Shown here piece after piece: positions 1-64,000 of a DNA stretch of 64,000 nt; the first letter of the stretch is position 1, and every line of letters begins with the position of its first letter. Below the pieces are notes generated by a model. It saw only the letters and a list, made by a program, of their open reading frames with translations. It did no database searches and was not told the DNA's origin. The stretch is taken from positions 124,001-188,000 of the forward strand of contig NZ_BAMW01000057.1 of NCBI RefSeq assembly GCF_000963945.1. The letters are read 5' to 3'. The stretch is from Acetobacter indonesiensis (GTDB lineage Bacteria > Pseudomonadota > Alphaproteobacteria > Acetobacterales > Acetobacteraceae). Position numbers and translations under genes: made by a program.

Positions 1-355
1 GGTACCCACCATTCCAAAAATGTACCCCATCTTTCCCACAGTGTGTACAGATTACAAAGTGTTGGAAAATCAGGTGTTTTTAGAGTTATCCAGAAAATAC
101 CCCAATAAGCCTGTGTACAACTCACCGGTTCATGACTCTTGAAGGTTGTGCACGGTACTCGGTACGGGCTTGTCATGATCGCCGTACAATCCACATGTAC
201 CCCGGTACTCAGGATAGTACTCACACCCCCTTTTTTGCTCAGTACCTGAAAAGGACTCGCTCACGTGTCAGATTTAGTACTTAAGCCGACTCCATTACAG
301 AACAGTGGTCACGAACTAGTACTAGCGAGTACTTCTGCTACCAGACGAATAGTAC
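1..355. other. Dense GTAC cluster, candidate origin-type region
   Basis: Fifteen GTAC tetranucleotides start at 2, 22, 45, 115, 155, 162, 184, 197, 205, 217, 242, 277, 319, 329 and 352. Chance predicts one or two in 355 bp. The cluster fills the non-coding stretch before maf and continues through the first 30 codons of maf, then stops. TTATCCAGA at 86-94 is one mismatch from the DnaA-box consensus TTATCCACA; weaker variants lie at 32-40 and 187-195. In Caulobacter and relatives maf lies close to oriC. A replication-origin or other methylation-sensitive control region is an inference; the site density is directly visible. Confidence 0.5.
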
Positions 356-897
356 TGACCAACGCAGGCCTGACGTTTTCTGCCGTTGCATCCATGGTGG
401 ATGAAGATGTTTTGAAAACTGCCGGAAAGAAAGAAGGATGGAGCCCATCGGCCACCGCCCTCCGTCTGGCAGAAGCAAAGGCATTGTCTGTTGAGCAGCC
501 CGACGCCTTTGTTATAGGCGCTGACCAGATGTTGTCCTGTCAGGGTGTGTTATATGACAAGCCTGCAGACATGACGGCTGCCCGGCATCAGCTTCAAACC
601 CTGCGTGGCCAGACGCATAGCCTGCATACTGCTGTGGTTGTCTGCCGGAACGGGGCGGTGCTCTGGCAGCATGTGTCTGAACCCAAGCTGACCATGCGCC
701 GCTTTTCAGATGCCTTTCTTGATGCCTATCTTCAGGAGGAAGGAGCACGCTGTCTGGCGTCGGTGGGGAGTTATCGTGTTGAAGGGCTAGGCCTGCATCT
801 GTTTGCCGCAATAGAGGGAGACCATACGGCTATTCTGGGTCTTCCGCTCTTACCATTGCTGACAAGTCTGCGCGAAATGGGCGTACTTATTTCCTGA
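265..897 (+). CDS. maf: Maf-like nucleoside triphosphate pyrophosphatase
   Basis: The 210-residue product has the Maf/YhdE fold signatures: an N-terminal LASTSATRR motif (canonical LASxSPxRR), the GADQ segment near residue 86 that supplies the catalytic acidic residue, and the later KP...TLRGQTH segment. Family members hydrolyse non-canonical or modified NTPs to NMP and are linked to cell-division control. The start is GTG at 265, with AAGGA at 251-255 in front. The first 30 codons use many codons that look rare here (TTA, GTA, CTA, AGA, CGA, ATA) and carry the tail of the GTAC cluster. In many alphaproteobacteria maf is followed by aroE-coaE-dnaQ; here a tRNA gene follows. Confidence 0.9.
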   Translation: MSDLVLKPTPLQNSGHELVLASTSATRRIVLTNAGLTFSAVASMVDEDVLKTAGKKEGWSPSATALRLAEAKALSVEQPDAFVIGADQMLSCQGVLYDKPADMTAARHQLQTLRGQTHSLHTAVVVCRNGAVLWQHVSEPKLTMRRFSDAFLDAYLQEEGARCLASVGSYRVEGLGLHLFAAIEGDHTAILGLPLLPLLTSLREMGVLIS

Positions 898-979
898 AAA
901 AGGGGCTTGCCACCCGCAAAAACGCCTTGTATTAGGCATGCACACGCACACCACCCCCAAATGGTGTGGGAGGAACAGT

Positions 980-1055
<76 letters not shown>

Positions 1056-1293
1056 GTTCTTTTTTCATCTTCAAAATGTCATTGTTATAAAGTTTAACCC
1101 GATGAGTGGTTTAGCTTTCTTGTTCTGTCTGCTGCGTTCCAGGCCTTAGGCACGGGAAGCAGGACAACAGGCCGAGCTTTTTTGTGTATTCTCCTCTCTC
1201 CTTGCTGGTCTGCGTTGTGTAGGCCCAATCTGTCTGGACAAACCAAGGCAGAACGACGCAAGAACGATTTCCTTCTTTTTTGGGTCCGACTTC

Positions 1294-2535
1294 ATGGCAC
1301 GCTCTTCCCCCCCCCAACTGCTGCCCGGCGGTAGCTTTGGCCCCTGGCTTATTGTGCTGCTGGGTCTGGTGTCGGCTATTGGGCCGGTGGCAACAGATAT
1401 GTATCTGCCCGCATTCCCTGAAGTGGAGCATGATCTGGCCGGGGGGCCGGGGTCTGCCCAGTTTACGCTGGCCGCCTGGTTTTTTGGATTAGCAATTGGT
1501 CAGTTTTCTCAGGGCCCACTTTCCGACCGTTTTGGCAGGCGCGCACCGTTGATAATCGGTCTGGCAGTCTTTGCGTTGGCTTCCGCCGGGTGTGCCATTG
1601 TGCAGGATTATCATCTGTTCTGTTTGTGCCGGTTTGTTTCTGCAGTTGGTGGGTCTGCCAGTGCGGTTATTCCCCGTGCCATTGTGCGTGACGTAGCGAC
1701 GGGCAAAAAAGGTGCCCGCATTATGTCCCAGCTGACGCTGGTTTTTGGCGTCATGCCTGTTCTGGCACCCAGCCTTGGCAGCATTGTGCTGAAATTCGGG
1801 AATTGGCGGTGGATCTTCTGGGTTGGCACAGTCTATGCACTGGCGGCCATTGTCGGTGTATTACTGACATTGCCTGATACGCTATCTGCTGAACGACGGA
1901 TTGCGTTTTCACCTGTCAGGATAGCCAGCCGTTATATCCTTATTCTGAAAGAGCCTGTTTTCCTTTCAAACGCCCTGTTGGCCACGTTTTCTACGTTCGT
2001 CATGTTTGCCTATCTGGGCAGTGCGCCGGTGTTGTTTGAACAGGTTCTCCATTTCTCTGCCGGGCAGTTTGGGGTGTTTTTTGGTGTTAACGCCGCGGCT
2101 TTCATTCTGGGTACCCAGATAAACGGGCGGCTGGTGCATCGTTTTGCCATGCCGGTTCTGCTGGAGGTAGCCCTTCTGTGGGCTTTGGTTATAGGTATGC
2201 TCTTCGTCGTATTGGCGCTGACAGGTGTTGCTGGCGAACATCATCCTATCCTGACCTGCGGTTTGATTACCTGCATTACCGGCGCACTGGGGTTCATTGG
2301 CCCCAACGCGACAGTCATGTCGTTTTATCATCATGGGCAACATGCCGGCAGCGCGTCTGCCATGTTGGGAACCATGCAGTTTAGTATCGGTTCACTCAGT
2401 AGTGTTTTGGTGGGATTGCTTCCCGGCGGTAGCGCTATTCCAACAGCCATTGGCATGATGACAGGAATTCTCGGCATGGCTATTGCCGACCTGATGCGGC
2501 GTCGTGCCCCAGCTATCGGTTCAGAGGATGACTGA
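1294..2535 (+). CDS. Bcr/CflA-family multidrug MFS transporter
   Basis: A 413-residue integral membrane protein with about 12 hydrophobic segments. The first helix ends in DMYLPAFPE, the signature of Bcr/CflA drug:proton antiporters, and GPLSDRFGRR is the MFS motif A between helices 2 and 3. The family exports compounds such as bicyclomycin, chloramphenicol or sulfonamides from the cytoplasm; the substrate cannot be read here. It starts at an ATG without a strong Shine-Dalgarno sequence. The amidohydrolase gene follows 31 bp downstream, so the two may be co-transcribed. The 238 bp between the tRNA and this gene show nothing I can name. Confidence 0.88.
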   Translation: MARSSPPQLLPGGSFGPWLIVLLGLVSAIGPVATDMYLPAFPEVEHDLAGGPGSAQFTLAAWFFGLAIGQFSQGPLSDRFGRRAPLIIGLAVFALASAGCAIVQDYHLFCLCRFVSAVGGSASAVIPRAIVRDVATGKKGARIMSQLTLVFGVMPVLAPSLGSIVLKFGNWRWIFWVGTVYALAAIVGVLLTLPDTLSAERRIAFSPVRIASRYILILKEPVFLSNALLATFSTFVMFAYLGSAPVLFEQVLHFSAGQFGVFFGVNAAAFILGTQINGRLVHRFAMPVLLEVALLWALVIGMLFVVLALTGVAGEHHPILTCGLITCITGALGFIGPNATVMSFYHHGQHAGSASAMLGTMQFSIGSLSSVLVGLLPGGSAIPTAIGMMTGILGMAIADLMRRRAPAIGSEDD

Positions 2536-2566
2536 ACCCGCCTGATTTGAAAGAGAAGGAACTGGC

Positions 2567-4015
2567 ATGATTGACCATCCCCCTGCCCCGAACAGTCTTG
2601 TTGCAGCCAGAAGCCGACGCAGGCGGGCGGGCTCTCTTTCCCTCTCCTTACTGGCCGGAGCCTGCGCTGCGATTGTCATGGCCCCACAGGGGAAAGCGGC
2701 ACCAACTTCCGTTCCTGTCTTGCTGGAGCATGTGCGTGTGTTTGATGGCACTGACGCACCGGAACAGGAGAATATGTCCGTTCTGGTTGAGGGGCAGACC
2801 ATTGCGGCCATTGGGCATAGTCGTACCTTGAAAGCACCCAAGGGGACCAAGCGGGTTAATCTTTCCGGCAAAACCCTTATCCCCGGTCTGATTTCCAACC
2901 ATAGCCATGTGGGTGTTGTTGCCGGGACAAGCGTGGGGTCTGAAAACTTTACGGCTCCGGTTATCAAGGCCGCGTTAGATCAGTATCAGCGCTATGGCGT
3001 CACCACTGTTACGGCTTTGGGTCTGACAAAGTCGCCTTTGTTTGATGATCTTCGCAAAGCGCAACATGCCAACACGGAGGGAGCAGACCTGTTTGGGGTA
3101 GACCAGGGAATTGGTGTGCCCGGCGGTATGCCGCCGGAGGGAATGGTCAAAGTTGGCAAGGACCAGATATTCCGCCCCTCCACCCCAGCCGAAGCCCGGC
3201 AGGCTGTTGATACGATGGTAAGCGAAGGCACGGATCTGGTTAAACTGTGGGTTGATGATTTCAAGAACGGTGTTCAGTCAGCCAAACCTCTGCCGGTTAT
3301 GAAACCGGAAGTGTGGCAGGCTGTCATGGCAGAAGCACATGCCAAAAATGTGCGCGTTGCTGTGCATATTCATGATCTGGCGTACGCCAAGAAGCTTGTT
3401 GCCGCTGGCGCGGATATTATTGCCCACGGCGTAAGAGACGAGCCCGTGGATGATGAACTGATCGGTCTGCTGAAAAGCCATAATGTCTGGTATGTGCCCA
3501 CCATCAGTCTGGACGAAGCCACATATCTTTTTGCTGAACAGCCAGACCTTCTGAATGACCCTGTGCTGAAAGCCGGATTAAGCGAAGATCTGACACGCCA
3601 GTTTTCGGATGCTGCATGGCGGGAAAAAACGGTCAAATCGCCTATGGATGCAGCGTCGCACAAAGCGGTGGCCATGAATCAGCAAAACCTGCTGGCTCTT
3701 TACAAGGCCGGTGTGAATATCGGGTTTGGCACAGATTCCGGCGCAGCCCCCGTGCGTATTCCCGGTTTTGCCGAACATAGGGAGCTTAGGCTGCTTGTTG
3801 ATGCAGGGCTGACACCTTTGCAGGCCCTCCGGCTGGCTACCAGTCAGGCCGCATCTTTGCTCAAGCTGTCAGACAGAGGCGTAATTGCACCGGGCAAGCG
3901 TGCTGATTTTGTTATTCTGGATGCCGACCCGGCACAGAACATTGCCGCGGTTGACCAGATTGCAGCCGTATGGCGCGGGGGTGTGCGGGCAACGGGGCCA
4001 TTGGTGCCCCGCTAA
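2567..4015 (+). CDS. Exported amidohydrolase (imidazolonepropionase-like)
   Basis: A 482-residue protein with an N-terminal signal peptide: basic ARSRRRRAG, then a hydrophobic stretch ending near MAPQGKAA. The mature part is a metal-dependent hydrolase of the amidohydrolase superfamily. It has the paired histidines in SNHSHVG at the end of strand 1, a probable metal-bridging lysine in DLVKLWVDD, further histidines in VAVHIHDL and IAHGV, and an Asp in FGTDSGA. The C-terminal PGKRADFVILD segment is typical. Relatives act on cyclic amides, prolidase-type peptides or organophosphates; the substrate is unknown. The sequence GAGAAGGAA precedes the ATG. A hairpin terminator follows. Confidence 0.85.
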   Translation: MIDHPPAPNSLVAARSRRRRAGSLSLSLLAGACAAIVMAPQGKAAPTSVPVLLEHVRVFDGTDAPEQENMSVLVEGQTIAAIGHSRTLKAPKGTKRVNLSGKTLIPGLISNHSHVGVVAGTSVGSENFTAPVIKAALDQYQRYGVTTVTALGLTKSPLFDDLRKAQHANTEGADLFGVDQGIGVPGGMPPEGMVKVGKDQIFRPSTPAEARQAVDTMVSEGTDLVKLWVDDFKNGVQSAKPLPVMKPEVWQAVMAEAHAKNVRVAVHIHDLAYAKKLVAAGADIIAHGVRDEPVDDELIGLLKSHNVWYVPTISLDEATYLFAEQPDLLNDPVLKAGLSEDLTRQFSDAAWREKTVKSPMDAASHKAVAMNQQNLLALYKAGVNIGFGTDSGAAPVRIPGFAEHRELRLLVDAGLTPLQALRLATSQAASLLKLSDRGVIAPGKRADFVILDADPAQNIAAVDQIAAVWRGGVRATGPLVPR

Positions 4016-4050
4016 CGGCACTTAACCATCGCCACGGTTTATGAAACAAA

Positions 4051-4078
4051 GCCTCTGCGTCAGCGCAGGGGCTTTTTT
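4051..4078. terminator. Intrinsic terminator between convergent genes
   Basis: GCCTCTGCG pairs with CGCAGGGGC across a short TCAG-containing loop, one G-T pair included, and a T run follows on the plus strand. It lies between the amidohydrolase and the convergent lipoprotein gene. Confidence 0.75.
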
Positions 4079-4508
4079 ATTGGGGCTTTTGCGGTTGCTG
4101 CTGCCCCGGCTTGCCATAAATGGCTTCGGTTTCTGGAATGATAGAATGGCCATCATCCGATTGAAGCGGCCCGTTGGTCGCGTTGGATGGAGTGAGCATC
4201 TCGTAACGGTCTTCGGGTTTTTGCGGCTTTTCTTCGGGCAGTTGGCCTGCGGTCCGGGCGCGGTCTTCGCGCTCTTCCTGTTCTTTGGCCCTGCGGGCTT
4301 CAGCCGGGGCGGCTTCAGGCATAAATCGGCCGGGGCGTTCATAGGGAAGGTCGATGTTATCGCCTTCAATCTCGCGGTGGCACCCCGTCAGAAACGGGGT
4401 TGAAAGCACCGCAAGGCCCAGCCCCAGCAGCATGCCGGGGGGGCGTTTTTTCTGGCTGACGGAAACGCCAGAAAACAGCAGAAAAGGACGGTTTGTCACG
4501 GAAGACAA
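4077..4508 (-). CDS. Putative lipoprotein, function unknown
   Basis: The 143-residue product has a hydrophobic stretch followed by the lipobox LTGC, with the lipidated Cys near residue 43. The rest is hydrophilic and low-complexity: charged Glu/Arg/Ala runs (EARRAKEQEEREDRAR) and a Gln/Pro-rich tail. The signal peptide is unusually long if translation begins at 4508; an internal start, for example the Met near residue 26, would give a normal one. I recognise no domain. It is the last gene of a minus-strand group with the Trm112-like, LON-domain and thioredoxin genes, 17 bp from its upstream neighbour. Confidence 0.6.
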   Translation of the reverse strand: MSSVTNRPFLLFSGVSVSQKKRPPGMLLGLGLAVLSTPFLTGCHREIEGDNIDLPYERPGRFMPEAAPAEARRAKEQEEREDRARTAGQLPEEKPQKPEDRYEMLTPSNATNGPLQSDDGHSIIPETEAIYGKPGQQQPQKPQ

Positions 4509-4525
4509 TAATCCTGCCGCAGGGT

Positions 4526-4720
4526 TTAGTCTTCCAGGTGACGTGCTTCTTCTGGCAGCATGACCGGAATGCCATCACGAATGGGGAAGGCAAGCTGGGC
4601 TTTCTGGCTGATCAGTTCGTTCGTGTCTGCATTATAGGTCAGCGGCCCTTTTGTAACGGGGCAGACCAGCAGGGAAAGCAGGCGTTGGTCAATCGGGGCG
4701 TGGGTGTGGGCACCAGACAT
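4526..4720 (-). CDS. Trm112/YcaR-family small protein
   Basis: The 64-residue product matches the UPF0434/YcaR family: a [11 protein letters not shown] segment, a middle acidic/asparagine part, and an [17 protein letters not shown] ending. Trm112-like proteins form a small zinc-ribbon-like fold and in other organisms activate methyltransferases; the bacterial partner is mostly undefined. Only one Cys of the usual zinc-binding pair is visible. It lies directly downstream of the LON-domain gene, an arrangement common in alphaproteobacteria. Confidence 0.82.
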
Positions 4721-4743
4721 CAGGTCTCATCCATACAAAATCA

Positions 4744-5445
4744 TCACGAAGGCGGCCCGTCATCGTCAGGGCCAGCCAGATCAAGAAGCATCTGTAGCAC
4801 ACGCACGCGCTCGGTCAGTGTGCCAGCATCAAGCAATGCCTGTTTTTCAGCCGGAGGGAAAGGACAGATCATGGGAAGAGTGACCAGCAAGACGTCATCC
4901 CCCATCTGTTCAATGGCAGACCACCGTGCCCCCAACCCCCTTTGCTTGAAATAACGCCGCATGGAGCCGAGCAGCTTTTGCCGGTCAAAGGGAGCGGAGG
5001 GAACTTCGCTCAGGTCTCCCGCAAAGGAGGAGACATCAACTCTTGCCTGCCGATAGCCACGATGCAGGGCGGTTTCTCGCAAAAGCCGAAAGCGCGCAAT
5101 ACCGCTGAGGGTGATGGCATACGTGCCGTCAGACCGCTCGGTAAAAGACGTAATGCGGCCAATGGTGCCTATTGTGTAAAGCGGCGGCGCTTCACCCTCT
5201 TCCTCGTCTTCTTCCTTCCAGACAGGTTGGATCAACCCGATCAATCGGTGGGAGGCCAGAGCATCTTCCACCAGAGCAATATAGCGGGGTTCGAACACGT
5301 TAAGCGGCAGTTTTCCACGTGGGAGCAGCAGCACACCGCTGAGCGGAAAAAGGCCGATCTCGGCCGGAACATCCGCCAGCGTCAGGTCAGACAGCCGCGG
5401 GATAACCCGCGGAATGTCCTCATCATCAGGAAGGTAAGAAGCCAA
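4744..5445 (-). CDS. LON N-terminal-domain protein
   Basis: A 233-residue protein that consists of the LON substrate-binding (PUA-like) domain only. The LFPLSGVLLLPRGKLPLNVFEPRY region is diagnostic, and TIGTIGRITSF follows. No AAA+ or protease domain is present, so it is not the Lon protease. Stand-alone LON-domain proteins probably bind unfolded or specific client proteins. It lies 11 bp after the CnoX-like thioredoxin gene and before the Trm112-like gene; the conserved trio suggests a protein-quality role, which is inference. Confidence 0.88.
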   Translation of the reverse strand: MASYLPDDEDIPRVIPRLSDLTLADVPAEIGLFPLSGVLLLPRGKLPLNVFEPRYIALVEDALASHRLIGLIQPVWKEEDEEEGEAPPLYTIGTIGRITSFTERSDGTYAITLSGIARFRLLRETALHRGYRQARVDVSSFAGDLSEVPSAPFDRQKLLGSMRRYFKQRGLGARWSAIEQMGDDVLLVTLPMICPFPPAEKQALLDAGTLTERVRVLQMLLDLAGPDDDGPPS

Positions 5446-5456
5446 CGGTCCGCGTA

Positions 5457-6416
5457 TCAGGAAAACAGAAGGGAAGACAGCTTGCGGCGGGCCGCAAGAG
5501 TGGCAGGGTCATCATGGCCCCACGCTTCAAAAAAGCGCAGCAGTTGCAGGCGGGCTGCTCCTTCCTTCCAGTTGCGGTCGGCTTTGATAACGGCCAGCAG
5601 TTCATCAGCAGCCTCTTCACGCTTGCCAGCAGCATTCAGACCTGTTGCCAGTTCACAGCGCGCATCAAAATCGTTGGGGTTGGCGGCCAGACGGGCGTGA
5701 ACCTCCTCCATCTCCTGCGCGGCCTTGCGGCCTTCTTTTTTTAGTTCCAGCGCAGCGCGGGCACCGGCGACTTCTGGGGCGTCGGCAATTTTTTCTGGCA
5801 CATCAGCCAACGCAGCACTTGCCGCTTCTTCATCATCCAGTGCCAGCATGGCACGGATCAGCCCAGCCCATGCTTTGGGGTTTTCCGGTTCTTCTCCAAT
5901 AACGGCGGAATACAGTTCAGCAGCATGTTCGGGCTGGCTGGTTTCAAGCGCTACGTTTGCCTGTTCCAGCAGTTCCGTTGCGGGTAGCGTGCCCCCTCCG
6001 GCGGCTTTCAGCACGCCTTCAACAAATTTCTTGATCTCGCTTTCAGGCAATGCCCCTTGGAACAGATCCAGAATCTGTCCTTTCCAGAAGGCAGCCACCA
6101 GCGGAATGGACTGCAAAGGCAGGCCAACCTGTGCCAGCTGTGCTGTCAGGGCGCGGTTGGCTTCAATATCAATTTTAACCAGACGCAGACGGCCTTTGGC
6201 AGCCGTCACCACTTTTTCCAAAGCGGGGGCAAGCTGTTTGCACGGGCCACACCAGTCGGCCCAGAAATCGACCAGAACGGGAACAGACCGGCTGGCTTCA
6301 ATCACATCCTGCATGAAGGTCGCCTGGGAACCATCAGAGACAAGTGGCGCTGATGCCTGTGTGCCTACCAACTCATCCTGTGCGCCGGGGCGCGGCTGGC
6401 CGATAATATGGTCCAT
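5457..6416 (-). CDS. Thioredoxin-TPR co-chaperone (CnoX/YbbN-like)
   Basis: The 319-residue protein has a thioredoxin domain at about residues 30-135 with active site WCGPCK (Cys56, Cys59), followed by a TPR-like helical region to the C-terminus. This architecture is that of CnoX/YbbN, a holdase that protects and hands clients to chaperonin in the cytoplasm. E. coli CnoX lacks one active-site Cys, whereas this protein keeps both and could be redox-active. It heads the minus-strand group with the LON-domain and Trm112-like genes and is divergent from uvrA. Confidence 0.88.
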   Translation of the reverse strand: MDHIIGQPRPGAQDELVGTQASAPLVSDGSQATFMQDVIEASRSVPVLVDFWADWCGPCKQLAPALEKVVTAAKGRLRLVKIDIEANRALTAQLAQVGLPLQSIPLVAAFWKGQILDLFQGALPESEIKKFVEGVLKAAGGGTLPATELLEQANVALETSQPEHAAELYSAVIGEEPENPKAWAGLIRAMLALDDEEAASAALADVPEKIADAPEVAGARAALELKKEGRKAAQEMEEVHARLAANPNDFDARCELATGLNAAGKREEAADELLAVIKADRNWKEGAARLQLLRFFEAWGHDDPATLAARRKLSSLLFS

Positions 6417-6445
6417 CTGGTGTTATCCTTGCTCAAAACTGGGGT

Positions 6446-6472
6446 GAAGCCGGGTAAACCCGTCCCGGCTTC
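6446..6472. repeat. Perfect inverted repeat in trx-uvrA divergent region
   Basis: GAAGCCGGG at 6446-6454 is the exact reverse complement of CCCGGCTTC at 6464-6472, with a 9-nt spacer. It lies 30 bp before the thioredoxin start and has no T run, so it may be an operator or an RNA stem in that gene's leader. Confidence 0.45.
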
Positions 6473-6648
6473 TGCGGCATGCGCCACGCTTGTTGTTCTA
6501 GATGGTCAATCAATCGCGTTGGTGCAATGGGAATTCAGGCAATCCGTGCCCATATGGGCATATTAAGTGTGCTGGGCAGCATTCCCATACGGCATGGGTA
6601 AGGGCTACAACAGCAGCAGGACAAAACAGGAACGGCAGCGAACACCAG

Positions 6649-9543
6649 ATGGACAAGACCTCCCTCCCCGGTAATCAGACCATTCGCGTTCGTGGTGCGC
6701 GGGTGCATAACCTCAAGAACGTCGATATTGATATTCCGCGTGACCAACTGACTGTCATGACCGGGCTTTCAGGGTCGGGTAAGTCGTCTCTGGCGTTTGA
6801 TACCATCTATGCCGAAGGGCAACGCCGTTACGTGGAAAGTCTGTCCGCGTATGCCCGCCAGTTTCTGGAACTGATGGGCAAACCAGATGTGGATTCGATT
6901 GAAGGGTTGTCCCCCGCTATTTCGATCGAGCAAAAAACGACGTCTAAAAATCCACGGTCCACAGTCGGCACGGTTACGGAAATCTACGACTACATGCGTC
7001 TGCTCTGGGCGCGTGCGGGGGTCCCCTACTCGCCCGCAACGGGATTGCCGATTGAGGCACAGACTGTCAGCCAGATGGTTGACCGCGTTATGGCACTGCC
7101 GGAGGGCACACGCCTGCTGCTGCTTTCCCCTGTTATCCGAGACCGCAAGGGCGAATACCGGAAGGAACTGGCCGAGCTTCAGCGCAAAGGGTTCACGCGT
7201 GTGAAGGTGGACGGCACGTTATATGAAATTGCCGATGTTCCTGCCCTTAACCGTAAACTGCGGCATACGGTTGAAGTGGTCATTGACCGTATTGTTGTAA
7301 AGCCTGGCCTCGAAACCCGTCTGGCTGACAGCTTTGAAGCAGCATTAGAACTGTCAGATGGCATTGCCTACACGGAAGAAGTGCTGAAAGACAGTGATGC
7401 AACGCCTGAACGGCTGGTGTTTTCATCGCGTTTTTCATGCCCTGAAAGCGGCTTTACACTTGAGGAAATAGAACCGCGCCTGTTTTCCTTCAACGCACCA
7501 CAGGGAGCCTGTCCGTCCTGCGACGGGATTGGCACAGAGACATTTTTCAACCCGGTGCTTGTTGTTCCCAATTCTTCGCTTTCTTTGGCAAAAGGGGCTA
7601 TTGCGCCATGGAAAGATGCTAAATCGCCTTTGCTCGACCAGACGCTGAGCAGCCTGGCCGACCATTTTGGTGTCAGTATGGAAACACCCTGGAAAGACCT
7701 GCCCGAATCTGTTCAGAATGGTATTCTTGATGGCGTGATTGAAGATGTCACGTTCACGTACAAGGATGGTAAAAAAAGCTACAGTGTAAGCAAGCCGTTC
7801 GAAGGGGTTTTACGAAGCCTTTCCAGACGTCTGGCGAATACAGATAGTATGTGGGTACGTGAAGAACTGTCCCGCTATCAGTCAGAAAAACCATGCCATG
7901 TTTGCGATGGTGCACGCCTGCGGCCAGAAGCCCTGTGCGTCAAGGTTGCACAGAAAACAATTTCTGAAGCCAGTGATATGCCAATCGGGAAAGCGCTTGA
8001 TTGGTTTGATACGGTAATGCCGACACTCACACCGCAAAAAGCCGAGATTGCACGGCGTATTTTACGCGAAATTAGTGAACGTCTGAAGTTTTTGGATGAT
8101 GTTGGCCTTGATTATCTGACACTTTCCCGCAGTTCAGCCACGTTGTCTGGCGGTGAAAGCCAGCGTATTCGTCTGGCCAGTCAGATTGGGTCAGGTCTTA
8201 CGGGGGTTTTATATGTGCTGGATGAACCATCTATCGGTTTGCACCAGCGCGATAACGAACGGCTTCTTGGCACGCTTGATCGTTTGAAAAAGCTTGGAAA
8301 TACCCTGATTGTTGTCGAACATGATGAAGATGCAATCCGGAGTGCAGACTGGCTGATTGATATGGGGCCAGGTGCCGGTATCAATGGCGGAACAGTCATA
8401 GCGGCTGGCACACCCGAGGAAGTTGCAAAAGTGCCGGAAAGCCTGACCGGTGCTTATCTTTCAGGCCGGAAATCCATTCCTGTACCAGAGAACAGACGCG
8501 CTATTGATAAAAAGCGTATTCTGACGGTCGAAGGGGCCAGTGGTCATAATCTGAAAAACGTGACAGCACGGTTCCCGCTGGGGACATTTACGTGCGTGAC
8601 GGGTGTATCTGGCAGCGGAAAATCAACACTGGTTATTGATACACTGTATAAAACTCTGTCGCGTGAACTCATGGGGTCCTCAACGACGCCAGAACACTGC
8701 AAAGCGATAAAAGGGATAGAACTCCTCGATAAAATTATTGATATTGACCAGTCCCCCATTGGTCGTACGCCACGGTCAAACCCGGCAACATATACTGACC
8801 TGTTCACACCCATTCGGGACTGGTTTGCCGAACTGCCTGAAAGCAAGGCGCGTGGTTATAAACCGGGTCGTTTTTCTTTCAACGTAAAGGGTGGACGCTG
8901 TGAAGCATGTCAGGGTGATGGCGTGCTGAAAATCGAGATGCACTTTTTGCCAGATGTGTTCGTAACGTGTGATACCTGTAAAGGTACACGCTATAATCGC
9001 GAAACGCTTGATATCAAGTTCCGTGGTAAATCCATTGCGGATGTTCTGGCCATGAGTGTGGATGAGGCCGTTCCCTATTTTTCTGCACAGACCCGTATTC
9101 GCGACAGGTTGAGCATATTGCAGAAAGTGGGGCTTGGGTACGTGGCCCTCGGGCAACAGGCGACCACACTTTCAGGTGGTGAAGCCCAGCGCGTCAAACT
9201 GTCTAAAGAACTCGCCCGTCGTGCTACCGGGCGGACATTGTATATTCTTGATGAACCAACAACAGGGTTGCACACGGAAGATGTGCGTAAATTGCTGGAG
9301 GTGCTGCATGCGCTGGTTGACCAAGGCAATACTGTTGTCGTGATTGAACATAATCTGGAAGTCATCAAAACGGCTGACTGGATTGTGGATGTCGGGCCAG
9401 AAGGGGGAGATGGAGGGGGCCAGATTGTGGCCGAAGGTACACCTGAAGACATAGCGGCGTGCTCGCAAAGCCATACAGGACGGTTCCTGGCCCCTCTGCT
9501 TGTTCAAAAGACGCAGAAAAAAACACACAAAAAGAAAAAATAA
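6649..9543 (+). CDS. uvrA: Excinuclease ABC subunit A
   Basis: UvrA is the damage-sensing ATPase of nucleotide excision repair and acts as a dimer with UvrB. From the ATG at 6649 the protein has 964 residues, near the family norm. It shows the N-terminal Walker [10 protein letters not shown], the second Walker [10 protein letters not shown], two ABC signatures ([12 protein letters not shown] and [11 protein letters not shown]) and paired zinc modules ([20 protein letters not shown] with CDTCKG). The reading frame is open back to 6502, but the extra 49 residues are not UvrA-like, so I chose 6649. The C-terminus is a lysine-rich tail. The exported creatininase-like gene begins 2 nt after the stop. 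Confidence 0.96.
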
Positions 9544-9545
9544 TC

Positions 9546-10376
9546 ATGATGTTTTCAAAAATATCCAGTCTAACAAAAACCTTCTGTATCATGAGCATGG
9601 TCGGAGGAGTTGTTGCCTCATACCCTGCACACGCAGGTGATCTGTCTTCAGTCTTGTTTGAACAACAGACATGGAAAGAGATTCAGACGGAAACGGAAGC
9701 CGGTGTTACAACAATTATTGTTCCGGTTGGCGGTACGGAACAAAGTGGCCCTTATATTGCGGTGGGAAAACACAATACCCGCGTGTTTTCCCTAGCGCAG
9801 CAGATTGCAAAAAAGGCAGGTAATACGCTGGTTGCGCCCGTGATCGCTTATGTCCCGGAAGGAGGAACGTCTCCGCGCTCATCACATATGCGGTTTCCGG
9901 GAACGATCACTCTTCCTCCGGATGTTTTTGAAAAGCTCCTCGTTTCAGCCGGTGAGAGTTTTCAGGTTCAGGGATTCAAACTGATCGTCTTTCTGGGGGA
10001 TCACGGTGGATACCAGAAATATATGGAGAAAGCAGCGGAAACGCTTAACCACAAATGGCAGGGCACTGGCGCAAAAGCGTTATATGTTCCCGGTTATTAT
10101 ACCGTTATTGCCCATCAGTATGCAGATTGGCTGAAGCAGAAGGGCTATGGCAAAGATGTGGGCATGCACGCAGATATCAGCGATACTTCTTTGATGTTGG
10201 CGGTTGATCCGTCCATGGTGCGTGAACAGGCCCTAAGGGCATCCGGCACACCATCTGCAACAGATGGTATGTATGGTGGTGACCCACGGCGTGCAACTGC
10301 TGCTTTAGGGCAGGTAGGAGTAAGTATGCAGGTAACGGCCGCCGTGCAGGCGATTGAGCAGGCACGTAGCAAGTAG
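9546..10376 (+). CDS. Exported creatininase-family protein
   Basis: A 276-residue protein with a signal peptide ending in SYPAHA-G near residue 30. The mature part resembles creatininase/MftE-type amidohydrolases: PVGGTEQSGPY (canonical PxGSxEQHGPH) and FLGDHGGYQ (canonical NGHGGN). Two likely metal ligands differ: the His of the ExH motif is Ser67, and the region that normally carries Asp reads GKHNTR. Activity is therefore uncertain. ATG codons at 9546 and 9549 lie 2-5 nt after the uvrA stop, so translation may be coupled. A second family member in this window (41119-41925) is cytoplasmic. Confidence 0.75.
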   Translation: MMFSKISSLTKTFCIMSMVGGVVASYPAHAGDLSSVLFEQQTWKEIQTETEAGVTTIIVPVGGTEQSGPYIAVGKHNTRVFSLAQQIAKKAGNTLVAPVIAYVPEGGTSPRSSHMRFPGTITLPPDVFEKLLVSAGESFQVQGFKLIVFLGDHGGYQKYMEKAAETLNHKWQGTGAKALYVPGYYTVIAHQYADWLKQKGYGKDVGMHADISDTSLMLAVDPSMVREQALRASGTPSATDGMYGGDPRRATAALGQVGVSMQVTAAVQAIEQARSK

Positions 10377-10496
10377 TTTCAAAATAAAATCAGTCAGTTT
10401 TCAGTTTAGGATGGGGAAATAGACGCAGAAGAAGGCCTATGCTAAACTGTATCTTGTTTATTAAAACAGTACAAAAAAGGTACGGGCTGTAATACT

Positions 10497-11807
10497 ATGG
10501 TAGTAAAAAGACATCTGGTGGCCGCAACGGCTATTCTTGTCGCGATGGGCACTGGATACGGCATTGCCGCTGCACAGGACGCTACTCCTTCTCCAGTGCA
10601 GGCAGCGCCGTCTGCGTCTACCCCGCAGCAGCCTTCAGTATCTTCTGATGTTGCCCCTGCCCCGACAGTTGCGCCCGTCGCACAGCAAACTGCCGCAGTG
10701 CCGGAAATTTCAGGTGCTACCGGGCCGGCCGTGCAGACCATTCCCGGTATGCCGCCGGTCATAAATTCCAACAATCTGTATAGCGAAACAACCGCAGGTC
10801 ACATCGCGCCGCAGATTGCACAGGACCCCGCCCGTGTTTATGTGCCAAACCTGCGTTCTAACGACGTATATGTGATTGATCCGGCTACGTCGAAAGTGGT
10901 TGATCGTTTTCCTGTTGGTAAAAGCCCCCAGCATGTTGTCCCGTCGTGGGACCTGCGCACGCTATGGGTGACAAATAATGCGGAAGGCACCACCAACGGC
11001 AGCCTGACCCCGATTGATGCTCATACAGGCAAGCCCGGCACTGCTGTTGCGGTGGATGACCCCTACAACATGTATTTCACCCCAGATGGTAAATCCGCGA
11101 TTGTGGTGGCGGAAGCCCGTAAACGGCTCGATTTCCGTGACCCGCACACTATGGAACTTCAGCAATCTGTTGAAACGCCAGATTGCAAAGGCGTAAACCA
11201 TGCTGATTTTTCTATTGACGGTCGCTACGCAATTTTCACATGTGAATTTGGTGGTCATCTTGTAAAAGTTGATACGGTTAACAAAACCGTTCTGGGCTAC
11301 CTGAAACTTTCAAGTGGCGGTATGCCACAGGACATTCTGGTGTCCCCTAACGGTAAGATTTTCTATGTTGCCGATATGATGGCCGATGGTGTTTTCATGG
11401 TCGATGGTGACTCTTTCCGTGAAATAGGGTTCATCCCAACAGGGATTGGCACACACGGGCTATACCCCAGCCGTGATGGTACCAAAATGTATGTTGCTAA
11501 TCGTGGATCACATAAAATCCACGGTAAGCCCCATAGCAAAGCGGGCGGCGTTAGCGTAATTGATTTTGCAACCAATAAAGTTGTTGCAAACTGGCCCATT
11601 CCTGACGGTGGTAGCCCGGATATGGGCAATGTCAGTGCAGATGGCAAAACACTCTGGCTCTCAGGCCGATTTGATGATGTTGTTTACCAGATTAACACCG
11701 ATAACGGTTCCATGCAGAAAATTCCGGTGGGTGCTGAACCGCATGGTTTGACTGTCTGGCCACAGCCGGGTCGTTATTCCATCGGCCATACTGGTATTTT
11801 GCGCTAA
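10497..11807 (+). CDS. Exported YVTN-type beta-propeller protein
   Basis: A 436-residue secreted protein. Residues 1-26 form a signal peptide (MVVKRHLVAA start, cleavage near IAAAQ). Residues 27-90 are Ala/Pro/Gln-rich and probably disordered. The rest repeats the YVTN propeller pattern of blades such as VYVPNLRSNDVYVID, FYVADMMADGVFMVD and MYVANRGSHKIHG. Such periplasmic propellers accompany PQQ- or cytochrome-dependent oxidations or act as surface proteins; no partner gene is adjacent, so the role is unknown. A tandem repeat and terminator follow. Confidence 0.78.
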   Translation: MVVKRHLVAATAILVAMGTGYGIAAAQDATPSPVQAAPSASTPQQPSVSSDVAPAPTVAPVAQQTAAVPEISGATGPAVQTIPGMPPVINSNNLYSETTAGHIAPQIAQDPARVYVPNLRSNDVYVIDPATSKVVDRFPVGKSPQHVVPSWDLRTLWVTNNAEGTTNGSLTPIDAHTGKPGTAVAVDDPYNMYFTPDGKSAIVVAEARKRLDFRDPHTMELQQSVETPDCKGVNHADFSIDGRYAIFTCEFGGHLVKVDTVNKTVLGYLKLSSGGMPQDILVSPNGKIFYVADMMADGVFMVDGDSFREIGFIPTGIGTHGLYPSRDGTKMYVANRGSHKIHGKPHSKAGGVSVIDFATNKVVANWPIPDGGSPDMGNVSADGKTLWLSGRFDDVVYQINTDNGSMQKIPVGAEPHGLTVWPQPGRYSIGHTGILR

Positions 11808-11826
11808 AAGTTAATTGTTCCTTCAT

Positions 11827-11858
11827 TAAGGAAATAAGGAAATAAGGAAATAAGGAAA
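11827..11858. repeat. Four tandem copies of TAAGGAAA
   Basis: The 8-bp unit TAAGGAAA is repeated exactly four times without spacers, from 11827 to 11858. The last AAA forms the 5' edge of the downstream terminator stem. Copy number could vary by slippage. Confidence 0.9.
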
Positions 11859-11888
11859 CCCCCTCCCAAATATGGAAGGGGGTTTTTT
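11856..11888 (+). terminator. Intrinsic terminator after propeller gene
   Basis: AAACCCCCT pairs with AGGGGGTTT around an AT-rich loop and a T run follows. It ends the beta-propeller transcript; the convergent aldehyde dehydrogenase gene ends at 11924. Confidence 0.88.
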
Positions 11889-11923
11889 ATTGAGAAAATA
11901 TAAAGTCTTTCTAATTCACAAAA

Positions 11924-13381
11924 TTACGCATTCAGATAGATGGTTTTCGTCTGCACATAAGCTTCCAGACCATATTTTCCATCTTCGCCTCCCAAGCCGC
12001 TGTCCTTGTAGCCATGATGGAAACCTTGTGGAGCCTCCCCGCCTTCACGGTTTACATAGACTTCACCAAAATCGAGATCCGTGCTGATGCGCATGATACG
12101 TTTCAGATCATTGGTGAACACGTAAGCAGACAGACCATAACGACAATCATTGGCCTGACGTAAGGCATCGTCATAATCAGAAACTTTTGTCAGAAGCATA
12201 ACTGGGCCAAAGACTTCTTCTTTTACAATATCCATTCCTTCCTTTACCGCGGTTAGTAAGGTTGGAGCGTAAAAGAAGCCTTGGTCGTACTCTTTGCCTG
12301 TCAGGCGTTTTCCACCGACTTCAAGCTTTGCGCCTTGTGAAATGGCGTTTTCAACCATGGCATGCACCTTATCCAACTCCTGCAAGCTGGCTTTGGGGCC
12401 CATGTCGGTTGATGCATCCAAGGGATCACCTACATTCAAGGCACCTATTTTTTTTCGTACCAAGGCGGCAAACTGATCGTAAATAGCGGCATGAACATAG
12501 GTCCGTTCATTACTGGTGCAGACTTGTCCCGCGTTGGTAAAGCGCGCCAGAACAGCGGCTTCAGCAGCTTTTTCCAAATCAGCATCTTCCATAACAATGA
12601 AAGGCGCTTTGCCACCTAACTCCAGACGCACTTCCTTCAAAGTGTTTGCCGCAGCAGCCATAATCTTTTTGCCAGTAGCGGTACTGCCTGTCATGGTAAT
12701 CAGCTTCACGTCTGGATGCTCTACCAACGGGGTGCCGACATCTTTTCCATCCCCGGTTACAACATTTAAAACGCCAGGCGGGATACCTGCCTCTTCAGCA
12801 AGACGTGTTGCTTCAAGCGCGGCTAGAGGGGCGAGTTCATGGGGTTTGATAACAATCGTATTTCCGGCTGCTAGCGCGGGCGCTACCTTGCGTGTGAACA
12901 ACGCAAGGGGAAAATTCCATGCAGAAATAGCGCCAATCACACCATGCGGAATTTTCTCCAGCAGAATTTTCTCACCCGGCCGGCTTCCGGGCACAATGTC
13001 GCCTTCAAGTCGCCGTGTGTTCTCCGCTGCAAACCGAAGCAACCCAGCGGCAAACCCAACTTCAACTCTTGCTTCTTTAACAGGTTTTCCCATTTCACTG
13101 GAAATAAGCGATGCCAGTCTTTCAGCATCGCGTTCAATCAACGCTTTGAAAGCATACAGAATATCTGCACGTTCTTCTGCTGTTTTACGGCTCCATGCAG
13201 GAAAAGCCTTTTTTGCAGCATTAACAGCAGCATCAACATCTTTCACGCTGCCATTGGCTACTTTTGCAAGCACTTTTCCGGTCGATGGGCTTTTTATTTC
13301 GGTGGTTGTATGGCCAGCAGGTTTTGTCCATTTTCCGTCAATGAAAAGATCATATTCTGTTTTATGTTTTATATCAGCCAT
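11924..13381 (-). CDS. NAD(P)-dependent aldehyde dehydrogenase (AldA-like)
   Basis: A 485-residue ALDH-superfamily enzyme that oxidises an aldehyde to the acid. The catalytic Cys288 is in NAGQVCTSNE, the general base Glu254 in LELGGKAP, and Asn155 in AWNFPLA positions the substrate; Lys179 contacts the cofactor. The sequence resembles lactaldehyde/glycolaldehyde dehydrogenases (EVYVNREGGE, GFHHGYKDSGLGGEDG). It is divergent from a LysR gene, with about 170 bp between the starts. Together with the FAH-family gene beyond LysR it may form a catabolic unit; the inducer is unknown. Confidence 0.88.
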   Translation of the reverse strand: MADIKHKTEYDLFIDGKWTKPAGHTTTEIKSPSTGKVLAKVANGSVKDVDAAVNAAKKAFPAWSRKTAEERADILYAFKALIERDAERLASLISSEMGKPVKEARVEVGFAAGLLRFAAENTRRLEGDIVPGSRPGEKILLEKIPHGVIGAISAWNFPLALFTRKVAPALAAGNTIVIKPHELAPLAALEATRLAEEAGIPPGVLNVVTGDGKDVGTPLVEHPDVKLITMTGSTATGKKIMAAAANTLKEVRLELGGKAPFIVMEDADLEKAAEAAVLARFTNAGQVCTSNERTYVHAAIYDQFAALVRKKIGALNVGDPLDASTDMGPKASLQELDKVHAMVENAISQGAKLEVGGKRLTGKEYDQGFFYAPTLLTAVKEGMDIVKEEVFGPVMLLTKVSDYDDALRQANDCRYGLSAYVFTNDLKRIMRISTDLDFGEVYVNREGGEAPQGFHHGYKDSGLGGEDGKYGLEAYVQTKTIYLNA

Positions 13382-13551
13382 AAAATTACCTTTCTTAATC
13401 TGTTAGAAACTGAAAACGCATTGAAACGTTTTTATGACAAACGTTCAAACGCAACTCTTTTGTCTGGGTTCATAGTTCCATAGAGCTATGGGTAATTGAA
13501 AGTGATTTAAAAAGAATAAAAAAATCATTTTTTATGAGGTATCGTGAAAAA

Positions 13552-14418
13552 ATGTACATTCCAAAACTGACTCATCTTCGTTTTTTCTGTGCCATAGTTG
13601 AAGAAGGATCAATTGCGTCGGCGGCTCACCGTATGAATTGTGTTCCATCTAATATCACCATGCGATTGCAGGAACTTGAAACAGATATTGGGCAGGACCT
13701 ATTTGTAAGGGAACGTAAAAAACTGCTGATAACCCCTGCAGGCCGTTTGTTTTACCGCGAGGCAAAAGAAATAGTCAGCAGGGCTGAACGACTTCCGTTA
13801 TTATGGTCGCAACCTCAATCACGTGGAATTTTAAAAGTTGGCGCACTTGATGTCGCTTTTCTGACCTGTCTTGCAAAAAATGTGCCTGACTTCATCATGG
13901 CGCATCCAGACATAGAATTGAACGTTCTTCAGAAGCCCAGCTTTATCCTGGAAAAAATGCTTTCGAACGAAGAAATTGATCTGGCAATAACCGATGGGCC
14001 AGTTGAAAACACGGTTCTTGAGGGTGAGTTCGCATTTTCTCAGTCTTTATATCTGGTTATGCCTGAACATATTAAAACACTCTCGCCTGACAGTATATCA
14101 CGGTCAGATATGTATCTGTTTAATCGCGATTGTTTTTACAGACGTTGTGCTGAACGCTGGCTTGAGAGAAAAAACTATACTCCACGTTCCATCCTGACCA
14201 TAGAATCGTACGATTTGATCATGGCATGCCTTGATACGGGAACAGGGTTATCCTGTATGCCTGAAAGTGTGGTTGCCAAATATCGCGTGCAAGGAAGGAA
14301 AATAAACGCGGTGAAGCTTGATGGTATCGGACGAACAGACGTCTATTTTGTATGGCGAAAACATGCAAAAAGCGACATTATTTCAAAGTTTGTAGACTAC
14401 ATGAAAATGAAGAAATGA
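13552..14418 (+). CDS. LysR-family transcriptional regulator
   Basis: A 288-residue LysR-type regulator: an N-terminal winged helix-turn-helix (FCAIVEEGSIASAAHRMN, then VPSNITMRLQELE as recognition helix), followed by a substrate-binding-like effector domain. I chose the ATG at 13552 because GAGGT at 13536-13540 precedes it; the in-frame ATG at 13534 has no ribosome site. It is divergent from the aldehyde dehydrogenase gene and convergent with the FAH-family gene, so the first is its most likely target. The gene is noticeably AT-rich compared with its surroundings. Confidence 0.88.
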   Translation: MYIPKLTHLRFFCAIVEEGSIASAAHRMNCVPSNITMRLQELETDIGQDLFVRERKKLLITPAGRLFYREAKEIVSRAERLPLLWSQPQSRGILKVGALDVAFLTCLAKNVPDFIMAHPDIELNVLQKPSFILEKMLSNEEIDLAITDGPVENTVLEGEFAFSQSLYLVMPEHIKTLSPDSISRSDMYLFNRDCFYRRCAERWLERKNYTPRSILTIESYDLIMACLDTGTGLSCMPESVVAKYRVQGRKINAVKLDGIGRTDVYFVWRKHAKSDIISKFVDYMKMKK

Positions 14419-14453
14419 TATGATCTATCCGTAAATATAGAATAGATCATATC
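14417..14453. terminator. AT-rich perfect hairpin between convergent genes
   Basis: GATATGATCTAT at 14417-14428 is the exact reverse complement of ATAGATCATATC at 14442-14453. It overlaps the LysR stop codon and lies just before the end of the opposite FAH-family gene. It has no T run, so a role as bidirectional terminator is plausible but not certain. Confidence 0.5.
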
Positions 14454-14479
14454 TCACTAAAGGTAGAATTTTAGACATT

Positions 14480-15175
14480 TCATTGATAGAATAAGGTCAA
14501 AGTCCCGATATTTTCGCAACAGGCTTCCAGTTTGTCTCCAGAAACAATCCGGCTTACTCCCGCCGGCGTTCCTGTCATGATCAGATCACCCGCAGAAAGT
14601 GTCACGCTTTTTGAAAGATAAGAGATAATTTCTGGAATAGACCAGATCATATCAGATATTTTTCCGCTCTGTCTGGTTTCTCCGTTAACTTTAAGGGTTA
14701 TCTCGCTGTTCGCAATATTTGGAACATCGCTTTTCTGGCGGATGGAAGAGATTGGGCAGGATTCATCAAAACCCTTGGCAAGGCTCCAAGGTCTTCCAGT
14801 CTTTTTTGCAATCGCTTGAATGTCACGTCGGGTCATATCAAGACCAACGGCATAGCCATAAATGATGTGCTCTGCGTCAGCTGGGGTCAGATTGGTTCCT
14901 TTTGCTCCAATAGCCACCACCAATTCTACTTCCGGGTGGAGGTTATCGGTTTGCGATGGGAAGGCTAGTGTTTCAGCCTGTGTTACGGCATCGGCTGGTT
15001 TGGAGAAGAAGAAGGGTGGATCACGATCAGGGTTAGACCCCATTTCCCGGCTATGGGCAGCATAATTCTGGCCCACACACCAGATACGACGAACAGGAAA
15101 TAACTCCGTATGGCCTTCAATAGGGAGCGTGGGAACCGAGAGAGGAAAAGCAAGTCTTTTATCCTGTACTGACAT
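14480..15175 (-). CDS. Fumarylacetoacetate hydrolase-family protein
   Basis: A 231-residue protein of the FAH superfamily, whose members cleave C-C bonds in 2,4-dioxo acids, decarboxylate oxaloacetate or hydrate dienoates with a divalent metal. Visible features are WCVGQNYAAHSRE, FFFSKPADA, the acidic metal ligands in LHPEVELVVAIG, the GYAVGLDMTRRD segment and the TGTPAGVS C-terminal signature. I chose the start at 15175 because AGGGTG lies 7 nt upstream; the frame is open to 15208. The substrate is not defined by sequence alone. It faces the LysR gene. Confidence 0.85.
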   Translation of the reverse strand: MSVQDKRLAFPLSVPTLPIEGHTELFPVRRIWCVGQNYAAHSREMGSNPDRDPPFFFSKPADAVTQAETLAFPSQTDNLHPEVELVVAIGAKGTNLTPADAEHIIYGYAVGLDMTRRDIQAIAKKTGRPWSLAKGFDESCPISSIRQKSDVPNIANSEITLKVNGETRQSGKISDMIWSIPEIISYLSKSVTLSAGDLIMTGTPAGVSRIVSGDKLEACCENIGTLTLFYQ

Positions 15176-15299
15176 AGTATTCACCCTGTTAAAGCGTGAG
15201 AAATCCACAGTGGTAGCGTTTAAGATTTTATTTGGTAGTCGCCGCTAGCGTAGGCCATTTTTTACAAGAGCCAACGCACATTTCCTTGAAAAGGCAGGT

Positions 15300-15330
15300 C
15301 GTTCTGGCTTCGAGATATCTCGACAGAACG
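15300..15330. promoter_or_regulatory. Interrupted palindrome, operator-like
   Basis: CGTTCTG and CAGAACG flank the perfect 12-bp palindrome CGAGATATCTCG (15311-15322). The element lies in the 248-bp divergent region between the FAH-family gene and the M61 peptidase gene and would suit a dimeric regulator. Nothing else recognisable is in this region. Confidence 0.35.
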
Positions 15331-15423
15331 TAAGGAGCATGCTTCAAGTTCCTTACGATAATCGGCTCTCTGTAGCGTGTTCTGGCATCCAAACAGGGGG
15401 CATGAGAAGGAATTCGACGTAAC

Positions 15424-17430
15424 ATGTCTTTACGTAATTTTTTTCTGTATTCGGCGTCATTTTTCGTCGGTCTGACGGGACTTAGCGTTGCCGCGTCTAC
15501 TGTGCCTGGTACTGCATACGCAGCAGACGCGCAGCCTCAACCCCAACCGCTGGCGTTACCGCCTGCCCTGCCCACACCAAAGGATGTACCTTACGGTGGG
15601 ACGATTGCCTTGCATGTGGATGCAACCGACCTGAACCGCCATATTCTAAGCATGAACGAAACCGTCCCTGTGCCACAGGACATTGCCGCAAATGGTGGCG
15701 ATTTTGTTTTACTATACCCAATGTGGCTGCCGGGTGATCACTCCCCAACAGGTACGATTGACCAGTTGGGCGGCCTAAATGTTCGGGCAGATGGTAAAGT
15801 GATCCCGTGGGTGCGTGATACTGTGACGGTCAGCGCGTTTCATATTCAGGTGCCAAAAGGTACAAAAGAACTAAAGGTAGCATACCAGCTTCTGACCCCC
15901 GTTTCTTCAAAAGAAGGACGCGTGGTTATGACGGATGCCATGGTTAACGTGCAGTGGTCTGCTGTGTCTCTCTATCCGGCTGGATATTTCACGCGGCAGA
16001 TTATGGTCAAGCCGCAGGTGACATTCCCTGCAGGCTGGGACTACGGCACGGCTCTGCGCCCCGACGGGGGCAAAGCAGGCGATACGGTTTCCTTCAAACC
16101 GGTGTCGTTTAATGTGCTTGTCGATTCCCCTATTTTCTCCGGCAAATATTTCCGGAAAATTGATCTGACACAGGCTGATAAGGTTCCTGTGACGTTGAAT
16201 GTCATGGCGGATAAACCAGAAGATCTGGCGGCAACGGATGCCCAGATTAAAGCTCATAAAGAACTGGTGCATCAGGCTAATCTGCTGTTCGGATCACACC
16301 ACTACGACCATTACGATTTTCTTCTGGCGTTGACCGATAAATTGGGCGGTATTGGTCTGGAACATCATCAGTCCAGCGAAAATAGTGGACCCAGAGGCTA
16401 CTTTACGCAGTGGGACAAGACATTTGCTGCGCGTGACCTATTGGCGCATGAGTTCACGCATTCCTGGAATGGTAAATATCGTCGCCCGGCAGATCTGTGG
16501 GCGGCCAATTTCAATACGCCGCAGCGTGGGAGTGGGCTGTGGGTTTACGAAGGGCAGACCCAGTATTGGGGCTATGTACTGGCTGCGCGTTCTGGGTTAA
16601 TGACAGCCCTGCAGGTGCAGCAGGCGTTGGCTGAAGTTGCGGCTGTGTATGACGGACGGCAGGGCCGCCTATGGCGTCCGCTGATTGACACGACAAATGA
16701 CCCGGTAATTGCACAACGTGCGGCGCAGTCCTGGCGCAGCTGGTTGCGGAGCGAGGATTATTATTCAGAAGGTCAACTGATCTGGCTGGACGCTGATACA
16801 CTTATTCGTAAATTGTCAGAGAATAAAAAATCCCTTAATGATTTTGCCAAGCTATTCTTTGGTACAAACAACGGTAGTTTTATTACAAGCACTTATCAGT
16901 TTGATGATGTTGTAAAAGCGTTGAATACAGTCCAGCCATATGACTGGGCGACCTTCCTGCATCAACGTGTCTATGAAATACGCGACCATGCGCCACTGGA
17001 TGGTCTGACGCGTGGCGGTGCAAAACTGGTTTTTAACGAAAAACCGTCAGATTACATTACGTCCTATTCCACGTTGCGTCATGTGAATGATTTTCTGTTC
17101 TCCCTTGGTTTTGCAGTTAGCAAGAAAGGAGCACTGGCAGAAGTTCTGTGGGGTAGCCCTGCATGGCAGGCAGGTATCACGCGTGATCAGGAACTTGTTG
17201 CCGTCAATGGTGAGGCGTATGATGCTGATGATCTGAAAGAGACTATTACGGCAGATAAAGTTAAAAACTCTGGACCGATAACACTTCTCTTACGGGATGG
17301 AAGCCGCTTCCATAGCGTTTCAATCCCTTATCATGATGGGTTGCGCTATCCTAACCTAGAGGGGAGCCAGGAAGGCTTAAAAGCCATTCTTTCTCCCTTG
17401 TCTGATAAAGGATCTGCACAGATACAGTAA
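15424..17430 (+). CDS. Exported M61-family metallopeptidase with PDZ domain
   Basis: A 668-residue protein with a signal peptide (hydrophobic FLYSASFFVGLTG, cleavage near GTAYA-AD). It belongs to the M61 glycyl-aminopeptidase family: an N-terminal all-beta domain, then the zinc site HEFTH (His342, Glu343, His346) with the downstream third ligand Glu376 in YEGQTQYWG. A C-terminal PDZ-like domain at roughly 560-650 contains GSPAWQAGI. All catalytic residues are present, so it is probably an active periplasmic aminopeptidase preferring Gly or Ala. The ribosome site is weak (AAGGA about 12 nt upstream). Confidence 0.92.
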   Translation: MSLRNFFLYSASFFVGLTGLSVAASTVPGTAYAADAQPQPQPLALPPALPTPKDVPYGGTIALHVDATDLNRHILSMNETVPVPQDIAANGGDFVLLYPMWLPGDHSPTGTIDQLGGLNVRADGKVIPWVRDTVTVSAFHIQVPKGTKELKVAYQLLTPVSSKEGRVVMTDAMVNVQWSAVSLYPAGYFTRQIMVKPQVTFPAGWDYGTALRPDGGKAGDTVSFKPVSFNVLVDSPIFSGKYFRKIDLTQADKVPVTLNVMADKPEDLAATDAQIKAHKELVHQANLLFGSHHYDHYDFLLALTDKLGGIGLEHHQSSENSGPRGYFTQWDKTFAARDLLAHEFTHSWNGKYRRPADLWAANFNTPQRGSGLWVYEGQTQYWGYVLAARSGLMTALQVQQALAEVAAVYDGRQGRLWRPLIDTTNDPVIAQRAAQSWRSWLRSEDYYSEGQLIWLDADTLIRKLSENKKSLNDFAKLFFGTNNGSFITSTYQFDDVVKALNTVQPYDWATFLHQRVYEIRDHAPLDGLTRGGAKLVFNEKPSDYITSYSTLRHVNDFLFSLGFAVSKKGALAEVLWGSPAWQAGITRDQELVAVNGEAYDADDLKETITADKVKNSGPITLLLRDGSRFHSVSIPYHDGLRYPNLEGSQEGLKAILSPLSDKGSAQIQ

Positions 17431-17489
17431 GTTTAGGGCGGGGCACAGCGTAGCCGTTGTGCCCCATAACAAGGGAGAAAAGAAAGCCA

Positions 17490-18716
17490 ATGGAACAGGG
17501 TGTGAGTGAGTGTCTCAATAAAGCCATAGACAAGCTCTCGCCTGAAAAAAAGCTTTCTCCGCAACAGAATGACTTAAAGCAAGCCATAAAAACATTTTGT
17601 CTGGCACATCAGAATGATGACCATGCTATTTTTTTAATAGAAGGTGATGCCGGAACAGGGAAAAGTATCGTTCTTAATTCAATATTTAATGAGATACAAA
17701 ATCTGTCTCGTAATAAAAATGAGAATAGTCCATTTTATGGAATGAAAAACTACCTTGTTGTTAATCATCCAGAAATGATTAAGCTTTATAAAAATATTTC
17801 CGAAAAATTTTCTTATTTAAAAAAGAAAGATTTTGAACGTCCTACGACTTTTATAAACAGAATGATAAAAGACAACACCAAAGCCGATATTGTATTTGTA
17901 GACGAAGCTCATCTTCTCTTAACAAAAAGTGATAACTATAATCACTTCAAACAGAATAACCATCTGGAAGAACTTATAAAACTATCACGGATAACCATTC
18001 TGGTTTTTGACGAAAAACAAGTTCTAAAATTTAAAAGTTGCTGGGACCAAGGCCTATTAAACACACTGGTTCATACATACCCTATAGAAACCTACCATTT
18101 ATCGCAACAGTTTCGTGTACAGGCTAATACAGATGTGCAGGAGTGGATAAAGGCTTTTTATAATTACAAAATAAATCCAATGCCACGAAAGCAGAATTTT
18201 GATTTCAGATTTTTTGACGATGCACAGGATTTGTATGATCTTATTCGTCAAAAAAATAGTGAATACGGTCTGTGCCGCATGTTGGCCACGTATGATTATG
18301 CTTACAAATTAGATGGTCAAGACCATTTTATAACGGAAGGCCGTTTTCACTTAAGGTGGGACAGGTCAAAGCCAGATGAAAAACTTCCTTGGGCTGAAAG
18401 GCCAGATACGATAGAGGAGGTTGGTTCCGTTTATACTGTTCAGGGGTTTGACCTCAATTATGTCGGGCTTATTTTAGGTCCATCCGTTTTATATGATGAA
18501 GAAACGGATCGTATAAAAATAGATTCAAGTCGCTATGAAGATAGTGCTGCTTTTACTGGGCGTGATGGTATATCTGACCCTGAAGACGTAAAGCAGAAGA
18601 TTATGCTTAATGCGATTAACGTCCTGATGACGCGGGCTGTTCATGGCCTGTATATTTACGCGAGTGATGCTGCTTTGCGTAAAAAGCTTATGCAGATACA
18701 GGCAGAACGCCATTAG
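17490..18716 (+). CDS. DUF2075 (Schlafen-like helicase domain) ATPase
   Basis: The 408-residue product has a P-loop GDAGTGKS at residues 52-59, Walker B VFVDEAH at about 135-141, a VYTVQGFDLNYVG segment like helicase motif V, and NVLMTRAVHG resembling motif VI. This is the DUF2075/Schlafen group 3-like DNA/RNA helicase core. In other bacteria it is often fused to a nuclease; none is visible here. The gene is far more AT-rich than the neighbouring housekeeping genes, suggesting transfer. The ATG at 17490 is preferred to an in-frame TTG at 17457. A nucleic-acid or defence role is inference. Confidence 0.8.
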   Translation: MEQGVSECLNKAIDKLSPEKKLSPQQNDLKQAIKTFCLAHQNDDHAIFLIEGDAGTGKSIVLNSIFNEIQNLSRNKNENSPFYGMKNYLVVNHPEMIKLYKNISEKFSYLKKKDFERPTTFINRMIKDNTKADIVFVDEAHLLLTKSDNYNHFKQNNHLEELIKLSRITILVFDEKQVLKFKSCWDQGLLNTLVHTYPIETYHLSQQFRVQANTDVQEWIKAFYNYKINPMPRKQNFDFRFFDDAQDLYDLIRQKNSEYGLCRMLATYDYAYKLDGQDHFITEGRFHLRWDRSKPDEKLPWAERPDTIEEVGSVYTVQGFDLNYVGLILGPSVLYDEETDRIKIDSSRYEDSAAFTGRDGISDPEDVKQKIMLNAINVLMTRAVHGLYIYASDAALRKKLMQIQAERH

Positions 18717-18726
18717 GCAGAAAGCA

Positions 18727-19677
18727 TCAAGCTGTACAGTGGTCTGGGAAGGCTGTTAACCACCCCAGTGTTTTCATGTCATCTATCATCCACTGTAAAT
18801 CAGTATGTTTTATCGTTTGATCTAGTGGAAAATGCAGTCCATCCGGTAGTGCGTTGTCAGGCATAAGGCTACGGGTGGCAGCATACGGCAAATTCAAACC
18901 ACCTTCTTTCAGTGGACGGGCCAAGAGGTCTGTTAATGCGATACTATTTTCGGGGGTTGAGCAGTATAGAGCCGCTTTGCTTAATGCAGAGGTTAATCGA
19001 GCAAGATGCTGTTTGTCTGCATTCAGCCATTTATCCGTCACAAACAGACACTTTTCCAGATGATTGGGTAAAATGTCAGTTGAACGTGCAAGGCAAAATC
19101 CGGCACTAGAAAGGCAGGCTTCTGTTCCCCAAGGGGGGCCTGCACAAAACCCATCAATTGCTCCCTTAGTGAGTGCCGTGACAATCTGATCGGGCGGCAT
19201 GATAACAAGATCCACCGCATGGTCAAACGATACAGAAAGAGCGTTTAGAAGTCGGCGAAGAATGAGATAATGGGTAGAATTTTCATGCACAACAGCAAAT
19301 TTTGGCTTATGTGTGATTTTTGAAGCCCATTTTGAAAAAACGATTTTTTTATCATTTAGAGTCGTAACGGTAGGATTGGGCGCATCATCCAGTTTCCGCA
19401 GAACAACCATGTTGCCACCCCGGCTAAGCGCATGTGTCAACCTTCCCTGCACGGGGCGGCCTCTTGTTCCTGCCATGGTCATAAATGCGAGTGGTGGAAA
19501 CATGACCGCAGCATCCAGAACACCCCATGTCATTTTATCGGCAAGATTTGCCCATGATGGTTCGACTGATACACTTGGCAGTATAGTATTCTCGCGGAAA
19601 AAACCGTGTGTATTTGCGGCCAGTATGGGGGCGCTGTCAGCAAGTCTTAAAAGGCCAATGCGCAAAGGATGGGGCAT
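18727..19677 (-). CDS. nasS: NasS-like nitrate/nitrite sensor
   Basis: A 316-residue protein of the NrtA/CmpA periplasmic-binding-protein-like family, without a signal peptide, so it stays in the cytoplasm. It begins LRIGLLRLADSAPILAA and has the conserved DAAVMFPPLAF and FCAGPPWGTEA segments of the ligand-binding lobes. In characterised systems NasS holds NasT inactive until nitrate or nitrite binds. It starts 2 nt after the nasT stop and is the last gene of the nitrate operon. It is convergent with the DUF2075 gene, with only 10 bp between. Confidence 0.88.
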   Translation of the reverse strand: MPHPLRIGLLRLADSAPILAANTHGFFRENTILPSVSVEPSWANLADKMTWGVLDAAVMFPPLAFMTMAGTRGRPVQGRLTHALSRGGNMVVLRKLDDAPNPTVTTLNDKKIVFSKWASKITHKPKFAVVHENSTHYLILRRLLNALSVSFDHAVDLVIMPPDQIVTALTKGAIDGFCAGPPWGTEACLSSAGFCLARSTDILPNHLEKCLFVTDKWLNADKQHLARLTSALSKAALYCSTPENSIALTDLLARPLKEGGLNLPYAATRSLMPDNALPDGLHFPLDQTIKHTDLQWMIDDMKTLGWLTAFPDHCTA

Positions 19678-19679
19678 AG

Positions 19680-20270
19680 TCAGGCCTTCCCTGCAAGGGT
19701 TTGAACAAGTTCTCTGGCGACATCAACCAATCGGCGTGATTGGCGCATGGCCTGACGTTGTAAACGCCTGTGAGCTTCCGCCTCATTTATGCGTTCAGAC
19801 CGCATGAGAAGTCTTTTTGCCTGATCAACCATCTTACGATTGGAAATCTCCGTCTGTGCTTCTTCCAGTTCAGACTTTGTTTTCTGAAAATGTGCATATA
19901 GGCCGATTGCAGCACGTAATAGTGGTTTGACATCAGTTGGGGGTGTGTCAACCACATTATAGGAACAGACGCCCGCTTCAAAGGCCGCTTCCATCAAAGG
20001 TGGGTCATCTTCATCTACAAAAAGGGCAACAGGCCGTCTCTGGCCGGAGGATGACAGCGCCCGAACGCTATCTAGTGCATCGCGATCAGGTCTGGAGATA
20101 TCGACCAGAACGACATCCGGTTTATGGTGGCTGACGGCATCAATCAGAGAATGTCCGGGCTCAAGGCGCACAGCTTCAAGCGACAAATCCTGTGATAAAA
20201 TATCATAAAGATCGTTCACACGCCGTTTATTTTCGTCAGCAAGCAGAACTTTTATTCTGGCTTTCTGCAT
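19680..20270 (-). CDS. nasT: NasT-like ANTAR-domain antiterminator
   Basis: The product has an N-terminal receiver-like domain (KVLLADENKRRVNDL, VVLVDISRPDRDAL) and a C-terminal three-helix ANTAR domain (residues around 130-190; SNRKMVDQAKRLLM, then EAEAHRRLQRQAMRQSRRLVDVA). ANTAR proteins bind paired hexaloop RNA hairpins in leaders and prevent termination. I chose the ATG at 20270 because AAGGA lies 8 nt upstream; an earlier ATG at 20291 would overlap the nitrate reductase stop. Its expected target is the leader before narK. Confidence 0.9.
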   Translation of the reverse strand: MQKARIKVLLADENKRRVNDLYDILSQDLSLEAVRLEPGHSLIDAVSHHKPDVVLVDISRPDRDALDSVRALSSSGQRRPVALFVDEDDPPLMEAAFEAGVCSYNVVDTPPTDVKPLLRAAIGLYAHFQKTKSELEEAQTEISNRKMVDQAKRLLMRSERINEAEAHRRLQRQAMRQSRRLVDVARELVQTLAGKA

Positions 20271-20280
20271 TATGGCGTCC

Positions 20281-23200
20281 TTAGTAGACATCCCTTCTAT
20301 AGCGCCCTTCCCGTAACATGGTCAGCACATAGTCTGCTGTTGCAGTTTCGCTCATATTTCCGTGGTGGGCAATAATTCGTTTCAGGGCAGCATCAACGTC
20401 TCTGGCCATGCGTGCAGCATCCCCGCAAATATACAGATATGCCCCCGTTTGTAACCAGTCCCATATATCAGCGCCCGCGGCTTCCATCCGATCTTGTACG
20501 TAAATCCGTTCAGGCTGATCGCGGGAAAATGCGGTATCAAGTCGGTCAAGTGTACCAGTCATCATGAAGGCTTCAAGTTCTTCACGGTAGTAAAAACCGT
20601 GCTTTTCATGCTGTTCACCAAAAAATAGCCAATTCCGGCCCGTAGCCTTCTGTGCCTGTCGGTCTTCCAGAAAACCACGGAACGGAGCGATACCTGTGCC
20701 CGGACCAACCATAATAACAGACACATCAGGGTTTTCAGGCAAATGAAAATGGGGGGCAGGTTGGATATATGCTTCTACTTCATCTCCCTCAGTCAGATGC
20801 GCAAGAAACGATGAACTGGTTCCTGGCCATGGTGTGTTGGCGACACCAACGGTTAAATGCACCTGACATGCATCATGCCGTGGGGAAGACGCAATGGAAT
20901 ACAGACGTGGTTGAAGGGGACGCAGCAGACCAACAAATTCTAATGCGCTCAGGTCAGGCCGCCGTGCCAGAAGAAGTTCTGGTAAGTAACCTCCTTCCGG
21001 ATGGTCAAGCTGCTTGAGCATGGCTGGTGAAGGACGGGAGAGATCGAATTTTTTTGTCAGAGCTTCTTGCAGGGCAACGCTTTTGTCAGCCGAAAGCGGA
21101 ACAAGAGTTTCACGGGGGAGATTAAGTGCGCCGATAACCTGATCAACCAAATCCGCTTTATTACATGGATAAATACCCAATGCATCTCCGGCCGAGTAGC
21201 GTAGTGGAGTATCTTCCAGTGAAAATGCGATCTGTCTGGTTTCTTTTTGGTAATCATCAGAAGTCAGACGTTTGTTCAGAAGAGTTTTAATACGAACAGG
21301 ATTCTGACGTGTGCCTAAAGGTGCAAGTAAAGGCTTTTTGGGAGTGCTCGCTTGAACTAATGCGGATGGGATAGCCGACGACTTAGAAGACTTAAAAAAA
21401 GATAAGCTTTCCTCTTTCCATTTTTCTATATCTGTATGGAAATCAGGTTCACAGTCTATTCTTGTTTTGAATGCTATGCCTCCCAATGCAGAAAGTCTGG
21501 CGTCAAGAGCTCTCCCGAAACCGCAGAAATTCACATAGGCCGAATCACCGAGCGCAATAACGGCATACTGTAAGTCAACAAATGATGCTGTTCTATCTTG
21601 CAGTGCATTCCAGAAGGGTTGTCCGCTATCAGGTGCATCTCCATCGCCAAATGTTGAAACAACAAAAAGTATTTTCTGAGATTTTAGTCTATCAACGTCT
21701 AAAGAATCCATATTGAGGTATTTGGACGTCACACCGCTTTCCAGAAACCACTCTGTCAAATCATGAGCAAGCTGTTCTGCTTGTCCTGTTTGAGAGGCAA
21801 AGCAAACGATTAACTCTTTAGTTGGATTTTTTTCTGAAGATTTTAAAGGTGTAGGGTGTGCACCAATGGGCTGGCGAGAATAAAGACCAGCAAGCAAACC
21901 ATTCAGATATAATTTCTGTTCAGGTGTTAGAGGCGCTGACTCTGGAATAAAGGGAAGGCTATCTGTGGGGGGATGCGCCTGAAGACCGTGAAGAAAAGCT
22001 GAAACCCAAAGGTTAGAGTCATTGGTAAAAATAGGCTTCTTAATATCAATGTTTAATAAGGTAGCAAGAGTGATAGCTTTGTTATCAGTTAAGGTGGAAT
22101 TGCTTGCAGGAACTGTTTGCATAGAAGTGTTCTCCTTAACGGGAGCCAATTCAAGGCTAACGGCGCAAAGTTTGTAACCGGGTTGCAAGGAAATAGGATC
22201 GACGGCATCAGATGTTACTGCGTTAATTGCTAGATTTTCACCAAACCGATCATTCCAGTGGAAAGGGGCGAAGCAACAGCCTGGGCTGACACGGTCTGTT
22301 AAAATTGCAGGAAAGCAGGCTTCTCCTTGCACAGAGCGTATCAGGACGGACGCCCCGTACTTTATGTTCAGGTGCGCAGCATCCTCGGGATGGATTTCAA
22401 TAAAGGGAGCAGGATTCAGTTTATTAAGGTTGGAAACACGCGCTGTTTTTGTCAGTGTATGCCATTGATGTTGCAAACGACCAGTATTGAGTAAAAAGGG
22501 ATACTGCTTACTGGGCCGTTCATCTGGCTGCATGAAAGGACGTGCAAAAAAACAAGCACGGCCATCAGGTGTAGGGAAACGAATTTGCTGCTGTGGGCCA
22601 ACGTAACGGATAGGATGGCGGCGGCTGGTATCGTCGGGGGGGGAAGGCCACTGCACAGGCCCTTCTTCTGCCAAGCGGGTATGGGTAATACCACGGATAT
22701 CGTAGCCAGTAGCAGGATTTGCAAAAAGGCTTAATTCATCGAATATTTGTGATGCACTTGTATAAGAAAAAGCCTCTTCAAACCCCATGGCGCGGGCGAC
22801 CGCAGCAATTAACCACCAGTCTGGCATGGCGTCACCGGGGGCGGTAACGGCTTTACGGGCAAGGGTAAGGGTTCTGTCTGAATTGACCTGCACGCCCTCC
22901 CCTTCAGCCCAGAGGGCTGCCGGGAGCATGATATCTGCATAGGAACCTGTTTCACAGTCAGCAAAAACATCTTGCACAATGACGCACTCTGCCGCCTGTA
23001 AGGCAGAAATAACAGTATCACGTCTGGCAACGGTGGTGACGGGGTTAGAGCAGATAATCCAGCAGGCTTTGATGTCTCCTCGGGTCATGGCCTGAAACAT
23101 GCCAACGGCCCCAAGTCCTCCCTGTGCTCTTAATGACCCAGATGGGATATTCCAGATTTTTTCTGAAAATGTTCTGTCATGTTCTGAGAGAGCAGATCTT

Positions 23201-24255
23201 TGCCCAGGCAGGCCCGGCCCCATATAGCCCATCTCACGACCGCCCATGGCATTAGGCTGACCTGTCAGAGAAAACGGGCCACTACCCGGACGACAAATTG
23301 CACCAGTTGCAAGGTGGAGATTGCAGACTGCATTGCTGTTCCATGTGCCCACTACGCTTTGGTTAAGACCCATGGTCCAGAGCGTCATCCACTCTTTTGC
23401 TTCAGCAATCCACTGGGCCGCGGTATGAATATCAGCTTCAGGCAGTCCGGTTACTTGCGCAACGTAAGCGGGAGTATAATCTGCCAGAAAGGGTCTTAAG
23501 GTTTCCCAGCCTTTCGTATGATGAGAGATAAACTCTTCGTCTATGGCGTTCATGTTAACAAGAAGATGAAGAAGGCCATTCAATAGGGCAAGGTCTGTTC
23601 CCGGATGGATCTGGAGGAACAGGTCTGCTTTGTCCGCAGTCGCTGTACGACGAGGGTCGACAACGATTAATTTAGCGCCAGTCCGTTTACGGTCGAGCAG
23701 TCGTAAAAACAGGATTGGATGGCAGTCAGCCATATTGGCACCAATGACAAAAAAGAGATTGGTACAATCAAAGTCTTCATAACTACCGGGGGGAGCATCT
23801 GCACCCAAAGAGAGTTTATAACCGGCACTTGCGCCCGCCATACATAGACGAGAATTGGATTCAATATGCTGTGTTTTAATAAAACCTTTTGCCAATTTGT
23901 TTGATAAATATTGTGCTTCAAGGGACATCTGGCCAGAGACATAGAAAGAAATAGCATCTGGGCCATGTTTTTCCAGTATGGTGCGGAGACGTTCGGCCGT
24001 CTTGCTGATAGCCTGTTGCAAAGAGAGGGGAACAGGTTCTGCTGAACGCTCTGGCCGAACCAGCGCATTTGTCAGACGCGCTGGGGATGTCAGCGGTTTA
24101 TCGCAGGCGCTTCCTTTGGTACAAAGTCTGCCTGCGTTTGCAGGGTGGTCTTTATCTCCGCGCACGCGGGTAATCTGACCATCCTTGACATCCAGTATTA
24201 TACCGCAGCCTACGCCACAATAAGGGCAGACTGACCGTACGGCGTCTGCTGACAT
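20281..24255 (-). CDS. Fused assimilatory nitrate reductase and CysJ-like flavoprotein
   Basis: A single 1324-residue polypeptide. Residues 1 to about 705 form a molybdopterin nitrate reductase: a [4Fe-4S] motif with Cys10, Cys13, Cys17 and Cys45, a likely Mo-ligand Cys138 in SNSRLCMAG, and a C-terminal dinucleotide-binding domain. After a linker, about 814-955 is a flavodoxin domain (CFASQTGQAEQLA), and 985-1324 is a FAD/NAD(P)H reductase of CysJ type (RLYSIASS, GPGTGIAPFRGF, terminal YRRDVY). Electrons could pass from NAD(P)H through FAD, FMN and Fe-S to Mo in one chain. It starts 3 nt after the nirBD stop. Confidence 0.9.
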   Translation of the reverse strand: MSADAVRSVCPYCGVGCGIILDVKDGQITRVRGDKDHPANAGRLCTKGSACDKPLTSPARLTNALVRPERSAEPVPLSLQQAISKTAERLRTILEKHGPDAISFYVSGQMSLEAQYLSNKLAKGFIKTQHIESNSRLCMAGASAGYKLSLGADAPPGSYEDFDCTNLFFVIGANMADCHPILFLRLLDRKRTGAKLIVVDPRRTATADKADLFLQIHPGTDLALLNGLLHLLVNMNAIDEEFISHHTKGWETLRPFLADYTPAYVAQVTGLPEADIHTAAQWIAEAKEWMTLWTMGLNQSVVGTWNSNAVCNLHLATGAICRPGSGPFSLTGQPNAMGGREMGYMGPGLPGQRSALSEHDRTFSEKIWNIPSGSLRAQGGLGAVGMFQAMTRGDIKACWIICSNPVTTVARRDTVISALQAAECVIVQDVFADCETGSYADIMLPAALWAEGEGVQVNSDRTLTLARKAVTAPGDAMPDWWLIAAVARAMGFEEAFSYTSASQIFDELSLFANPATGYDIRGITHTRLAEEGPVQWPSPPDDTSRRHPIRYVGPQQQIRFPTPDGRACFFARPFMQPDERPSKQYPFLLNTGRLQHQWHTLTKTARVSNLNKLNPAPFIEIHPEDAAHLNIKYGASVLIRSVQGEACFPAILTDRVSPGCCFAPFHWNDRFGENLAINAVTSDAVDPISLQPGYKLCAVSLELAPVKENTSMQTVPASNSTLTDNKAITLATLLNIDIKKPIFTNDSNLWVSAFLHGLQAHPPTDSLPFIPESAPLTPEQKLYLNGLLAGLYSRQPIGAHPTPLKSSEKNPTKELIVCFASQTGQAEQLAHDLTEWFLESGVTSKYLNMDSLDVDRLKSQKILFVVSTFGDGDAPDSGQPFWNALQDRTASFVDLQYAVIALGDSAYVNFCGFGRALDARLSALGGIAFKTRIDCEPDFHTDIEKWKEESLSFFKSSKSSAIPSALVQASTPKKPLLAPLGTRQNPVRIKTLLNKRLTSDDYQKETRQIAFSLEDTPLRYSAGDALGIYPCNKADLVDQVIGALNLPRETLVPLSADKSVALQEALTKKFDLSRPSPAMLKQLDHPEGGYLPELLLARRPDLSALEFVGLLRPLQPRLYSIASSPRHDACQVHLTVGVANTPWPGTSSSFLAHLTEGDEVEAYIQPAPHFHLPENPDVSVIMVGPGTGIAPFRGFLEDRQAQKATGRNWLFFGEQHEKHGFYYREELEAFMMTGTLDRLDTAFSRDQPERIYVQDRMEAAGADIWDWLQTGAYLYICGDAARMARDVDAALKRIIAHHGNMSETATADYVLTMLREGRYRRDVY

Positions 24256-24258
24256 ATG

Positions 24259-27174
24259 TCAGGCATCCGCCATGAGTGTATTGTGGCCCGTGTTGCTGTG
24301 TAGGTCTGATTTTATTTCAACTTTGCCATTATTTAAACGTGCCTTCCAAACAGTCAATTTTTTCGATTGATCTTCAAGGCAGACGCCATCTTCCAGGCGG
24401 AAATGCTGTTTGTATAACGGAGATGCTACAACAGGTTGACCTTTCAGATCACCGACCAAGCCACGTCCGATAACATTAGCCTGAGAAAACGGGTCATGAT
24501 TGTCTACCGCAAAAACGCGCCCGACACCCGGATTGCCCGGAATCCCATCGGGTAGCCAGAAAAGGGCAATCTGTGCGCCGTCGTACCATGCAACGACACC
24601 CGAGTTTGGCACCAGATCACGCTCGGTGCAGAGTTCTGTCCATTCGGTCGGGCCAGTGGGTAAGGCGCGTTCTTTTGGCATATCGGCGGGGCGCGTTTGC
24701 TCTCTTTCTGGCAGAGTATGAATAGCCGGATCTGGTCTTGTGTCGTTTACAAATGTACGGAAGCGTTTGAGTTTGTCTTCATCTGTTAGAACGCCTTTCC
24801 ATTCACATTCATAACTATCAACGACAGCCTGCATCTGTTTTTCAAGTTCATCACAGATACCAAGAGAATCATGAATAATGACGTCTTGAAGGTATGACAG
24901 ACCCCCTTCAAGATTTTCACGCCAGACCGAAGTGCGCTGTAATTTATCAGCCGTACGAATGTAGAACATCAGGAAACGGTCAATGTATTTTAGAAGCGTT
25001 TCTGAATCGATGTCCGTTGCAAAGAGTTCTGCATGACGTGGCCGCATTCCGCCATTGCCGCAGACATACAGGTTCCACCCATTTTCGGTCGCGATAACGC
25101 CCACGTCCTTGCTCTGTGCTTCAGCACATTCCCGAGTACACCCGGAGACAGCAAATTTCAGTTTATGGGGGGCACGCAAACCTTTGTAACGGTTTTCCAA
25201 ATCAAGCGCTTTGCCAACGCTATCTTGCACACCGTAACGACACCATGTGCTACCCACGCATGATTTTACGGTACGGGTCGATTTTCCGTAAGCATGTCCA
25301 GTTTCAAAGCCTGCTTCCAGCAATTCTGACCAGATGTCTGGCAGTTGATGCAACTGCGCCCCGAACAGATCAATGCGCTGGCCACCCGTAATTTTTGTAT
25401 AAAGAGCATATTTTTTAGCGACTTGCCCCAAAACAATCAGCTTATCAGGTGTAATTTCACCACCCGCAATACGGGGGACGACAGAATAAGTCCCGTTTTT
25501 CTGCATGTTGGCCATGAACGTATCGTTCGTGTCTTGCAGCGGGATGTAAAGCGGGTCTGTAATGGGCTTGTTCCAGGCCGAGGCGAGAATGGAACCAACG
25601 GCTGGTTTGCAGATGTCACAGCCCAAGCCGCCGTTTCCGTGTTGATCCATCAGATCCTGAAAAGTGTGGATATTGTGTACCCGAACAAGTGAGTACAACT
25701 CCTGCCGCGTATAGGAAAAATGCTCGCAGAGACTACGGTCAACGGAAATCCCGCGATTTTGTAATTCTGCCTCAAACACACTTTTTAACAGACCGGCACA
25801 CCCGCCACAGCCTGTGCAGGCTTTGGTGCTTTGTTTCAGGCTGCTCATGTCCGTGCAACCACCATCAATGGCCGCACAGACCGCGCCCTTGGTCACGTTA
25901 TGGCAAGAACAGAGCGTTGCGGTATCAGGGAGTGCGTCGGCCCCCAATAAGGGCGCACTTTCACCCCGCGGGAGAATGAGCGCTGCCGGGTCAGCAGGTA
26001 GCTTTATGCTGTTTTGCACATATTGTGAAATGGTATCGTAGTAGCTGTTGTCCCCAACAAGGACTGCCCCTGTCACGCGGGAACCATCTTCTGAGACGAC
26101 AAGGCGACGATAACTGCCGGTCTGTTCATCAATGAAGCGGAAATTCTTGCTGCCCGGTTCGGCTCCTCGTGCATCCCCGATCGAGCCGACGTCAACACCA
26201 AGAAGCTTCAGTTTGGTGGACATATCAGCGCCGGTAAAGGCAGTTTCTTCCCCGGCAAGAGTAGCGGCTACGGTGCGGGCCATTGTGTAGCCGGGGGCAA
26301 CCAGCCCAAACACTTGCCCTTCCCAACTTGCACATTCACCAATGGCAAAAATGGACGGATCAGTTGTTTGACAGCAATTATCAATGACAATACCGCCGCG
26401 TGGAGCAATATCCAGCCCACAGGCGCGCCCAAGCGCGTCCACGGGGCGAATACCGGCAGAAAAAACAACCAGATCAGTTTCCAGAAATGATCCATCCGAA
26501 AAAACAAGTCTATGACGTGCTGTTTCACCCGGGATAATTTCTTTAGTGGCGTGGTTTGTTAGAACCGTAATGCCTAAATCTTCAATACGATGCTTGAGCG
26601 CTTCGCCCCCTTCAGCATCAAGCTGTGCCGGCATAAGGTGGGGTGCAAATTCAATGACGGCAGTTTGCAGGGATAGCTGGCGTAACGCATTGGCGGCTTC
26701 CAGGCCCAATAGGCCGCCACCAATGACAACCCCGTGCTTGGCAGACGTTGCGGCGGCATGGATGGCGTCCAGATCATCAAAGGTGCGGTAAACCAGACCT
26801 GCTGTGCCTGTATTGCCGGGAATAGGCGGCACAAACGGATAAGAACCCGTAGCCAGAATGAGGGTGTGATAAGGGAAAACACCATCGTCTGTTTCAATGG
26901 TTTTTTCTGCACGGTTAACAGCATGCACATGCTTGCCTAAATGCAGTAGCAAGCCGTGGGCATCGTGAAATCCGTCTTTATGTAAGGTAAGGGGAACAGG
27001 ATCCTGCCCTGTCATATATTCGGACAGGTGAACGCGGTCATATGCCAGATGGTGTTCAGAGCCAAAGACATGGATGGCGTACTGTTCATTCAGACCATGA
27101 GCAACAAGCTGTTCGGCGCAATAATGGCCAACCATGCCGTTGCCGACAATCAGGATGTTTTGTTTAAGAGCCAT
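24259..27174 (-). CDS. nirB: NirB-NirD fused assimilatory nitrite reductase
   Basis: The 971-residue protein reduces nitrite to ammonia with NAD(P)H. In order: an FAD/NAD-binding reductase domain (ILIVGNGMVGHYCAE; VVIGGGLLGLEAAN), a BFD [2Fe-2S] domain (LCSCHNVTKG, CTGCGGC), the ferredoxin-like and siroheme/[4Fe-4S] domains (SCVGSTWCRYG and SGCTRECAEA supplying four Cys), and from about residue 850 a Rieske-fold NirD domain without the Rieske Cys/His pairs, as in E. coli NirD. In E. coli NirB and NirD are separate. AAAGGA precedes the start by 8-9 nt. It lies between the porin and nitrate reductase genes. Confidence 0.92.
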   Translation of the reverse strand: MALKQNILIVGNGMVGHYCAEQLVAHGLNEQYAIHVFGSEHHLAYDRVHLSEYMTGQDPVPLTLHKDGFHDAHGLLLHLGKHVHAVNRAEKTIETDDGVFPYHTLILATGSYPFVPPIPGNTGTAGLVYRTFDDLDAIHAAATSAKHGVVIGGGLLGLEAANALRQLSLQTAVIEFAPHLMPAQLDAEGGEALKHRIEDLGITVLTNHATKEIIPGETARHRLVFSDGSFLETDLVVFSAGIRPVDALGRACGLDIAPRGGIVIDNCCQTTDPSIFAIGECASWEGQVFGLVAPGYTMARTVAATLAGEETAFTGADMSTKLKLLGVDVGSIGDARGAEPGSKNFRFIDEQTGSYRRLVVSEDGSRVTGAVLVGDNSYYDTISQYVQNSIKLPADPAALILPRGESAPLLGADALPDTATLCSCHNVTKGAVCAAIDGGCTDMSSLKQSTKACTGCGGCAGLLKSVFEAELQNRGISVDRSLCEHFSYTRQELYSLVRVHNIHTFQDLMDQHGNGGLGCDICKPAVGSILASAWNKPITDPLYIPLQDTNDTFMANMQKNGTYSVVPRIAGGEITPDKLIVLGQVAKKYALYTKITGGQRIDLFGAQLHQLPDIWSELLEAGFETGHAYGKSTRTVKSCVGSTWCRYGVQDSVGKALDLENRYKGLRAPHKLKFAVSGCTRECAEAQSKDVGVIATENGWNLYVCGNGGMRPRHAELFATDIDSETLLKYIDRFLMFYIRTADKLQRTSVWRENLEGGLSYLQDVIIHDSLGICDELEKQMQAVVDSYECEWKGVLTDEDKLKRFRTFVNDTRPDPAIHTLPEREQTRPADMPKERALPTGPTEWTELCTERDLVPNSGVVAWYDGAQIALFWLPDGIPGNPGVGRVFAVDNHDPFSQANVIGRGLVGDLKGQPVVASPLYKQHFRLEDGVCLEDQSKKLTVWKARLNNGKVEIKSDLHSNTGHNTLMADA

Positions 27175-27214
27175 CAGACAGGATCCTTTTTATGCCGTTG
27201 GGCAAAGAGTCTGT

Positions 27215-28915
27215 TTAAAACTTGAATTCAAGACTTTGCATGTAGAACGCACCATTTTTGGCACCATTCTGGCGCATGCCGTTAGACAGGACGATGCCCG
27301 CAATATCATGTGTCCATGTCCAGTGTGGGGCAAAGTTCCATGTAAGCTGTGTCTGTGGGATGGTGCCGATAAAGCCACCATGCAGCCCCCCACGCGCAGC
27401 AAAAATCTTGTTGTTGGGATTATACACAGCATCATCCGTGCTTTCACGCCAGAAAACGGGAATATGCGCTTTTATTCCAAGATTTTTCAGGATCATGAAG
27501 TTTGCAACCGGACCCACACCCACAAGATTTTCAGATGTCAGAGTCAAGCTGACATCGTTATAATATGGGAGTGGTACATAAGGCGTTGAAAATGTGCCGA
27601 TTGCACCAGATGTTTTATTATAGTTTCCGCCAGAGAAAACGTCTGCCTGCAAACCGACCGATGGTTTTGCAGGAAGATTTGGCATGGAATACATGATGGT
27701 ACCGTTTACGGCGAAAGCTCTTACAGGGCGCGTGTTGTCACTTTTTGCCTGTCGGAACTGCCCGCCTTGAAAAACACCATTCAGAGAAACGCTGAACGGG
27801 CCAACATTCCCCCACACCCGCATACCGATATTATCGCGCCGGCTTGAGCCTGCCTGTGTTTTTCCAACGGCAGCTGTGGGAATAGCCGCACCTGCCCCAT
27901 TATACAAATAGCCAAGGAAATAGACATCAGCAAAAAGCTGGCTGTTTTTCTTCATGAAAGAAAAAGAGGGCAGTGCCGTTGAGGTGTACAGACCGTAGAG
28001 CCGAGCACTGTAGTTTGTGCCATCCGCAAAAACATCAATAGGTTGTTTATTGGTCTGCATGAAATAGAAACCATCCATACGGAAGTGTTTCCAGATGGCG
28101 TAACCACGCGCCCCGTCCCAAGAAAGCTGGACGTTGGTCAGGTCACGGGCAGACTGCATTTGAATGGGGGCATCCAGAAACAGTTGTCGCCCACCAATAA
28201 CGCCCATCTGTGCGCCAAGTGCGTGGCCTTTGACTTCAAGGATACCCTGTTGCAGGTCGAGACGTTCACGCTGAACGCCAGTCTGGTACCCATAGGTGTT
28301 AGACCCACCTGCAACAGCATACAGAAATTCAGCGTATGCGCGGACATGTTCGCCAAGATGCAGGTCAGCACCATACTGGTTTCTTAGCAGAACACGGCTG
28401 GCATTTGTCACGCCAGCCGTACCCATGACAGGCTGATTTTCAAAAATGTAGCGCAGGCGTTCTTCACCGCTCAGGGTGAGCCAGATGTCCCCTTTGTCCG
28501 TCAGGGGAATATATTTCAGGCGGTTGAACCAGTCTTTTTTCTTTTCTGCCACAGACATGGTACGCAGGGCGCTCCAGTCTTCGCTCCAACGTACCTGGCC
28601 GGTTTTGCCAATCGCGCCAAAACCGGCGGCAGATCCACCTGCGGCGTTGAACATGCCCCAGTCAAGATGCAGGTTTGATGCTGCGGGCGGTGTTGGCTGG
28701 CTTGTTAGTGGGGCGACAACAGATGTGGGCAGAACAGGCTGCACGCTTGCCGCTTTTTTGGCCAGCTTTCGGTCTTCTTCTGTGGCTGTATCGGCAAAAG
28801 CTGGCAGCGCAAGACTGGGGAGCAGGCATAACGCGCTACCTAGCGGTGGCAGAAGGCTTTTTGACGCACAGAAAGTAATCAAACGCTGGCGGAAAGAATG
28901 GTAGGCGACAATCAT
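27215..28915 (-). CDS. Outer-membrane porin, alginate-export-like family
   Basis: A 566-residue protein with a signal peptide (cleavage near LPAFA-DT), a basic linker, then repeated amphipathic strands ending in the aromatic C-terminus LEFKF typical of outer-membrane beta-barrels. The segments WLTLSGEERLRYIFE and VRAYAEFLYA match the alginate-export/AlgE-like porin family. Its position between narK and nirBD suggests it lets nitrate or nitrite cross the outer membrane; alginate export is not implied. It starts 59 bp after the narK stop. Confidence 0.78.
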   Translation of the reverse strand: MIVAYHSFRQRLITFCASKSLLPPLGSALCLLPSLALPAFADTATEEDRKLAKKAASVQPVLPTSVVAPLTSQPTPPAASNLHLDWGMFNAAGGSAAGFGAIGKTGQVRWSEDWSALRTMSVAEKKKDWFNRLKYIPLTDKGDIWLTLSGEERLRYIFENQPVMGTAGVTNASRVLLRNQYGADLHLGEHVRAYAEFLYAVAGGSNTYGYQTGVQRERLDLQQGILEVKGHALGAQMGVIGGRQLFLDAPIQMQSARDLTNVQLSWDGARGYAIWKHFRMDGFYFMQTNKQPIDVFADGTNYSARLYGLYTSTALPSFSFMKKNSQLFADVYFLGYLYNGAGAAIPTAAVGKTQAGSSRRDNIGMRVWGNVGPFSVSLNGVFQGGQFRQAKSDNTRPVRAFAVNGTIMYSMPNLPAKPSVGLQADVFSGGNYNKTSGAIGTFSTPYVPLPYYNDVSLTLTSENLVGVGPVANFMILKNLGIKAHIPVFWRESTDDAVYNPNNKIFAARGGLHGGFIGTIPQTQLTWNFAPHWTWTHDIAGIVLSNGMRQNGAKNGAFYMQSLEFKF

Positions 28916-28974
28916 GAAGCGAGGGTCCTGTATCAGTTAAAACGTTTGTCGTCCGGAAGATGAAGCAAGACGTT

Positions 28975-30192
28975 TCAGGATACGGAAGACACAGAAAAAG
29001 CTTCTGATACTTTTTGCGAACTATGCCAACGGCGGTGGCATAAAAACACGCCCCCCAAAGCAGCAAACGCAATCAACCCGAAAGCAAGAAATCCGGGGCC
29101 GTAGGAGCCGGTTATCTGGCGGGCTTCCCCCAGAGAAGACGCCAGATAAAAGCCGCCGATGCCGCCGCTCATGCCGACAAGGCCGGTAATGGTGCCAACC
29201 TGTTGTGGGAAGCGTAGCGGCACCAACTGGAAGACGGCACCGTTGCCCATACCCAATGCCAGCATGCCGAGGAAAAATGCAGCAAAAGCCAAGGGAAAAG
29301 ACGGGAGGCCCGCCGCAATCGTGCAAAACAGAATGCCTGCTGCGGTATAAAAAACAGCCAAAGCGCGCAGCCCCCCAAACTTGTCTGCCAAAGATCCGCC
29401 GACTGGCCGCACGAAAGAGCCGACAAAAACAACTATGGCCGTAAAGCGCCCGGCAGAAGCAGGGGAAATGCCATATTGGTCATTGAAATAAATGGTCAGG
29501 AAAGAGGCCAAGCCCACAAAGCCACCGAACGTGACGCCATAAAATGCCATCAGCAGCCAGCAGTCGGGCTGCTTCAATAGGGGTAACCATGATGCCGGAG
29601 ACCCTGCCGGACGCGTGCGTAAAGGCTCACGAGAGAGCAGGATAAAGGCCAGTAGCACGACAGCCATGGGGAGCGCGGTCAGCCCCAACGTGTTCACCCA
29701 GCCGTAATGGGCAGCCAGCCACGGGGCAAACAGTGCAGCCAGAGCCGTCCCGGAATTACCAGCCCCAGCCAGCCCCAGCGCTGTGCCCTGATACTGGGGG
29801 GGATACCACGCTGAAACCAGAGGCAGCGCAATGGCGAAAGATGCTCCCGCTACCCCCAGAACCAGCGCCACCCCGAACATGGCGGAATAAGTGTGTGGCG
29901 CAGCCAACCATGTTGCAATCAGACCCAGAATGACAGTGCTTTGCGCCCAGATGGCAACACGGCGGGGGCCAAATGTGTCAACCAGCCCTCCGGCAATAAC
30001 CCTGAACAGTGCACCGGCCAGCACAGGCGTTGCGACCATCCATCCTTTCTGGGCGGCGTTCAGGTGCAGGTCATGCGCAATGGAAATACCCAGAGGGCCG
30101 AGCAGAACCCAGACCATGAAGGAGGCATCAAAATAAAGGAAGGCGGCCAGCAGGCTGGGTGTGTGCCCAGCTTTCAGGAAGTTTTTATCCAT
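28975..30192 (-). CDS. narK: Nitrate/nitrite MFS transporter, NarK family
   Basis: From the ATG at 30192 the product has 405 residues and about 12 transmembrane segments. It starts MDKNFLKAGHTPSLLAAFLYFD, as NNP-family transporters do. It has a family signature near GLAGAGNSGTALAALFAPWLA and the second glycine-rich signature GNGAVFQLVPLRFP / GLVGMSGGIGGF. It imports nitrate across the inner membrane. The frame is open up to an ATG at 30243 preceded by AAAGGCGG, giving 17 extra residues, so the start is not certain. It is the first gene of the nitrate operon. Confidence 0.88.
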   Translation of the reverse strand: MDKNFLKAGHTPSLLAAFLYFDASFMVWVLLGPLGISIAHDLHLNAAQKGWMVATPVLAGALFRVIAGGLVDTFGPRRVAIWAQSTVILGLIATWLAAPHTYSAMFGVALVLGVAGASFAIALPLVSAWYPPQYQGTALGLAGAGNSGTALAALFAPWLAAHYGWVNTLGLTALPMAVVLLAFILLSREPLRTRPAGSPASWLPLLKQPDCWLLMAFYGVTFGGFVGLASFLTIYFNDQYGISPASAGRFTAIVVFVGSFVRPVGGSLADKFGGLRALAVFYTAAGILFCTIAAGLPSFPLAFAAFFLGMLALGMGNGAVFQLVPLRFPQQVGTITGLVGMSGGIGGFYLASSLGEARQITGSYGPGFLAFGLIAFAALGGVFLCHRRWHSSQKVSEAFSVSSVS

Positions 30193-30303
30193 CGAGTCTG
30201 ATCCCGATGTGGCGGCAATGCCAACCACGGCCCAGTGGGCCATAACGGACCGCCTTTGGCCCGTTCTGCCTTATAAACAGGCCGGAGAAGGCCCATTGCG
30301 CAT

Positions 30304-30326
30304 GTTCCGTCGCCATTGACTGGAAC
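30304..30326 (-). ncRNA. Hexaloop hairpin, candidate NasT (ANTAR) binding site
   Basis: Read on the minus strand, a GTTCC/GGAAC stem, one bulged A and a GTC/GAC stem close the six-base loop AATGGC. A at loop position 1 and G at position 4 are the hallmark of hairpins bound by ANTAR antiterminators. ANTAR sites normally come in pairs; only one clear copy is seen, with an imperfect hairpin upstream at about 30344-30360. Confidence 0.5.
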
Positions 30327-30508
30327 ACTGTAAGGTATTTTTACCACGCTCACGGTGTGGGCTTCAAATAAAAAGCGCAAATAATGATTAAAAAACAGAC
30401 AAATCAGAAATAAAGATTAAAAATTATGCAAAATATAGGTTATAAAATAGGCGTATGGTTATTTTTTAATCAATAAGGGATATTCTCGTAGTGTCAGGGG
30501 CACTGCAT

Positions 30509-30526
30509 GGCAGAGTCCTGCCTTTT
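30509..30526 (+). terminator. Short hairpin with T run
   Basis: GGCAG pairs with CTGCC across an AGTC loop and TTTT follows. It lies upstream of nfuA, in the 495-bp space between the divergent narK and nfuA genes. The stem is only 5 bp, so this is a weak terminator or chance. Confidence 0.3.
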
Positions 30527-30687
30527 GAGTAAGGGGGTAGCGTCATTTTTCAGGCATGTGACCAGCGCACGCTTGCTCTTGGTCTGTCAGGGTGCGGGTT
30601 TTCTTTTTATACAGGACTTGTCCTGTCCGTATTCTGGTGCCAACTGATGAGAAACGGAACTCAGTCGAGAAATCAGGACTTCTCCTC

Positions 30688-31251
30688 ATGTTTATTGAAA
30701 CAGAAGATACCCCTAATCCAGCTACCCTGAAGTTTCTTCCGGGCCGGCCCGTCATGGGGGATGCTGGCACCATAGATTTTATTGATGCTGACGCGGTGGC
30801 AGGGCGTTCGCTATTGGCGGATGCGCTGTTTGCCATCCCCGGTGTGTCCCGCGTGTTTCTGGGCAATGATTTTGTCTCAATCACCAAGGCAGACAGCGAA
30901 GACTGGTCAGATGTGCGGGCAAAGGTGCTGGCGGCTCTGGTTGATCATTTCGTGGCAGGCTTTCCCGTGGTGGCTGAAGGTGTAGGGGTAACGGAAGAAC
31001 CCATCGCGCCGGAAGACCAGGAAATTGTGGCCCAGATCAAGGAACTGCTTGATACCCGCGTCCGCCCTGCTGTTGCAGGTGATGGCGGGGACATTGTGTT
31101 CCGTGGCTACCGTGATGGTGTGGTGCGTCTGACCATGCAGGGTGCGTGCTCCGGCTGTCCGTCATCACGCGCGACGTTGAAGCATGGTGTAGAAAACATG
31201 CTGCGTCACTACGTGCCGGAAGTGGTAGGTGTGGAACAGGTTGAAGGCTGA
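30688..31251 (+). CDS. nfuA: NfuA-like Fe-S scaffold/carrier protein
   Basis: The 187-residue product has an N-terminal Nfu domain (FIETEDTPNPATLKFLPG) and a C-terminal NifU-type domain with the cluster-binding CxxC in GACSGCPSS. It carries [4Fe-4S] clusters to target apoproteins. The frame is open to 30592, but homologues begin at MFIETEDTPNP, so 30688 is chosen. The rutE-like, tsaB and rimI genes follow on the same strand. Confidence 0.92.
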   Translation: MFIETEDTPNPATLKFLPGRPVMGDAGTIDFIDADAVAGRSLLADALFAIPGVSRVFLGNDFVSITKADSEDWSDVRAKVLAALVDHFVAGFPVVAEGVGVTEEPIAPEDQEIVAQIKELLDTRVRPAVAGDGGDIVFRGYRDGVVRLTMQGACSGCPSSRATLKHGVENMLRHYVPEVVGVEQVEG

Positions 31252-31344
31252 AAGCCCGACACCTTTCCGTCTGCGCTTTGCTGACCTAAAAGAACGGTAG
31301 AACCAAAACCCTGCCTTGGGCCAGAAAGCGGAGACGGAACAGAA

Positions 31345-31926
31345 ATGCTTGATGAAAGTGGGCTAGATCTTCTTTTTCAGAAAGCACGCACACCCCGGCG
31401 CTGGATGGCCCGGCCCATTGAAACGGATGTTCTGCGCCGGTTGTATGATCTGGTCAGCCTTGGTCCGACCTCGGGTAACTGTAGCCCTGCCCGTTTTGTG
31501 TTCATCACAGAGTCAGAGGGGCGGGAGCGTCTGCGCCCTGCCCTGTCGGCTGGGAATGTGAACAGGGTCATGGGGGCACCGGTCATTACCATTGTGGCGC
31601 ATGACCCCCTGTTTTTTGATCAGCTTCCCCGTTTATCCCCCAATGAAGAATTGCGGTCGTGGTTTGCGGCAGATGTCGGGCTGGCCGAGGAAACGGCTTT
31701 CCGGAATGGCACGCTGCAGGGGGGCTACATGATTACGGCCGCCCGTGCTTTGGGGCTGGATGTGTTGCCAGTGTCAGGCTTTGATCAGTCTCTGGTGGAA
31801 GATGCGTTTCTGGCAGATACCGGCTGGCGGGCTAATTTTCTGCTGTGCCTGGGCTATGGCGATACAGAGCACTTGCCGCCGCGCGCGCCTCGTCTGGCAT
31901 TTGAAGAAGCCTGCCGCAAACTGTGA
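31345..31926 (+). CDS. RutE/HadB-like nitroreductase-family reductase
   Basis: A 193-residue flavoprotein of the nitroreductase fold. RPIETDVLRRLYDLVSLGPTSGNCSPARFVFI is typical of the RutE/HadB group, which reduces malonic semialdehyde to 3-hydroxypropionate in pyrimidine breakdown in E. coli. No other rut genes are nearby, so the substrate may differ. Its stop codon overlaps the GTG start of tsaB. Confidence 0.85.
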   Translation: MLDESGLDLLFQKARTPRRWMARPIETDVLRRLYDLVSLGPTSGNCSPARFVFITESEGRERLRPALSAGNVNRVMGAPVITIVAHDPLFFDQLPRLSPNEELRSWFAADVGLAEETAFRNGTLQGGYMITAARALGLDVLPVSGFDQSLVEDAFLADTGWRANFLLCLGYGDTEHLPPRAPRLAFEEACRKL

Positions 31927-32624
31927 GTAAAATGACCCGTATTCTGGTGCTGGATGGCAGCGCGGCAGGGGATGCTGCGCATGGTATGGCTGCGTGTGTT
32001 GTGCAGACCGGAGACGCTTACTCCGTTGTGGCGCAGACACAGAGTGCTGGAAAACAGGCTGCTGAAGGGATTGGCCTGCTGGCTGCACAGGTGCTTGCGC
32101 AGGCCGGATGGCAAGCTGGAGCGGAAAGCCAACCCCAGCTTGTTGGTGTGGTGGTCGGCCCCGGATCTTTTACAGGGTTGCGGGCGTCCTGTGCGACGGC
32201 TGCCGGGTATGCTTTGGGTGTAGGGGCCCCTCTGGTTGGTGTAACCCGTGGAGAAGCCCTCCGCCCGCAGCTTGAGGCTCTGGTGACAGAAGCGGGCGCA
32301 TGCGACGGCTGGATGCTGGTAACAGCCGCACGGAGAGGCCGCGTTTTTGTTGAAACGGGTCAGGGTGTGCAGGCGGTCGCATTGGCAGACTGGCAGCCCC
32401 CTGCCGGGAGATGGCTGGTTGCGGGCGATGCGGCTGAAACGCTGCCTATGCCGGACGGCGCTTTGTTACGGTCAGATATTACAACGCCGACTGCCGAACA
32501 GATAGCGCATGCTGTCTGTGCTCGGCATGCCGGTGTGCTGTCGCCTCGGGATGCTCTGCCACTCTATGTAGACCCGCCGGAAGCCAAACTGCCTGCGGCT
32601 GGCTTGCGGTCTGCTCCTGTTTGA
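31923..32624 (+). CDS. tsaB: tRNA threonylcarbamoyladenosine protein TsaB
   Basis: The product belongs to the ASKHA-fold TsaB family, which with TsaD and TsaE transfers threonylcarbamoyl to A37 of ANN-decoding tRNAs. It starts RILVLDGSAAGDAAHG and has the GVVVGPGSFTGLRAS signature. GTG at 31923 overlaps the preceding stop in GTGA, suggesting coupling; ATG at 31932 is an alternative that would remove three residues. rimI lies downstream, a common pairing. Confidence 0.92.
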   Translation: MSKMTRILVLDGSAAGDAAHGMAACVVQTGDAYSVVAQTQSAGKQAAEGIGLLAAQVLAQAGWQAGAESQPQLVGVVVGPGSFTGLRASCATAAGYALGVGAPLVGVTRGEALRPQLEALVTEAGACDGWMLVTAARRGRVFVETGQGVQAVALADWQPPAGRWLVAGDAAETLPMPDGALLRSDITTPTAEQIAHAVCARHAGVLSPRDALPLYVDPPEAKLPAAGLRSAPV

Positions 32625-32672
32625 GCACGAGCGTCCGGTCGCAAAACAGAGCATGTGGCTAAAGGATACTCC

Positions 32673-33116
32673 ATGAGCATTGCCATACAGTCTGCTGGCT
32701 TGGCGCATGCGGCTGTGCTGGCTGAGTTGCATGGGCAGAGTTTTCCGCCCTCAGAGCAATGGCAGACACCAGCCATGCAGGACCTGCTGGTGTTGCCGGG
32801 TGTGCAGACAGGATTGATCCTGCACGAACAGCAGCCTGCCGGGTTTATTATGCTGCGGACTGTAGCGGATGAAGCCGAAATACTGACAGTCTGTGTCGTG
32901 CCACAGTGTCGGCGCACGGGATTGGGGCAGGCGCTTCTGGCGTGGGCTGTGCAATACGCTAAAGACCATGCGGCAACACAGCTTTTTCTGGAAGTCTCCA
33001 GCGCCAACGTGGCTGCGCAGACACTTTATAAGCAGGCAGGCTTTGCGCAGGTGGGGCACCGTAAGCGCTATTACCCGGATGGGTCAGATGCTTTGGTTCT
33101 GTCTCGTTCCTGCTGA
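32673..33116 (+). CDS. rimI: Ribosomal protein alanine acetyltransferase RimI-like
   Basis: A 147-residue GNAT-fold acetyltransferase. The acetyl-CoA loop is VVPQCRRTGLGQALL (canonical Q/RxxGxG/A), preceded by AEILTVCV, followed by LFLEVSSANVAAQTLYKQAGF, the RimI-type C-terminal signature. RimI acetylates the N-terminus of ribosomal protein S18. AAAGGA at 32661-32666 precedes the ATG at 32673; an upstream in-frame GTG at 32655 is less likely. Confidence 0.88.
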   Translation: MSIAIQSAGLAHAAVLAELHGQSFPPSEQWQTPAMQDLLVLPGVQTGLILHEQQPAGFIMLRTVADEAEILTVCVVPQCRRTGLGQALLAWAVQYAKDHAATQLFLEVSSANVAAQTLYKQAGFAQVGHRKRYYPDGSDALVLSRSC

Positions 33117-33150
33117 TTAAAGAAACGGATCTGAGTGCAGGAGAAATAAT

Positions 33151-34017
33151 CTGAAAGCGGTTATGGTTGTGGCGTGGGCCTTTTTTTGTGTGCCCACATC
33201 TGTTTTTGCGGCCTCATGCCCGGAACTGTTTGCAAAGGATGTTTCCCCAGCGGTTTTGGAGGAAACGTACCGTAGCGGCACAGTCATGGTGTGTAATGGG
33301 CACTATGCTGTTCTAGTCTCTGAACAAACGCGCGGCCCCCTATGGTCTGCTGAAGATCTGACTGAAGAAGATCTGGAAATAGCGGATAAGACACAAAGAC
33401 ACGGCAGCTTCATGCCAGACCAGCGCCTGCCCGCAACCATGCAGGCGCAGTCTGCTGATTATACACGGTCGCATTATGACCGCGGGCACATGACACCCAG
33501 CGGGGATGCTCCCGGTTTTGCAGCGCAGAAAGAAAGCTTTCTCTTTTCCAATATTGTTCCGCAAACGCCTGAACTGAATCGTGGTCCGTGGGAAGGCGTT
33601 GAAAGTGCGGTACGGGGCTGGGCACGTGAAGAGGGCGAACTGTTTGTTGTGACAGGTCCGGGATATGACCCTGATAATACCCGCACCATTGGCCCAAACC
33701 GTATTCCGGTGCCCACAGTCATATGGAAAGCAGTGTATGACCCCGCCCAGAATGGCACGGGTGTTTATGTATGCATGAACACAGCGACCCCCACCTGCCG
33801 GATTACGTCAGTGGCTATGCTGACAAAGCTGGTGAATATTGATCCCTTCCCGGCCCTTCCTGCGGCAATAAAAGACCATGTTGCAGGCATGCCGCCTATC
33901 CGTGAAAGTCCGTACGCGTTGTCCCGTCAGGACCGCACGCGAAAATTGCTGAAAGAATGGGGCACCAAGACCGCGCGTAAGGCGCTGAGGGCGCTGGTAA
34001 AATCTCTGGTGCCGTAA
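33151..34017 (+). CDS. Secreted DNA/RNA non-specific endonuclease, CTG start
   Basis: The protein has the beta-beta-alpha-metal nuclease motif DRGHMTPSGDA, with general-base His113 if counted from 33151, and the metal-ligand Asn region FLFSNIVPQTPELNRGPW. Such enzymes cut DNA and RNA outside the cytoplasm. From the first ATG (33163) the signal peptide lacks its basic end and has no ribosome site. CTG at 33151, in frame, has AGGAG 7 nt upstream and adds Met-Lys-Ala-Val, completing a normal signal peptide that ends in SVFA-AS. No ATG lies between it and the in-frame stop at 33118. Confidence 0.82.
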   Translation: MKAVMVVAWAFFCVPTSVFAASCPELFAKDVSPAVLEETYRSGTVMVCNGHYAVLVSEQTRGPLWSAEDLTEEDLEIADKTQRHGSFMPDQRLPATMQAQSADYTRSHYDRGHMTPSGDAPGFAAQKESFLFSNIVPQTPELNRGPWEGVESAVRGWAREEGELFVVTGPGYDPDNTRTIGPNRIPVPTVIWKAVYDPAQNGTGVYVCMNTATPTCRITSVAMLTKLVNIDPFPALPAAIKDHVAGMPPIRESPYALSRQDRTRKLLKEWGTKTARKALRALVKSLVP

Positions 34018-34019
34018 AT

Positions 34020-34050
34020 ACGGAGGGAGCAAAAACATGCTTTCCTCCGT
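34020..34050. terminator. Hairpin between nuclease and purD
   Basis: ACGGAGG pairs with CCTCCGT, extended by GAGC/GCTT, around an A-rich loop. It lies between the convergent nuclease and purD genes. The T run is weak. Confidence 0.5.
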
Positions 34051-34152
34051 TGGGATTTTAACGGCTGTGTAAAAGAGGTTTTTCTAAGGAAACTATGCCC
34101 TGTGAGTGCGGCGGTGGAGGGGTTTGCAAGCCACACTCGAAGCTGGGATGGT

Positions 34153-35421
34153 TTAGAGCGCACGGGCTCCAATATCCGTGCGCCACTGGGCACCGTCCCA
34201 CGAAATGGCTTTTACGCCAGCATAGGCACGGTCACGCGCTTCTTTCACGGTTTTTCCCACCGCGCAGACTGACAGCACGCGCCCACCGGAGACAACAAGA
34301 TCACGCGCAGCGTTTTCCGTAGTGCCAGCCTGAAAAACGGTCACGCCGTCTAACGCATTGGCATCTGCAATGCCGGAAATGACAGCACCTGTTTCCGGTT
34401 TGGCCGGATACCCCTTTGCCGCCATCACAATGCTGATTGAGGCCTGATCAGAAAATGTGATTGGGGTGGCATCCAGTTGCCCGTCAGCCAATGCTTTCAG
34501 GGCGGGCAAAAGGTCAGATGTCAGGCGCAGAAGTAGCGCCTGTGCTTCAGGGTCGCCAAAGCGCACATTATATTCGATCAACTGCGGGCCGGTTTCTGTC
34601 AGCATCAGGCCCGCGAAAATCACACCACGGAATGGCGTGCCGCGCCGTGCCATTTCCGTCAGCATGGGGCGCACCATGATATCCAGCGCCTGCTCCTGCG
34701 CGACGCGGTCAAAGCCGCGTGGGGGGGAGACCGCCCCCATTCCGCCGGTGTTGGGGCCGGTGTCATTATCACCAATGCGCTTATGGTCCTGTGCCGCGCC
34801 GATCAGCGTAGCGGTCTCGCCCGAGCAGAAAGCGAACAGGGAGACTTCTTCCCCCACCAGGCAGTCTTCAATCACAACGCTACGGCCTGCATCGCCCATG
34901 CTGCCTTGTGTCATCATCTCCTGCACGGCGTCTTCTGCTTCGGCTATGGTCTGTGCAACCACAACCCCCTTGCCAGCAGCCAGACCGTCCGCCTTTACAA
35001 CAATCGGGGCACCGCGTTCGCGCACATAGGTCAGGGCGTCTGCCACGGTGGTAAAGCGTTCACCTTGCGCGGTGGGAATCCCTGCCGCGTAGCAGATTTC
35101 CTTGGTAAAGCTTTTGCTGCCTTCAAGGCGTGCTGCGGCCTGTGTGGGGCCAGCGCAGGCCAGATCAGCCTTGGCGCAGGCATCCGCCAGACCGGCCACT
35201 AACGGGGCTTCGGGGCCGGGTACCACCAGATCAATCTGTTGTTCTTTGGCAAAGGTGATCAGGGCGGGCACGTTTTCCACGCCAATAGGCACATTGATGC
35301 CAAGGTCTGCCGTGCCGGGGTTGCCGGGGGCAATGAACAGCGCCGTCAGGTGCGGCGAGCGGGCAAGTGTTGCGGCCAGCGCATGTTCCCGCCCGCCTGA
35401 TCCAACCAGTAATACCCGCAT
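34153..35421 (-). CDS. purD: Phosphoribosylamine-glycine ligase
   Basis: PurD joins phosphoribosylamine and glycine with ATP in step two of purine synthesis. The 422-residue ATP-grasp protein starts MRVLLVGSGGREHALA, with PGNPGTADLG and the nucleotide-binding APIVVKADGLAAGKGV. The metal site ENYNVRFGDPE-like segment appears as LIEYNVRFGDPEAQ. GGGAG lies about 7 nt before 35421, which fixes the start. It is divergent from xseA. Confidence 0.95.
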   Translation of the reverse strand: MRVLLVGSGGREHALAATLARSPHLTALFIAPGNPGTADLGINVPIGVENVPALITFAKEQQIDLVVPGPEAPLVAGLADACAKADLACAGPTQAAARLEGSKSFTKEICYAAGIPTAQGERFTTVADALTYVRERGAPIVVKADGLAAGKGVVVAQTIAEAEDAVQEMMTQGSMGDAGRSVVIEDCLVGEEVSLFAFCSGETATLIGAAQDHKRIGDNDTGPNTGGMGAVSPPRGFDRVAQEQALDIMVRPMLTEMARRGTPFRGVIFAGLMLTETGPQLIEYNVRFGDPEAQALLLRLTSDLLPALKALADGQLDATPITFSDQASISIVMAAKGYPAKPETGAVISGIADANALDGVTVFQAGTTENAARDLVVSGGRVLSVCAVGKTVKEARDRAYAGVKAISWDGAQWRTDIGARAL

Positions 35422-35487
35422 CGTTTTCTCCCGCATCATGTAAGGTCTGCTCTTTCAGGGCGAGCGTCTGTAGCATAGGTTAGGGCC

Positions 35488-36948
35488 ATGGACGAAGGGT
35501 TTGCAGCAGGCGCACCTTCCGCAGGGAATGTGCCGGAATATACAGTCTCGGAAATTTCAGGGGCCATCAGGCGCACGCTTGAAGGCTCGTTCAGTTGCGT
35601 GCGGGTGCGCGGCGAGATTACCGAATTCAAGCGTTATCCCTCCGGGCACATCTATTTCTCCCTGAAGGATGAGCGCGGCAAGATAGCAGGTGTGGTCTGG
35701 CGCGGGTCTGTCTCTCGCCTTGGATTGGTGCCGGAGAACGGGCTGGAAATTATCGCCACAGGCAAGATTTCGGCCTATGGCGAGCGTTCCAGCTATCAGC
35801 TTGTTGTCGAGCGGATGGAGTATGCGGGTGAAGGCGCGCTGCTGGCCCGTATTGAACGACTACGCCTGAAACTGGCTGAAGAAGGCCTGTTTGATGCGGA
35901 TCGTAAACGGCCTTTGCCACTTCTGCCAAATGTGATTGGGGTTGTCACCTCGGCACAGGGAGCGGTGCTGCATGATATCCGCACAACGCTGGCGCGCCGC
36001 TTCCCCCGTCAGCTACTGGTCTGGCCGGTCGCGGTGCAAGGCGAAGGGGCTGCGGCACAGGTCAAGGCTGCGATTGACGGGTTTTCCCGTCTTGATGGCA
36101 CAGGGCCAGTGCCCCGGCCCGATGTGCTGATTGTGGCCCGCGGTGGTGGCTCGCTTGAAGACCTGATGGCATTCAACGATGAATCTGTTGTGCGTGCGGC
36201 GGCGGCCTGCACCATTCCGCTGATTTCAGCCGTGGGGCATGAAACCGATACAACGCTGATTGATTTTGCGTCTGACCGCCGGGCCCCCACCCCTACAGCG
36301 GCCGCCGAAATGGCTGTGCCTGTTCGGTCAGAACTTCTGGCTGATCTGGAGCACCGGGGCGCGCGGGCGCTGGGCGCTTTGTCCCGCCTGATGCAGACAG
36401 CCCGCCTGCGGCTGGACCGCGCTGCCGCGGCCCTGCCTGATCTGCCAAGTCTGCTGCAAACAGCCCGGATGCAGCTTGATGACCGAGGGCGCAGGCTTGA
36501 TAACGCCCTGCCGAATTTTGTTCACAAACAGCGTTCTGCTCTGGTTGCGGTTGAACGGCATATGCCGTCGGTTGAAACCTTACTGTCAACACGGCGCACA
36601 CGTCTGGCATTGTTGGGGAGCAGCCTGCAAAGCGGGTTGCGGCATAGTGTTCAGATGCGTGAAGCGCGGTTGGGCCGCCTCCGCATTTCGCCCGCACCGC
36701 TGGCGGCGCTTGTCCGTGAAAGGCGTGTGGCGTTGGCAGGCATAGGGGGACAGCTTGAAGCCGTTTCTCCACAAGCGGTGTTGGCCCGTGGGTATGCCCT
36801 GGTTACGGCGGGTGGGCAGCCGGTGACATCTGCCAAAGCCCTGAAGCTGGGGGAAGACGTAACGCTGACATTTGGCGATGGCAGCCGCGATGCCGTGATT
36901 GGCCGCAAGAAAGCCAAGGACAAGGCTCAAGGCTTACTTGATTTTTGA
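35488..36948 (+). CDS. xseA: Exodeoxyribonuclease VII large subunit
   Basis: A 486-residue XseA: an N-terminal OB fold ([25 protein letters not shown]), the catalytic core with [15 protein letters not shown] and [11 protein letters not shown], then a long helical region that binds the small subunit. With XseB it degrades single-stranded DNA. xseB is not in the window. It shares a 66-bp divergent region with purD. Confidence 0.95.
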
Positions 36949-37045
36949 GGATACCGGGATGCTTGGAGTCACGCTCTGTTCAGAGTATGACTGCAAAGAG
37001 AAAAACAGGGCTGCAACGCCCAAGCTGAGCGTAAGGGAAAAACGC

Positions 37046-37390
37046 ATGTCCATCCGTTTTCTGACCCGTGCCACGGGCTGTCTTGTGTTGGGCCTGCTGG
37101 CCGGGTGCGCGGCACAACCGCAGCAGACGGCGTCACGTATTCCCCCGCAGAGCTTTGCTCCCGGCATGGTGTCTGACACACCGCATGACGACAGCAAGCT
37201 GACCAACGATCCATCCGCCCCGGCTAACACACCATTATGTGGTGTGGCCGCGCGCGAAGCTATTGCAGCCGCAAGCCAGAACTACCCGCAGCCGCTGACA
37301 TCCGGAAACAGCTGCGTGCAAAATGCGTGCTTCAACCCCCAGACCGGCACCTATATTGCCGCTGACGGTACAGCCCGCGTTTGCCGTTAA
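37046..37390 (+). CDS. Small putative lipoprotein
   Basis: The 114-residue product has a signal peptide with lipobox LLAGC (Cys near residue 23), then a Gln/Pro/Ser-rich linker and four more Cys residues (LCGVA, NSCVQNACFN, RVCR) that may form two disulfides in the periplasm. AAGGGAAA precedes the ATG by 5-6 nt. The frame is open upstream into xseA, but the lipobox context supports this start. The C-terminal part has a YIAADGTARVCR ending; I recognise no family. Confidence 0.7.
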   Translation: MSIRFLTRATGCLVLGLLAGCAAQPQQTASRIPPQSFAPGMVSDTPHDDSKLTNDPSAPANTPLCGVAAREAIAAASQNYPQPLTSGNSCVQNACFNPQTGTYIAADGTARVCR

Positions 37391-37486
37391 GGCGAGAGGT
37401 CAAGCATCGGGGGACTGTCCCGATGCTATTATTGTCGTAAGCAGACTTTTCTGTTCAGCGTTTTGCTGATAGGGAAGACCCCAGCC

Positions 37487-37570
37487 GCGAGAGTGACGGA
37501 ACGGTAGACGTAGTCGGCTCAAAATCGACCGCCGCAAGGCATAGGGGTTCGAGTCCCCTCTCTCGCACCA
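37487..37570 (+). tRNA. tRNA-Leu (anticodon CAA)
   Basis: An 84-nt class II tRNA with encoded CCA. Acceptor stem GCGAGAG pairs with CTCTCGC. The anticodon stem GTCGG/TCGAC closes loop CTCAAAA, giving CAA for TTG codons. The long variable arm GCC-GCAA-GGC is typical of leucine tRNA. serC follows 36 bp downstream. Confidence 0.96.
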
Positions 37571-37606
37571 GAGCTTGTCTCACTTCCCTTGATACCGGAC
37601 AGGGTG

Positions 37607-38782
37607 ATGACCGTTTCACAATCCACAGTTTCCTCTCGTCCGGCTCTCCGCCCTGCCAATCCGTGTTTTTCTTCCGGTCCGTGCGCCAAGCGCCCCGGCT
37701 GGAGTGTCTCTGCCCTGTCTGACGCCCTGACTGGCCGCTCTCATCGTTCTGCTGAAGGCCGCGCACGGCTGGCGGATGTAATTGAGCGTTCCTGCACGGT
37801 GCTGGGTATTCCGGACGGCTGGCGTGTCGGGATTGTGCCTGCGTCTGATACAGGTGCGGTTGAAATGGCATTGTGGTCCCTGCTTGGGCCGCGTCCGGTT
37901 GATGTTCTGGCGTTTGAAAGTTTTTCGTCCCTGTGGGCGCAGGATATCGTGTCCCAACTGAAATTGGATAACGCCCGTGTGCTGAAGGCAGATTATGGGC
38001 GACTGCCTGATCTGGCTGACGTCAACTGGGCGCATGATGTGGTTCTGGCATGGAATGGCACAACGTCGGGTGTCTGCCTGCCATCGGCTGACGTTATTCC
38101 GAAAGACCATGATGGGCTGGTCATCTGTGATGCCACGTCCGCGGCTTTCGCTATGGATTTACCGTGGGACCGTCTGGATGTTGTCACATGGTCCTGGCAG
38201 AAGGCGCTGGGTGGCGAAGCCGCCCACGGTATGCTGGCGCTTTCGCCCCGAGCCGTTGAACGGCTGGAGCAGTTCCAGACAGACCGCCCCTTGCCCAAGA
38301 TTTTCCGCCTTATGGCAAAAGGTGCGTTGATTGAAGGCATCTTTAAGGGAGACACCATCAACACCCCGTCCATGCTGTGTGTGGAAGATGCGCTGGATAG
38401 CCTGAAATGGGCCGCATCCGTTGGTGGTCTGGCAGGCCTGAAAGCCCGCAGTCAGGCTAATCTGGCAGAAGTCAGCGCATGGGAAGCCAAAACCAACTGG
38501 GTTTCTTTTCTGGCAGAAAACGAGGCGGAGCGTTCTTCAACGTCCATCTGCCTGTGCATTGTGGCCCCATGGTTCCTCGCGCTGGAACGAGCCGAGCAGA
38601 TGAAAGTGGTCAAGAAAATGACGGCTCTGCTGGAGCAGGAAGGTGTTGCATTTGATATAGCCAGCTACCGGGATGCACCTGCCGGGCTACGCATCTGGGG
38701 TGGTGCAACGGTTGAAGCCAGTGACGTGCGCGCACTCCTGCCGTGGTTGGACTGGGCGTTTGAACAGGTATCACCAGCGTAA
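37607..38782 (+). CDS. serC: Phosphoserine aminotransferase
   Basis: A 391-residue PLP enzyme of class V aminotransferases, alphaproteobacterial SerC type. It begins with [15 protein letters not shown] and GRSHRSAEG; the cofactor Lys199 lies in [15 protein letters not shown]. It converts 3-phosphohydroxypyruvate and glutamate to phosphoserine in serine synthesis. The ATG at 37607 is chosen over an upstream TTG at 37589. serA, often adjacent, is absent here; a terminator follows directly. Confidence 0.92.
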
Positions 38783-38815
38783 CCTGACAGGGTGATTGCT
38801 CAGCAGCTTAAAGTG

Positions 38816-38842
38816 AACCGGCCCTAACAGGCCGGTTTTTTT
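38816..38842 (+). terminator. Intrinsic terminator after serC
   Basis: AACCGGCC at 38816-38823 pairs exactly with GGCCGGTT at 38830-38837 around CTAACA, and a T run follows. It separates serC from the ester hydrolase gene. Confidence 0.92.
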
Positions 38843-38994
38843 ATTGTATGGCAAAGTGTCTGGTGTGCAGGCCTTTTGCTGCGCCTGTATTTTTGCGTTT
38901 CGTTTTTGAAACAGGGTGGACGTGGGCCATAATTCGACGCATCGTTATGGCACCAGCTTGAAAAAGCATAGACACCTAAACAAAGTGCTCACAC

Positions 38995-40995
38995 ATGCGA
39001 ACCAGTTTTTCTCTCTCCAAACTCTGTCAAAGCCGCGCGTCATGGTCTGGTCTGGCCACATATGGGGCTCTGTCAGCCCTTGCGGTTGTATTATGCTCCG
39101 GCACGGCATTTTCAGCCCCACCGCAGCCTGATGCGCTAACCGTGCAAACCGGGTCTGATATTCCAGCCAAAGTGACCTTCCCAACCGCAGAGCAGCAGCG
39201 CGATTACGTCAAGCGCGTTGTCATGGTGCCGATGCGTGATGGGGTGAAATTATATACCGTTATTGTCATTCCCAAAAACACCCGTAACGCCCCTATTCTG
39301 CTGACACGCACCCCCTACAACGCAAAGGGACGGGCTAACCGTGTGCCTAATGCTCTAACCATGCGGGAACTGCTTCCGCAGGGTGACGATGTGTTTGTGG
39401 ATGGCGGCTACATCCGTGTGTTTCAGGATATCCGGGGAAAATATGGGTCGGAGGGCGATTATGTCATGACGCGCCCCCCTCAGGGACCGCTGAACCCGAC
39501 CAAAACGGATGAAACGACCGATGCGTGGGATACCATCGACTGGCTGGTGCATAACGTGCCTGAAAGTAACGGCCGTGTTGGCATGACCGGGTCATCTTAT
39601 GAAGGGTTTACCGTGGTTATGGCGTTGCTTGACCCTCACCCAGCGCTCAAGGTCGCCGCGCCGGAAAGCCCGATGGTTGATGGCTGGATGGGTGACGACT
39701 GGTTCCATTACGGAGCCTTTCGTCAGGGAACATTCGACTACTTTACCGAACAGATGAGTGTGCGGGGGGAAGGTGATACCATTCCGCGCAAAGATGCAGA
39801 TGATTATACCAATTTTCTGAAAGCGGGGTCAGCCGGTAGTTTTGCGACACAGGCAGGGCTGGACCAGTATCCATTCTGGCAGAGAATGCATGCGCACCCT
39901 GCCTATGATGCCTTCTGGCAGGGGCAGGCGTTGGATAAACTTCTGGTCCAGAAAAAGCCTGTTGTGCCCATGCTTTGGGAACAGGGGCTTTGGGATCAGG
40001 AGGATATGTGGGGTGCCATTCACGCGTGGCAGGCGCTAAGGGACGCGGATGTCAAAACGCCCAACACATTGGTTATGGGGCCATGGCGGCACAGCGGTGT
40101 CAATTACAATGGCTCTGAGCTTGGACCGCTGTCTTTTGAAGGTGATACTGCGCACCAGTATAGACGCGATGTATTCCGACCATTTTTTGACGAATATCTT
40201 AAACCAGGCAGTGCCAGCGTACATCTGCCAGAAGCCATTATTTACAACACAGGTGATCAGAAATGGGATTATTATCGCTCATGGCCATCTGTTTGCGAAA
40301 ATGACTGCACGGGCAAGCTGACGCCTCTGTTCCTTGGCGGGGGGCATAGCCTGATCTTCACCCACCCGGATAAAGATGACGCAGATAGTTACGTGTCTGA
40401 CCCTGCACACCCGGTACCATTTCTGGCCCGGCCTTTTGCGTTTTCTATGGGGGCTCGCTGGAAAAGCTGGCTGGTGCAGGATCAGCGTGAAGCTGAAGCC
40501 CGACCGGACGTGTTGACCTATGAAACAGACGTGCTTGATGCGCCTGTTAGGGTGAGTGGCGTGCCGGTGGCAGACCTGTTTGCCGCAACAACGGGCACCG
40601 ATTCAGACTGGGTGGTAAAACTGATTGACGTGCAGCCTGCCGCAACGCCGGATAACCCGAAAATGGGTGGTTACGAATTACCCGTTTCCATGGATATTTT
40701 CCGGGGGCGATACCGCACCAGTTTTGAAAAACCGGAAGCAATTCCGGCAAACACAACGCAGCGTTATCACTTCACCTTACCTGCTGTGAATCATGTTTTT
40801 GCCAAGGGACACCGCATTATGGTGCAAATTCAGTCTTCCTGGTTCCCTTTGTATGACCGGAATCCCCAGAAATTTGTGCCGAATATTTTTGATGCGAAAC
40901 CTGACGATTATAGTGTGGCAACACAAAGTATTCACCGGGGCGGAAACGCTGCAACATCCATTCTGCTGCCTGTTGTGAAGCCCGGCCAGCAGTAA
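38995..40995 (+). CDS. Alpha-amino-acid ester hydrolase (cephalosporin-type acylase)
   Basis: A 666-residue CocE/NonD-family alpha/beta hydrolase with a 40-residue signal peptide ending GTAFS-APP. The nucleophile Ser201 is in GSSYEGF; Asp334 in GLWDQED and His366 in GPWRHSG complete the triad. Asp235 (GWMGDDWF), Glu336 and Asp337 make the acidic cluster that binds the substrate's alpha-amino group in the crystallised enzymes of Acetobacter turbidans and Xanthomonas citri. Length and motifs match that family, whose members hydrolyse and synthesise semi-synthetic beta-lactams such as ampicillin; the natural substrate is not established. No clear ribosome site is visible. Confidence 0.9.
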   Translation: MRTSFSLSKLCQSRASWSGLATYGALSALAVVLCSGTAFSAPPQPDALTVQTGSDIPAKVTFPTAEQQRDYVKRVVMVPMRDGVKLYTVIVIPKNTRNAPILLTRTPYNAKGRANRVPNALTMRELLPQGDDVFVDGGYIRVFQDIRGKYGSEGDYVMTRPPQGPLNPTKTDETTDAWDTIDWLVHNVPESNGRVGMTGSSYEGFTVVMALLDPHPALKVAAPESPMVDGWMGDDWFHYGAFRQGTFDYFTEQMSVRGEGDTIPRKDADDYTNFLKAGSAGSFATQAGLDQYPFWQRMHAHPAYDAFWQGQALDKLLVQKKPVVPMLWEQGLWDQEDMWGAIHAWQALRDADVKTPNTLVMGPWRHSGVNYNGSELGPLSFEGDTAHQYRRDVFRPFFDEYLKPGSASVHLPEAIIYNTGDQKWDYYRSWPSVCENDCTGKLTPLFLGGGHSLIFTHPDKDDADSYVSDPAHPVPFLARPFAFSMGARWKSWLVQDQREAEARPDVLTYETDVLDAPVRVSGVPVADLFAATTGTDSDWVVKLIDVQPAATPDNPKMGGYELPVSMDIFRGRYRTSFEKPEAIPANTTQRYHFTLPAVNHVFAKGHRIMVQIQSSWFPLYDRNPQKFVPNIFDAKPDDYSVATQSIHRGGNAATSILLPVVKPGQQ

Positions 40996-41050
40996 GGGTA
41001 AGCAAGCGTTCTTATTAAAGAGGATTTGCTGTTTTAGGAGCGCATTCAGC

Positions 41051-41090
41051 AAGGCACACTCTGACCGGAGTGTGCCTTGTTTTCTATTTT
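41051..41090 (+). terminator. Intrinsic terminator after ester hydrolase
   Basis: AAGGCACACTC at 41051-41061 pairs exactly with GAGTGTGCCTT at 41068-41078 around a six-base loop, followed by T runs. It argues against the upstream ATG at 41077 being the creatininase start. Confidence 0.92.
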
Positions 41091-41118
41091 CCAATTTATG
41101 CAATGTCAGGTGAGGATT

Positions 41119-41925
41119 ATGGCGCACACAAAGGTTCAGATGTCACACTTAACGGCTTCGACCATGCGTGAGGTTGCAGCCAGAAACCCTGTCATTCTTT
41201 TGCCTTTGGGGAGTTTTGAAGATCAAGGCCCCCATATGCCAATGGGTGACTATCTGCTGGCGGATGCCATGGCAGAGCGCATTGCACAGCAGGCTACACA
41301 AAATGGTCTGGAAACTTATGTAGCTCCTGTTCTGCCGTTTGGTGGGGCAGATTATTTTGGGTACATGCCGGGTGGAATAGCACTGTCTCAAACAACATTT
41401 CAGGCTGTTCTCACTGATATGTTGACTGGTTTGCTACGACATGGGCTGACGCGCCTGATTATTCTGAATGGCCATGGTGGAAACTGCACCATGATCCATG
41501 ATGTGACACATGCGCTATGGCGTCAAAACAACGTTGTTATTCCCAGTTTCTATTTGTGGCGTGTTGCTGCAAGCTTGATGCCGCAGATTATGGGTGCAGA
41601 AGTGGCAGGACGCTCTGGTGGGCACGGCGCGAACCCGCTGACCAGCATAGGCATGTTTTTGAAACCAGAGCTTGTAGAAAATACAAAAATACCGACACAG
41701 AGCCATGAAAAAACGGCTTGGGGATTAAAGGTTCTTGATTTTGGTACAGTTGACCTGAATGGTGTTCCTGTCTCCATTCCCCTTGAAGGGGATAGCACGG
41801 CAACGCAGGGTGTTGGACGCGGAAACCCTGCGTTGTGTAATGCAGAAGACGGGAAAATTTTAACGCAGAAACTGGTTGATTATGGGGTTCAACTTGTCGC
41901 GCATGTCATGCAACAAAGTGCATAA
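41119..41925 (+). CDS. Cytoplasmic creatininase-family protein
   Basis: A 268-residue protein without signal peptide. It has PLGSFEDQGPHMPMGDYLLAD (canonical PxGSxEQHGPHLPxGTD) and LNGHGGNC, plus SGGHGANPLTS. The glutamate and later Asp of the metal site are present, but the first motif His is Gln, so the activity may differ from creatininase. Known relatives include creatininase and the mycofactocin peptidase MftE. GAGG lies unusually close (3 nt) to the ATG at 41119; a later Met at 41140 is possible. A perfect bidirectional terminator lies beyond it. Confidence 0.78.
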   Translation: MAHTKVQMSHLTASTMREVAARNPVILLPLGSFEDQGPHMPMGDYLLADAMAERIAQQATQNGLETYVAPVLPFGGADYFGYMPGGIALSQTTFQAVLTDMLTGLLRHGLTRLIILNGHGGNCTMIHDVTHALWRQNNVVIPSFYLWRVAASLMPQIMGAEVAGRSGGHGANPLTSIGMFLKPELVENTKIPTQSHEKTAWGLKVLDFGTVDLNGVPVSIPLEGDSTATQGVGRGNPALCNAEDGKILTQKLVDYGVQLVAHVMQQSA

Positions 41926-42055
41926 AGATGAAGCCGTTCTAACAGCCAAACTATAAGAAAATGAAAGAGTATTTTTGTAGATAATTTTTCTTAAGTAAAA
42001 AGCGAAAAATATAGTTTTATAAAAACAACAAATAGATTTTGATGAAAAATTCACC

Positions 42056-42085
42056 AAAAGGCAGCAGAGTAATCTGCTGCCTTTT
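42056..42085. terminator. Bidirectional terminator
   Basis: A perfect 13-bp stem, AAAAGGCAGCAGA with TCTGCTGCCTTTT, closes a GTAA tetraloop. A runs and T runs at both edges serve both the creatininase gene and the convergent adhP gene. The AT-rich 41926-42055 stretch holds nothing else. Confidence 0.93.
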
Positions 42086-42102
42086 GAACGGAAGGCGCGA
42101 AA

Positions 42103-43131
42103 TCAGGAGCGGAAATCAATCACAATCCGGCCTTCAACTTTGCCTTCTTCCAGTTTGGCAAAAATATCATTGATATTTTCAAGTTTGTCAGTCTGGGTAA
42201 CAGACGTTACTTTTCCATCAGCAAAGAAAGACAGAGCTTCGATCATATCAAGACGTGTGCCAACAATTGAACCACGGATAGTGGTTCCCTTCATGACCAT
42301 ATCAAAAATGGAGATAGGGAATTCACCGGGTGGCAAACCGTTTAACACAAGGGTGCCGCCAGCCCGAACATACCCCATAGCTTGTGAAAAGGCCTTTGTT
42401 GAAACAGCCGTAATCAGGCCGCCATGCACGCCTCCAACCTCTTTCTGAATGAAAGCTGCTGGGTCAGTTTCTCTTGCGTTTACTGTTAAGGCCGCACCAA
42501 GTTTGCGGGCGGTTTCCAGTTTGCTGTCGTCAATATCAATCGCAATAACATTCAGCCCCATAGCTACGCCATATTGCACCGCCATCTGCCCCAGACCACC
42601 CACGCCGGAAATTGCAACCCAGTTCCCGGCTTTGGTGTCGGTCATTTTCAGACCTTTATAAACGGTCAGACCCGCACAGAGAACAGGCGCAACCTTGATC
42701 GGGTCAATGCCCTTGGGAAGGCGCGCCACGTAATTTGGGTCTGCCACAACATATTCAGCAAAACAGCCGTTGACAGAATATCCCGTTTCTTCCTGCTTTG
42801 CGCACAGGGTTTCCCATCCACCAAGACAATGTTCGCAATGGCCGCAGGCGGAGTACAGCCACGGCACGCCGACTTCATCCCCTTCCTTCACCCATGTGAC
42901 ATTGCTGCCAACTTTGGCGACAATCCCCACACCTTCATGCCCCGGAATAAAAGGGAGGCTTGGTTTTTTGGGCCAGTCACCCGCCGCAGCGTGCAAATCT
43001 GTATGACAGACGCCACAGGCAGTCATTTTAACAAGAATCTGGTCTGGGCGGATGTCGGGAATATCCAGTTCTTCAATGGTCAGCGCCTTGCCAAATTCAT
43101 GAACAACGGCTGCTTTCATTTTTCCTGACAT
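42103..43131 (-). CDS. adhP: Zinc-dependent alcohol dehydrogenase AdhP-type
   Basis: A 342-residue MDR-family alcohol dehydrogenase. The catalytic zinc site is formed by the Cys in CGVCHTDLH, the His of PGHEGVG and a later Cys; CGHCEHC...ETLCAKQ binds the structural zinc. The Rossmann motif is ISGVGGLGQMAVQYG. It oxidises primary alcohols with NAD(H), fitting an acetic acid bacterium. MSGKMKAAVVHEFG is the natural beginning, so the start is 43131 rather than 43167. It follows pntB after 72 bp that contain a strong hairpin. Confidence 0.92.
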   Translation of the reverse strand: MSGKMKAAVVHEFGKALTIEELDIPDIRPDQILVKMTACGVCHTDLHAAAGDWPKKPSLPFIPGHEGVGIVAKVGSNVTWVKEGDEVGVPWLYSACGHCEHCLGGWETLCAKQEETGYSVNGCFAEYVVADPNYVARLPKGIDPIKVAPVLCAGLTVYKGLKMTDTKAGNWVAISGVGGLGQMAVQYGVAMGLNVIAIDIDDSKLETARKLGAALTVNARETDPAAFIQKEVGGVHGGLITAVSTKAFSQAMGYVRAGGTLVLNGLPPGEFPISIFDMVMKGTTIRGSIVGTRLDMIEALSFFADGKVTSVTQTDKLENINDIFAKLEEGKVEGRIVIDFRS

Positions 43132-43171
43132 ATGTCTCTCTTTCATTCTTCTTGGTTTTATCGACACCTGC

Positions 43172-43204
43172 CGGGCAGGGAAGATGTTTCCCTGCCCGTT
43201 TTTT
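43172..43204 (+). terminator. Hairpin with plus-strand T run between pntB and adhP
   Basis: CGGGCAGGGAA at 43172-43182 pairs exactly with TTCCCTGCCCG at 43188-43198 around GATGT; a six-base T run follows on the plus strand. The flanking genes are all on the minus strand, so as a terminator it points the wrong way for them. It may stop antisense transcription or stabilise pnt mRNA ends. Confidence 0.55.
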
Positions 43205-44622
43205 CAGTTGGTGCCAAGTGCCTTTACGGCTTCAACCATTTTGGATAGGACGGCCTGTGCATCCCCATAGACCATGGTGGTATTTTTCTGGAAAAAGAGG
43301 GGGTTTTCTACACCAGAATACCCGACCCCCTGCCCGCGTTTAATCACAAATACTTCTCGTGCCTTATCAGCATTCAAAATGGGCATGCCGTAGATAGGAG
43401 AGGATTTGTCAGTTCGGGCTGACGGGTTGACCACATCGTTTGCGCCAATAATCAGAGCCACGTCTGTTGATGCAAAACTGTCGTTAATATCATCCATATC
43501 GTAAATCATGTCGTAAGGGACACCGGCTTCTGCCAGAAGCACGTTCATATGTCCGGGCATACGGCCTGCAACAGGGTGGATGGCAAATTTGACGTCAACA
43601 CCATTCGCAACCAGTATTTTTACAAACTCATAAAGTTTCTGCTGGGCCTGTGCGACGGCTAACCCATAACCGGGCACAATAATTACGCTGGACGCATAGC
43701 GCATGGTTGTCGCTGCGTCAGACGGTTCCGCAGATTTCATCTCGCCTTGCGGACCTTCTGCGCTGGCAGAAGAGGTTTCACCAAAATTACTGAACAAGAC
43801 GTTGGTTAAAGACCTGTTCATGGCTTTTGCCATCAGAACAGTCAGCAATGTGCCTGCTGAGCCGACAACCATACCCGCAATCATCAGGGCCGGGTTGCCC
43901 ATAACATACCCTTCAAGCCCCACAGCCAAGCCGGTGAAGGCGTTATAGAGCGAGATAACCACCGGCATGTCTGCACCACCGATTGGAAGTGTCATACACA
44001 CCCCAAAAAGCAATGCAGCAAGGAAGAAAAGGTCACGCAGAGGCGCACCGGTTGGGGTGCCATAATACAGAATAGCTGCTGCACCCAGAATGACGGAGGC
44101 CAGAAAGAGAAGCCCATTGAACAGACGTTGGCCTTTGAACCGCACCGGCTTTTTCATACGCCCGTCCAGTTTGGCCCAGGCGATGATGGAACCTGTTAAG
44201 GAAATACACCCGATCAAGGCACCAATAACCGTAATAGTAAGATGCAGGGGGGACGTCGGCTGGTCACTTAATAGTTCAACAGCGGCAAGACAGGCGGCCG
44301 AGCCACCACCCATGCCATTAAACAGCGCGACCATCTGGGGCATGGCGGTCATCTGCACGCTGCGTCCGCGCAAGCCAGCCCAGGCTCCCCCGAGGATTAA
44401 AGCGAGAACGCCCAACCCAATATTAACCAGAAGATGCGGGCGGACAGCATCGCTGACGTTTAACAGATTAAGAAAAGTTGCCGCGACAACAAAGATCATC
44501 CCGTACCCTGCTGTCACAATGCCAGAAACAGCCGTGACGGGGGATGACATGGCTTTCAGCCCATAGATAAACAGGGCGGAGGCTATCAGGCCACTAAAGC
44601 CGACAATATATTCGACAAACAT
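43204..44622 (-). CDS. pntB: NAD(P) transhydrogenase subunit beta
   Basis: A 472-residue PntB: about nine transmembrane helices in the first 300 residues, then the soluble NADP(H)-binding domain III (SVIIVPGYGLAVAQAQ; HPVAGRMPGHMNVLLAEA; IGANDVVNP). With the split alpha subunits it couples hydride transfer from NADH to NADP+ with proton flow across the inner membrane. Its start overlaps the pntAB stop by one base (TGATG). Confidence 0.95.
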   Translation of the reverse strand: MFVEYIVGFSGLIASALFIYGLKAMSSPVTAVSGIVTAGYGMIFVVAATFLNLLNVSDAVRPHLLVNIGLGVLALILGGAWAGLRGRSVQMTAMPQMVALFNGMGGGSAACLAAVELLSDQPTSPLHLTITVIGALIGCISLTGSIIAWAKLDGRMKKPVRFKGQRLFNGLLFLASVILGAAAILYYGTPTGAPLRDLFFLAALLFGVCMTLPIGGADMPVVISLYNAFTGLAVGLEGYVMGNPALMIAGMVVGSAGTLLTVLMAKAMNRSLTNVLFSNFGETSSASAEGPQGEMKSAEPSDAATTMRYASSVIIVPGYGLAVAQAQQKLYEFVKILVANGVDVKFAIHPVAGRMPGHMNVLLAEAGVPYDMIYDMDDINDSFASTDVALIIGANDVVNPSARTDKSSPIYGMPILNADKAREVFVIKRGQGVGYSGVENPLFFQKNTTMVYGDAQAVLSKMVEAVKALGTN

Positions 44623-44945
44623 CAGGGTTGCCCTTTTTTGGCATTATCTTTCTGGCTTGGGCGGAACATGGCCAGCATGCGGTCTGTCACCACGTAGCCG
44701 CCCATGACGTTTCCTGCGCCCAGAAATACGCCAATAAACCCGATAATCTGGGCTGGCAGGCTGGTGGCGGTAAACAGCGCATCAAGTGCGCCAACAACCA
44801 CAATCCCATGAATGAAGTTTGAGCCTGACATAAGCGGTGTATGCAAAATGGATGGCACGCGGCTGATAACAACATACCCCGTGAAGGCCGCCAGCATGAA
44901 CACGTACAGGGCGATAATGAAGGTCATGGAGGTTTCAGCAGCCAT
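44622..44945 (-). CDS. pntAB: NAD(P) transhydrogenase subunit alpha, part 2
   Basis: The 107-residue membrane part of the alpha subunit with three to four helices (SMTFIIALYVFMLAAFTGYVVI; TPLMSGSNFIHGIVVVGAL). It corresponds to the C-terminal transmembrane domain of E. coli PntA, split off as in other alphaproteobacteria. It overlaps both neighbours by one base, showing tight translational coupling. Confidence 0.93.
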   Translation of the reverse strand: MAAETSMTFIIALYVFMLAAFTGYVVISRVPSILHTPLMSGSNFIHGIVVVGALDALFTATSLPAQIIGFIGVFLGAGNVMGGYVVTDRMLAMFRPSQKDNAKKGQP

Positions 44946-46099
44946 TATGCGTGCTCCGTTTGGGCCGTTTCGACAACTTGTCTGATGGCATCGTTGGTAA
45001 TGACGCCGTCATGCGTCAGTGTGGTGCCCTTAATCACATCATCCGTGAAATCAGGCTTCAGTTCGCCCTCTTTCAGCACCTGTTCAAGAAGATTGAAAAT
45101 GTTCTTGGCATAAAGTTCGCTAGCCTGCTGTGCCAGACAGGATGGCAGGTTTATGGGGCCAACCAGAGTAACCGGGCCTATTTTTACAATGTCCCCGGGT
45201 TGTGTGCCTTCACAGTTGCCGCCGTTTTCGGCCCCCATATCAACGACAACAGATCCTTCTTTCATGCCTGCAAGCTGTTCTGCGTCAATCAGTCGGGGCG
45301 CGCGCTTACCGGGGACAGAGGCGGTGGTGATAATCATGTCAGCCTGTGCAATATGTTGCGTAAGAACACTACGCACCTTGGCTTTTTCATCATCTGTCAG
45401 TTCACGGGCGTATCCGCCGGTGCCACGGGCATCGACGCCCGTATCGACAAATTTCGCACCGACAGATTCCGCTTCCTCTTTCGTTTCGGGGCGGACGTCA
45501 TACCCTTCGCAGACTGCGCCAAGGCGATGGGCTGTTGCCAGAGCCTGTAACCCGGCCACCCCTAACCCCATAACCAGAACCCGTGCTGCCCGGAGCGACC
45601 CGACGGCGGTGGTCATCATGGGCAGGATTTTCTGCATATGAACTGAGGCCAGCAGGGGGGCATAATAACCTGCCAAAGCGGCCTGACTGGACAGGGCATC
45701 CATGGCCTGCGCACGGCTGATACGTGGAATCATTTCCATGGCAAAGGTGGTGATTTTTGAATCGCGGAGCGTTCTTACCAGATCTGTATTCATGCGGGCG
45801 TAAATGAACGACACCAACACTGCGCCCGGCTTCATTCTTTTTACGATATCGACAGACGGGGGCTGCACGGCCAGAACAATATCGGCATCTGCCAGAAGCT
45901 TTGTCTGATCCGCTTCTATTGTTTCTTTGCTGTACGCGGTGTCTGGAAAGGTGGCGGCCGCACCAGCGCCGGCCTCCAGCACGATGGACGCGCCCAGTTT
46001 TTCCAGTTTCTGGGCGACGACGGGTATCATGGCAACCCGTTTTTCGCCCGCGGTTGTTTCTTTTATAATTGCTATTTTAACAGGCACGGCTTTTTCCAT
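44945..46099 (-). CDS. pntAA: NAD(P) transhydrogenase subunit alpha, part 1
   Basis: The 384-residue soluble NAD(H)-binding domain I. It has KIAIIKETTAGEKRVAMIP at the start and the dinucleotide fold VLVMGLGVAGLQALATA. First gene of pntAA-pntAB-pntB-adhP. The 287 bp before it contain an AT-rich stretch (46220-46300) that probably holds the promoter, plus two hairpins nearer zwf. Confidence 0.94.
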   Translation of the reverse strand: MEKAVPVKIAIIKETTAGEKRVAMIPVVAQKLEKLGASIVLEAGAGAAATFPDTAYSKETIEADQTKLLADADIVLAVQPPSVDIVKRMKPGAVLVSFIYARMNTDLVRTLRDSKITTFAMEMIPRISRAQAMDALSSQAALAGYYAPLLASVHMQKILPMMTTAVGSLRAARVLVMGLGVAGLQALATAHRLGAVCEGYDVRPETKEEAESVGAKFVDTGVDARGTGGYARELTDDEKAKVRSVLTQHIAQADMIITTASVPGKRAPRLIDAEQLAGMKEGSVVVDMGAENGGNCEGTQPGDIVKIGPVTLVGPINLPSCLAQQASELYAKNIFNLLEQVLKEGELKPDFTDDVIKGTTLTHDGVITNDAIRQVVETAQTEHA

Positions 46100-46320
46100 T
46101 TTTTACGTTTTCGGGGCCTGCCGAAGGCCATTGGCCCCTCAAAGCGGAGAAACCTTTAAAACGAGACTAAGCAGTTTTATCAGAAAAACTGCATTGACCT
46201 GTGTCAAAAAAAACAGAAATTGAATGAATTAGCCCGTTTAGAAATATTATTTTTAGGTAAGGTATTTTTTGGTTATCAGAGTGTTATTTTATTACATTCG
46301 CAAGCGCCAGATTGATGCTG

Positions 46321-46363
46321 GCGGCCTGTGTTTTCCTATAATGAAACAAAAACACAGACCGCG
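46321..46363. repeat. Imperfect inverted repeat after zwf
   Basis: GCGGCCTGTGTTTT pairs with AAAACACAGACCGC with one mismatch, around a 14-nt AT-rich spacer. A second hairpin, CGCCAG with CTGGCG, lies next to it at about 46305-46323. They follow the zwf stop on the minus strand and precede pntAA, so they may terminate zwf transcription, though no T run follows. Confidence 0.5.
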
Positions 46364-46386
46364 TATGTGAAGGCGCAAAATGCAGC

Positions 46387-47934
46387 TTATTTTTTAAGAA
46401 GGTCGAACGGTGCCCAGCTGCGGCCATCGCGGGCCAATAAAGCATCGGCAGATGGGGGGCCACTGCTTCCTGCGTCATATGGGTCTGGCGGAGTGGTCGA
46501 TGCGTCCCACGCTTTCAGCACAGGGTCTACCGCACGCCATGCGGCTTCAATATTATCGGCACGTTGAAACAGGGTCGCATTACCCTGAAGGCAATCATAC
46601 AGAAGGGTTTCGTAGCCAACATTCGGAATACTGCCGAAGCTATCTTCATAGCGAAATTGCGAGACAACTTCCTCGACAATGGTTTCCGGGCCGGGCTGTT
46701 TGGCATTGAAGTGCAAATCAGCCCCTTTTTCGGGGCGGATATTATAGACAAAGCGGTTAGGCACCTGTGGTGTGCCTTCTGCTGTGTGAAATAAGGGGTG
46801 GGGTGTCTGCTTGAACTGCACCACAACTTCCGTCACGCTGGAATTCAGTGCTTTGCCTGTGCGCAGGTAAAAAGGCACACCGGCCCAGCGCCAGGTATCG
46901 ATTTCTATTTTCAGGGCGGTGTAGGTTTCGGTCATACTGTCAGCGGCAACGCCTTTGCTGTCACGGTAGGCAGAAATAGCACGTCCTTCTATGGTGCCAG
47001 CCCGATATTGGCCCCGCACCGCGTTTTCAGGTGAGATGGGCCGAATGGCGTCAAATACGGCCTGTTTGGCGTTTCGTATGGCTTCCGCCTTTAGGGACGA
47101 TGGCGGTTCCATAGCCACAAGTGCCAGTATCTGGAATAAATGGTTGGGCACCATGTCTCTTAAAGCGCCCGTCGCATCGTAAAACGCGCCACGCCCTTCA
47201 ACCGAGAGAAGCTCGGCAGCGGTAATCTGAATGTGGTCTATGTAATCACGCCGCCAGAGTGGGTCGAACAGCAGATTGCTGAACCGCAGAGCCAGAAGGT
47301 TCTGCACGGTCTCCTTCCCCAGAAAATGATCCACGCGATAGATCTGGGATTCTTTCAGAAACGAAAGCAGATGGGCATTCAGGGCCTGTGCGGATTGCAG
47401 GTCTGTGCCAAACGGTTTTTCAATGACCAGCCGACGGAAGTGGTCATCGGTTTCTGTCAGAAGACCGGCTTTTGCCAGTGTCTCGGCGGCGGGTTCAAAA
47501 AAACGAGGTGGGGTGGCCAGATAAAAAACCGCACTCCGGTCTGCGATGTCGGCGCAGAGAGGAGCCAGAGCCTCGGCTGAGGTAAAATCAAGCGCGCGAT
47601 ATGTCATGCGCTCGGTCAGCCATGACCATGCCTTTTCATCTATGCTGGGCGTATAGAATTCGGCGTGGCTGTCTTTGGTGAAGGTTTCAATCTTTGCCCG
47701 AAGTGAACCGACCCATTCCTCGGTTGTGTGATCTTCCAGGCTGACGCCAATAATCTGAAAGTCATCAGGCAGAAATCCGTTGCACGTCAGGTCATACAGG
47801 GCGGGCACAAGCAGGCGATGGGTCAGATCTCCCCCAGCCCCGAGGATAACAAGAGTGCCTGCCGGGGCAGGCTGCGTCGCGACAGGGGCCACCAACGGGC
47901 CACGAGTAGGCGGGAGAGACGGTGACACAACCAA
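46387..47934 (-). CDS. zwf: Glucose-6-phosphate 1-dehydrogenase
   Basis: Zwf opens the oxidative pentose-phosphate pathway, the main sugar route in acetic acid bacteria, and makes NADPH. The nucleotide-binding motif is VILGAGGDLTHRLL and the active-site signature is YRVDHFLGKE with the catalytic His. The frame is open to a GTG at 47973, but AAGGAG at 47942-47947 lies 7 nt before TTG 47934, which gives 515 residues; GTG 47928 is also possible. No pgl or gnd gene is adjacent. Confidence 0.9.
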   Translation of the reverse strand: MVVSPSLPPTRGPLVAPVATQPAPAGTLVILGAGGDLTHRLLVPALYDLTCNGFLPDDFQIIGVSLEDHTTEEWVGSLRAKIETFTKDSHAEFYTPSIDEKAWSWLTERMTYRALDFTSAEALAPLCADIADRSAVFYLATPPRFFEPAAETLAKAGLLTETDDHFRRLVIEKPFGTDLQSAQALNAHLLSFLKESQIYRVDHFLGKETVQNLLALRFSNLLFDPLWRRDYIDHIQITAAELLSVEGRGAFYDATGALRDMVPNHLFQILALVAMEPPSSLKAEAIRNAKQAVFDAIRPISPENAVRGQYRAGTIEGRAISAYRDSKGVAADSMTETYTALKIEIDTWRWAGVPFYLRTGKALNSSVTEVVVQFKQTPHPLFHTAEGTPQVPNRFVYNIRPEKGADLHFNAKQPGPETIVEEVVSQFRYEDSFGSIPNVGYETLLYDCLQGNATLFQRADNIEAAWRAVDPVLKAWDASTTPPDPYDAGSSGPPSADALLARDGRSWAPFDLLKK

Positions 47935-48108
47935 AACGATTCTCCTTAAGGGCGTTACGCTAAAGAATGTCACACACCGGAAGAAAAACGGGCGCGGTGC
48001 CTGCTTGCTGGGGTGGTGGCAATTCCATTTATGCCCGGCTTGGTCTAGATTCTCGGCCCGGTCAGGCTTTCGACAAGAACAGAAGATAACAAAGAGATAG
48101 GTGGAGTT

Positions 48109-49131
48109 ATGGGGTATCGGGTTGCAGTTGTAGGGGCCACAGGCGCTGTTGGGCGTGAAATCTTAAAGACTCTGGCGGAACGGGAGTTCCCGGTTGATGA
48201 GATTGTGGCTCTTGCTTCCCCGCGGTCTACAGGGCGTGAAGTGTCTTTTGGTGACAAGACTCTGAAAGTTCAGAATCTTGAAACCTTTGACTTTACGGGC
48301 TGGGATGTAGGGCTGTTTTCTCCCGGTGGGGCCGTTTCTGCCAAATATGCCCCTATTGCCGCCAAGGCTGGGTGCGTGGTGATTGATAACACCTCCCACT
48401 TCCGGATGGAGCCAGACGTGCCGCTGGTGGTGCCGGAAGTGAACCCCGATGCCTTGAAGCGCATGAAGCGCAATATTATTGCCAACCCCAACTGTTCGAC
48501 CATTCAGATGCTGGTGGCGCTGAAGCCCCTACATGACCTGTTCACGCTCAAACGCGTTGTGGTGTCTACCTATCAGGCAGTTGCCGGTGCGGGTAAGGAC
48601 GGCATGGACGAACTGTTTGCCCAGACTCGGGGCAGTTTCGTGAATGACCCGCCGAAAATTGAGCAGTTCCAGAAACAGATTGCGTTCAACTGCATTCCGC
48701 AGATTGATCGCTTCATGGATGATGGTGCCACCAAGGAAGAGTGGAAAATGACGGTCGAGACCAAAAAGATTCTCGACCCCGATATTGCCGTCATTGCAAC
48801 CTGTGTGCGTGTGCCGGTGTTTATTGGTCATTCAGAAGCCGTGGTGGCGGAGTTTGAAGAACCCGTTGACATCAAGCGGGCGCGTGAAGCGCTGCGTGAG
48901 GCCGATGGCGTGATTCTACGCGATGAACGTGAAGACGGCGGCTATGTGACTCCGATTGAATGCGTGGGGGAAGACGCAACCTACGTGTCACGCCTTCGTG
49001 TCGACCCTACGGTGCCAAATGGTCTCGCCTTCTGGTGTGTGTCCGATAATCTGCGGAAAGGTGCGGCTCTGAACGCAGTTCAGATTGCCGAAACCATGGT
49101 TGCGCTCGACCTCCTGCCTAAACACGGCTGA
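48109..49131 (+). CDS. asd: Aspartate-semialdehyde dehydrogenase
   Basis: A 340-residue Asd that reduces aspartyl phosphate to the semialdehyde on the way to lysine, threonine and methionine. It starts RVAVVGATGAVGREI; the nucleophile Cys129 lies in NPNCSTIQ. The C-terminal half shows a dimerisation domain with CIPQIDRFMDDGATKEEWKM and VPVFIGHSEAV. The gene stands alone, 138 bp before sdhC. Confidence 0.95.
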   Translation: MGYRVAVVGATGAVGREILKTLAEREFPVDEIVALASPRSTGREVSFGDKTLKVQNLETFDFTGWDVGLFSPGGAVSAKYAPIAAKAGCVVIDNTSHFRMEPDVPLVVPEVNPDALKRMKRNIIANPNCSTIQMLVALKPLHDLFTLKRVVVSTYQAVAGAGKDGMDELFAQTRGSFVNDPPKIEQFQKQIAFNCIPQIDRFMDDGATKEEWKMTVETKKILDPDIAVIATCVRVPVFIGHSEAVVAEFEEPVDIKRAREALREADGVILRDEREDGGYVTPIECVGEDATYVSRLRVDPTVPNGLAFWCVSDNLRKGAALNAVQIAETMVALDLLPKHG

Positions 49132-49269
49132 GTGAGGCTGCTCCGCCTCTCGGTCTCGTGTTGCGTGACCGAATTGACCGCTTAGCAGGCGGGGCGTAGG
49201 ACGAAATCAATGCAGAAACGCTGGCACTAAGCCAGTGTAGGGATAGACGGACGGGATACGAGGCTGACA

Positions 49270-49743
49270 ATGCAGGATATCCGGAAGGCGCTCTACGTAG
49301 GGAGCCGAAGTGACGGCAGACTGATTCAGCGGCCTATGTCGCCGCATCTGCAAATTTACCGCTATCGGCTCTCTATGGTTCTTTCCATTTCGAACCGAAT
49401 TACCGGTGTTGTGGCAACGGGTGGGGCTGCGCTTGGCGTTTTGTGGCTTTCTGCCGCTGCCAAAGGGCCGAAATCTTTCGAAACGGCACGTAAGGTGACA
49501 GGCAACCCGCTGGGGCAGCTTGTTCTGATCGGCTGGCTGGCATCTGTCGTGTACCATACGGTGGGTGGCATCCGGCATCTGATCTGGGATAGCGGCCACC
49601 GCTACGACAAAACTGAAATCAACAAGGATGGCCCTGTTGCTGTTGGGGTAACCGCAGGTGTCAGCACTGTTCTGGCTGCCGGCCTGCTGTGTGTCGCAGG
49701 TGGGCGGGCCCGTGCCCGCGCCAAGGCAAGAAAGGCAGGCTGA
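49270..49743 (+). CDS. sdhC: Succinate dehydrogenase cytochrome b556 subunit
   Basis: A 157-residue membrane anchor with three hydrophobic segments. RPMSPHLQIYRYRLSMVLSISNRITG is the SdhC signature, and the likely heme-ligand His is in VYHTVGGIRHLIWD. It anchors SdhAB in the inner membrane and passes electrons to ubiquinone. First gene of sdhCDAB; sdhD starts 1 nt after its stop. Confidence 0.93.
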   Translation: MQDIRKALYVGSRSDGRLIQRPMSPHLQIYRYRLSMVLSISNRITGVVATGGAALGVLWLSAAAKGPKSFETARKVTGNPLGQLVLIGWLASVVYHTVGGIRHLIWDSGHRYDKTEINKDGPVAVGVTAGVSTVLAAGLLCVAGGRARARAKARKAG

Positions 49744-49744
49744 G

Positions 49745-50161
49745 ATGAACGCTTCACCCTCACATATTGAAGTCATGCGCTCCCAGCTTGGTCGGGCGCG
49801 CGGGCTTGGCGCTGGTGGATCAGGTGTTGGCCATTGGTGGGCTGAACGCGTATCTGCCGCAACGCTTCTGCCACTTTCAACGTGGTTTATCGTTCAGATG
49901 TTCCGCCTTGGCGGGGCTGATCATGCCGAAGTGGTCAAATGGGGTGGCAAGCCCGTTAATGCGACCATGCTGGCGGCGCTGATTATCACGACATTCTACC
50001 ACGCCCAGATGGGCCTGCAGGTGATTGTCGATGACTATGTGCATGGCAAGGCGCATCTGCCAGCACGTATTCTGGTGAAAATCGGAACGTCCTTGATCGG
50101 GCTTCTGGGCGTGTTTGCCATCATCAAGCTGGTGGCTGCGGGCAATAGCCAGAAATCCTGA
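49745..50161 (+). CDS. sdhD: Succinate dehydrogenase membrane anchor subunit
   Basis: The 138-residue product has three transmembrane helices and the SdhD pattern: RSQLGRARGLGAGGSGVGHWWAERVSA, then a helix-2 region with FYHAQMGLQVIVDDYVHG containing the heme-ligand His. The ATG at 49745 follows the sdhC stop by 1 nt; sequence upstream in the frame is antisense to SdhC-like content and not used. Confidence 0.93.
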   Translation: MNASPSHIEVMRSQLGRARGLGAGGSGVGHWWAERVSAATLLPLSTWFIVQMFRLGGADHAEVVKWGGKPVNATMLAALIITTFYHAQMGLQVIVDDYVHGKAHLPARILVKIGTSLIGLLGVFAIIKLVAAGNSQKS

Positions 50162-50259
50162 AGAAATCTGAACCTTTGTGCTGCCCTGCTATGTTTTGGC
50201 GTGGGCGGTGCAGTTCCTGAAGATATGACAGGCCGAACGCACATGGGAGCGCCGTCACG

Positions 50260-52071
50260 ATGAATGCCAATACCTCTCCTTCTCGGGGAGCCTACCGGAT
50301 TATCGACCACGCTTATGATGTTGTGGTTGTGGGTGCAGGCGGGTCCGGCCTGCGTGCAACGCTGGGCATGGGGGCCGCTGGCCTGAAAACCGCCTGCGTG
50401 ACCAAAGTTTTCCCGACACGAAGCCACACGGTTGCCGCACAGGGCGGTATCGGTGCTTCACTGGGTAACATGGCCGAAGATAACTGGCGCTGGCACATGT
50501 ATGACACCGTAAAGGGGTCAGACTGGCTGGGTGATCAGGACGCCATTGAGTTCATGTGCCGTGAAGCCGTGCCTGCTGTGCAGGAACTGGAACATTTTGG
50601 TGTTCCGTTCTCCCGCACGGAAGATGGTAAAATCTATCAGCGCCCGTTTGGTGGGCACATGAGCGACTTTGGTAAGGCCCCCGTGCCGCGTGCCTGCGCC
50701 GCGGCTGACCGTACCGGCCATGCCATTTTGCACACGCTGTACCAGCAGTGCCTGAAGCATAACGTCGAATTTTTTGTCGAATATTTCGCCATTGATCTGA
50801 TCATGGATGAAGAAGGCGCTTGCCGCGGTGTAATCGCCTGGTGTCAGGATGACGGCACGATCCATCGCTTCAATGCGAAAATGGTGGTGCTCGCGACTGG
50901 TGGGTATGGTCGTGCTTATCAGTCCTGCACATCGGCTCATACCTGCACGGGTGATGGCGGCGGCATGGCCATGCGTGCTGGCCTGCCCACGCAGGATATG
51001 GAGTTTGTTCAGTTCCACCCCACCGGCATTTACCCGGCAGGCTGTCTGCTGACGGAAGGTTGCCGTGGGGAAGGTGGTTATCTGACCAACTCTGAAGGTG
51101 AACGCTTTATGGAGCGTTATGCGCCGACAGCGAAAGACCTTGCCTCCCGTGACGTGGTGTCTCGTGCCATGACGATCGAGATTAAGGAAGGTCGCGGTGT
51201 CGGGTCGAAGAAAGACCATATCATGATGCATCTTGAGCATCTGGGGTCTGACCTTCTGCACCAGCGTCTGCCCGGGATTATTGAAACAGCCCGTATTTTC
51301 GCGGGTGTGGATGTAACCAAGGAACCAGTGCCGGTTCTGCCGACAGTGCACTATAATATGGGTGGTATCCCCACCAATATTCATGGCGAAGTGGTGCGCC
51401 CGACAGCCGATAATCCGGATGCCGTTGTGCCCGGTCTGATGGCCGTTGGTGAAGCCGCCTGCGTATCTGTGCATGGGGCTAACCGTCTGGGCACGAACTC
51501 ACTGCTTGATCTTATTGTGTTTGGCCGTGCTGCTGCCCGTCGTGCGGCTGAAATTGTCAAACCGACCGATTTTGTGAAGCCGCTGCCTGCTGGGGCTGGT
51601 GAAGCTGCGCTCGATCGTCTGGACAAACTGCGCTACGCCAAAGGTGGTACGAAGGTTTCGGCTATGCGTGACCGCCTACAGCGTGACATGCAGGCGCATG
51701 CCGCCGTGTTCCGTACGCAGGAAAGCCTTCAGGAAGGCGTGGACAAGATCCGCGATATCTGGAGCGGCCTGGGTGATATTTCTGTCGCTGACACCTCCTT
51801 GATCTGGAACAGTGACCTGATGGAAGCGCTGGAGTTTGAAAACCTTCTGGCCAACGCCACGGTGACACTGGAAAGCGGTCTGGCCCGGCATGAAAGCCGC
51901 GGAGCCCACGCACGGGATGACTTCCCTGACCGTGACGACAAGGAGTGGATGAAGCACTCTGTTTCCTGGTTGGATGACAAAGGCGGTGTCGAGCTGACTT
52001 ATCGTCCGGTTCATATGAAGACCCTGACAGACGATGTTGAGGTCTTCCCACCCAAAAAGCGCGTTTACTGA
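50260..52071 (+). CDS. sdhA: Succinate dehydrogenase flavoprotein subunit
   Basis: A 603-residue SdhA with FAD covalently bound at the His in [18 protein letters not shown]. It shows the FAD fold [15 protein letters not shown], the [24 protein letters not shown] region, an active-site Arg/His set in [20 protein letters not shown], and the C-terminal helical domain. It oxidises succinate to fumarate. Confidence 0.97.
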
Positions 52072-52107
52072 TCTGCCGGCACGAACGGGCGAATAAGGGA
52101 GGCAAAG

Positions 52108-52890
52108 ATGGTTGAACTCAGACTGCCGCGCAACAGCGAGATCGGGAAAGGCAAAACCTTTCCCGCGCCAGCCGGGGCTAAAAACGTCAGAACATTCAAG
52201 GTGTATCGTTGGACACCGGATGATGACAAAAATCCGGTTGTTGATTCCTACGAACTTGATCTTGATACAATTGGTCCGATGGTGCTTGACGCCATTATCC
52301 ATATCAAGAACGAGGTCGACCCGACCCTGACCTTCCGGCGGTCCTGCCGTGAAGGGATCTGCGGGTCCTGTGCGATGAACATTGACGGTGAAAACACGCT
52401 GGCGTGTCTGAAGCCGATCAAGGACATTAAGGGCGATGTGCGGATTTATCCTCTGCCACATATGCCGATTGTTAAAGACCTTGTTTCAAACCTTGATGGT
52501 GCCTATGCGCAGTTGCGCTCCATTGAGCCATGGATGAAGTCTGACAGCGCGCCGCCACCCGATGGCGAACGCAAGCAGAGCATCGAAGAACGTGAAAAGC
52601 TGGATGGGATGTGGGAGTGCATTCTGTGCTTCTGCTGCACAACATCCTGCCCGTCTTACTGGTGGAACGGGGACCGCTATCTAGGCCCAGCCGTGCTTCT
52701 GGCAGCGTATCGCTGGATTGCGGATAGTCGTGACGAACATACAGGCGACCGTCTGGATGCGTTGGAAGACACATTCAAACTCTATGCCTGCCGTACCATT
52801 ATGAACTGCACCCAGACCTGCCCCAAAGGCCTTAACCCGGCCAAAGCGATTGGGCGCATCAAGGAATTGCAGATTGAGCGTAAACTTTAA
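52108..52890 (+). CDS. sdhB: Succinate dehydrogenase iron-sulfur subunit
   Basis: A 260-residue SdhB with three cluster motifs in order: CREGICGSC...LAC for [2Fe-2S], [12 protein letters not shown] for [4Fe-4S] and [17 protein letters not shown] for [3Fe-4S]. It relays electrons from SdhA to the membrane quinone site. It is the last gene of the operon, followed by a strong terminator. Confidence 0.97.
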
Positions 52891-52980
52891 GGGATATGCC
52901 CTTAAAGTAGCGACAGCATGACATTAAGCTAACAGCTTTCTGGTCAGAACTAAAGATGCTGTAGATGCTTGTGGTTCAAC

Positions 52981-53017
52981 AAACCCCCGATCTGTCAGGT
53001 GACAGGTCGGGGGTTTT
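52981..53017 (+). terminator. Intrinsic terminator after sdhB
   Basis: AACCCCCGA and CTGTCA pair with TGACAG and TCGGGGGTT with one internal mismatch, and TTTT follows. This is a long and stable stem typical of an operon end. Confidence 0.92.
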
Positions 53018-53081
53018 GTGTTTCTACGGGGGATAGAAACAAAGACGTCAAAGCAGTTATTTCAAAAGGTATTGACTTTTA

Positions 53082-54575
53082 ATGTTTGGAAAATTCAAAA
53101 AATCTGAATTTTTAAGTCAGACGAATACGATCTTTTCTTCCTTTCGTTGTATGTCTTTTCTTGTTTTCCCCATAGCTATTCTCTTTGTAGGTTATCTTCT
53201 TTCTTACGCTATTCTGCCATTTTCAAATGGGGATACGGCTTATTACGTGGTAATTGGCCGGGGCATTCTGCGCGAACATGCGCTGCCCTATAGTTATGCT
53301 TTTGATCATAAACCGCTGGGCGTTTATCTGTTTTATGGTCTTTGGGACAAGCTGGTTCCCTTAACCCACGGTACGTTCCTGTGTCTTGCTTGTCTGCTGA
53401 TGGCTGCTTTTGTTGCGGTTTGTCAGCACTTCTGCTCCTTTAATCGTTGGGTGGCATGGCTTCTGTTGCTGGCTTGCGGGGCTGGTTTCAGCGTGTTGGA
53501 CTCCAATACGGAAACAGTCCTTGTCACGGGTGAAGCCCTGATTCTCAGTTTGCTTTACAGGGGGGTAACTCAGCAAAAGCCCATTCTGTTTTTTCTGGCC
53601 GGGGTTATTCTGTCTTATGTCAGCAATATCAATTACCTTTCGGTTGTTTGCCTGTTTCTGCCCTGCGGTCTGATTTTGCTGTCACCCGGCTGGTTTCGGG
53701 TCAAAAATGTAGCGTTGGCTTTTGTTGGGCTTTGTGCCGGGCTGTGCGTTCTGTTTTCGCCGTACATTCTGGAAGGGCACGGAGCCTTACAGACATATTT
53801 TTCCATGCAGCGGGAGTTTCTCCACCATTATAGTGGTTCGTGGAAAGCGCGGCTTGAAACCGTCCTGTGGAGTATTTTTTACACGCTTGTGTTGAGCCCT
53901 GTTCTGCTCGCTTGGATGAAGGCTTTTCGCCCCGGTTTGCAGATGACGCACCGCAAAGCGTTGATTTTACCACTCTGGTTTGTGTCATCCCTACCCGCGA
54001 CAGTCCTATCAGGGCACCCTTTCGACCATTATTATTTTCTATGCTTCGCCCCAGCCTGCGTCATGCTGGCCTGCCTGTTACAAAAACCCCATATTTTCCC
54101 GCGATATGCGCTGTTACCGCTTGGTATTTTCTCGGTCGTTGAAATGGGCTCTCATATTCATAGAAACATCCGGGAAAGCCTGTATTTAAGCAGAGTAAAT
54201 TATACGGGTATTTCTGATGAAATCGGGAAAAACAAAGTATTGAATATCCGTGCGGATCATACAGTTTTTTATAGCTCAGACCTCCGCCCGTTCGATATTT
54301 ACCTGTTTCAGGATCATGTTGATATTCGCTTCGGGAAAGAAAATGCCTGGAAGCGTTACATGCAGGATTTATTCCATCGACCTGTTTATGTTGTCATGCC
54401 TTATGATGGCTGTGCGCGGCAGAGTGTGGAAGCGCCGGTCTGTCAGTGGCTACAGACGCACTACACCCGTATTTATTCCGTTAATACGCGGCACATTCAT
54501 CAACAGAAATACCAACGTTTTTCTTTGGACCTCTATAAGCTGAACTCACCAGAGCCTCTTCCTTCGGCAGGTTAG
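53082..54575 (+). CDS. GT-C-like polytopic membrane glycosyltransferase, putative
   Basis: A 497-residue protein with about ten transmembrane segments. The first extracytoplasmic loop has NGDTAYYVVIGRGILREHALPYSYAFDHKPLGVYL; the acidic residue and DHKPLG pattern fit the GT-C superfamily (ArnT/PMT-like, GT39/GT83), which transfers sugars from polyprenyl-phosphate carriers. The substrate is unknown. The C-terminal ~120 residues are soluble. No polysaccharide gene cluster surrounds it, and AAAAGG is the only weak ribosome site. Confidence 0.65.
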   Translation: MFGKFKKSEFLSQTNTIFSSFRCMSFLVFPIAILFVGYLLSYAILPFSNGDTAYYVVIGRGILREHALPYSYAFDHKPLGVYLFYGLWDKLVPLTHGTFLCLACLLMAAFVAVCQHFCSFNRWVAWLLLLACGAGFSVLDSNTETVLVTGEALILSLLYRGVTQQKPILFFLAGVILSYVSNINYLSVVCLFLPCGLILLSPGWFRVKNVALAFVGLCAGLCVLFSPYILEGHGALQTYFSMQREFLHHYSGSWKARLETVLWSIFYTLVLSPVLLAWMKAFRPGLQMTHRKALILPLWFVSSLPATVLSGHPFDHYYFLCFAPACVMLACLLQKPHIFPRYALLPLGIFSVVEMGSHIHRNIRESLYLSRVNYTGISDEIGKNKVLNIRADHTVFYSSDLRPFDIYLFQDHVDIRFGKENAWKRYMQDLFHRPVYVVMPYDGCARQSVEAPVCQWLQTHYTRIYSVNTRHIHQQKYQRFSLDLYKLNSPEPLPSAG

Positions 54576-54690
54576 CCTCTTTGCTTAGGGCATGCCTGAA
54601 GGGATAGAAGAATAGTCTTCTATGCTGCTCCGCGCGGCTGGGTACAAGCAGACGTGTAAAAGCGGACAATACTGGATGTCAGGGGGAAAG

Positions 54691-55200
54691 ATGCCCATAA
54701 GAAATGCAACCGAGGCAGATGCCGCCAGTATTGCCGGTATCTACAATCATGCCGTGCAACACACGACCGCTATCTGGAATGATCAGGTCGTGGATGTTCC
54801 CAACCGTGTGGTATGGTTGCATGACCGTCAGGCCGCAGGTTTCCCCGTGCTGGTTATGCAGAATGCAGATGGACAAGTGACAGGATACGCCAGCTACGGG
54901 CCATGGCGGGCGTTTGACGGGTATCGTCACACAGTCGAGCACTCCGTTTATGTGCATCCAGACCATCATCGGAAAGGCATTGGGCAGGAATTGATGCGCG
55001 CGCTGATTGAGCAAGCCAAACGCCAAGGGCTGCATATCATGGTCGCGGGCATAGAGGCAGGCAATGCGGGGTCAATCGTGCTGCATCGCAGGCTTGGGTT
55101 TGAAGATAATGGCACCATGCAGCAGGTAGGCTGTAAGTTTGGACGCTGGCTTGACCTGACTTTCATGACATTGCGGCTGGATGCACGTCCCAACCCGTAG
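54691..55200 (+). CDS. GNAT N-acetyltransferase, phosphinothricin-acetyltransferase-like
   Basis: A 169-residue GNAT enzyme related to Pat/YncA, which acetylate phosphinothricin or methionine sulfone. The N-terminus IRNATEADAASIAGIYNHAV is typical, the acetyl-CoA loop is VHPDHHRKGIGQELM, and GCKFGRWLDLTFM is the usual family ending. The ATG at 54691 is preceded closely by AGGGGG; upstream frame-open sequence to 54622 is not conserved. Substrate unproven. Confidence 0.85.
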   Translation: MPIRNATEADAASIAGIYNHAVQHTTAIWNDQVVDVPNRVVWLHDRQAAGFPVLVMQNADGQVTGYASYGPWRAFDGYRHTVEHSVYVHPDHHRKGIGQELMRALIEQAKRQGLHIMVAGIEAGNAGSIVLHRRLGFEDNGTMQQVGCKFGRWLDLTFMTLRLDARPNP

Positions 55201-55246
55201 GAAACCGGGGCGGTAGGGAAAGGATTGTTGACGCCATACGTTTGGG

Positions 55247-55957
55247 GTGGGACACATCATCCCTATTCAGAAAAAACGGGAGCAGCGTACAGTCGTGTTT
55301 GACGGCCAATTGACTTCTCTGGCAGGCCGTACGCGGGCCTGGACCGATAGCCTGTTTGTCGATCATGCCGTGTTTCGGCTGGTCTGGACCAACTTCCATA
55401 CTGTCGTGCCCGGTAAGGTGTATCGCTGTAATCACCCAACCCCAGCCCGGTTAAAGCGGGCCATGCAGCGCTATGGTCTGCGCACGCTGGTTAATCTGCG
55501 GGGGCACCGGAAATGCGGGTCTGACGCACTTTCTCGCTCTACGGCGCAAAAGTTGGGGCTGGCGCATGTTGATATGGCGTTTGAAAGCCGAGGCGCCCCG
55601 CACCGGGACCGTATTCTGCGTTTTGCCAGTTTGTATCAGCAGATCGACTTTCCCATGTTGATGCATTGTAAATCAGGTGCTGACCGTGCCGGGTTGGCCT
55701 CTGCTTTGGTTATTCTGTTTGAAGGCGGCGATTCAACGCGGGCGCTAAAGGAACTGTCCTGGCGTTTTGGGCATTTCCGTGGGTCGCGCACGGGTATCTT
55801 GGATGCTTTCTTTCTGCGCTATCGGGCAGACGCAGAAGGACGCTTGCCGTTTCTGGACTGGGTGCGTGACGAATACGATGAAGCAGCCCTGAAACGGGAC
55901 TTCGTCGCCGGAAAAATTGCATCGTTCATGACGGATCAGGTGTTGCGTCGCGAATAA
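55247..55957 (+). CDS. Tyrosine/dual-specificity phosphatase-family protein
   Basis: A 236-residue protein with the Cys-phosphatase loop HCKSGADRAGL (Cys141 and Arg147 counted from 55247). The upstream NLRGHRKCG and YRCNHPTPARLKRAM segments resemble the Y_phosphatase3/DSP-like group (Siw14 or protein tyrosine/serine phosphatase family). The target could be a protein or inositol phosphate. The start codon is a GTG without a clear ribosome site; a GTG at 55295 is an alternative. Confidence 0.75.
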   Translation: MGHIIPIQKKREQRTVVFDGQLTSLAGRTRAWTDSLFVDHAVFRLVWTNFHTVVPGKVYRCNHPTPARLKRAMQRYGLRTLVNLRGHRKCGSDALSRSTAQKLGLAHVDMAFESRGAPHRDRILRFASLYQQIDFPMLMHCKSGADRAGLASALVILFEGGDSTRALKELSWRFGHFRGSRTGILDAFFLRYRADAEGRLPFLDWVRDEYDEAALKRDFVAGKIASFMTDQVLRRE

Positions 55958-55990
55958 TGTTTGCTGGGTAAAAAGGGTAAGCGTAACAGC

Positions 55991-56905
55991 ATGACACAGG
56001 CTACGGCACCAGCGGCACCGCACCCTCATTCTCGCAATGCGCTTATTTTTGCGGCTGTTTTGGCGCTAGTGTCCTGGGCCAGTGCGTATCCGGTCGTGCG
56101 GATGGCACTGCCAATGATTGCCCCCATCCCGTTGGCTGCGGCACGTTATGCCGTTGCCGCAACCATTGCGTTAGTCTGGATAGGGTGGGCGCGGCCCAAG
56201 CTTCCGCGCAAGCAGGATATTCCACGTTTTGTGGCCTGTGGGGGCATTGGCATCACGCTCTACAACATTCTGTTTAATGTGGGTGAGCAAACAGTTTCGG
56301 CTGGTGCTGCAAGTTTTCTGATCAGCTTTTCCCCGCTGCTTTCGGCTCTGGTTGCGGTAGTGTTTCTGGGTGAAAAACTGTCACCATGGGGGTGGGTTGG
56401 CTCTTTGGTCAGCTTCTGCGGTGTGGTGCTGATTGCCCGTAGTCAGCCCGGCGGGCTGACATTTGGGTCTGGCGCAGTAGATGTATTGGGCGCGGCCCTT
56501 GCGACAGCATTTTATAATACGCTTCAAAAAAAGCTTGTGGCTTATTATGGGGCTTTGGCGACAACAGCCTATATTCTGATTGTCGGTGCAGTGTTGCTGA
56601 CACCGTGGCTGGCTGACGCTACGCGCAGCTTGCGTGTCTCCGGCCCCAAAACATGGCTGCTTGTTCTGGAACTAGGGGTATGTCCCGCTATTCTGGGGTA
56701 TGGCGCATGGGCTTATATTGTCGGCCAACTGGGTGTCGCTCGGTCTTCTGGCCTATTGTATCTGCTTTCGCCGACCACGCTGGTGCTTGCGTTTCTTTTG
56801 ACAGGGGAAGTGCCGACACCGCGTATTCTGCTTGGGGGTGCCGTAATTCTTGCTGGTGTTGCGGTGATGGCTGCCCGTGGCCGCAGTAAAGCACAGCAGG
56901 TTTAG
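55991..56905 (+). CDS. EamA-family (DMT) transporter
   Basis: A 304-residue inner-membrane protein with ten predicted helices arranged as two EamA repeats (ALVSWASAYPVVRMALPMI at the start of the first; TAFYNTLQKKLVAYYGALATTAYI in the second). Drug/metabolite transporters of this kind usually export amino acids or other metabolites; the substrate is unknown. I use ATG 55991; the frame is open to 55961. Confidence 0.85.
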   Translation: MTQATAPAAPHPHSRNALIFAAVLALVSWASAYPVVRMALPMIAPIPLAAARYAVAATIALVWIGWARPKLPRKQDIPRFVACGGIGITLYNILFNVGEQTVSAGAASFLISFSPLLSALVAVVFLGEKLSPWGWVGSLVSFCGVVLIARSQPGGLTFGSGAVDVLGAALATAFYNTLQKKLVAYYGALATTAYILIVGAVLLTPWLADATRSLRVSGPKTWLLVLELGVCPAILGYGAWAYIVGQLGVARSSGLLYLLSPTTLVLAFLLTGEVPTPRILLGGAVILAGVAVMAARGRSKAQQV

Positions 56906-56940
56906 AAAGTAGCTTTAAAAGGAACGATCTATTAAAAAAC

Positions 56941-56971
56941 GCCGGGGCATTTCTGCTCCCGGCATTTTTTT
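56941..56971 (+). terminator. Intrinsic terminator after EamA gene
   Basis: GCCGGG at 56941-56946 pairs with CCCGGC at 56958-56963 around GCATTTCTGCT, followed by a T run. It separates the EamA gene from the convergent pgk. Confidence 0.88.
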
Positions 56972-57007
56972 GTTGTTCCATTAAGGAAAACGTAAGCCCT
57001 GAACGGA

Positions 57008-58231
57008 TCAGATGGGAATAGTCCGTTCAAGCGTTGTGCTGATTGCTGTCAGGCCGGGTAGAACCTTCCCTTCCAGCCATTCCAGAAAAGCCCCGCCAGC
57101 GGTGGAGACATATGTCATATCTTCCAGCACACCCGCGTGACGCAGGGCGGATACTGTGTCCCCCCCACCTGCAATGGTTTTCAGCTTGCCTTCTTTGGTC
57201 AGACGTGCGGCTTCCTGTGCAACGGTGTTTGTACCGTTATCAAATGGCGGAAGTTCAAACACGCCCAGCGGGCCATTCCAGACAAGGGTTTTCAGGTCAG
57301 CCAGTTTCTGGTTCAGCAGCTTGACTGTTTCCGGCCCAACATCCAGCGCCATCCATCCGTCTGGAATATCGGTAACCGGAGCAACCGCAGTGGGTGCCCC
57401 CGCCATGAAGTCTTCTGCCAGCACAACATCAACCGGCAGAATCAGTTCACAGTTCTTGGCCTTAGCCTGCGCCATGATCTGGCGGGCCGTATCAAGCATG
57501 TCTTCTTCTTTCAAAGACTTGCCGACTTTATATCCCTTGGCTGCCAGGAACGTATTGGCCATGGCACCGCCAACAGCCAGAACATCCACTTTTTCCAGCA
57601 TGTTTTCCAGCAGTTCCAGTTTGGTGGAGACCTTGGCCCCTCCAACAATGGCACCTACCGGGCGTTCAGGGTTTTCAAGGGCTGCATCCAGTGCTGCCAG
57701 TTCGGCTTCCATCAGGCGGCCAGCATAAGCGGGCAGATGGTCCGCCACGCCAGCGGTTGAAGCATGGGCACGATGCGCGGCTGAAAACGCATCATTCACA
57801 TACACATCACCCAGCTTTGCCAGTGCGGCTGAAAGATCAGGCGCGTTGGTTTCTTCACCGGGCTGGAAGCGCGTGTTTTCAAGCAGCAGCACTTCACCAT
57901 CCTGCAAGGATGCAGCAGCGGCTTCTGCATCGGGGCCAATGCAGTCATGGGCAAAGCTGACAGGCTTGCCCAGTGCAGTGGCCAGAGCCGTTGCAATCGG
58001 CTGAAGCGACATGCCCGGCACCACTTTGCCTTTGGGGCGGTCAAAATGGCTGAGAACAATAACCCGGCCACCTTTGTCTGCCAGTTCCCGAATGGTGGGA
58101 ACCACCCGTTCAATACGGGTCAGATCTGAAATGGCCCCATCTTTTGTCGGAACATTCAGGTCAACGCGCAGCAGGATACGCTTGCCGCGTGGGTCAAGCT
58201 TATCAAGCGTGTTGAAAGGAAGTGCGGCCAT
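57008..58231 (-). CDS. pgk: Phosphoglycerate kinase
   Basis: A 407-residue Pgk (ADP-forming step of lower glycolysis). [27 protein letters not shown] and [15 protein letters not shown] are substrate-binding segments; the C-terminal [13 protein letters not shown] is the nucleotide loop. Its ATG overlaps the gap stop by one base in TAATG. It is last in the transketolase-like/gap/pgk group. Confidence 0.96.
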
Positions 58232-59253
58232 TAGAGTGATCCGAACAGAGCGGCTGTATCAGCCATACGGTTGGAGAAGCCCCATTCGTTATCGTACCAA
58301 GAGCAGATACGCACCAGCTTGCCACCATCAACCAGCGAGGTCTGGGTTGCATCAAAGCTGGAAGACGCCAGCGCATGGTTGAAATCGGAACTGACCAGCG
58401 GCGCGGTGGAATAAGCCAGAATGCCTTTCAGCGGGCCGGATTCAGAGGCAGCCTTAATGGCGTTGTTTACTTCTTCAACAGAGCCCGGAATCTTTTTCGG
58501 CACGAAGTCGAGAGAAACCAGAGACACGTTGGCAGTCGGCACACGAATGGCGGTGCCATCCAGCTTGCCTTTCAGGTGGGGCAAAACCAGACCAACAGCG
58601 CGGGCCGCACCGGTTGATGTCGGGATCATGTTCAGGCCAGCGGCACGGGCGCGGCGCAGGTCTTTGTGCAGGGTGTCAACCGTGCGCTGGTCACCGGTGT
58701 AGGAATGGATGGTCACCATGTAGCCGCGTTCAATGCCGAACGTATCTTCCAGCACCTTGGCAACCGGGGCCAGACAGTTGGTGGTGCAGGATGCGTTTGA
58801 AATAACCGTCATGTCCGGTGTCAGAACGTCTTGGTTCACACCGTAAACAATGGTGGCATCGACATCCGTTCCGGGGGCGGAAATCAGCACTTTGCGGGCA
58901 CCAGCCTTCAGAAGCTGGCCTGCTTTTTCCTTGGATGTGAACAGGCCCGTGCATTCCATGGCTACGTCAACGCCTTCAAACGGCACTTTTGACGGGTCAC
59001 GTTCAGCAGAAACCGTAATCGGGTCCCAGGTGCGGCCATGTGCCGTGATGATCAGCTTGTTGCCGTCAACGCGCACGTCAGCCGGTAGGCGACCATGCAC
59101 ACTGTCATAGCTAAGCAGGTGGGCGTTGTCTTCAACGCTGCCAAGATCGTTGATTGCCACAGGAACAACGTCGGTCCGTCCGCTTTCAATCAGCCCGCGC
59201 AGGACAAGTCGGCCAATGCGACCGAAGCCGTTGATAGCGATTTTGACTGCCAT
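58231..59253 (-). CDS. gap: Glyceraldehyde-3-phosphate dehydrogenase
   Basis: A 340-residue [23 protein letters not shown] is the NAD-binding start; the catalytic Cys is in [12 protein letters not shown], with the His of TIHSYTGDQ and the substrate phosphate site STGAARAVG. It lies 26 bp after the transketolase-like gene and overlaps pgk by one base. Confidence 0.97.
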
Positions 59254-59279
59254 TTTTCTCTTCTCCGTATTTTTTATCT

Positions 59280-61250
59280 TTATGGTCTTGTCAGTAACGG
59301 TCCCCGAACGCGTGTCCGGGGCTGGTCCGGCGCGTACAGGGAAGGCCCCCGTGCAGCGCCTGAGGCAAAAAGGTGATGCTCCACCTTTTCACAGATCGCT
59401 TCAGCAGTAATGCCGAAACGTTCATACAGGGCGTTGGCCGGGGCAGAAGTGCCAAAATCATCCATGCCAACAAATAATCCATCTGGGCCAAGCCAGCGTT
59501 CCCACCCAAAGCCCGAGGCGGCTTCTATACCAACCCGTAGGCCCGCGTTGCCCAGCACGGTGCGACGGTAACTGGCAGGCTGCCCTGCAAACAGTTCCCA
59601 ACACGGAATGGACACAACAGCGGCATTAATATTGCGTTGCGCCAGATGGTGCGATGCTTCCAGCGCAATAGCAACCTCCGGCCCGGACGCAATCAGCGTG
59701 ACCTGACGTTTTTCTGGCTGCTTCAACACGTAACCGCCCCGTACGGCGCTGCCATAGGCAGGCGCAGGCAGGCGTTGGGGCGTGTTTTGACGTGGGCAAA
59801 GCACCAGCACTGCGGGGCCGTTCTGCCACTGAAGGGCGGCTTCCCAGCATTTGAAGGTTTCTTCCGCGCTGCCGGGGCGGAAAACAGCCAGATTGGGTGT
59901 GGCACGCAGACTGGCCAGTTGTTCAACGGGTTGCCAGGCTCCGCCGCTGTCGCCCAGTGCCAGCCCATCATCCGTAAGAAGGTAGAGCACTTTCTGACGC
60001 ATGAAGGCTGCCATCCGCATGGCAGACCGCATACGGTCAACCGTCATCATGCTGGCGGCGCAACAGGGAAGCAGGCCGCCATGCAGGGCAAGACCGTTGA
60101 GCATACCAGCCATGCCATGTTCCTGAATGCTGCACTCCTGCCCGCCCGGCACGGTGGGGGGCGCACGCCAGCCCGCCTGCTCCCTGACGGTGGGCGGCAC
60201 GCTGTAGGCGGAGGAGGCTGTCAGGCACACAAGCTCAGGCCGGGTATCAGACAGAGCATGAAGTGCGGCCAGCCCGGATTCCTGCGTGGATGTATCCAGC
60301 GCCGTGCGCATGCGCCATTGCCATGCTCGCTGCCAGTCTTCATGGAACAGGGTTGGCTGCCGTGCGGTATGTTCACGCTCAAACTCGGCCCGCTGGCGGT
60401 GTCGTGCAAAGCGCCGCAACCAGGAGCGACGGGTCGAAGCACCCCGGCGTGCCGTGGGGCTCCACTGCCCCGTCAGTTCTTCTTCAGGCGTTGTTTTCTG
60501 GTCAGCCGGAATGGTGGCTGTGGCCGAAGGCAGGCAGGCAATCAGGGTTGGCTTTCTGGCACGCAATGTTGCGGCCAGTGCGGTTGTGATGGCGGGCAGG
60601 TTTGTTGCATCCACTTTACGCACGGTCCAGCCTGACCCACTGAATCGGGTAAGCGAATCGGTAAAATCAGCCAGATCAGCCGTGGCGGATGGAGCGACCA
60701 GAACTGCCAGACGGTCGAGTCCGAAGCGCCCGGCAAGCTGGGCTGCTTCCATGGCCACGCCCGTTACCAGATCGGAATCCTGCGCCAGCACCCATGTGCG
60801 GTGATTAACCAGAGACCGCCCGAACCGTCGCGAAAGCGTTTGTTCTGCCAGCGCCATCCCAGCGGCTGCGGCAACACCCTGCCCCGCAGGGCCGGGGGCG
60901 ACTTCAAGAGCAGGGTGACGCCCATATTCCAGCGGCAGAGCCATCTGCTCCTTGCCGCCTGTCAGTCGTAGCATGGCGCGTAACAGCGGCAGCATGGTTG
61001 TGGACGGGACGACAAAACGGTCACGGTCAGGCCAGTCGGGGGCAGCAGGGTCAAACCGGAGGACGCGGCACCATAAGGCGGTGACGGGCAGGCACATCAG
61101 GTCAAGAACAGTGCGGGTATCAGGCAGCAGCGTTTCAGCGCGCAGCAACAGGCGCGCGGCATGGCCCATCCGCGCAACGCTGATCTGTTGGGCGGAGAGG
61201 CCTCCGTCTTCCTCGGGGAAGTACTGGTCTGTCGAAAGGACTGTTGCCAT
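59280..61250 (-). CDS. Degenerate transketolase-like protein
   Basis: A 656-residue protein that aligns along its full length with transketolase: [65 protein letters not shown] and the C-terminal TK domain. But key positions are changed. SGHPG is lost; NGHGS is reduced to STTM (83-86); the ThDP/Mg motif GDG reads QDS (157-159); DDN reads APS; THD reads TDD (Asp427); PTHQP reads GAWQP (Trp439). The catalytic Glu377 is kept. It sits where functional tkt is usual in alphaproteobacteria and has no frameshift, so it may have a non-catalytic role. Transketolase activity is doubtful. Confidence 0.8.
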
Positions 61251-61527
61251 TCGCCTGCCTCAGGTGACGGGCCTGTCATGACGACAAGTCTTCTCATCAC
61301 TGCGTCTTGGTCAATAAAGGCGCTGGCACGTTTGGGCAAGGGCTCATCCGTGCGGCCTTTTCAGTTATCATAAAACAGATAAAAAACGGCCAGAAAACGG
61401 CGCCTGTGGTGCTTTTATTCGGGGCGTGTGTGGCCTACGCCTTGCGTCCGTAGCCAAGGAGCGCGAAAGAGAATGAGCGCTTTCATGTTGTCCATGTCGT
61501 ATTGTCCTTATCGGAGCTTTGCCAGCC

Positions 61528-62004
61528 ATGCCCTCTGTTACCCGTTTTGCAGAAAGGCGGCCCGCGTTGCAGGTTATGCTGCTGGCTGGTGTTGTGCTGT
61601 GCCTGAGCGGGTGCAAGCTGGTTGATCAGAAGACGTTTAACCCGCAGGCAGGAAAGCCGCCCAAGCCCTATATTCCGCCGCCTCCGCCCGGACCACCGCC
61701 CGTACCGCCATTGGTTGAACTGGTTTCGGGTACGCCACCAGCCGAATGGTCTGCCCCGGTTGAGCAGATGGTCCGCAAGGCTTTGGTGCGGAAGCCCAAC
61801 ATTCTGTTTGTGGTGAAATGTCTGGTACCACCGTCTGGTAATTCCGACCTTGACCAGTTGACGTTGGTGCAGTTGGTGCAGGGTGACGGACAGGCCGTAA
61901 CGCAGGCCATTATCAAGGCTGGCGCTGCCCCTGATCAGGTGGAAATAACGGCTATGCCAGATTCGACCGTGACGAAGCCGGTCATCAGGGTGTATGTGCA
62001 GTAA
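61528..62004 (+). CDS. Small putative lipoprotein with proline-rich linker
   Basis: A 158-residue product with a signal peptide ending in the lipobox LSGC (Cys near residue 31), then a Pro-rich linker (PPPPPGPPPVPP) and a compact C-terminal domain of about 90 residues with alternating hydrophobic positions. It is probably anchored to a membrane with the linker spanning part of the periplasm. I recognise no family. The ATG at 61528 is preferred to an in-frame TTG at 61519. It is divergent from the transketolase-like gene; the 277 bp between hold nothing recognised. Confidence 0.65.
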   Translation: MPSVTRFAERRPALQVMLLAGVVLCLSGCKLVDQKTFNPQAGKPPKPYIPPPPPGPPPVPPLVELVSGTPPAEWSAPVEQMVRKALVRKPNILFVVKCLVPPSGNSDLDQLTLVQLVQGDGQAVTQAIIKAGAAPDQVEITAMPDSTVTKPVIRVYVQ

Positions 62005-62110
62005 CGCTCACACTATATGTGAAGTTGTTCTGTAAAAGACACCGGCCAGACGGCCGACGGGCCATGCGCCGTGCCCCGACCGTTTCTGACGACGCGAGGA
62101 GAGTAGTAGC

Positions 62111-63385
62111 GTGGGATCGATCACAAACGCCCGGCATCCGTTTTATGAACATTGCCATACGGCGTTGAACGACATCAGGCAGCAGGGGCGGTACCGTACG
62201 TTCACGCCACTGGCGCGGCTGGCTGACCGTTTCCCTTTGTATGAAGAAGAAATTGCAGCCCTGCCTGAAGGCCGTGAAGTCGTGGTGTGGTCCACCAACG
62301 ATTATCTGGGTATGGGCGTTGTGCCAGAAGTGCAGGAAGCCGCCATTGCCGCTATTCGCGAGCATGGTGCGGGTTCAGGCGGGACGCGCAATATTGCGGG
62401 CACCAGCCCCCTGCATACGCAGCTTGAAGCTGAACTGGCAGCCTTGCATGGCAAGGAAGCTGGCCTGCTTTTTGTTTCTGGCTATGTTTCCAATCAGGCC
62501 AGCCTGCAAACAATTCTGACCTCCATGCCCGGTTGGATCTGCTTTTCAGACCGCATGAACCATGCGTCCATGATTGCAGGTATCAAAGGGGCACGTGGTT
62601 CCCAGACGGTTATTTTCGAACATAATGATCTGACTGATCTCGAAGCCAAACTGGCGGCCGCACCGGCAGAAGCACCAAAGTTGATTGCGTTTGAAAGCGT
62701 GTATTCAATGGATGGTGACATGTCGGATATTGGCGCAATCTGTGCGCTGGCCCGTAAATACAATGCCATTACTTATCTGGACGAAGTGCATGCCGTTGGC
62801 CTGTATGGCGAAGAAGGCGGCGGGGTGTCCCAGCGTGATGGCGTAGCCGATCAGGTCGATATTATTGAAGGCACGTTGGCCAAAGGCTTTGGCGTGCACG
62901 GCGGTTACATTACGGCATCAGCCGAAATTGTTGATTTTCTGCGCTCTACCGCATCCGGCTTCATTTTCACCACGGCTCTTCCCCCCGCTGTTGTGGGTGC
63001 GGCTTTGACCAGTGTGAAAAAAGTACGGGCGGAGGGCTGGCGGCGTGAAAAAATGTTTGAGCGCGTGAATACCTTCCGCCACCGGTTGCGGGCTGCGGGT
63101 ATCCCGTTCACCATGACGCCAAGCCATATTGTGCCGGTGCCTGTTGGGGATGCTGAAGTCTGCAAACGCATCAGCCGCCGCTTGCTGACCGAATATGGTC
63201 AGTATGCGACTCCTATCAACTATCCGACGGTGCCGAAGGGCACGGAGCGTCTGCGCCTGACCCCAGGGCCATTCCACACGGATGAGATGATGGATGAAAT
63301 GGTGCATGCCCTGTCTGTTTTGCTGCGTGATGAAGGGGTCATTCCCGCGCACCCGGCAGAACGGCAGACAGAAAAGGCTGCTTGA
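62111..63385 (+). CDS. hemA: 5-aminolevulinate synthase
   Basis: A 424-residue PLP enzyme that makes 5-aminolevulinate from glycine and succinyl-CoA, the alphaproteobacterial route to heme. [30 protein letters not shown] and the cofactor Lys258 in [13 protein letters not shown] are diagnostic. The start is GTG with GAGGAG 9-10 nt upstream. Strong heme demand fits cytochrome-rich acetic acid bacteria. Confidence 0.95.
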
Positions 63386-63423
63386 TTAGTCAGATTGTCA
63401 TCAGATAATCGGGTTTAGAAATC

Positions 63424-63467
63424 AGGGCTTCTTTCCGCCTTTCACGGGGTGAAAAGAAGCCCTTTTT
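63424..63467. terminator. Bidirectional terminator after hemA
   Basis: AGGGCTTCTTT at 63424-63434 pairs exactly with AAAGAAGCCCT at 63453-63463, with an inner TCAC/GTGA pairing, then a T run. It lies between hemA and the convergent DsbA-like gene. Confidence 0.9.
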
Positions 63468-63482
63468 GTAACGGCTTTTCTA

Positions 63483-64000
63483 TCAACCTGCTTTGCGCAG
63501 GCGGGCAAGGGCCGCTTTCAGTTCATCATAGGAGACGGCACCGGGAATAATTTCCTTGTCGCCAATAATGAAGGTCGGTGTGCCTTCAAGATCAATCGAG
63601 CGTGCCAGTTCCAGATTATGGCTGGCAGCAGCCACAACCTTGGGGCTTTTCATGTCTGCCAGCAGGCGGTCAGCATCCAGCCCCACATGCTGTGCAATAC
63701 GGCGAATCCGGTCGGTAGAAGCGCTGGCAGGATCAGCCATCAGGGCTTTCTGGAACGGCAGATACGCATTCTGTAACCCGGCTGCCAGAATGGCCTGCGT
63801 ATCCATCACGCTGTTGGGGCCGAGTACGGGAATAACCTTTTCAACCAGACGCAGGTCCGGTTCGGACGCAACCAGTTTGTCCAGATCGTTCAGAACCTTG
63901 CGGCAGTAAGGGCAGCGGGGGTCGTAAAATTCCACCACTTTCAGTTTGCCGTGCGGGTTGCCCAGCACAACATCTGTGTTGCTTTCGCCAAAATCAGCCT
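63483..64000 (-). CDS. DsbA-family thiol-disulfide oxidoreductase, partial
   Basis: The visible part is a DsbA-like thioredoxin fold: LGNPHGKLKVVEFYDPRCPYCRK with active site CPYC, a helical insertion, and EGTPTFIIGDKEI with the cis-Pro loop. The frame stays open past 63968 (upstream residues read ADFGESNTDVV, as in homologues), so the N-terminus with any signal peptide lies beyond the right edge. It is close to the Com1/DsbA-like group of periplasmic oxidases. The gene is convergent with hemA. Confidence 0.88.
   Translation of the reverse strand, partial: ADFGESNTDVVLGNPHGKLKVVEFYDPRCPYCRKVLNDLDKLVASEPDLRLVEKVIPVLGPNSVMDTQAILAAGLQNAYLPFQKALMADPASASTDRIRRIAQHVGLDADRLLADMKSPKVVAAASHNLELARSIDLEGTPTFIIGDKEIIPGAVSYDELKAALARLRKAG

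Follow-up and report, generated by a model that had tools for sequence, protein, structure and literature searches.

To our knowledge, methylation-controlled origins of replication are known chiefly from bacteria that possess Dam and SeqA. In the GATC/Dam/SeqA system of Escherichia coli, according to the accessible part of the source (PMC13076061), the methylation state delays or times the next initiation. A loosely similar role has been proposed for CcrM at ori2 of Agrobacterium in the available portion of another report (PMC11514494), and thus methylation-linked origin control, with a different motif, has already been suggested for Alphaproteobacteria. Cori, the Caulobacter origin, is situated between hemE and a COG1806/DUF299 gene and was, at the time of the cited paper, the only one in Alphaproteobacteria to have been identified experimentally (excerpts of PMC1914354). 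As for the palindrome GTAC, it is modified by M.RsaI to m4C at 87.65% of motifs (PMC6256690). The same motif is recognized by M.HpyAXII and M.Hpy99XII, but these are gamma-class enzymes producing m6A, and the accessible text describing them mentions no link to an origin (PMC3936762). The locus described here shares with the origins of E. coli and Vibrio cholerae, as portrayed in the available parts of PMC13076061 and PMC2865523, a 4-bp palindrome repeated at high density, DnaA boxes (here DnaA-box-like blocks) interleaved with it and a stand-alone methyltransferase. It differs from them in having GTAC as the palindrome, in belonging to another lineage and in being accompanied by a beta-class enzyme with the TSPPY motif, which possibly makes m4C rather than m6A.

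The window, a 64-kb stretch of the Acetobacter indonesiensis genome, begins within this array (Table 1). The first-pass annotation had listed 15 GTAC sites in window positions 1-355 and a near-consensus DnaA box among them. All of these sites are in place (2, 22, 45, 115, 155, 162, 184, 197, 205, 217, 242, 277, 319, 329 and 352), and so is the box, TTATCCAGA. A sixteenth GTAC occurs at contig position 123985, 17 bp to the left of window position 2, the left end of the array being cut by the window edge. The rate in the window as a whole predicts about 0.5 sites, and dinucleotide-preserving shuffles of the 355 bp (n = 2000) gave a mean of 3.3 and a maximum of 10. No 4-mer is more over-represented in the region than GTAC, and the densest 355 bp in the rest of the window contain at most 4 copies. 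A pattern search of the entire assembly (3,413,797 bases in 181 contigs) for three GTAC within 72 bp returned 13 places, of which 8 belong to the array and the other 5 are isolated; by this pattern no comparable cluster, and hence no second one of equal density, was found elsewhere in the 3.4 Mb. The idea that the array is a compositional accident or an artefact of assembly can be practically dismissed, given a Poisson P of about 8e-18 and the presence of the array in every one of 37 assemblies from the same genus (apparently Acetobacter).

Table 1. Coordinates of the array, its DnaA-box-like blocks, the neighbouring gene and the orphan methyltransferase (window positions unless a contig is named)
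Feature	Position	Strand	Remarks
Conserved GTAC array in putative oriC (12 window sites)	1..280	.	Site list and conservation
Array region left of window	to ~contig 123,900		AT-rich TATAAAAAAAGAAGATAG tract, TGTGGATGA box, GTAC at contig 123985
DnaA-box-like TTTCCCACA	32..40	+	Conserved block; presumed consensus
DnaA-box-like TTATCCAGA (near-consensus)	86..94	+	Presumed consensus
DnaA-box-like TTGTGCACG	146..154	+	Abuts GTAC at 155; presumed consensus
DnaA-box-like AATCCACAT	188..196	+	Exactly between GTAC 184-187 and GTAC 197-200; presumed consensus
maf (Maf-like protein, PF02545), right neighbour of array	265..897	+	
Three extra GTAC (319, 329, 352) in 5' part of maf	319..355	.	Few relatives share these positions
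Orphan beta-class methyltransferase of the window genome	G000 C167:109567-110409		Between Tim44-family gene and MauG/MbnH-like di-heme gene

The sites are strongly conserved in relatives. In the 37 same-genus genomes GTAC occurs 8-15 times per 355 bp, and the means of all other palindromic 4-mers stay at or below 2.43 per 350 bp. Mean conservation is 0.90 for the 13 sites as far as window position 280, compared with 0.34 for 249 other 4-mers (Mann-Whitney P = 1.4e-8, n = 37 unselected genomes). The GTAC at 319, 329 and 352 are kept in just 5-11% of the same 37 genomes, and the right end of the conserved array lies at about 280; should the GTG at 265 be the maf start, the GTAC at 277 also falls within that gene. 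When 54 regions were aligned, 17 of them picked for having an array and the other 37 unselected, each of 12 sites occurred in 54-100% of genomes and the one at contig 123985 in 44%, the median for 4-mers not overlapping GTAC being 15%. Flanks compared across sites in five genomes hold no more than 0.43 bit of information per position outside GTAC and, therefore, the bare palindrome is what is kept. A similar module, with 7-14 GTAC per 355 bp, occurs in G073, G082, G100, G106, G114, G121, G130, G131, G181, G185, G190, G232 and G239. The spacing between sites (20, 23, 70, then 7, 22, 13, 8) is largely common across genera, with G120 and G191 agreeing less well. In 13 of 24 class-level alphaproteobacterial genomes the stretch preceding the best Maf match, which may not be an origin, has 0-2 GTAC per 355 bp.

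Several features suggest that the array marks an origin. Its left neighbour, immediately adjacent and divergent from maf, is hemE (PF01208, E = 1.8e-113), such that the array adjoins the starts of two divergent genes. In one genome (G160) a PPPase gene (PF03618, which we take to be the DUF299 family) is located between the array and maf. Like Cori, the array is found beside hemE and, in G160, has the PPPase gene on its other side; unlike the array, Cori is described in the accessible text by its DnaA, IHF and CtrA sites and not by GTAC (PMC1914354). The array is interspersed with blocks resembling TTATCCACA, which we assume to be the DnaA box consensus; the identity of the boxes follows from this assumption. 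The conserved blocks are TTATCC, TGTGGAT and aTCC.CAT, together with the AT-rich TATAAAAAAAG tract, and TTATCC, part of the near-consensus box, is among the most conserved words other than GTAC. In some relatives TTGTCCACG replaces TTGTGCACG at the block abutting the GTAC at 155. GTAC-AATCCACAT-GTAC spans 184-200, so that GTAC touches a DnaA-box-like block on both sides.

The position of the GC-skew sign change is also in agreement with an origin. Along the window contig, measured in 4-kb steps, skew amounts to -0.119, -0.139 and -0.068 in the three that precede the array on its left and to +0.048 in the one that follows; among the other 15 steps of the window, 12 are positive and three lie between -0.001 and -0.008. 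The sign change was further located with 20-kb samples in three relatives having chromosome-sized contigs (G017, G018 and G032), and in all of them it brackets the array. In G018, with the array at 1.11 Mb, the flanking samples are at 0.86 and 1.12 Mb, and in G017, with the array at 2.33 Mb, they are at 2.18 and 2.52 Mb. In G032 the array is at 3.56 Mb of 3.73 Mb and the sign changes between 3.55 Mb and the record start, in a noisy profile (skew is below zero in the 0.74 Mb sample, above it at 3.16 Mb and close to it at the record start). Because of the flanks resembling those of Cori, the DnaA-box-like blocks and the skew, the array site is very probably the chromosome origin, and we infer with some force that it functions as one. 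Of the outcomes that the first-pass annotation had named as refuting its idea, namely clusters of like density at many unrelated places, unconserved sites and a distant skew minimum, none was observed.

The proximity of the array to maf raises the question whether it could simply regulate maf or hemE and have nothing to do with replication. Its overlap with the maf start in the window genome would fit such a role. However, in G092 and G161, both of which have the methyltransferase discussed below, there is no array between hemE and maf, and a whole-genome pattern search found the array intact at a distance of ~21-25 kb from maf in five genomes (~24 kb in G177, ~25 kb in G092, ~22 kb in G229, ~21-23 kb in G161 and G217). 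These displaced arrays open with the same module, GTACCC...GTACCC...TGTGTAC, and in G161 the frame following the array resembles, by eye, a GMC oxidoreductase. These five displaced arrays speak against a maf promoter, and with the G161 frame and the PPPase gene intervening in G160 we regard regulation of maf or hemE as very improbable. The first-pass annotation had proposed that the cluster controls either the start of replication or a replication-linked promoter; of the two, control of replication start is retained here, and the promoter part, as far as maf is concerned, has lost ground. An RNA element was also considered and rejected, as window positions 1-3000 contain only a tRNA at Rfam gathering scores. 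This gene, a tRNA-Ala (GGC) at 980-1055 according to ARAGORN, is just downstream of maf.

If GTAC is methylated in this lineage, as the first-pass annotation had suspected, the genome should encode a suitable enzyme, and a candidate conserved together with the array was indeed found. A PF01555 scan of 38 genomes produced a strong top match in 37. In the window genome this match is CcrM (455.9 bits on a 222-aa part), and judging by score the top matches in the other genomes are presumably CcrM as well. A second match, of 271-354 aa, is present in all 25 array genomes of this 38-genome set and in G092 and G161; matches of similar score in G219 and G154 proved on reading to be different proteins. 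In the window genome the second protein (PF01555 E = 9.1e-43) has TSPPYN early and DPFMGTGTT late, an order which we take to define the beta class, and TSPPYN is invariant in 7 aligned members of the family. It resembles CcrM in being a stand-alone, beta-class, alphaproteobacterial enzyme, but it is encoded in addition to CcrM, it belongs to a separate family (the CcrM model gives 72.7 bits against a cut-off of 830) and its putative motif, GTAC, differs from GANTC.

The gene has a stable setting, with a Tim44-family gene upstream on the same strand in 42 of 47 Acetobacteraceae loci. The 300 bp before the gene contain 0-2 GTAC in the 47 loci, that is, no GTAC-rich promoter, and the 12 kb around the copy of the window genome yielded no RsaI-like endonuclease. 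In three array-free genomes (G070, G127 and G202; loci L391, L402 and L405) the enzyme gene is 7-10 kb from hemE. G228 has a second methyltransferase copy (C1:2003396-2004202, 56% identity); ~70-105 bp ahead of the match stands a GTAC triple.

The enzyme is present in 89 of 200 family genomes and in 51 of 102 genera, with best matches of ~3e-100 or better save for the split copy of G242. Class-wide, 4 of 385 genomes matched at 1e-40 (with the L312 relative as query), and all four are Acetobacteraceae. We called an array at >=6 GTAC per 355 bp and counted as array-free the family genomes that fell below this in the hemE-maf stretch read; the border is narrow, since one array-free genome (G077, the highest) has 5. 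All 49 array genomes tested have the enzyme and none lacks it, and among 57 array-free genomes it is present in 26 and absent from 31 (Fisher 2e-11, uncorrected for ancestry, the counts being inflated by shared descent). Among these, 5 of the 26 enzyme-bearing and 6 of the 31 enzyme-free genomes showed no hemE in the stretch, and their origins were possibly missed. The table leaves out 27 of the 89 enzyme genomes: three with arrays (G019, G090, G228), 17 whose origins were unread and in which a whole-genome pattern search found no array module, and 7 not looked at. The notion that the enzyme occurs only together with the array has to be rejected in view of the 26 array-free genomes, where it must either have another role or have outlived an array lost in those lineages. 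Two Acetobacteraceae genomes of ~2 Mb (G089, G126) have neither the enzyme, for which G126 gave no match at 1e-40, nor, in the pattern search, an array module, a possible joint loss.

In the enzyme tree, three changes of the array label suffice if G106 is counted as an array genome. The main branch of 45 rows comprises 29 array genomes, 15 array-free ones and one viral copy; G101, G113 and G189 cluster with copies found outside the family, some of which are accompanied by RsaI-like endonucleases. As drawn, an array-free branch is nested among array branches, and the root and several deep forks are weak. Because of this nesting and these weak forks, the tree does not settle between gain of the array after the enzyme and its loss.

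That the orphan enzyme is specific for GTAC is suggested by its family context. Identity to its best phage relatives is 43-49%. The relative in Synechococcus phage Syn19 is annotated as an adenine methylase and its neighbour, by the depositor, as the R.RsaI endonuclease. Close homologues of this endonuclease (46%) adjoin enzyme relatives in L302-L304. A second endonuclease set, 64-69% alike, adjoins them in L301, L312 (Caulobacteraceae) and L315/L397 (an Acetobacteraceae MAG). A weak pairwise match (27% identity, E = 7e-9) connects this set with the Syn19 protein, and a further connection between the two sets is the PADLOC model PDLC03550, which matches Syn19 at 1.6e-11, L301 at 2e-7 and L312 at 9e-4 but gives no match for L315. 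The Syn19 endonuclease gave no match to L301, L312 or L315 at E 1e-4, and the L312 endonuclease gave none among plasmids and phages; the search with Syn19 R.RsaI against 385 alphaproteobacterial genomes, with 0 matches, is uninformative.

The resemblance to the RsaI system is that relatives of the enzyme adjoin a gene annotated as R.RsaI, or genes similar to it, and that M.RsaI is specific for GTAC (PMC6256690). The differences are that among the 47 fetched Acetobacteraceae stretches such an endonuclease was found beside the enzyme in one (G101) and in none of the other 46, and that copies with or near restriction-modification types form a separate branch of the tree. RsaI-type methyltransferases have a beta-class domain with SPPY in common with the orphan enzyme, the comparison being made through relatives beside RsaI-like endonucleases. 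A family member on viral contig L300 (IMG/VR, 2137-2928, 63% identity) nests inside the Acetobacteraceae branch and, therefore, phages may copy the host mark. Another, on viral contig L301 (2935-3798), has an RsaI-like endonuclease gene on the same contig. An Archaeoglobaceae MAG encodes an enzyme relative (L362, 4854-5549) whose gene overlaps the one downstream; the latter matches the PDLC03511 type II restriction enzyme model at 3e-17.

The modified base is possibly N4-methylcytosine. The signals are mixed, since the best NCBIfam model is adenine-specific (far under its cut-off, 113.7 of 292 bits), the Syn19 label reads adenine methylase, and solved relatives include enzymes producing both m4C (8s9n, 1boo) and m6A (CcrM, DpnA, MboIIA, RsrI).

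A different way to account for these observations is that GTAC is bound as such by a putative origin protein with a 4-bp site, a helper or a repressor, independently of methylation, the enzyme being an old core gene of the family. The spacing of many sites kept across genera and the 26 genomes having the enzyme without an array would suit direct binding. On the other hand, a protein-binding array without a flanking consensus is unusual, and here no consensus extends beyond GTAC. The absence of any enzyme-free genome among the 49 with arrays and the RsaI-like endonucleases adjoining enzyme relatives likewise speak against it. Taken together, we consider direct binding unlikely, though it deserves to be kept in mind.

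The interpretation that we favour, and hold to be fairly probable, is that of an origin with about 13 GTAC interleaved with DnaA-box-like blocks, which is methylated by the orphan enzyme and thereby times or limits re-initiation. Window positions 1-280 and ~100 bp to their left would constitute the chromosome origin. GTAC would most likely be methylated by the beta-class enzyme encoded elsewhere in the genome, possibly as N4-methylcytosine, and each initiation would leave the array hemimethylated, providing a dense tag of the newly copied origin. The most likely use of such a tag would be to limit, delay or time re-initiation, either through a putative reader protein or through altered DnaA binding at the boxes touching GTAC. 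What genome comparison shows is the array, where it lies, how well it is kept and that it co-occurs with the enzyme; that GTAC is methylated here, the chemistry involved, the reader protein and an influence on initiation are predictions.

We advance more hesitantly, and would sooner doubt than assert, the fuller proposal that this is an independently evolved methylation clock of acetic acid bacteria, composed of a hemimethylated GTAC array, a domesticated orphan writer of RsaI type, m4C in place of m6A and a reader other than SeqA; its m4C part is weakened by the matches naming adenine-specific enzymes. Methylation of GTAC at the origin could also serve cohesion, segregation, nucleoid anchoring or nearby transcription instead of the timing of initiation. 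Methylated origins have several roles in other bacteria, and the array does lie beside the starts of two divergent genes, but it is interleaved with DnaA-box-like blocks, some of them touched by GTAC, and persists where maf and hemE are elsewhere, so that we find a purpose other than timing rather improbable.

Overall, the array and the enzyme make a strong and testable candidate for a methylation-marked origin and point to a form of replication timing that has not been described. Among the matches listed in searches of the open-access literature we found no description of GTAC origins in acetic acid bacteria or of GTAC methylation in Acetobacter; novelty is not thereby proven, as most subscription journals lie outside that search. 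If the proposed timing by GTAC methylation is true, this would be a second, unrelated methylated origin that differs in motif, in enzyme class and perhaps in the modified base, and tagging of origins by a dense methylatable palindrome would have evolved more than once. Since the enzyme is also present in array-free relatives, the gain or loss of such control would be open to study within a single family. The proposal can be tested in vinegar and cellulose bacteria, which are easily grown and in which control of the origin bears on plasmid and strain engineering.
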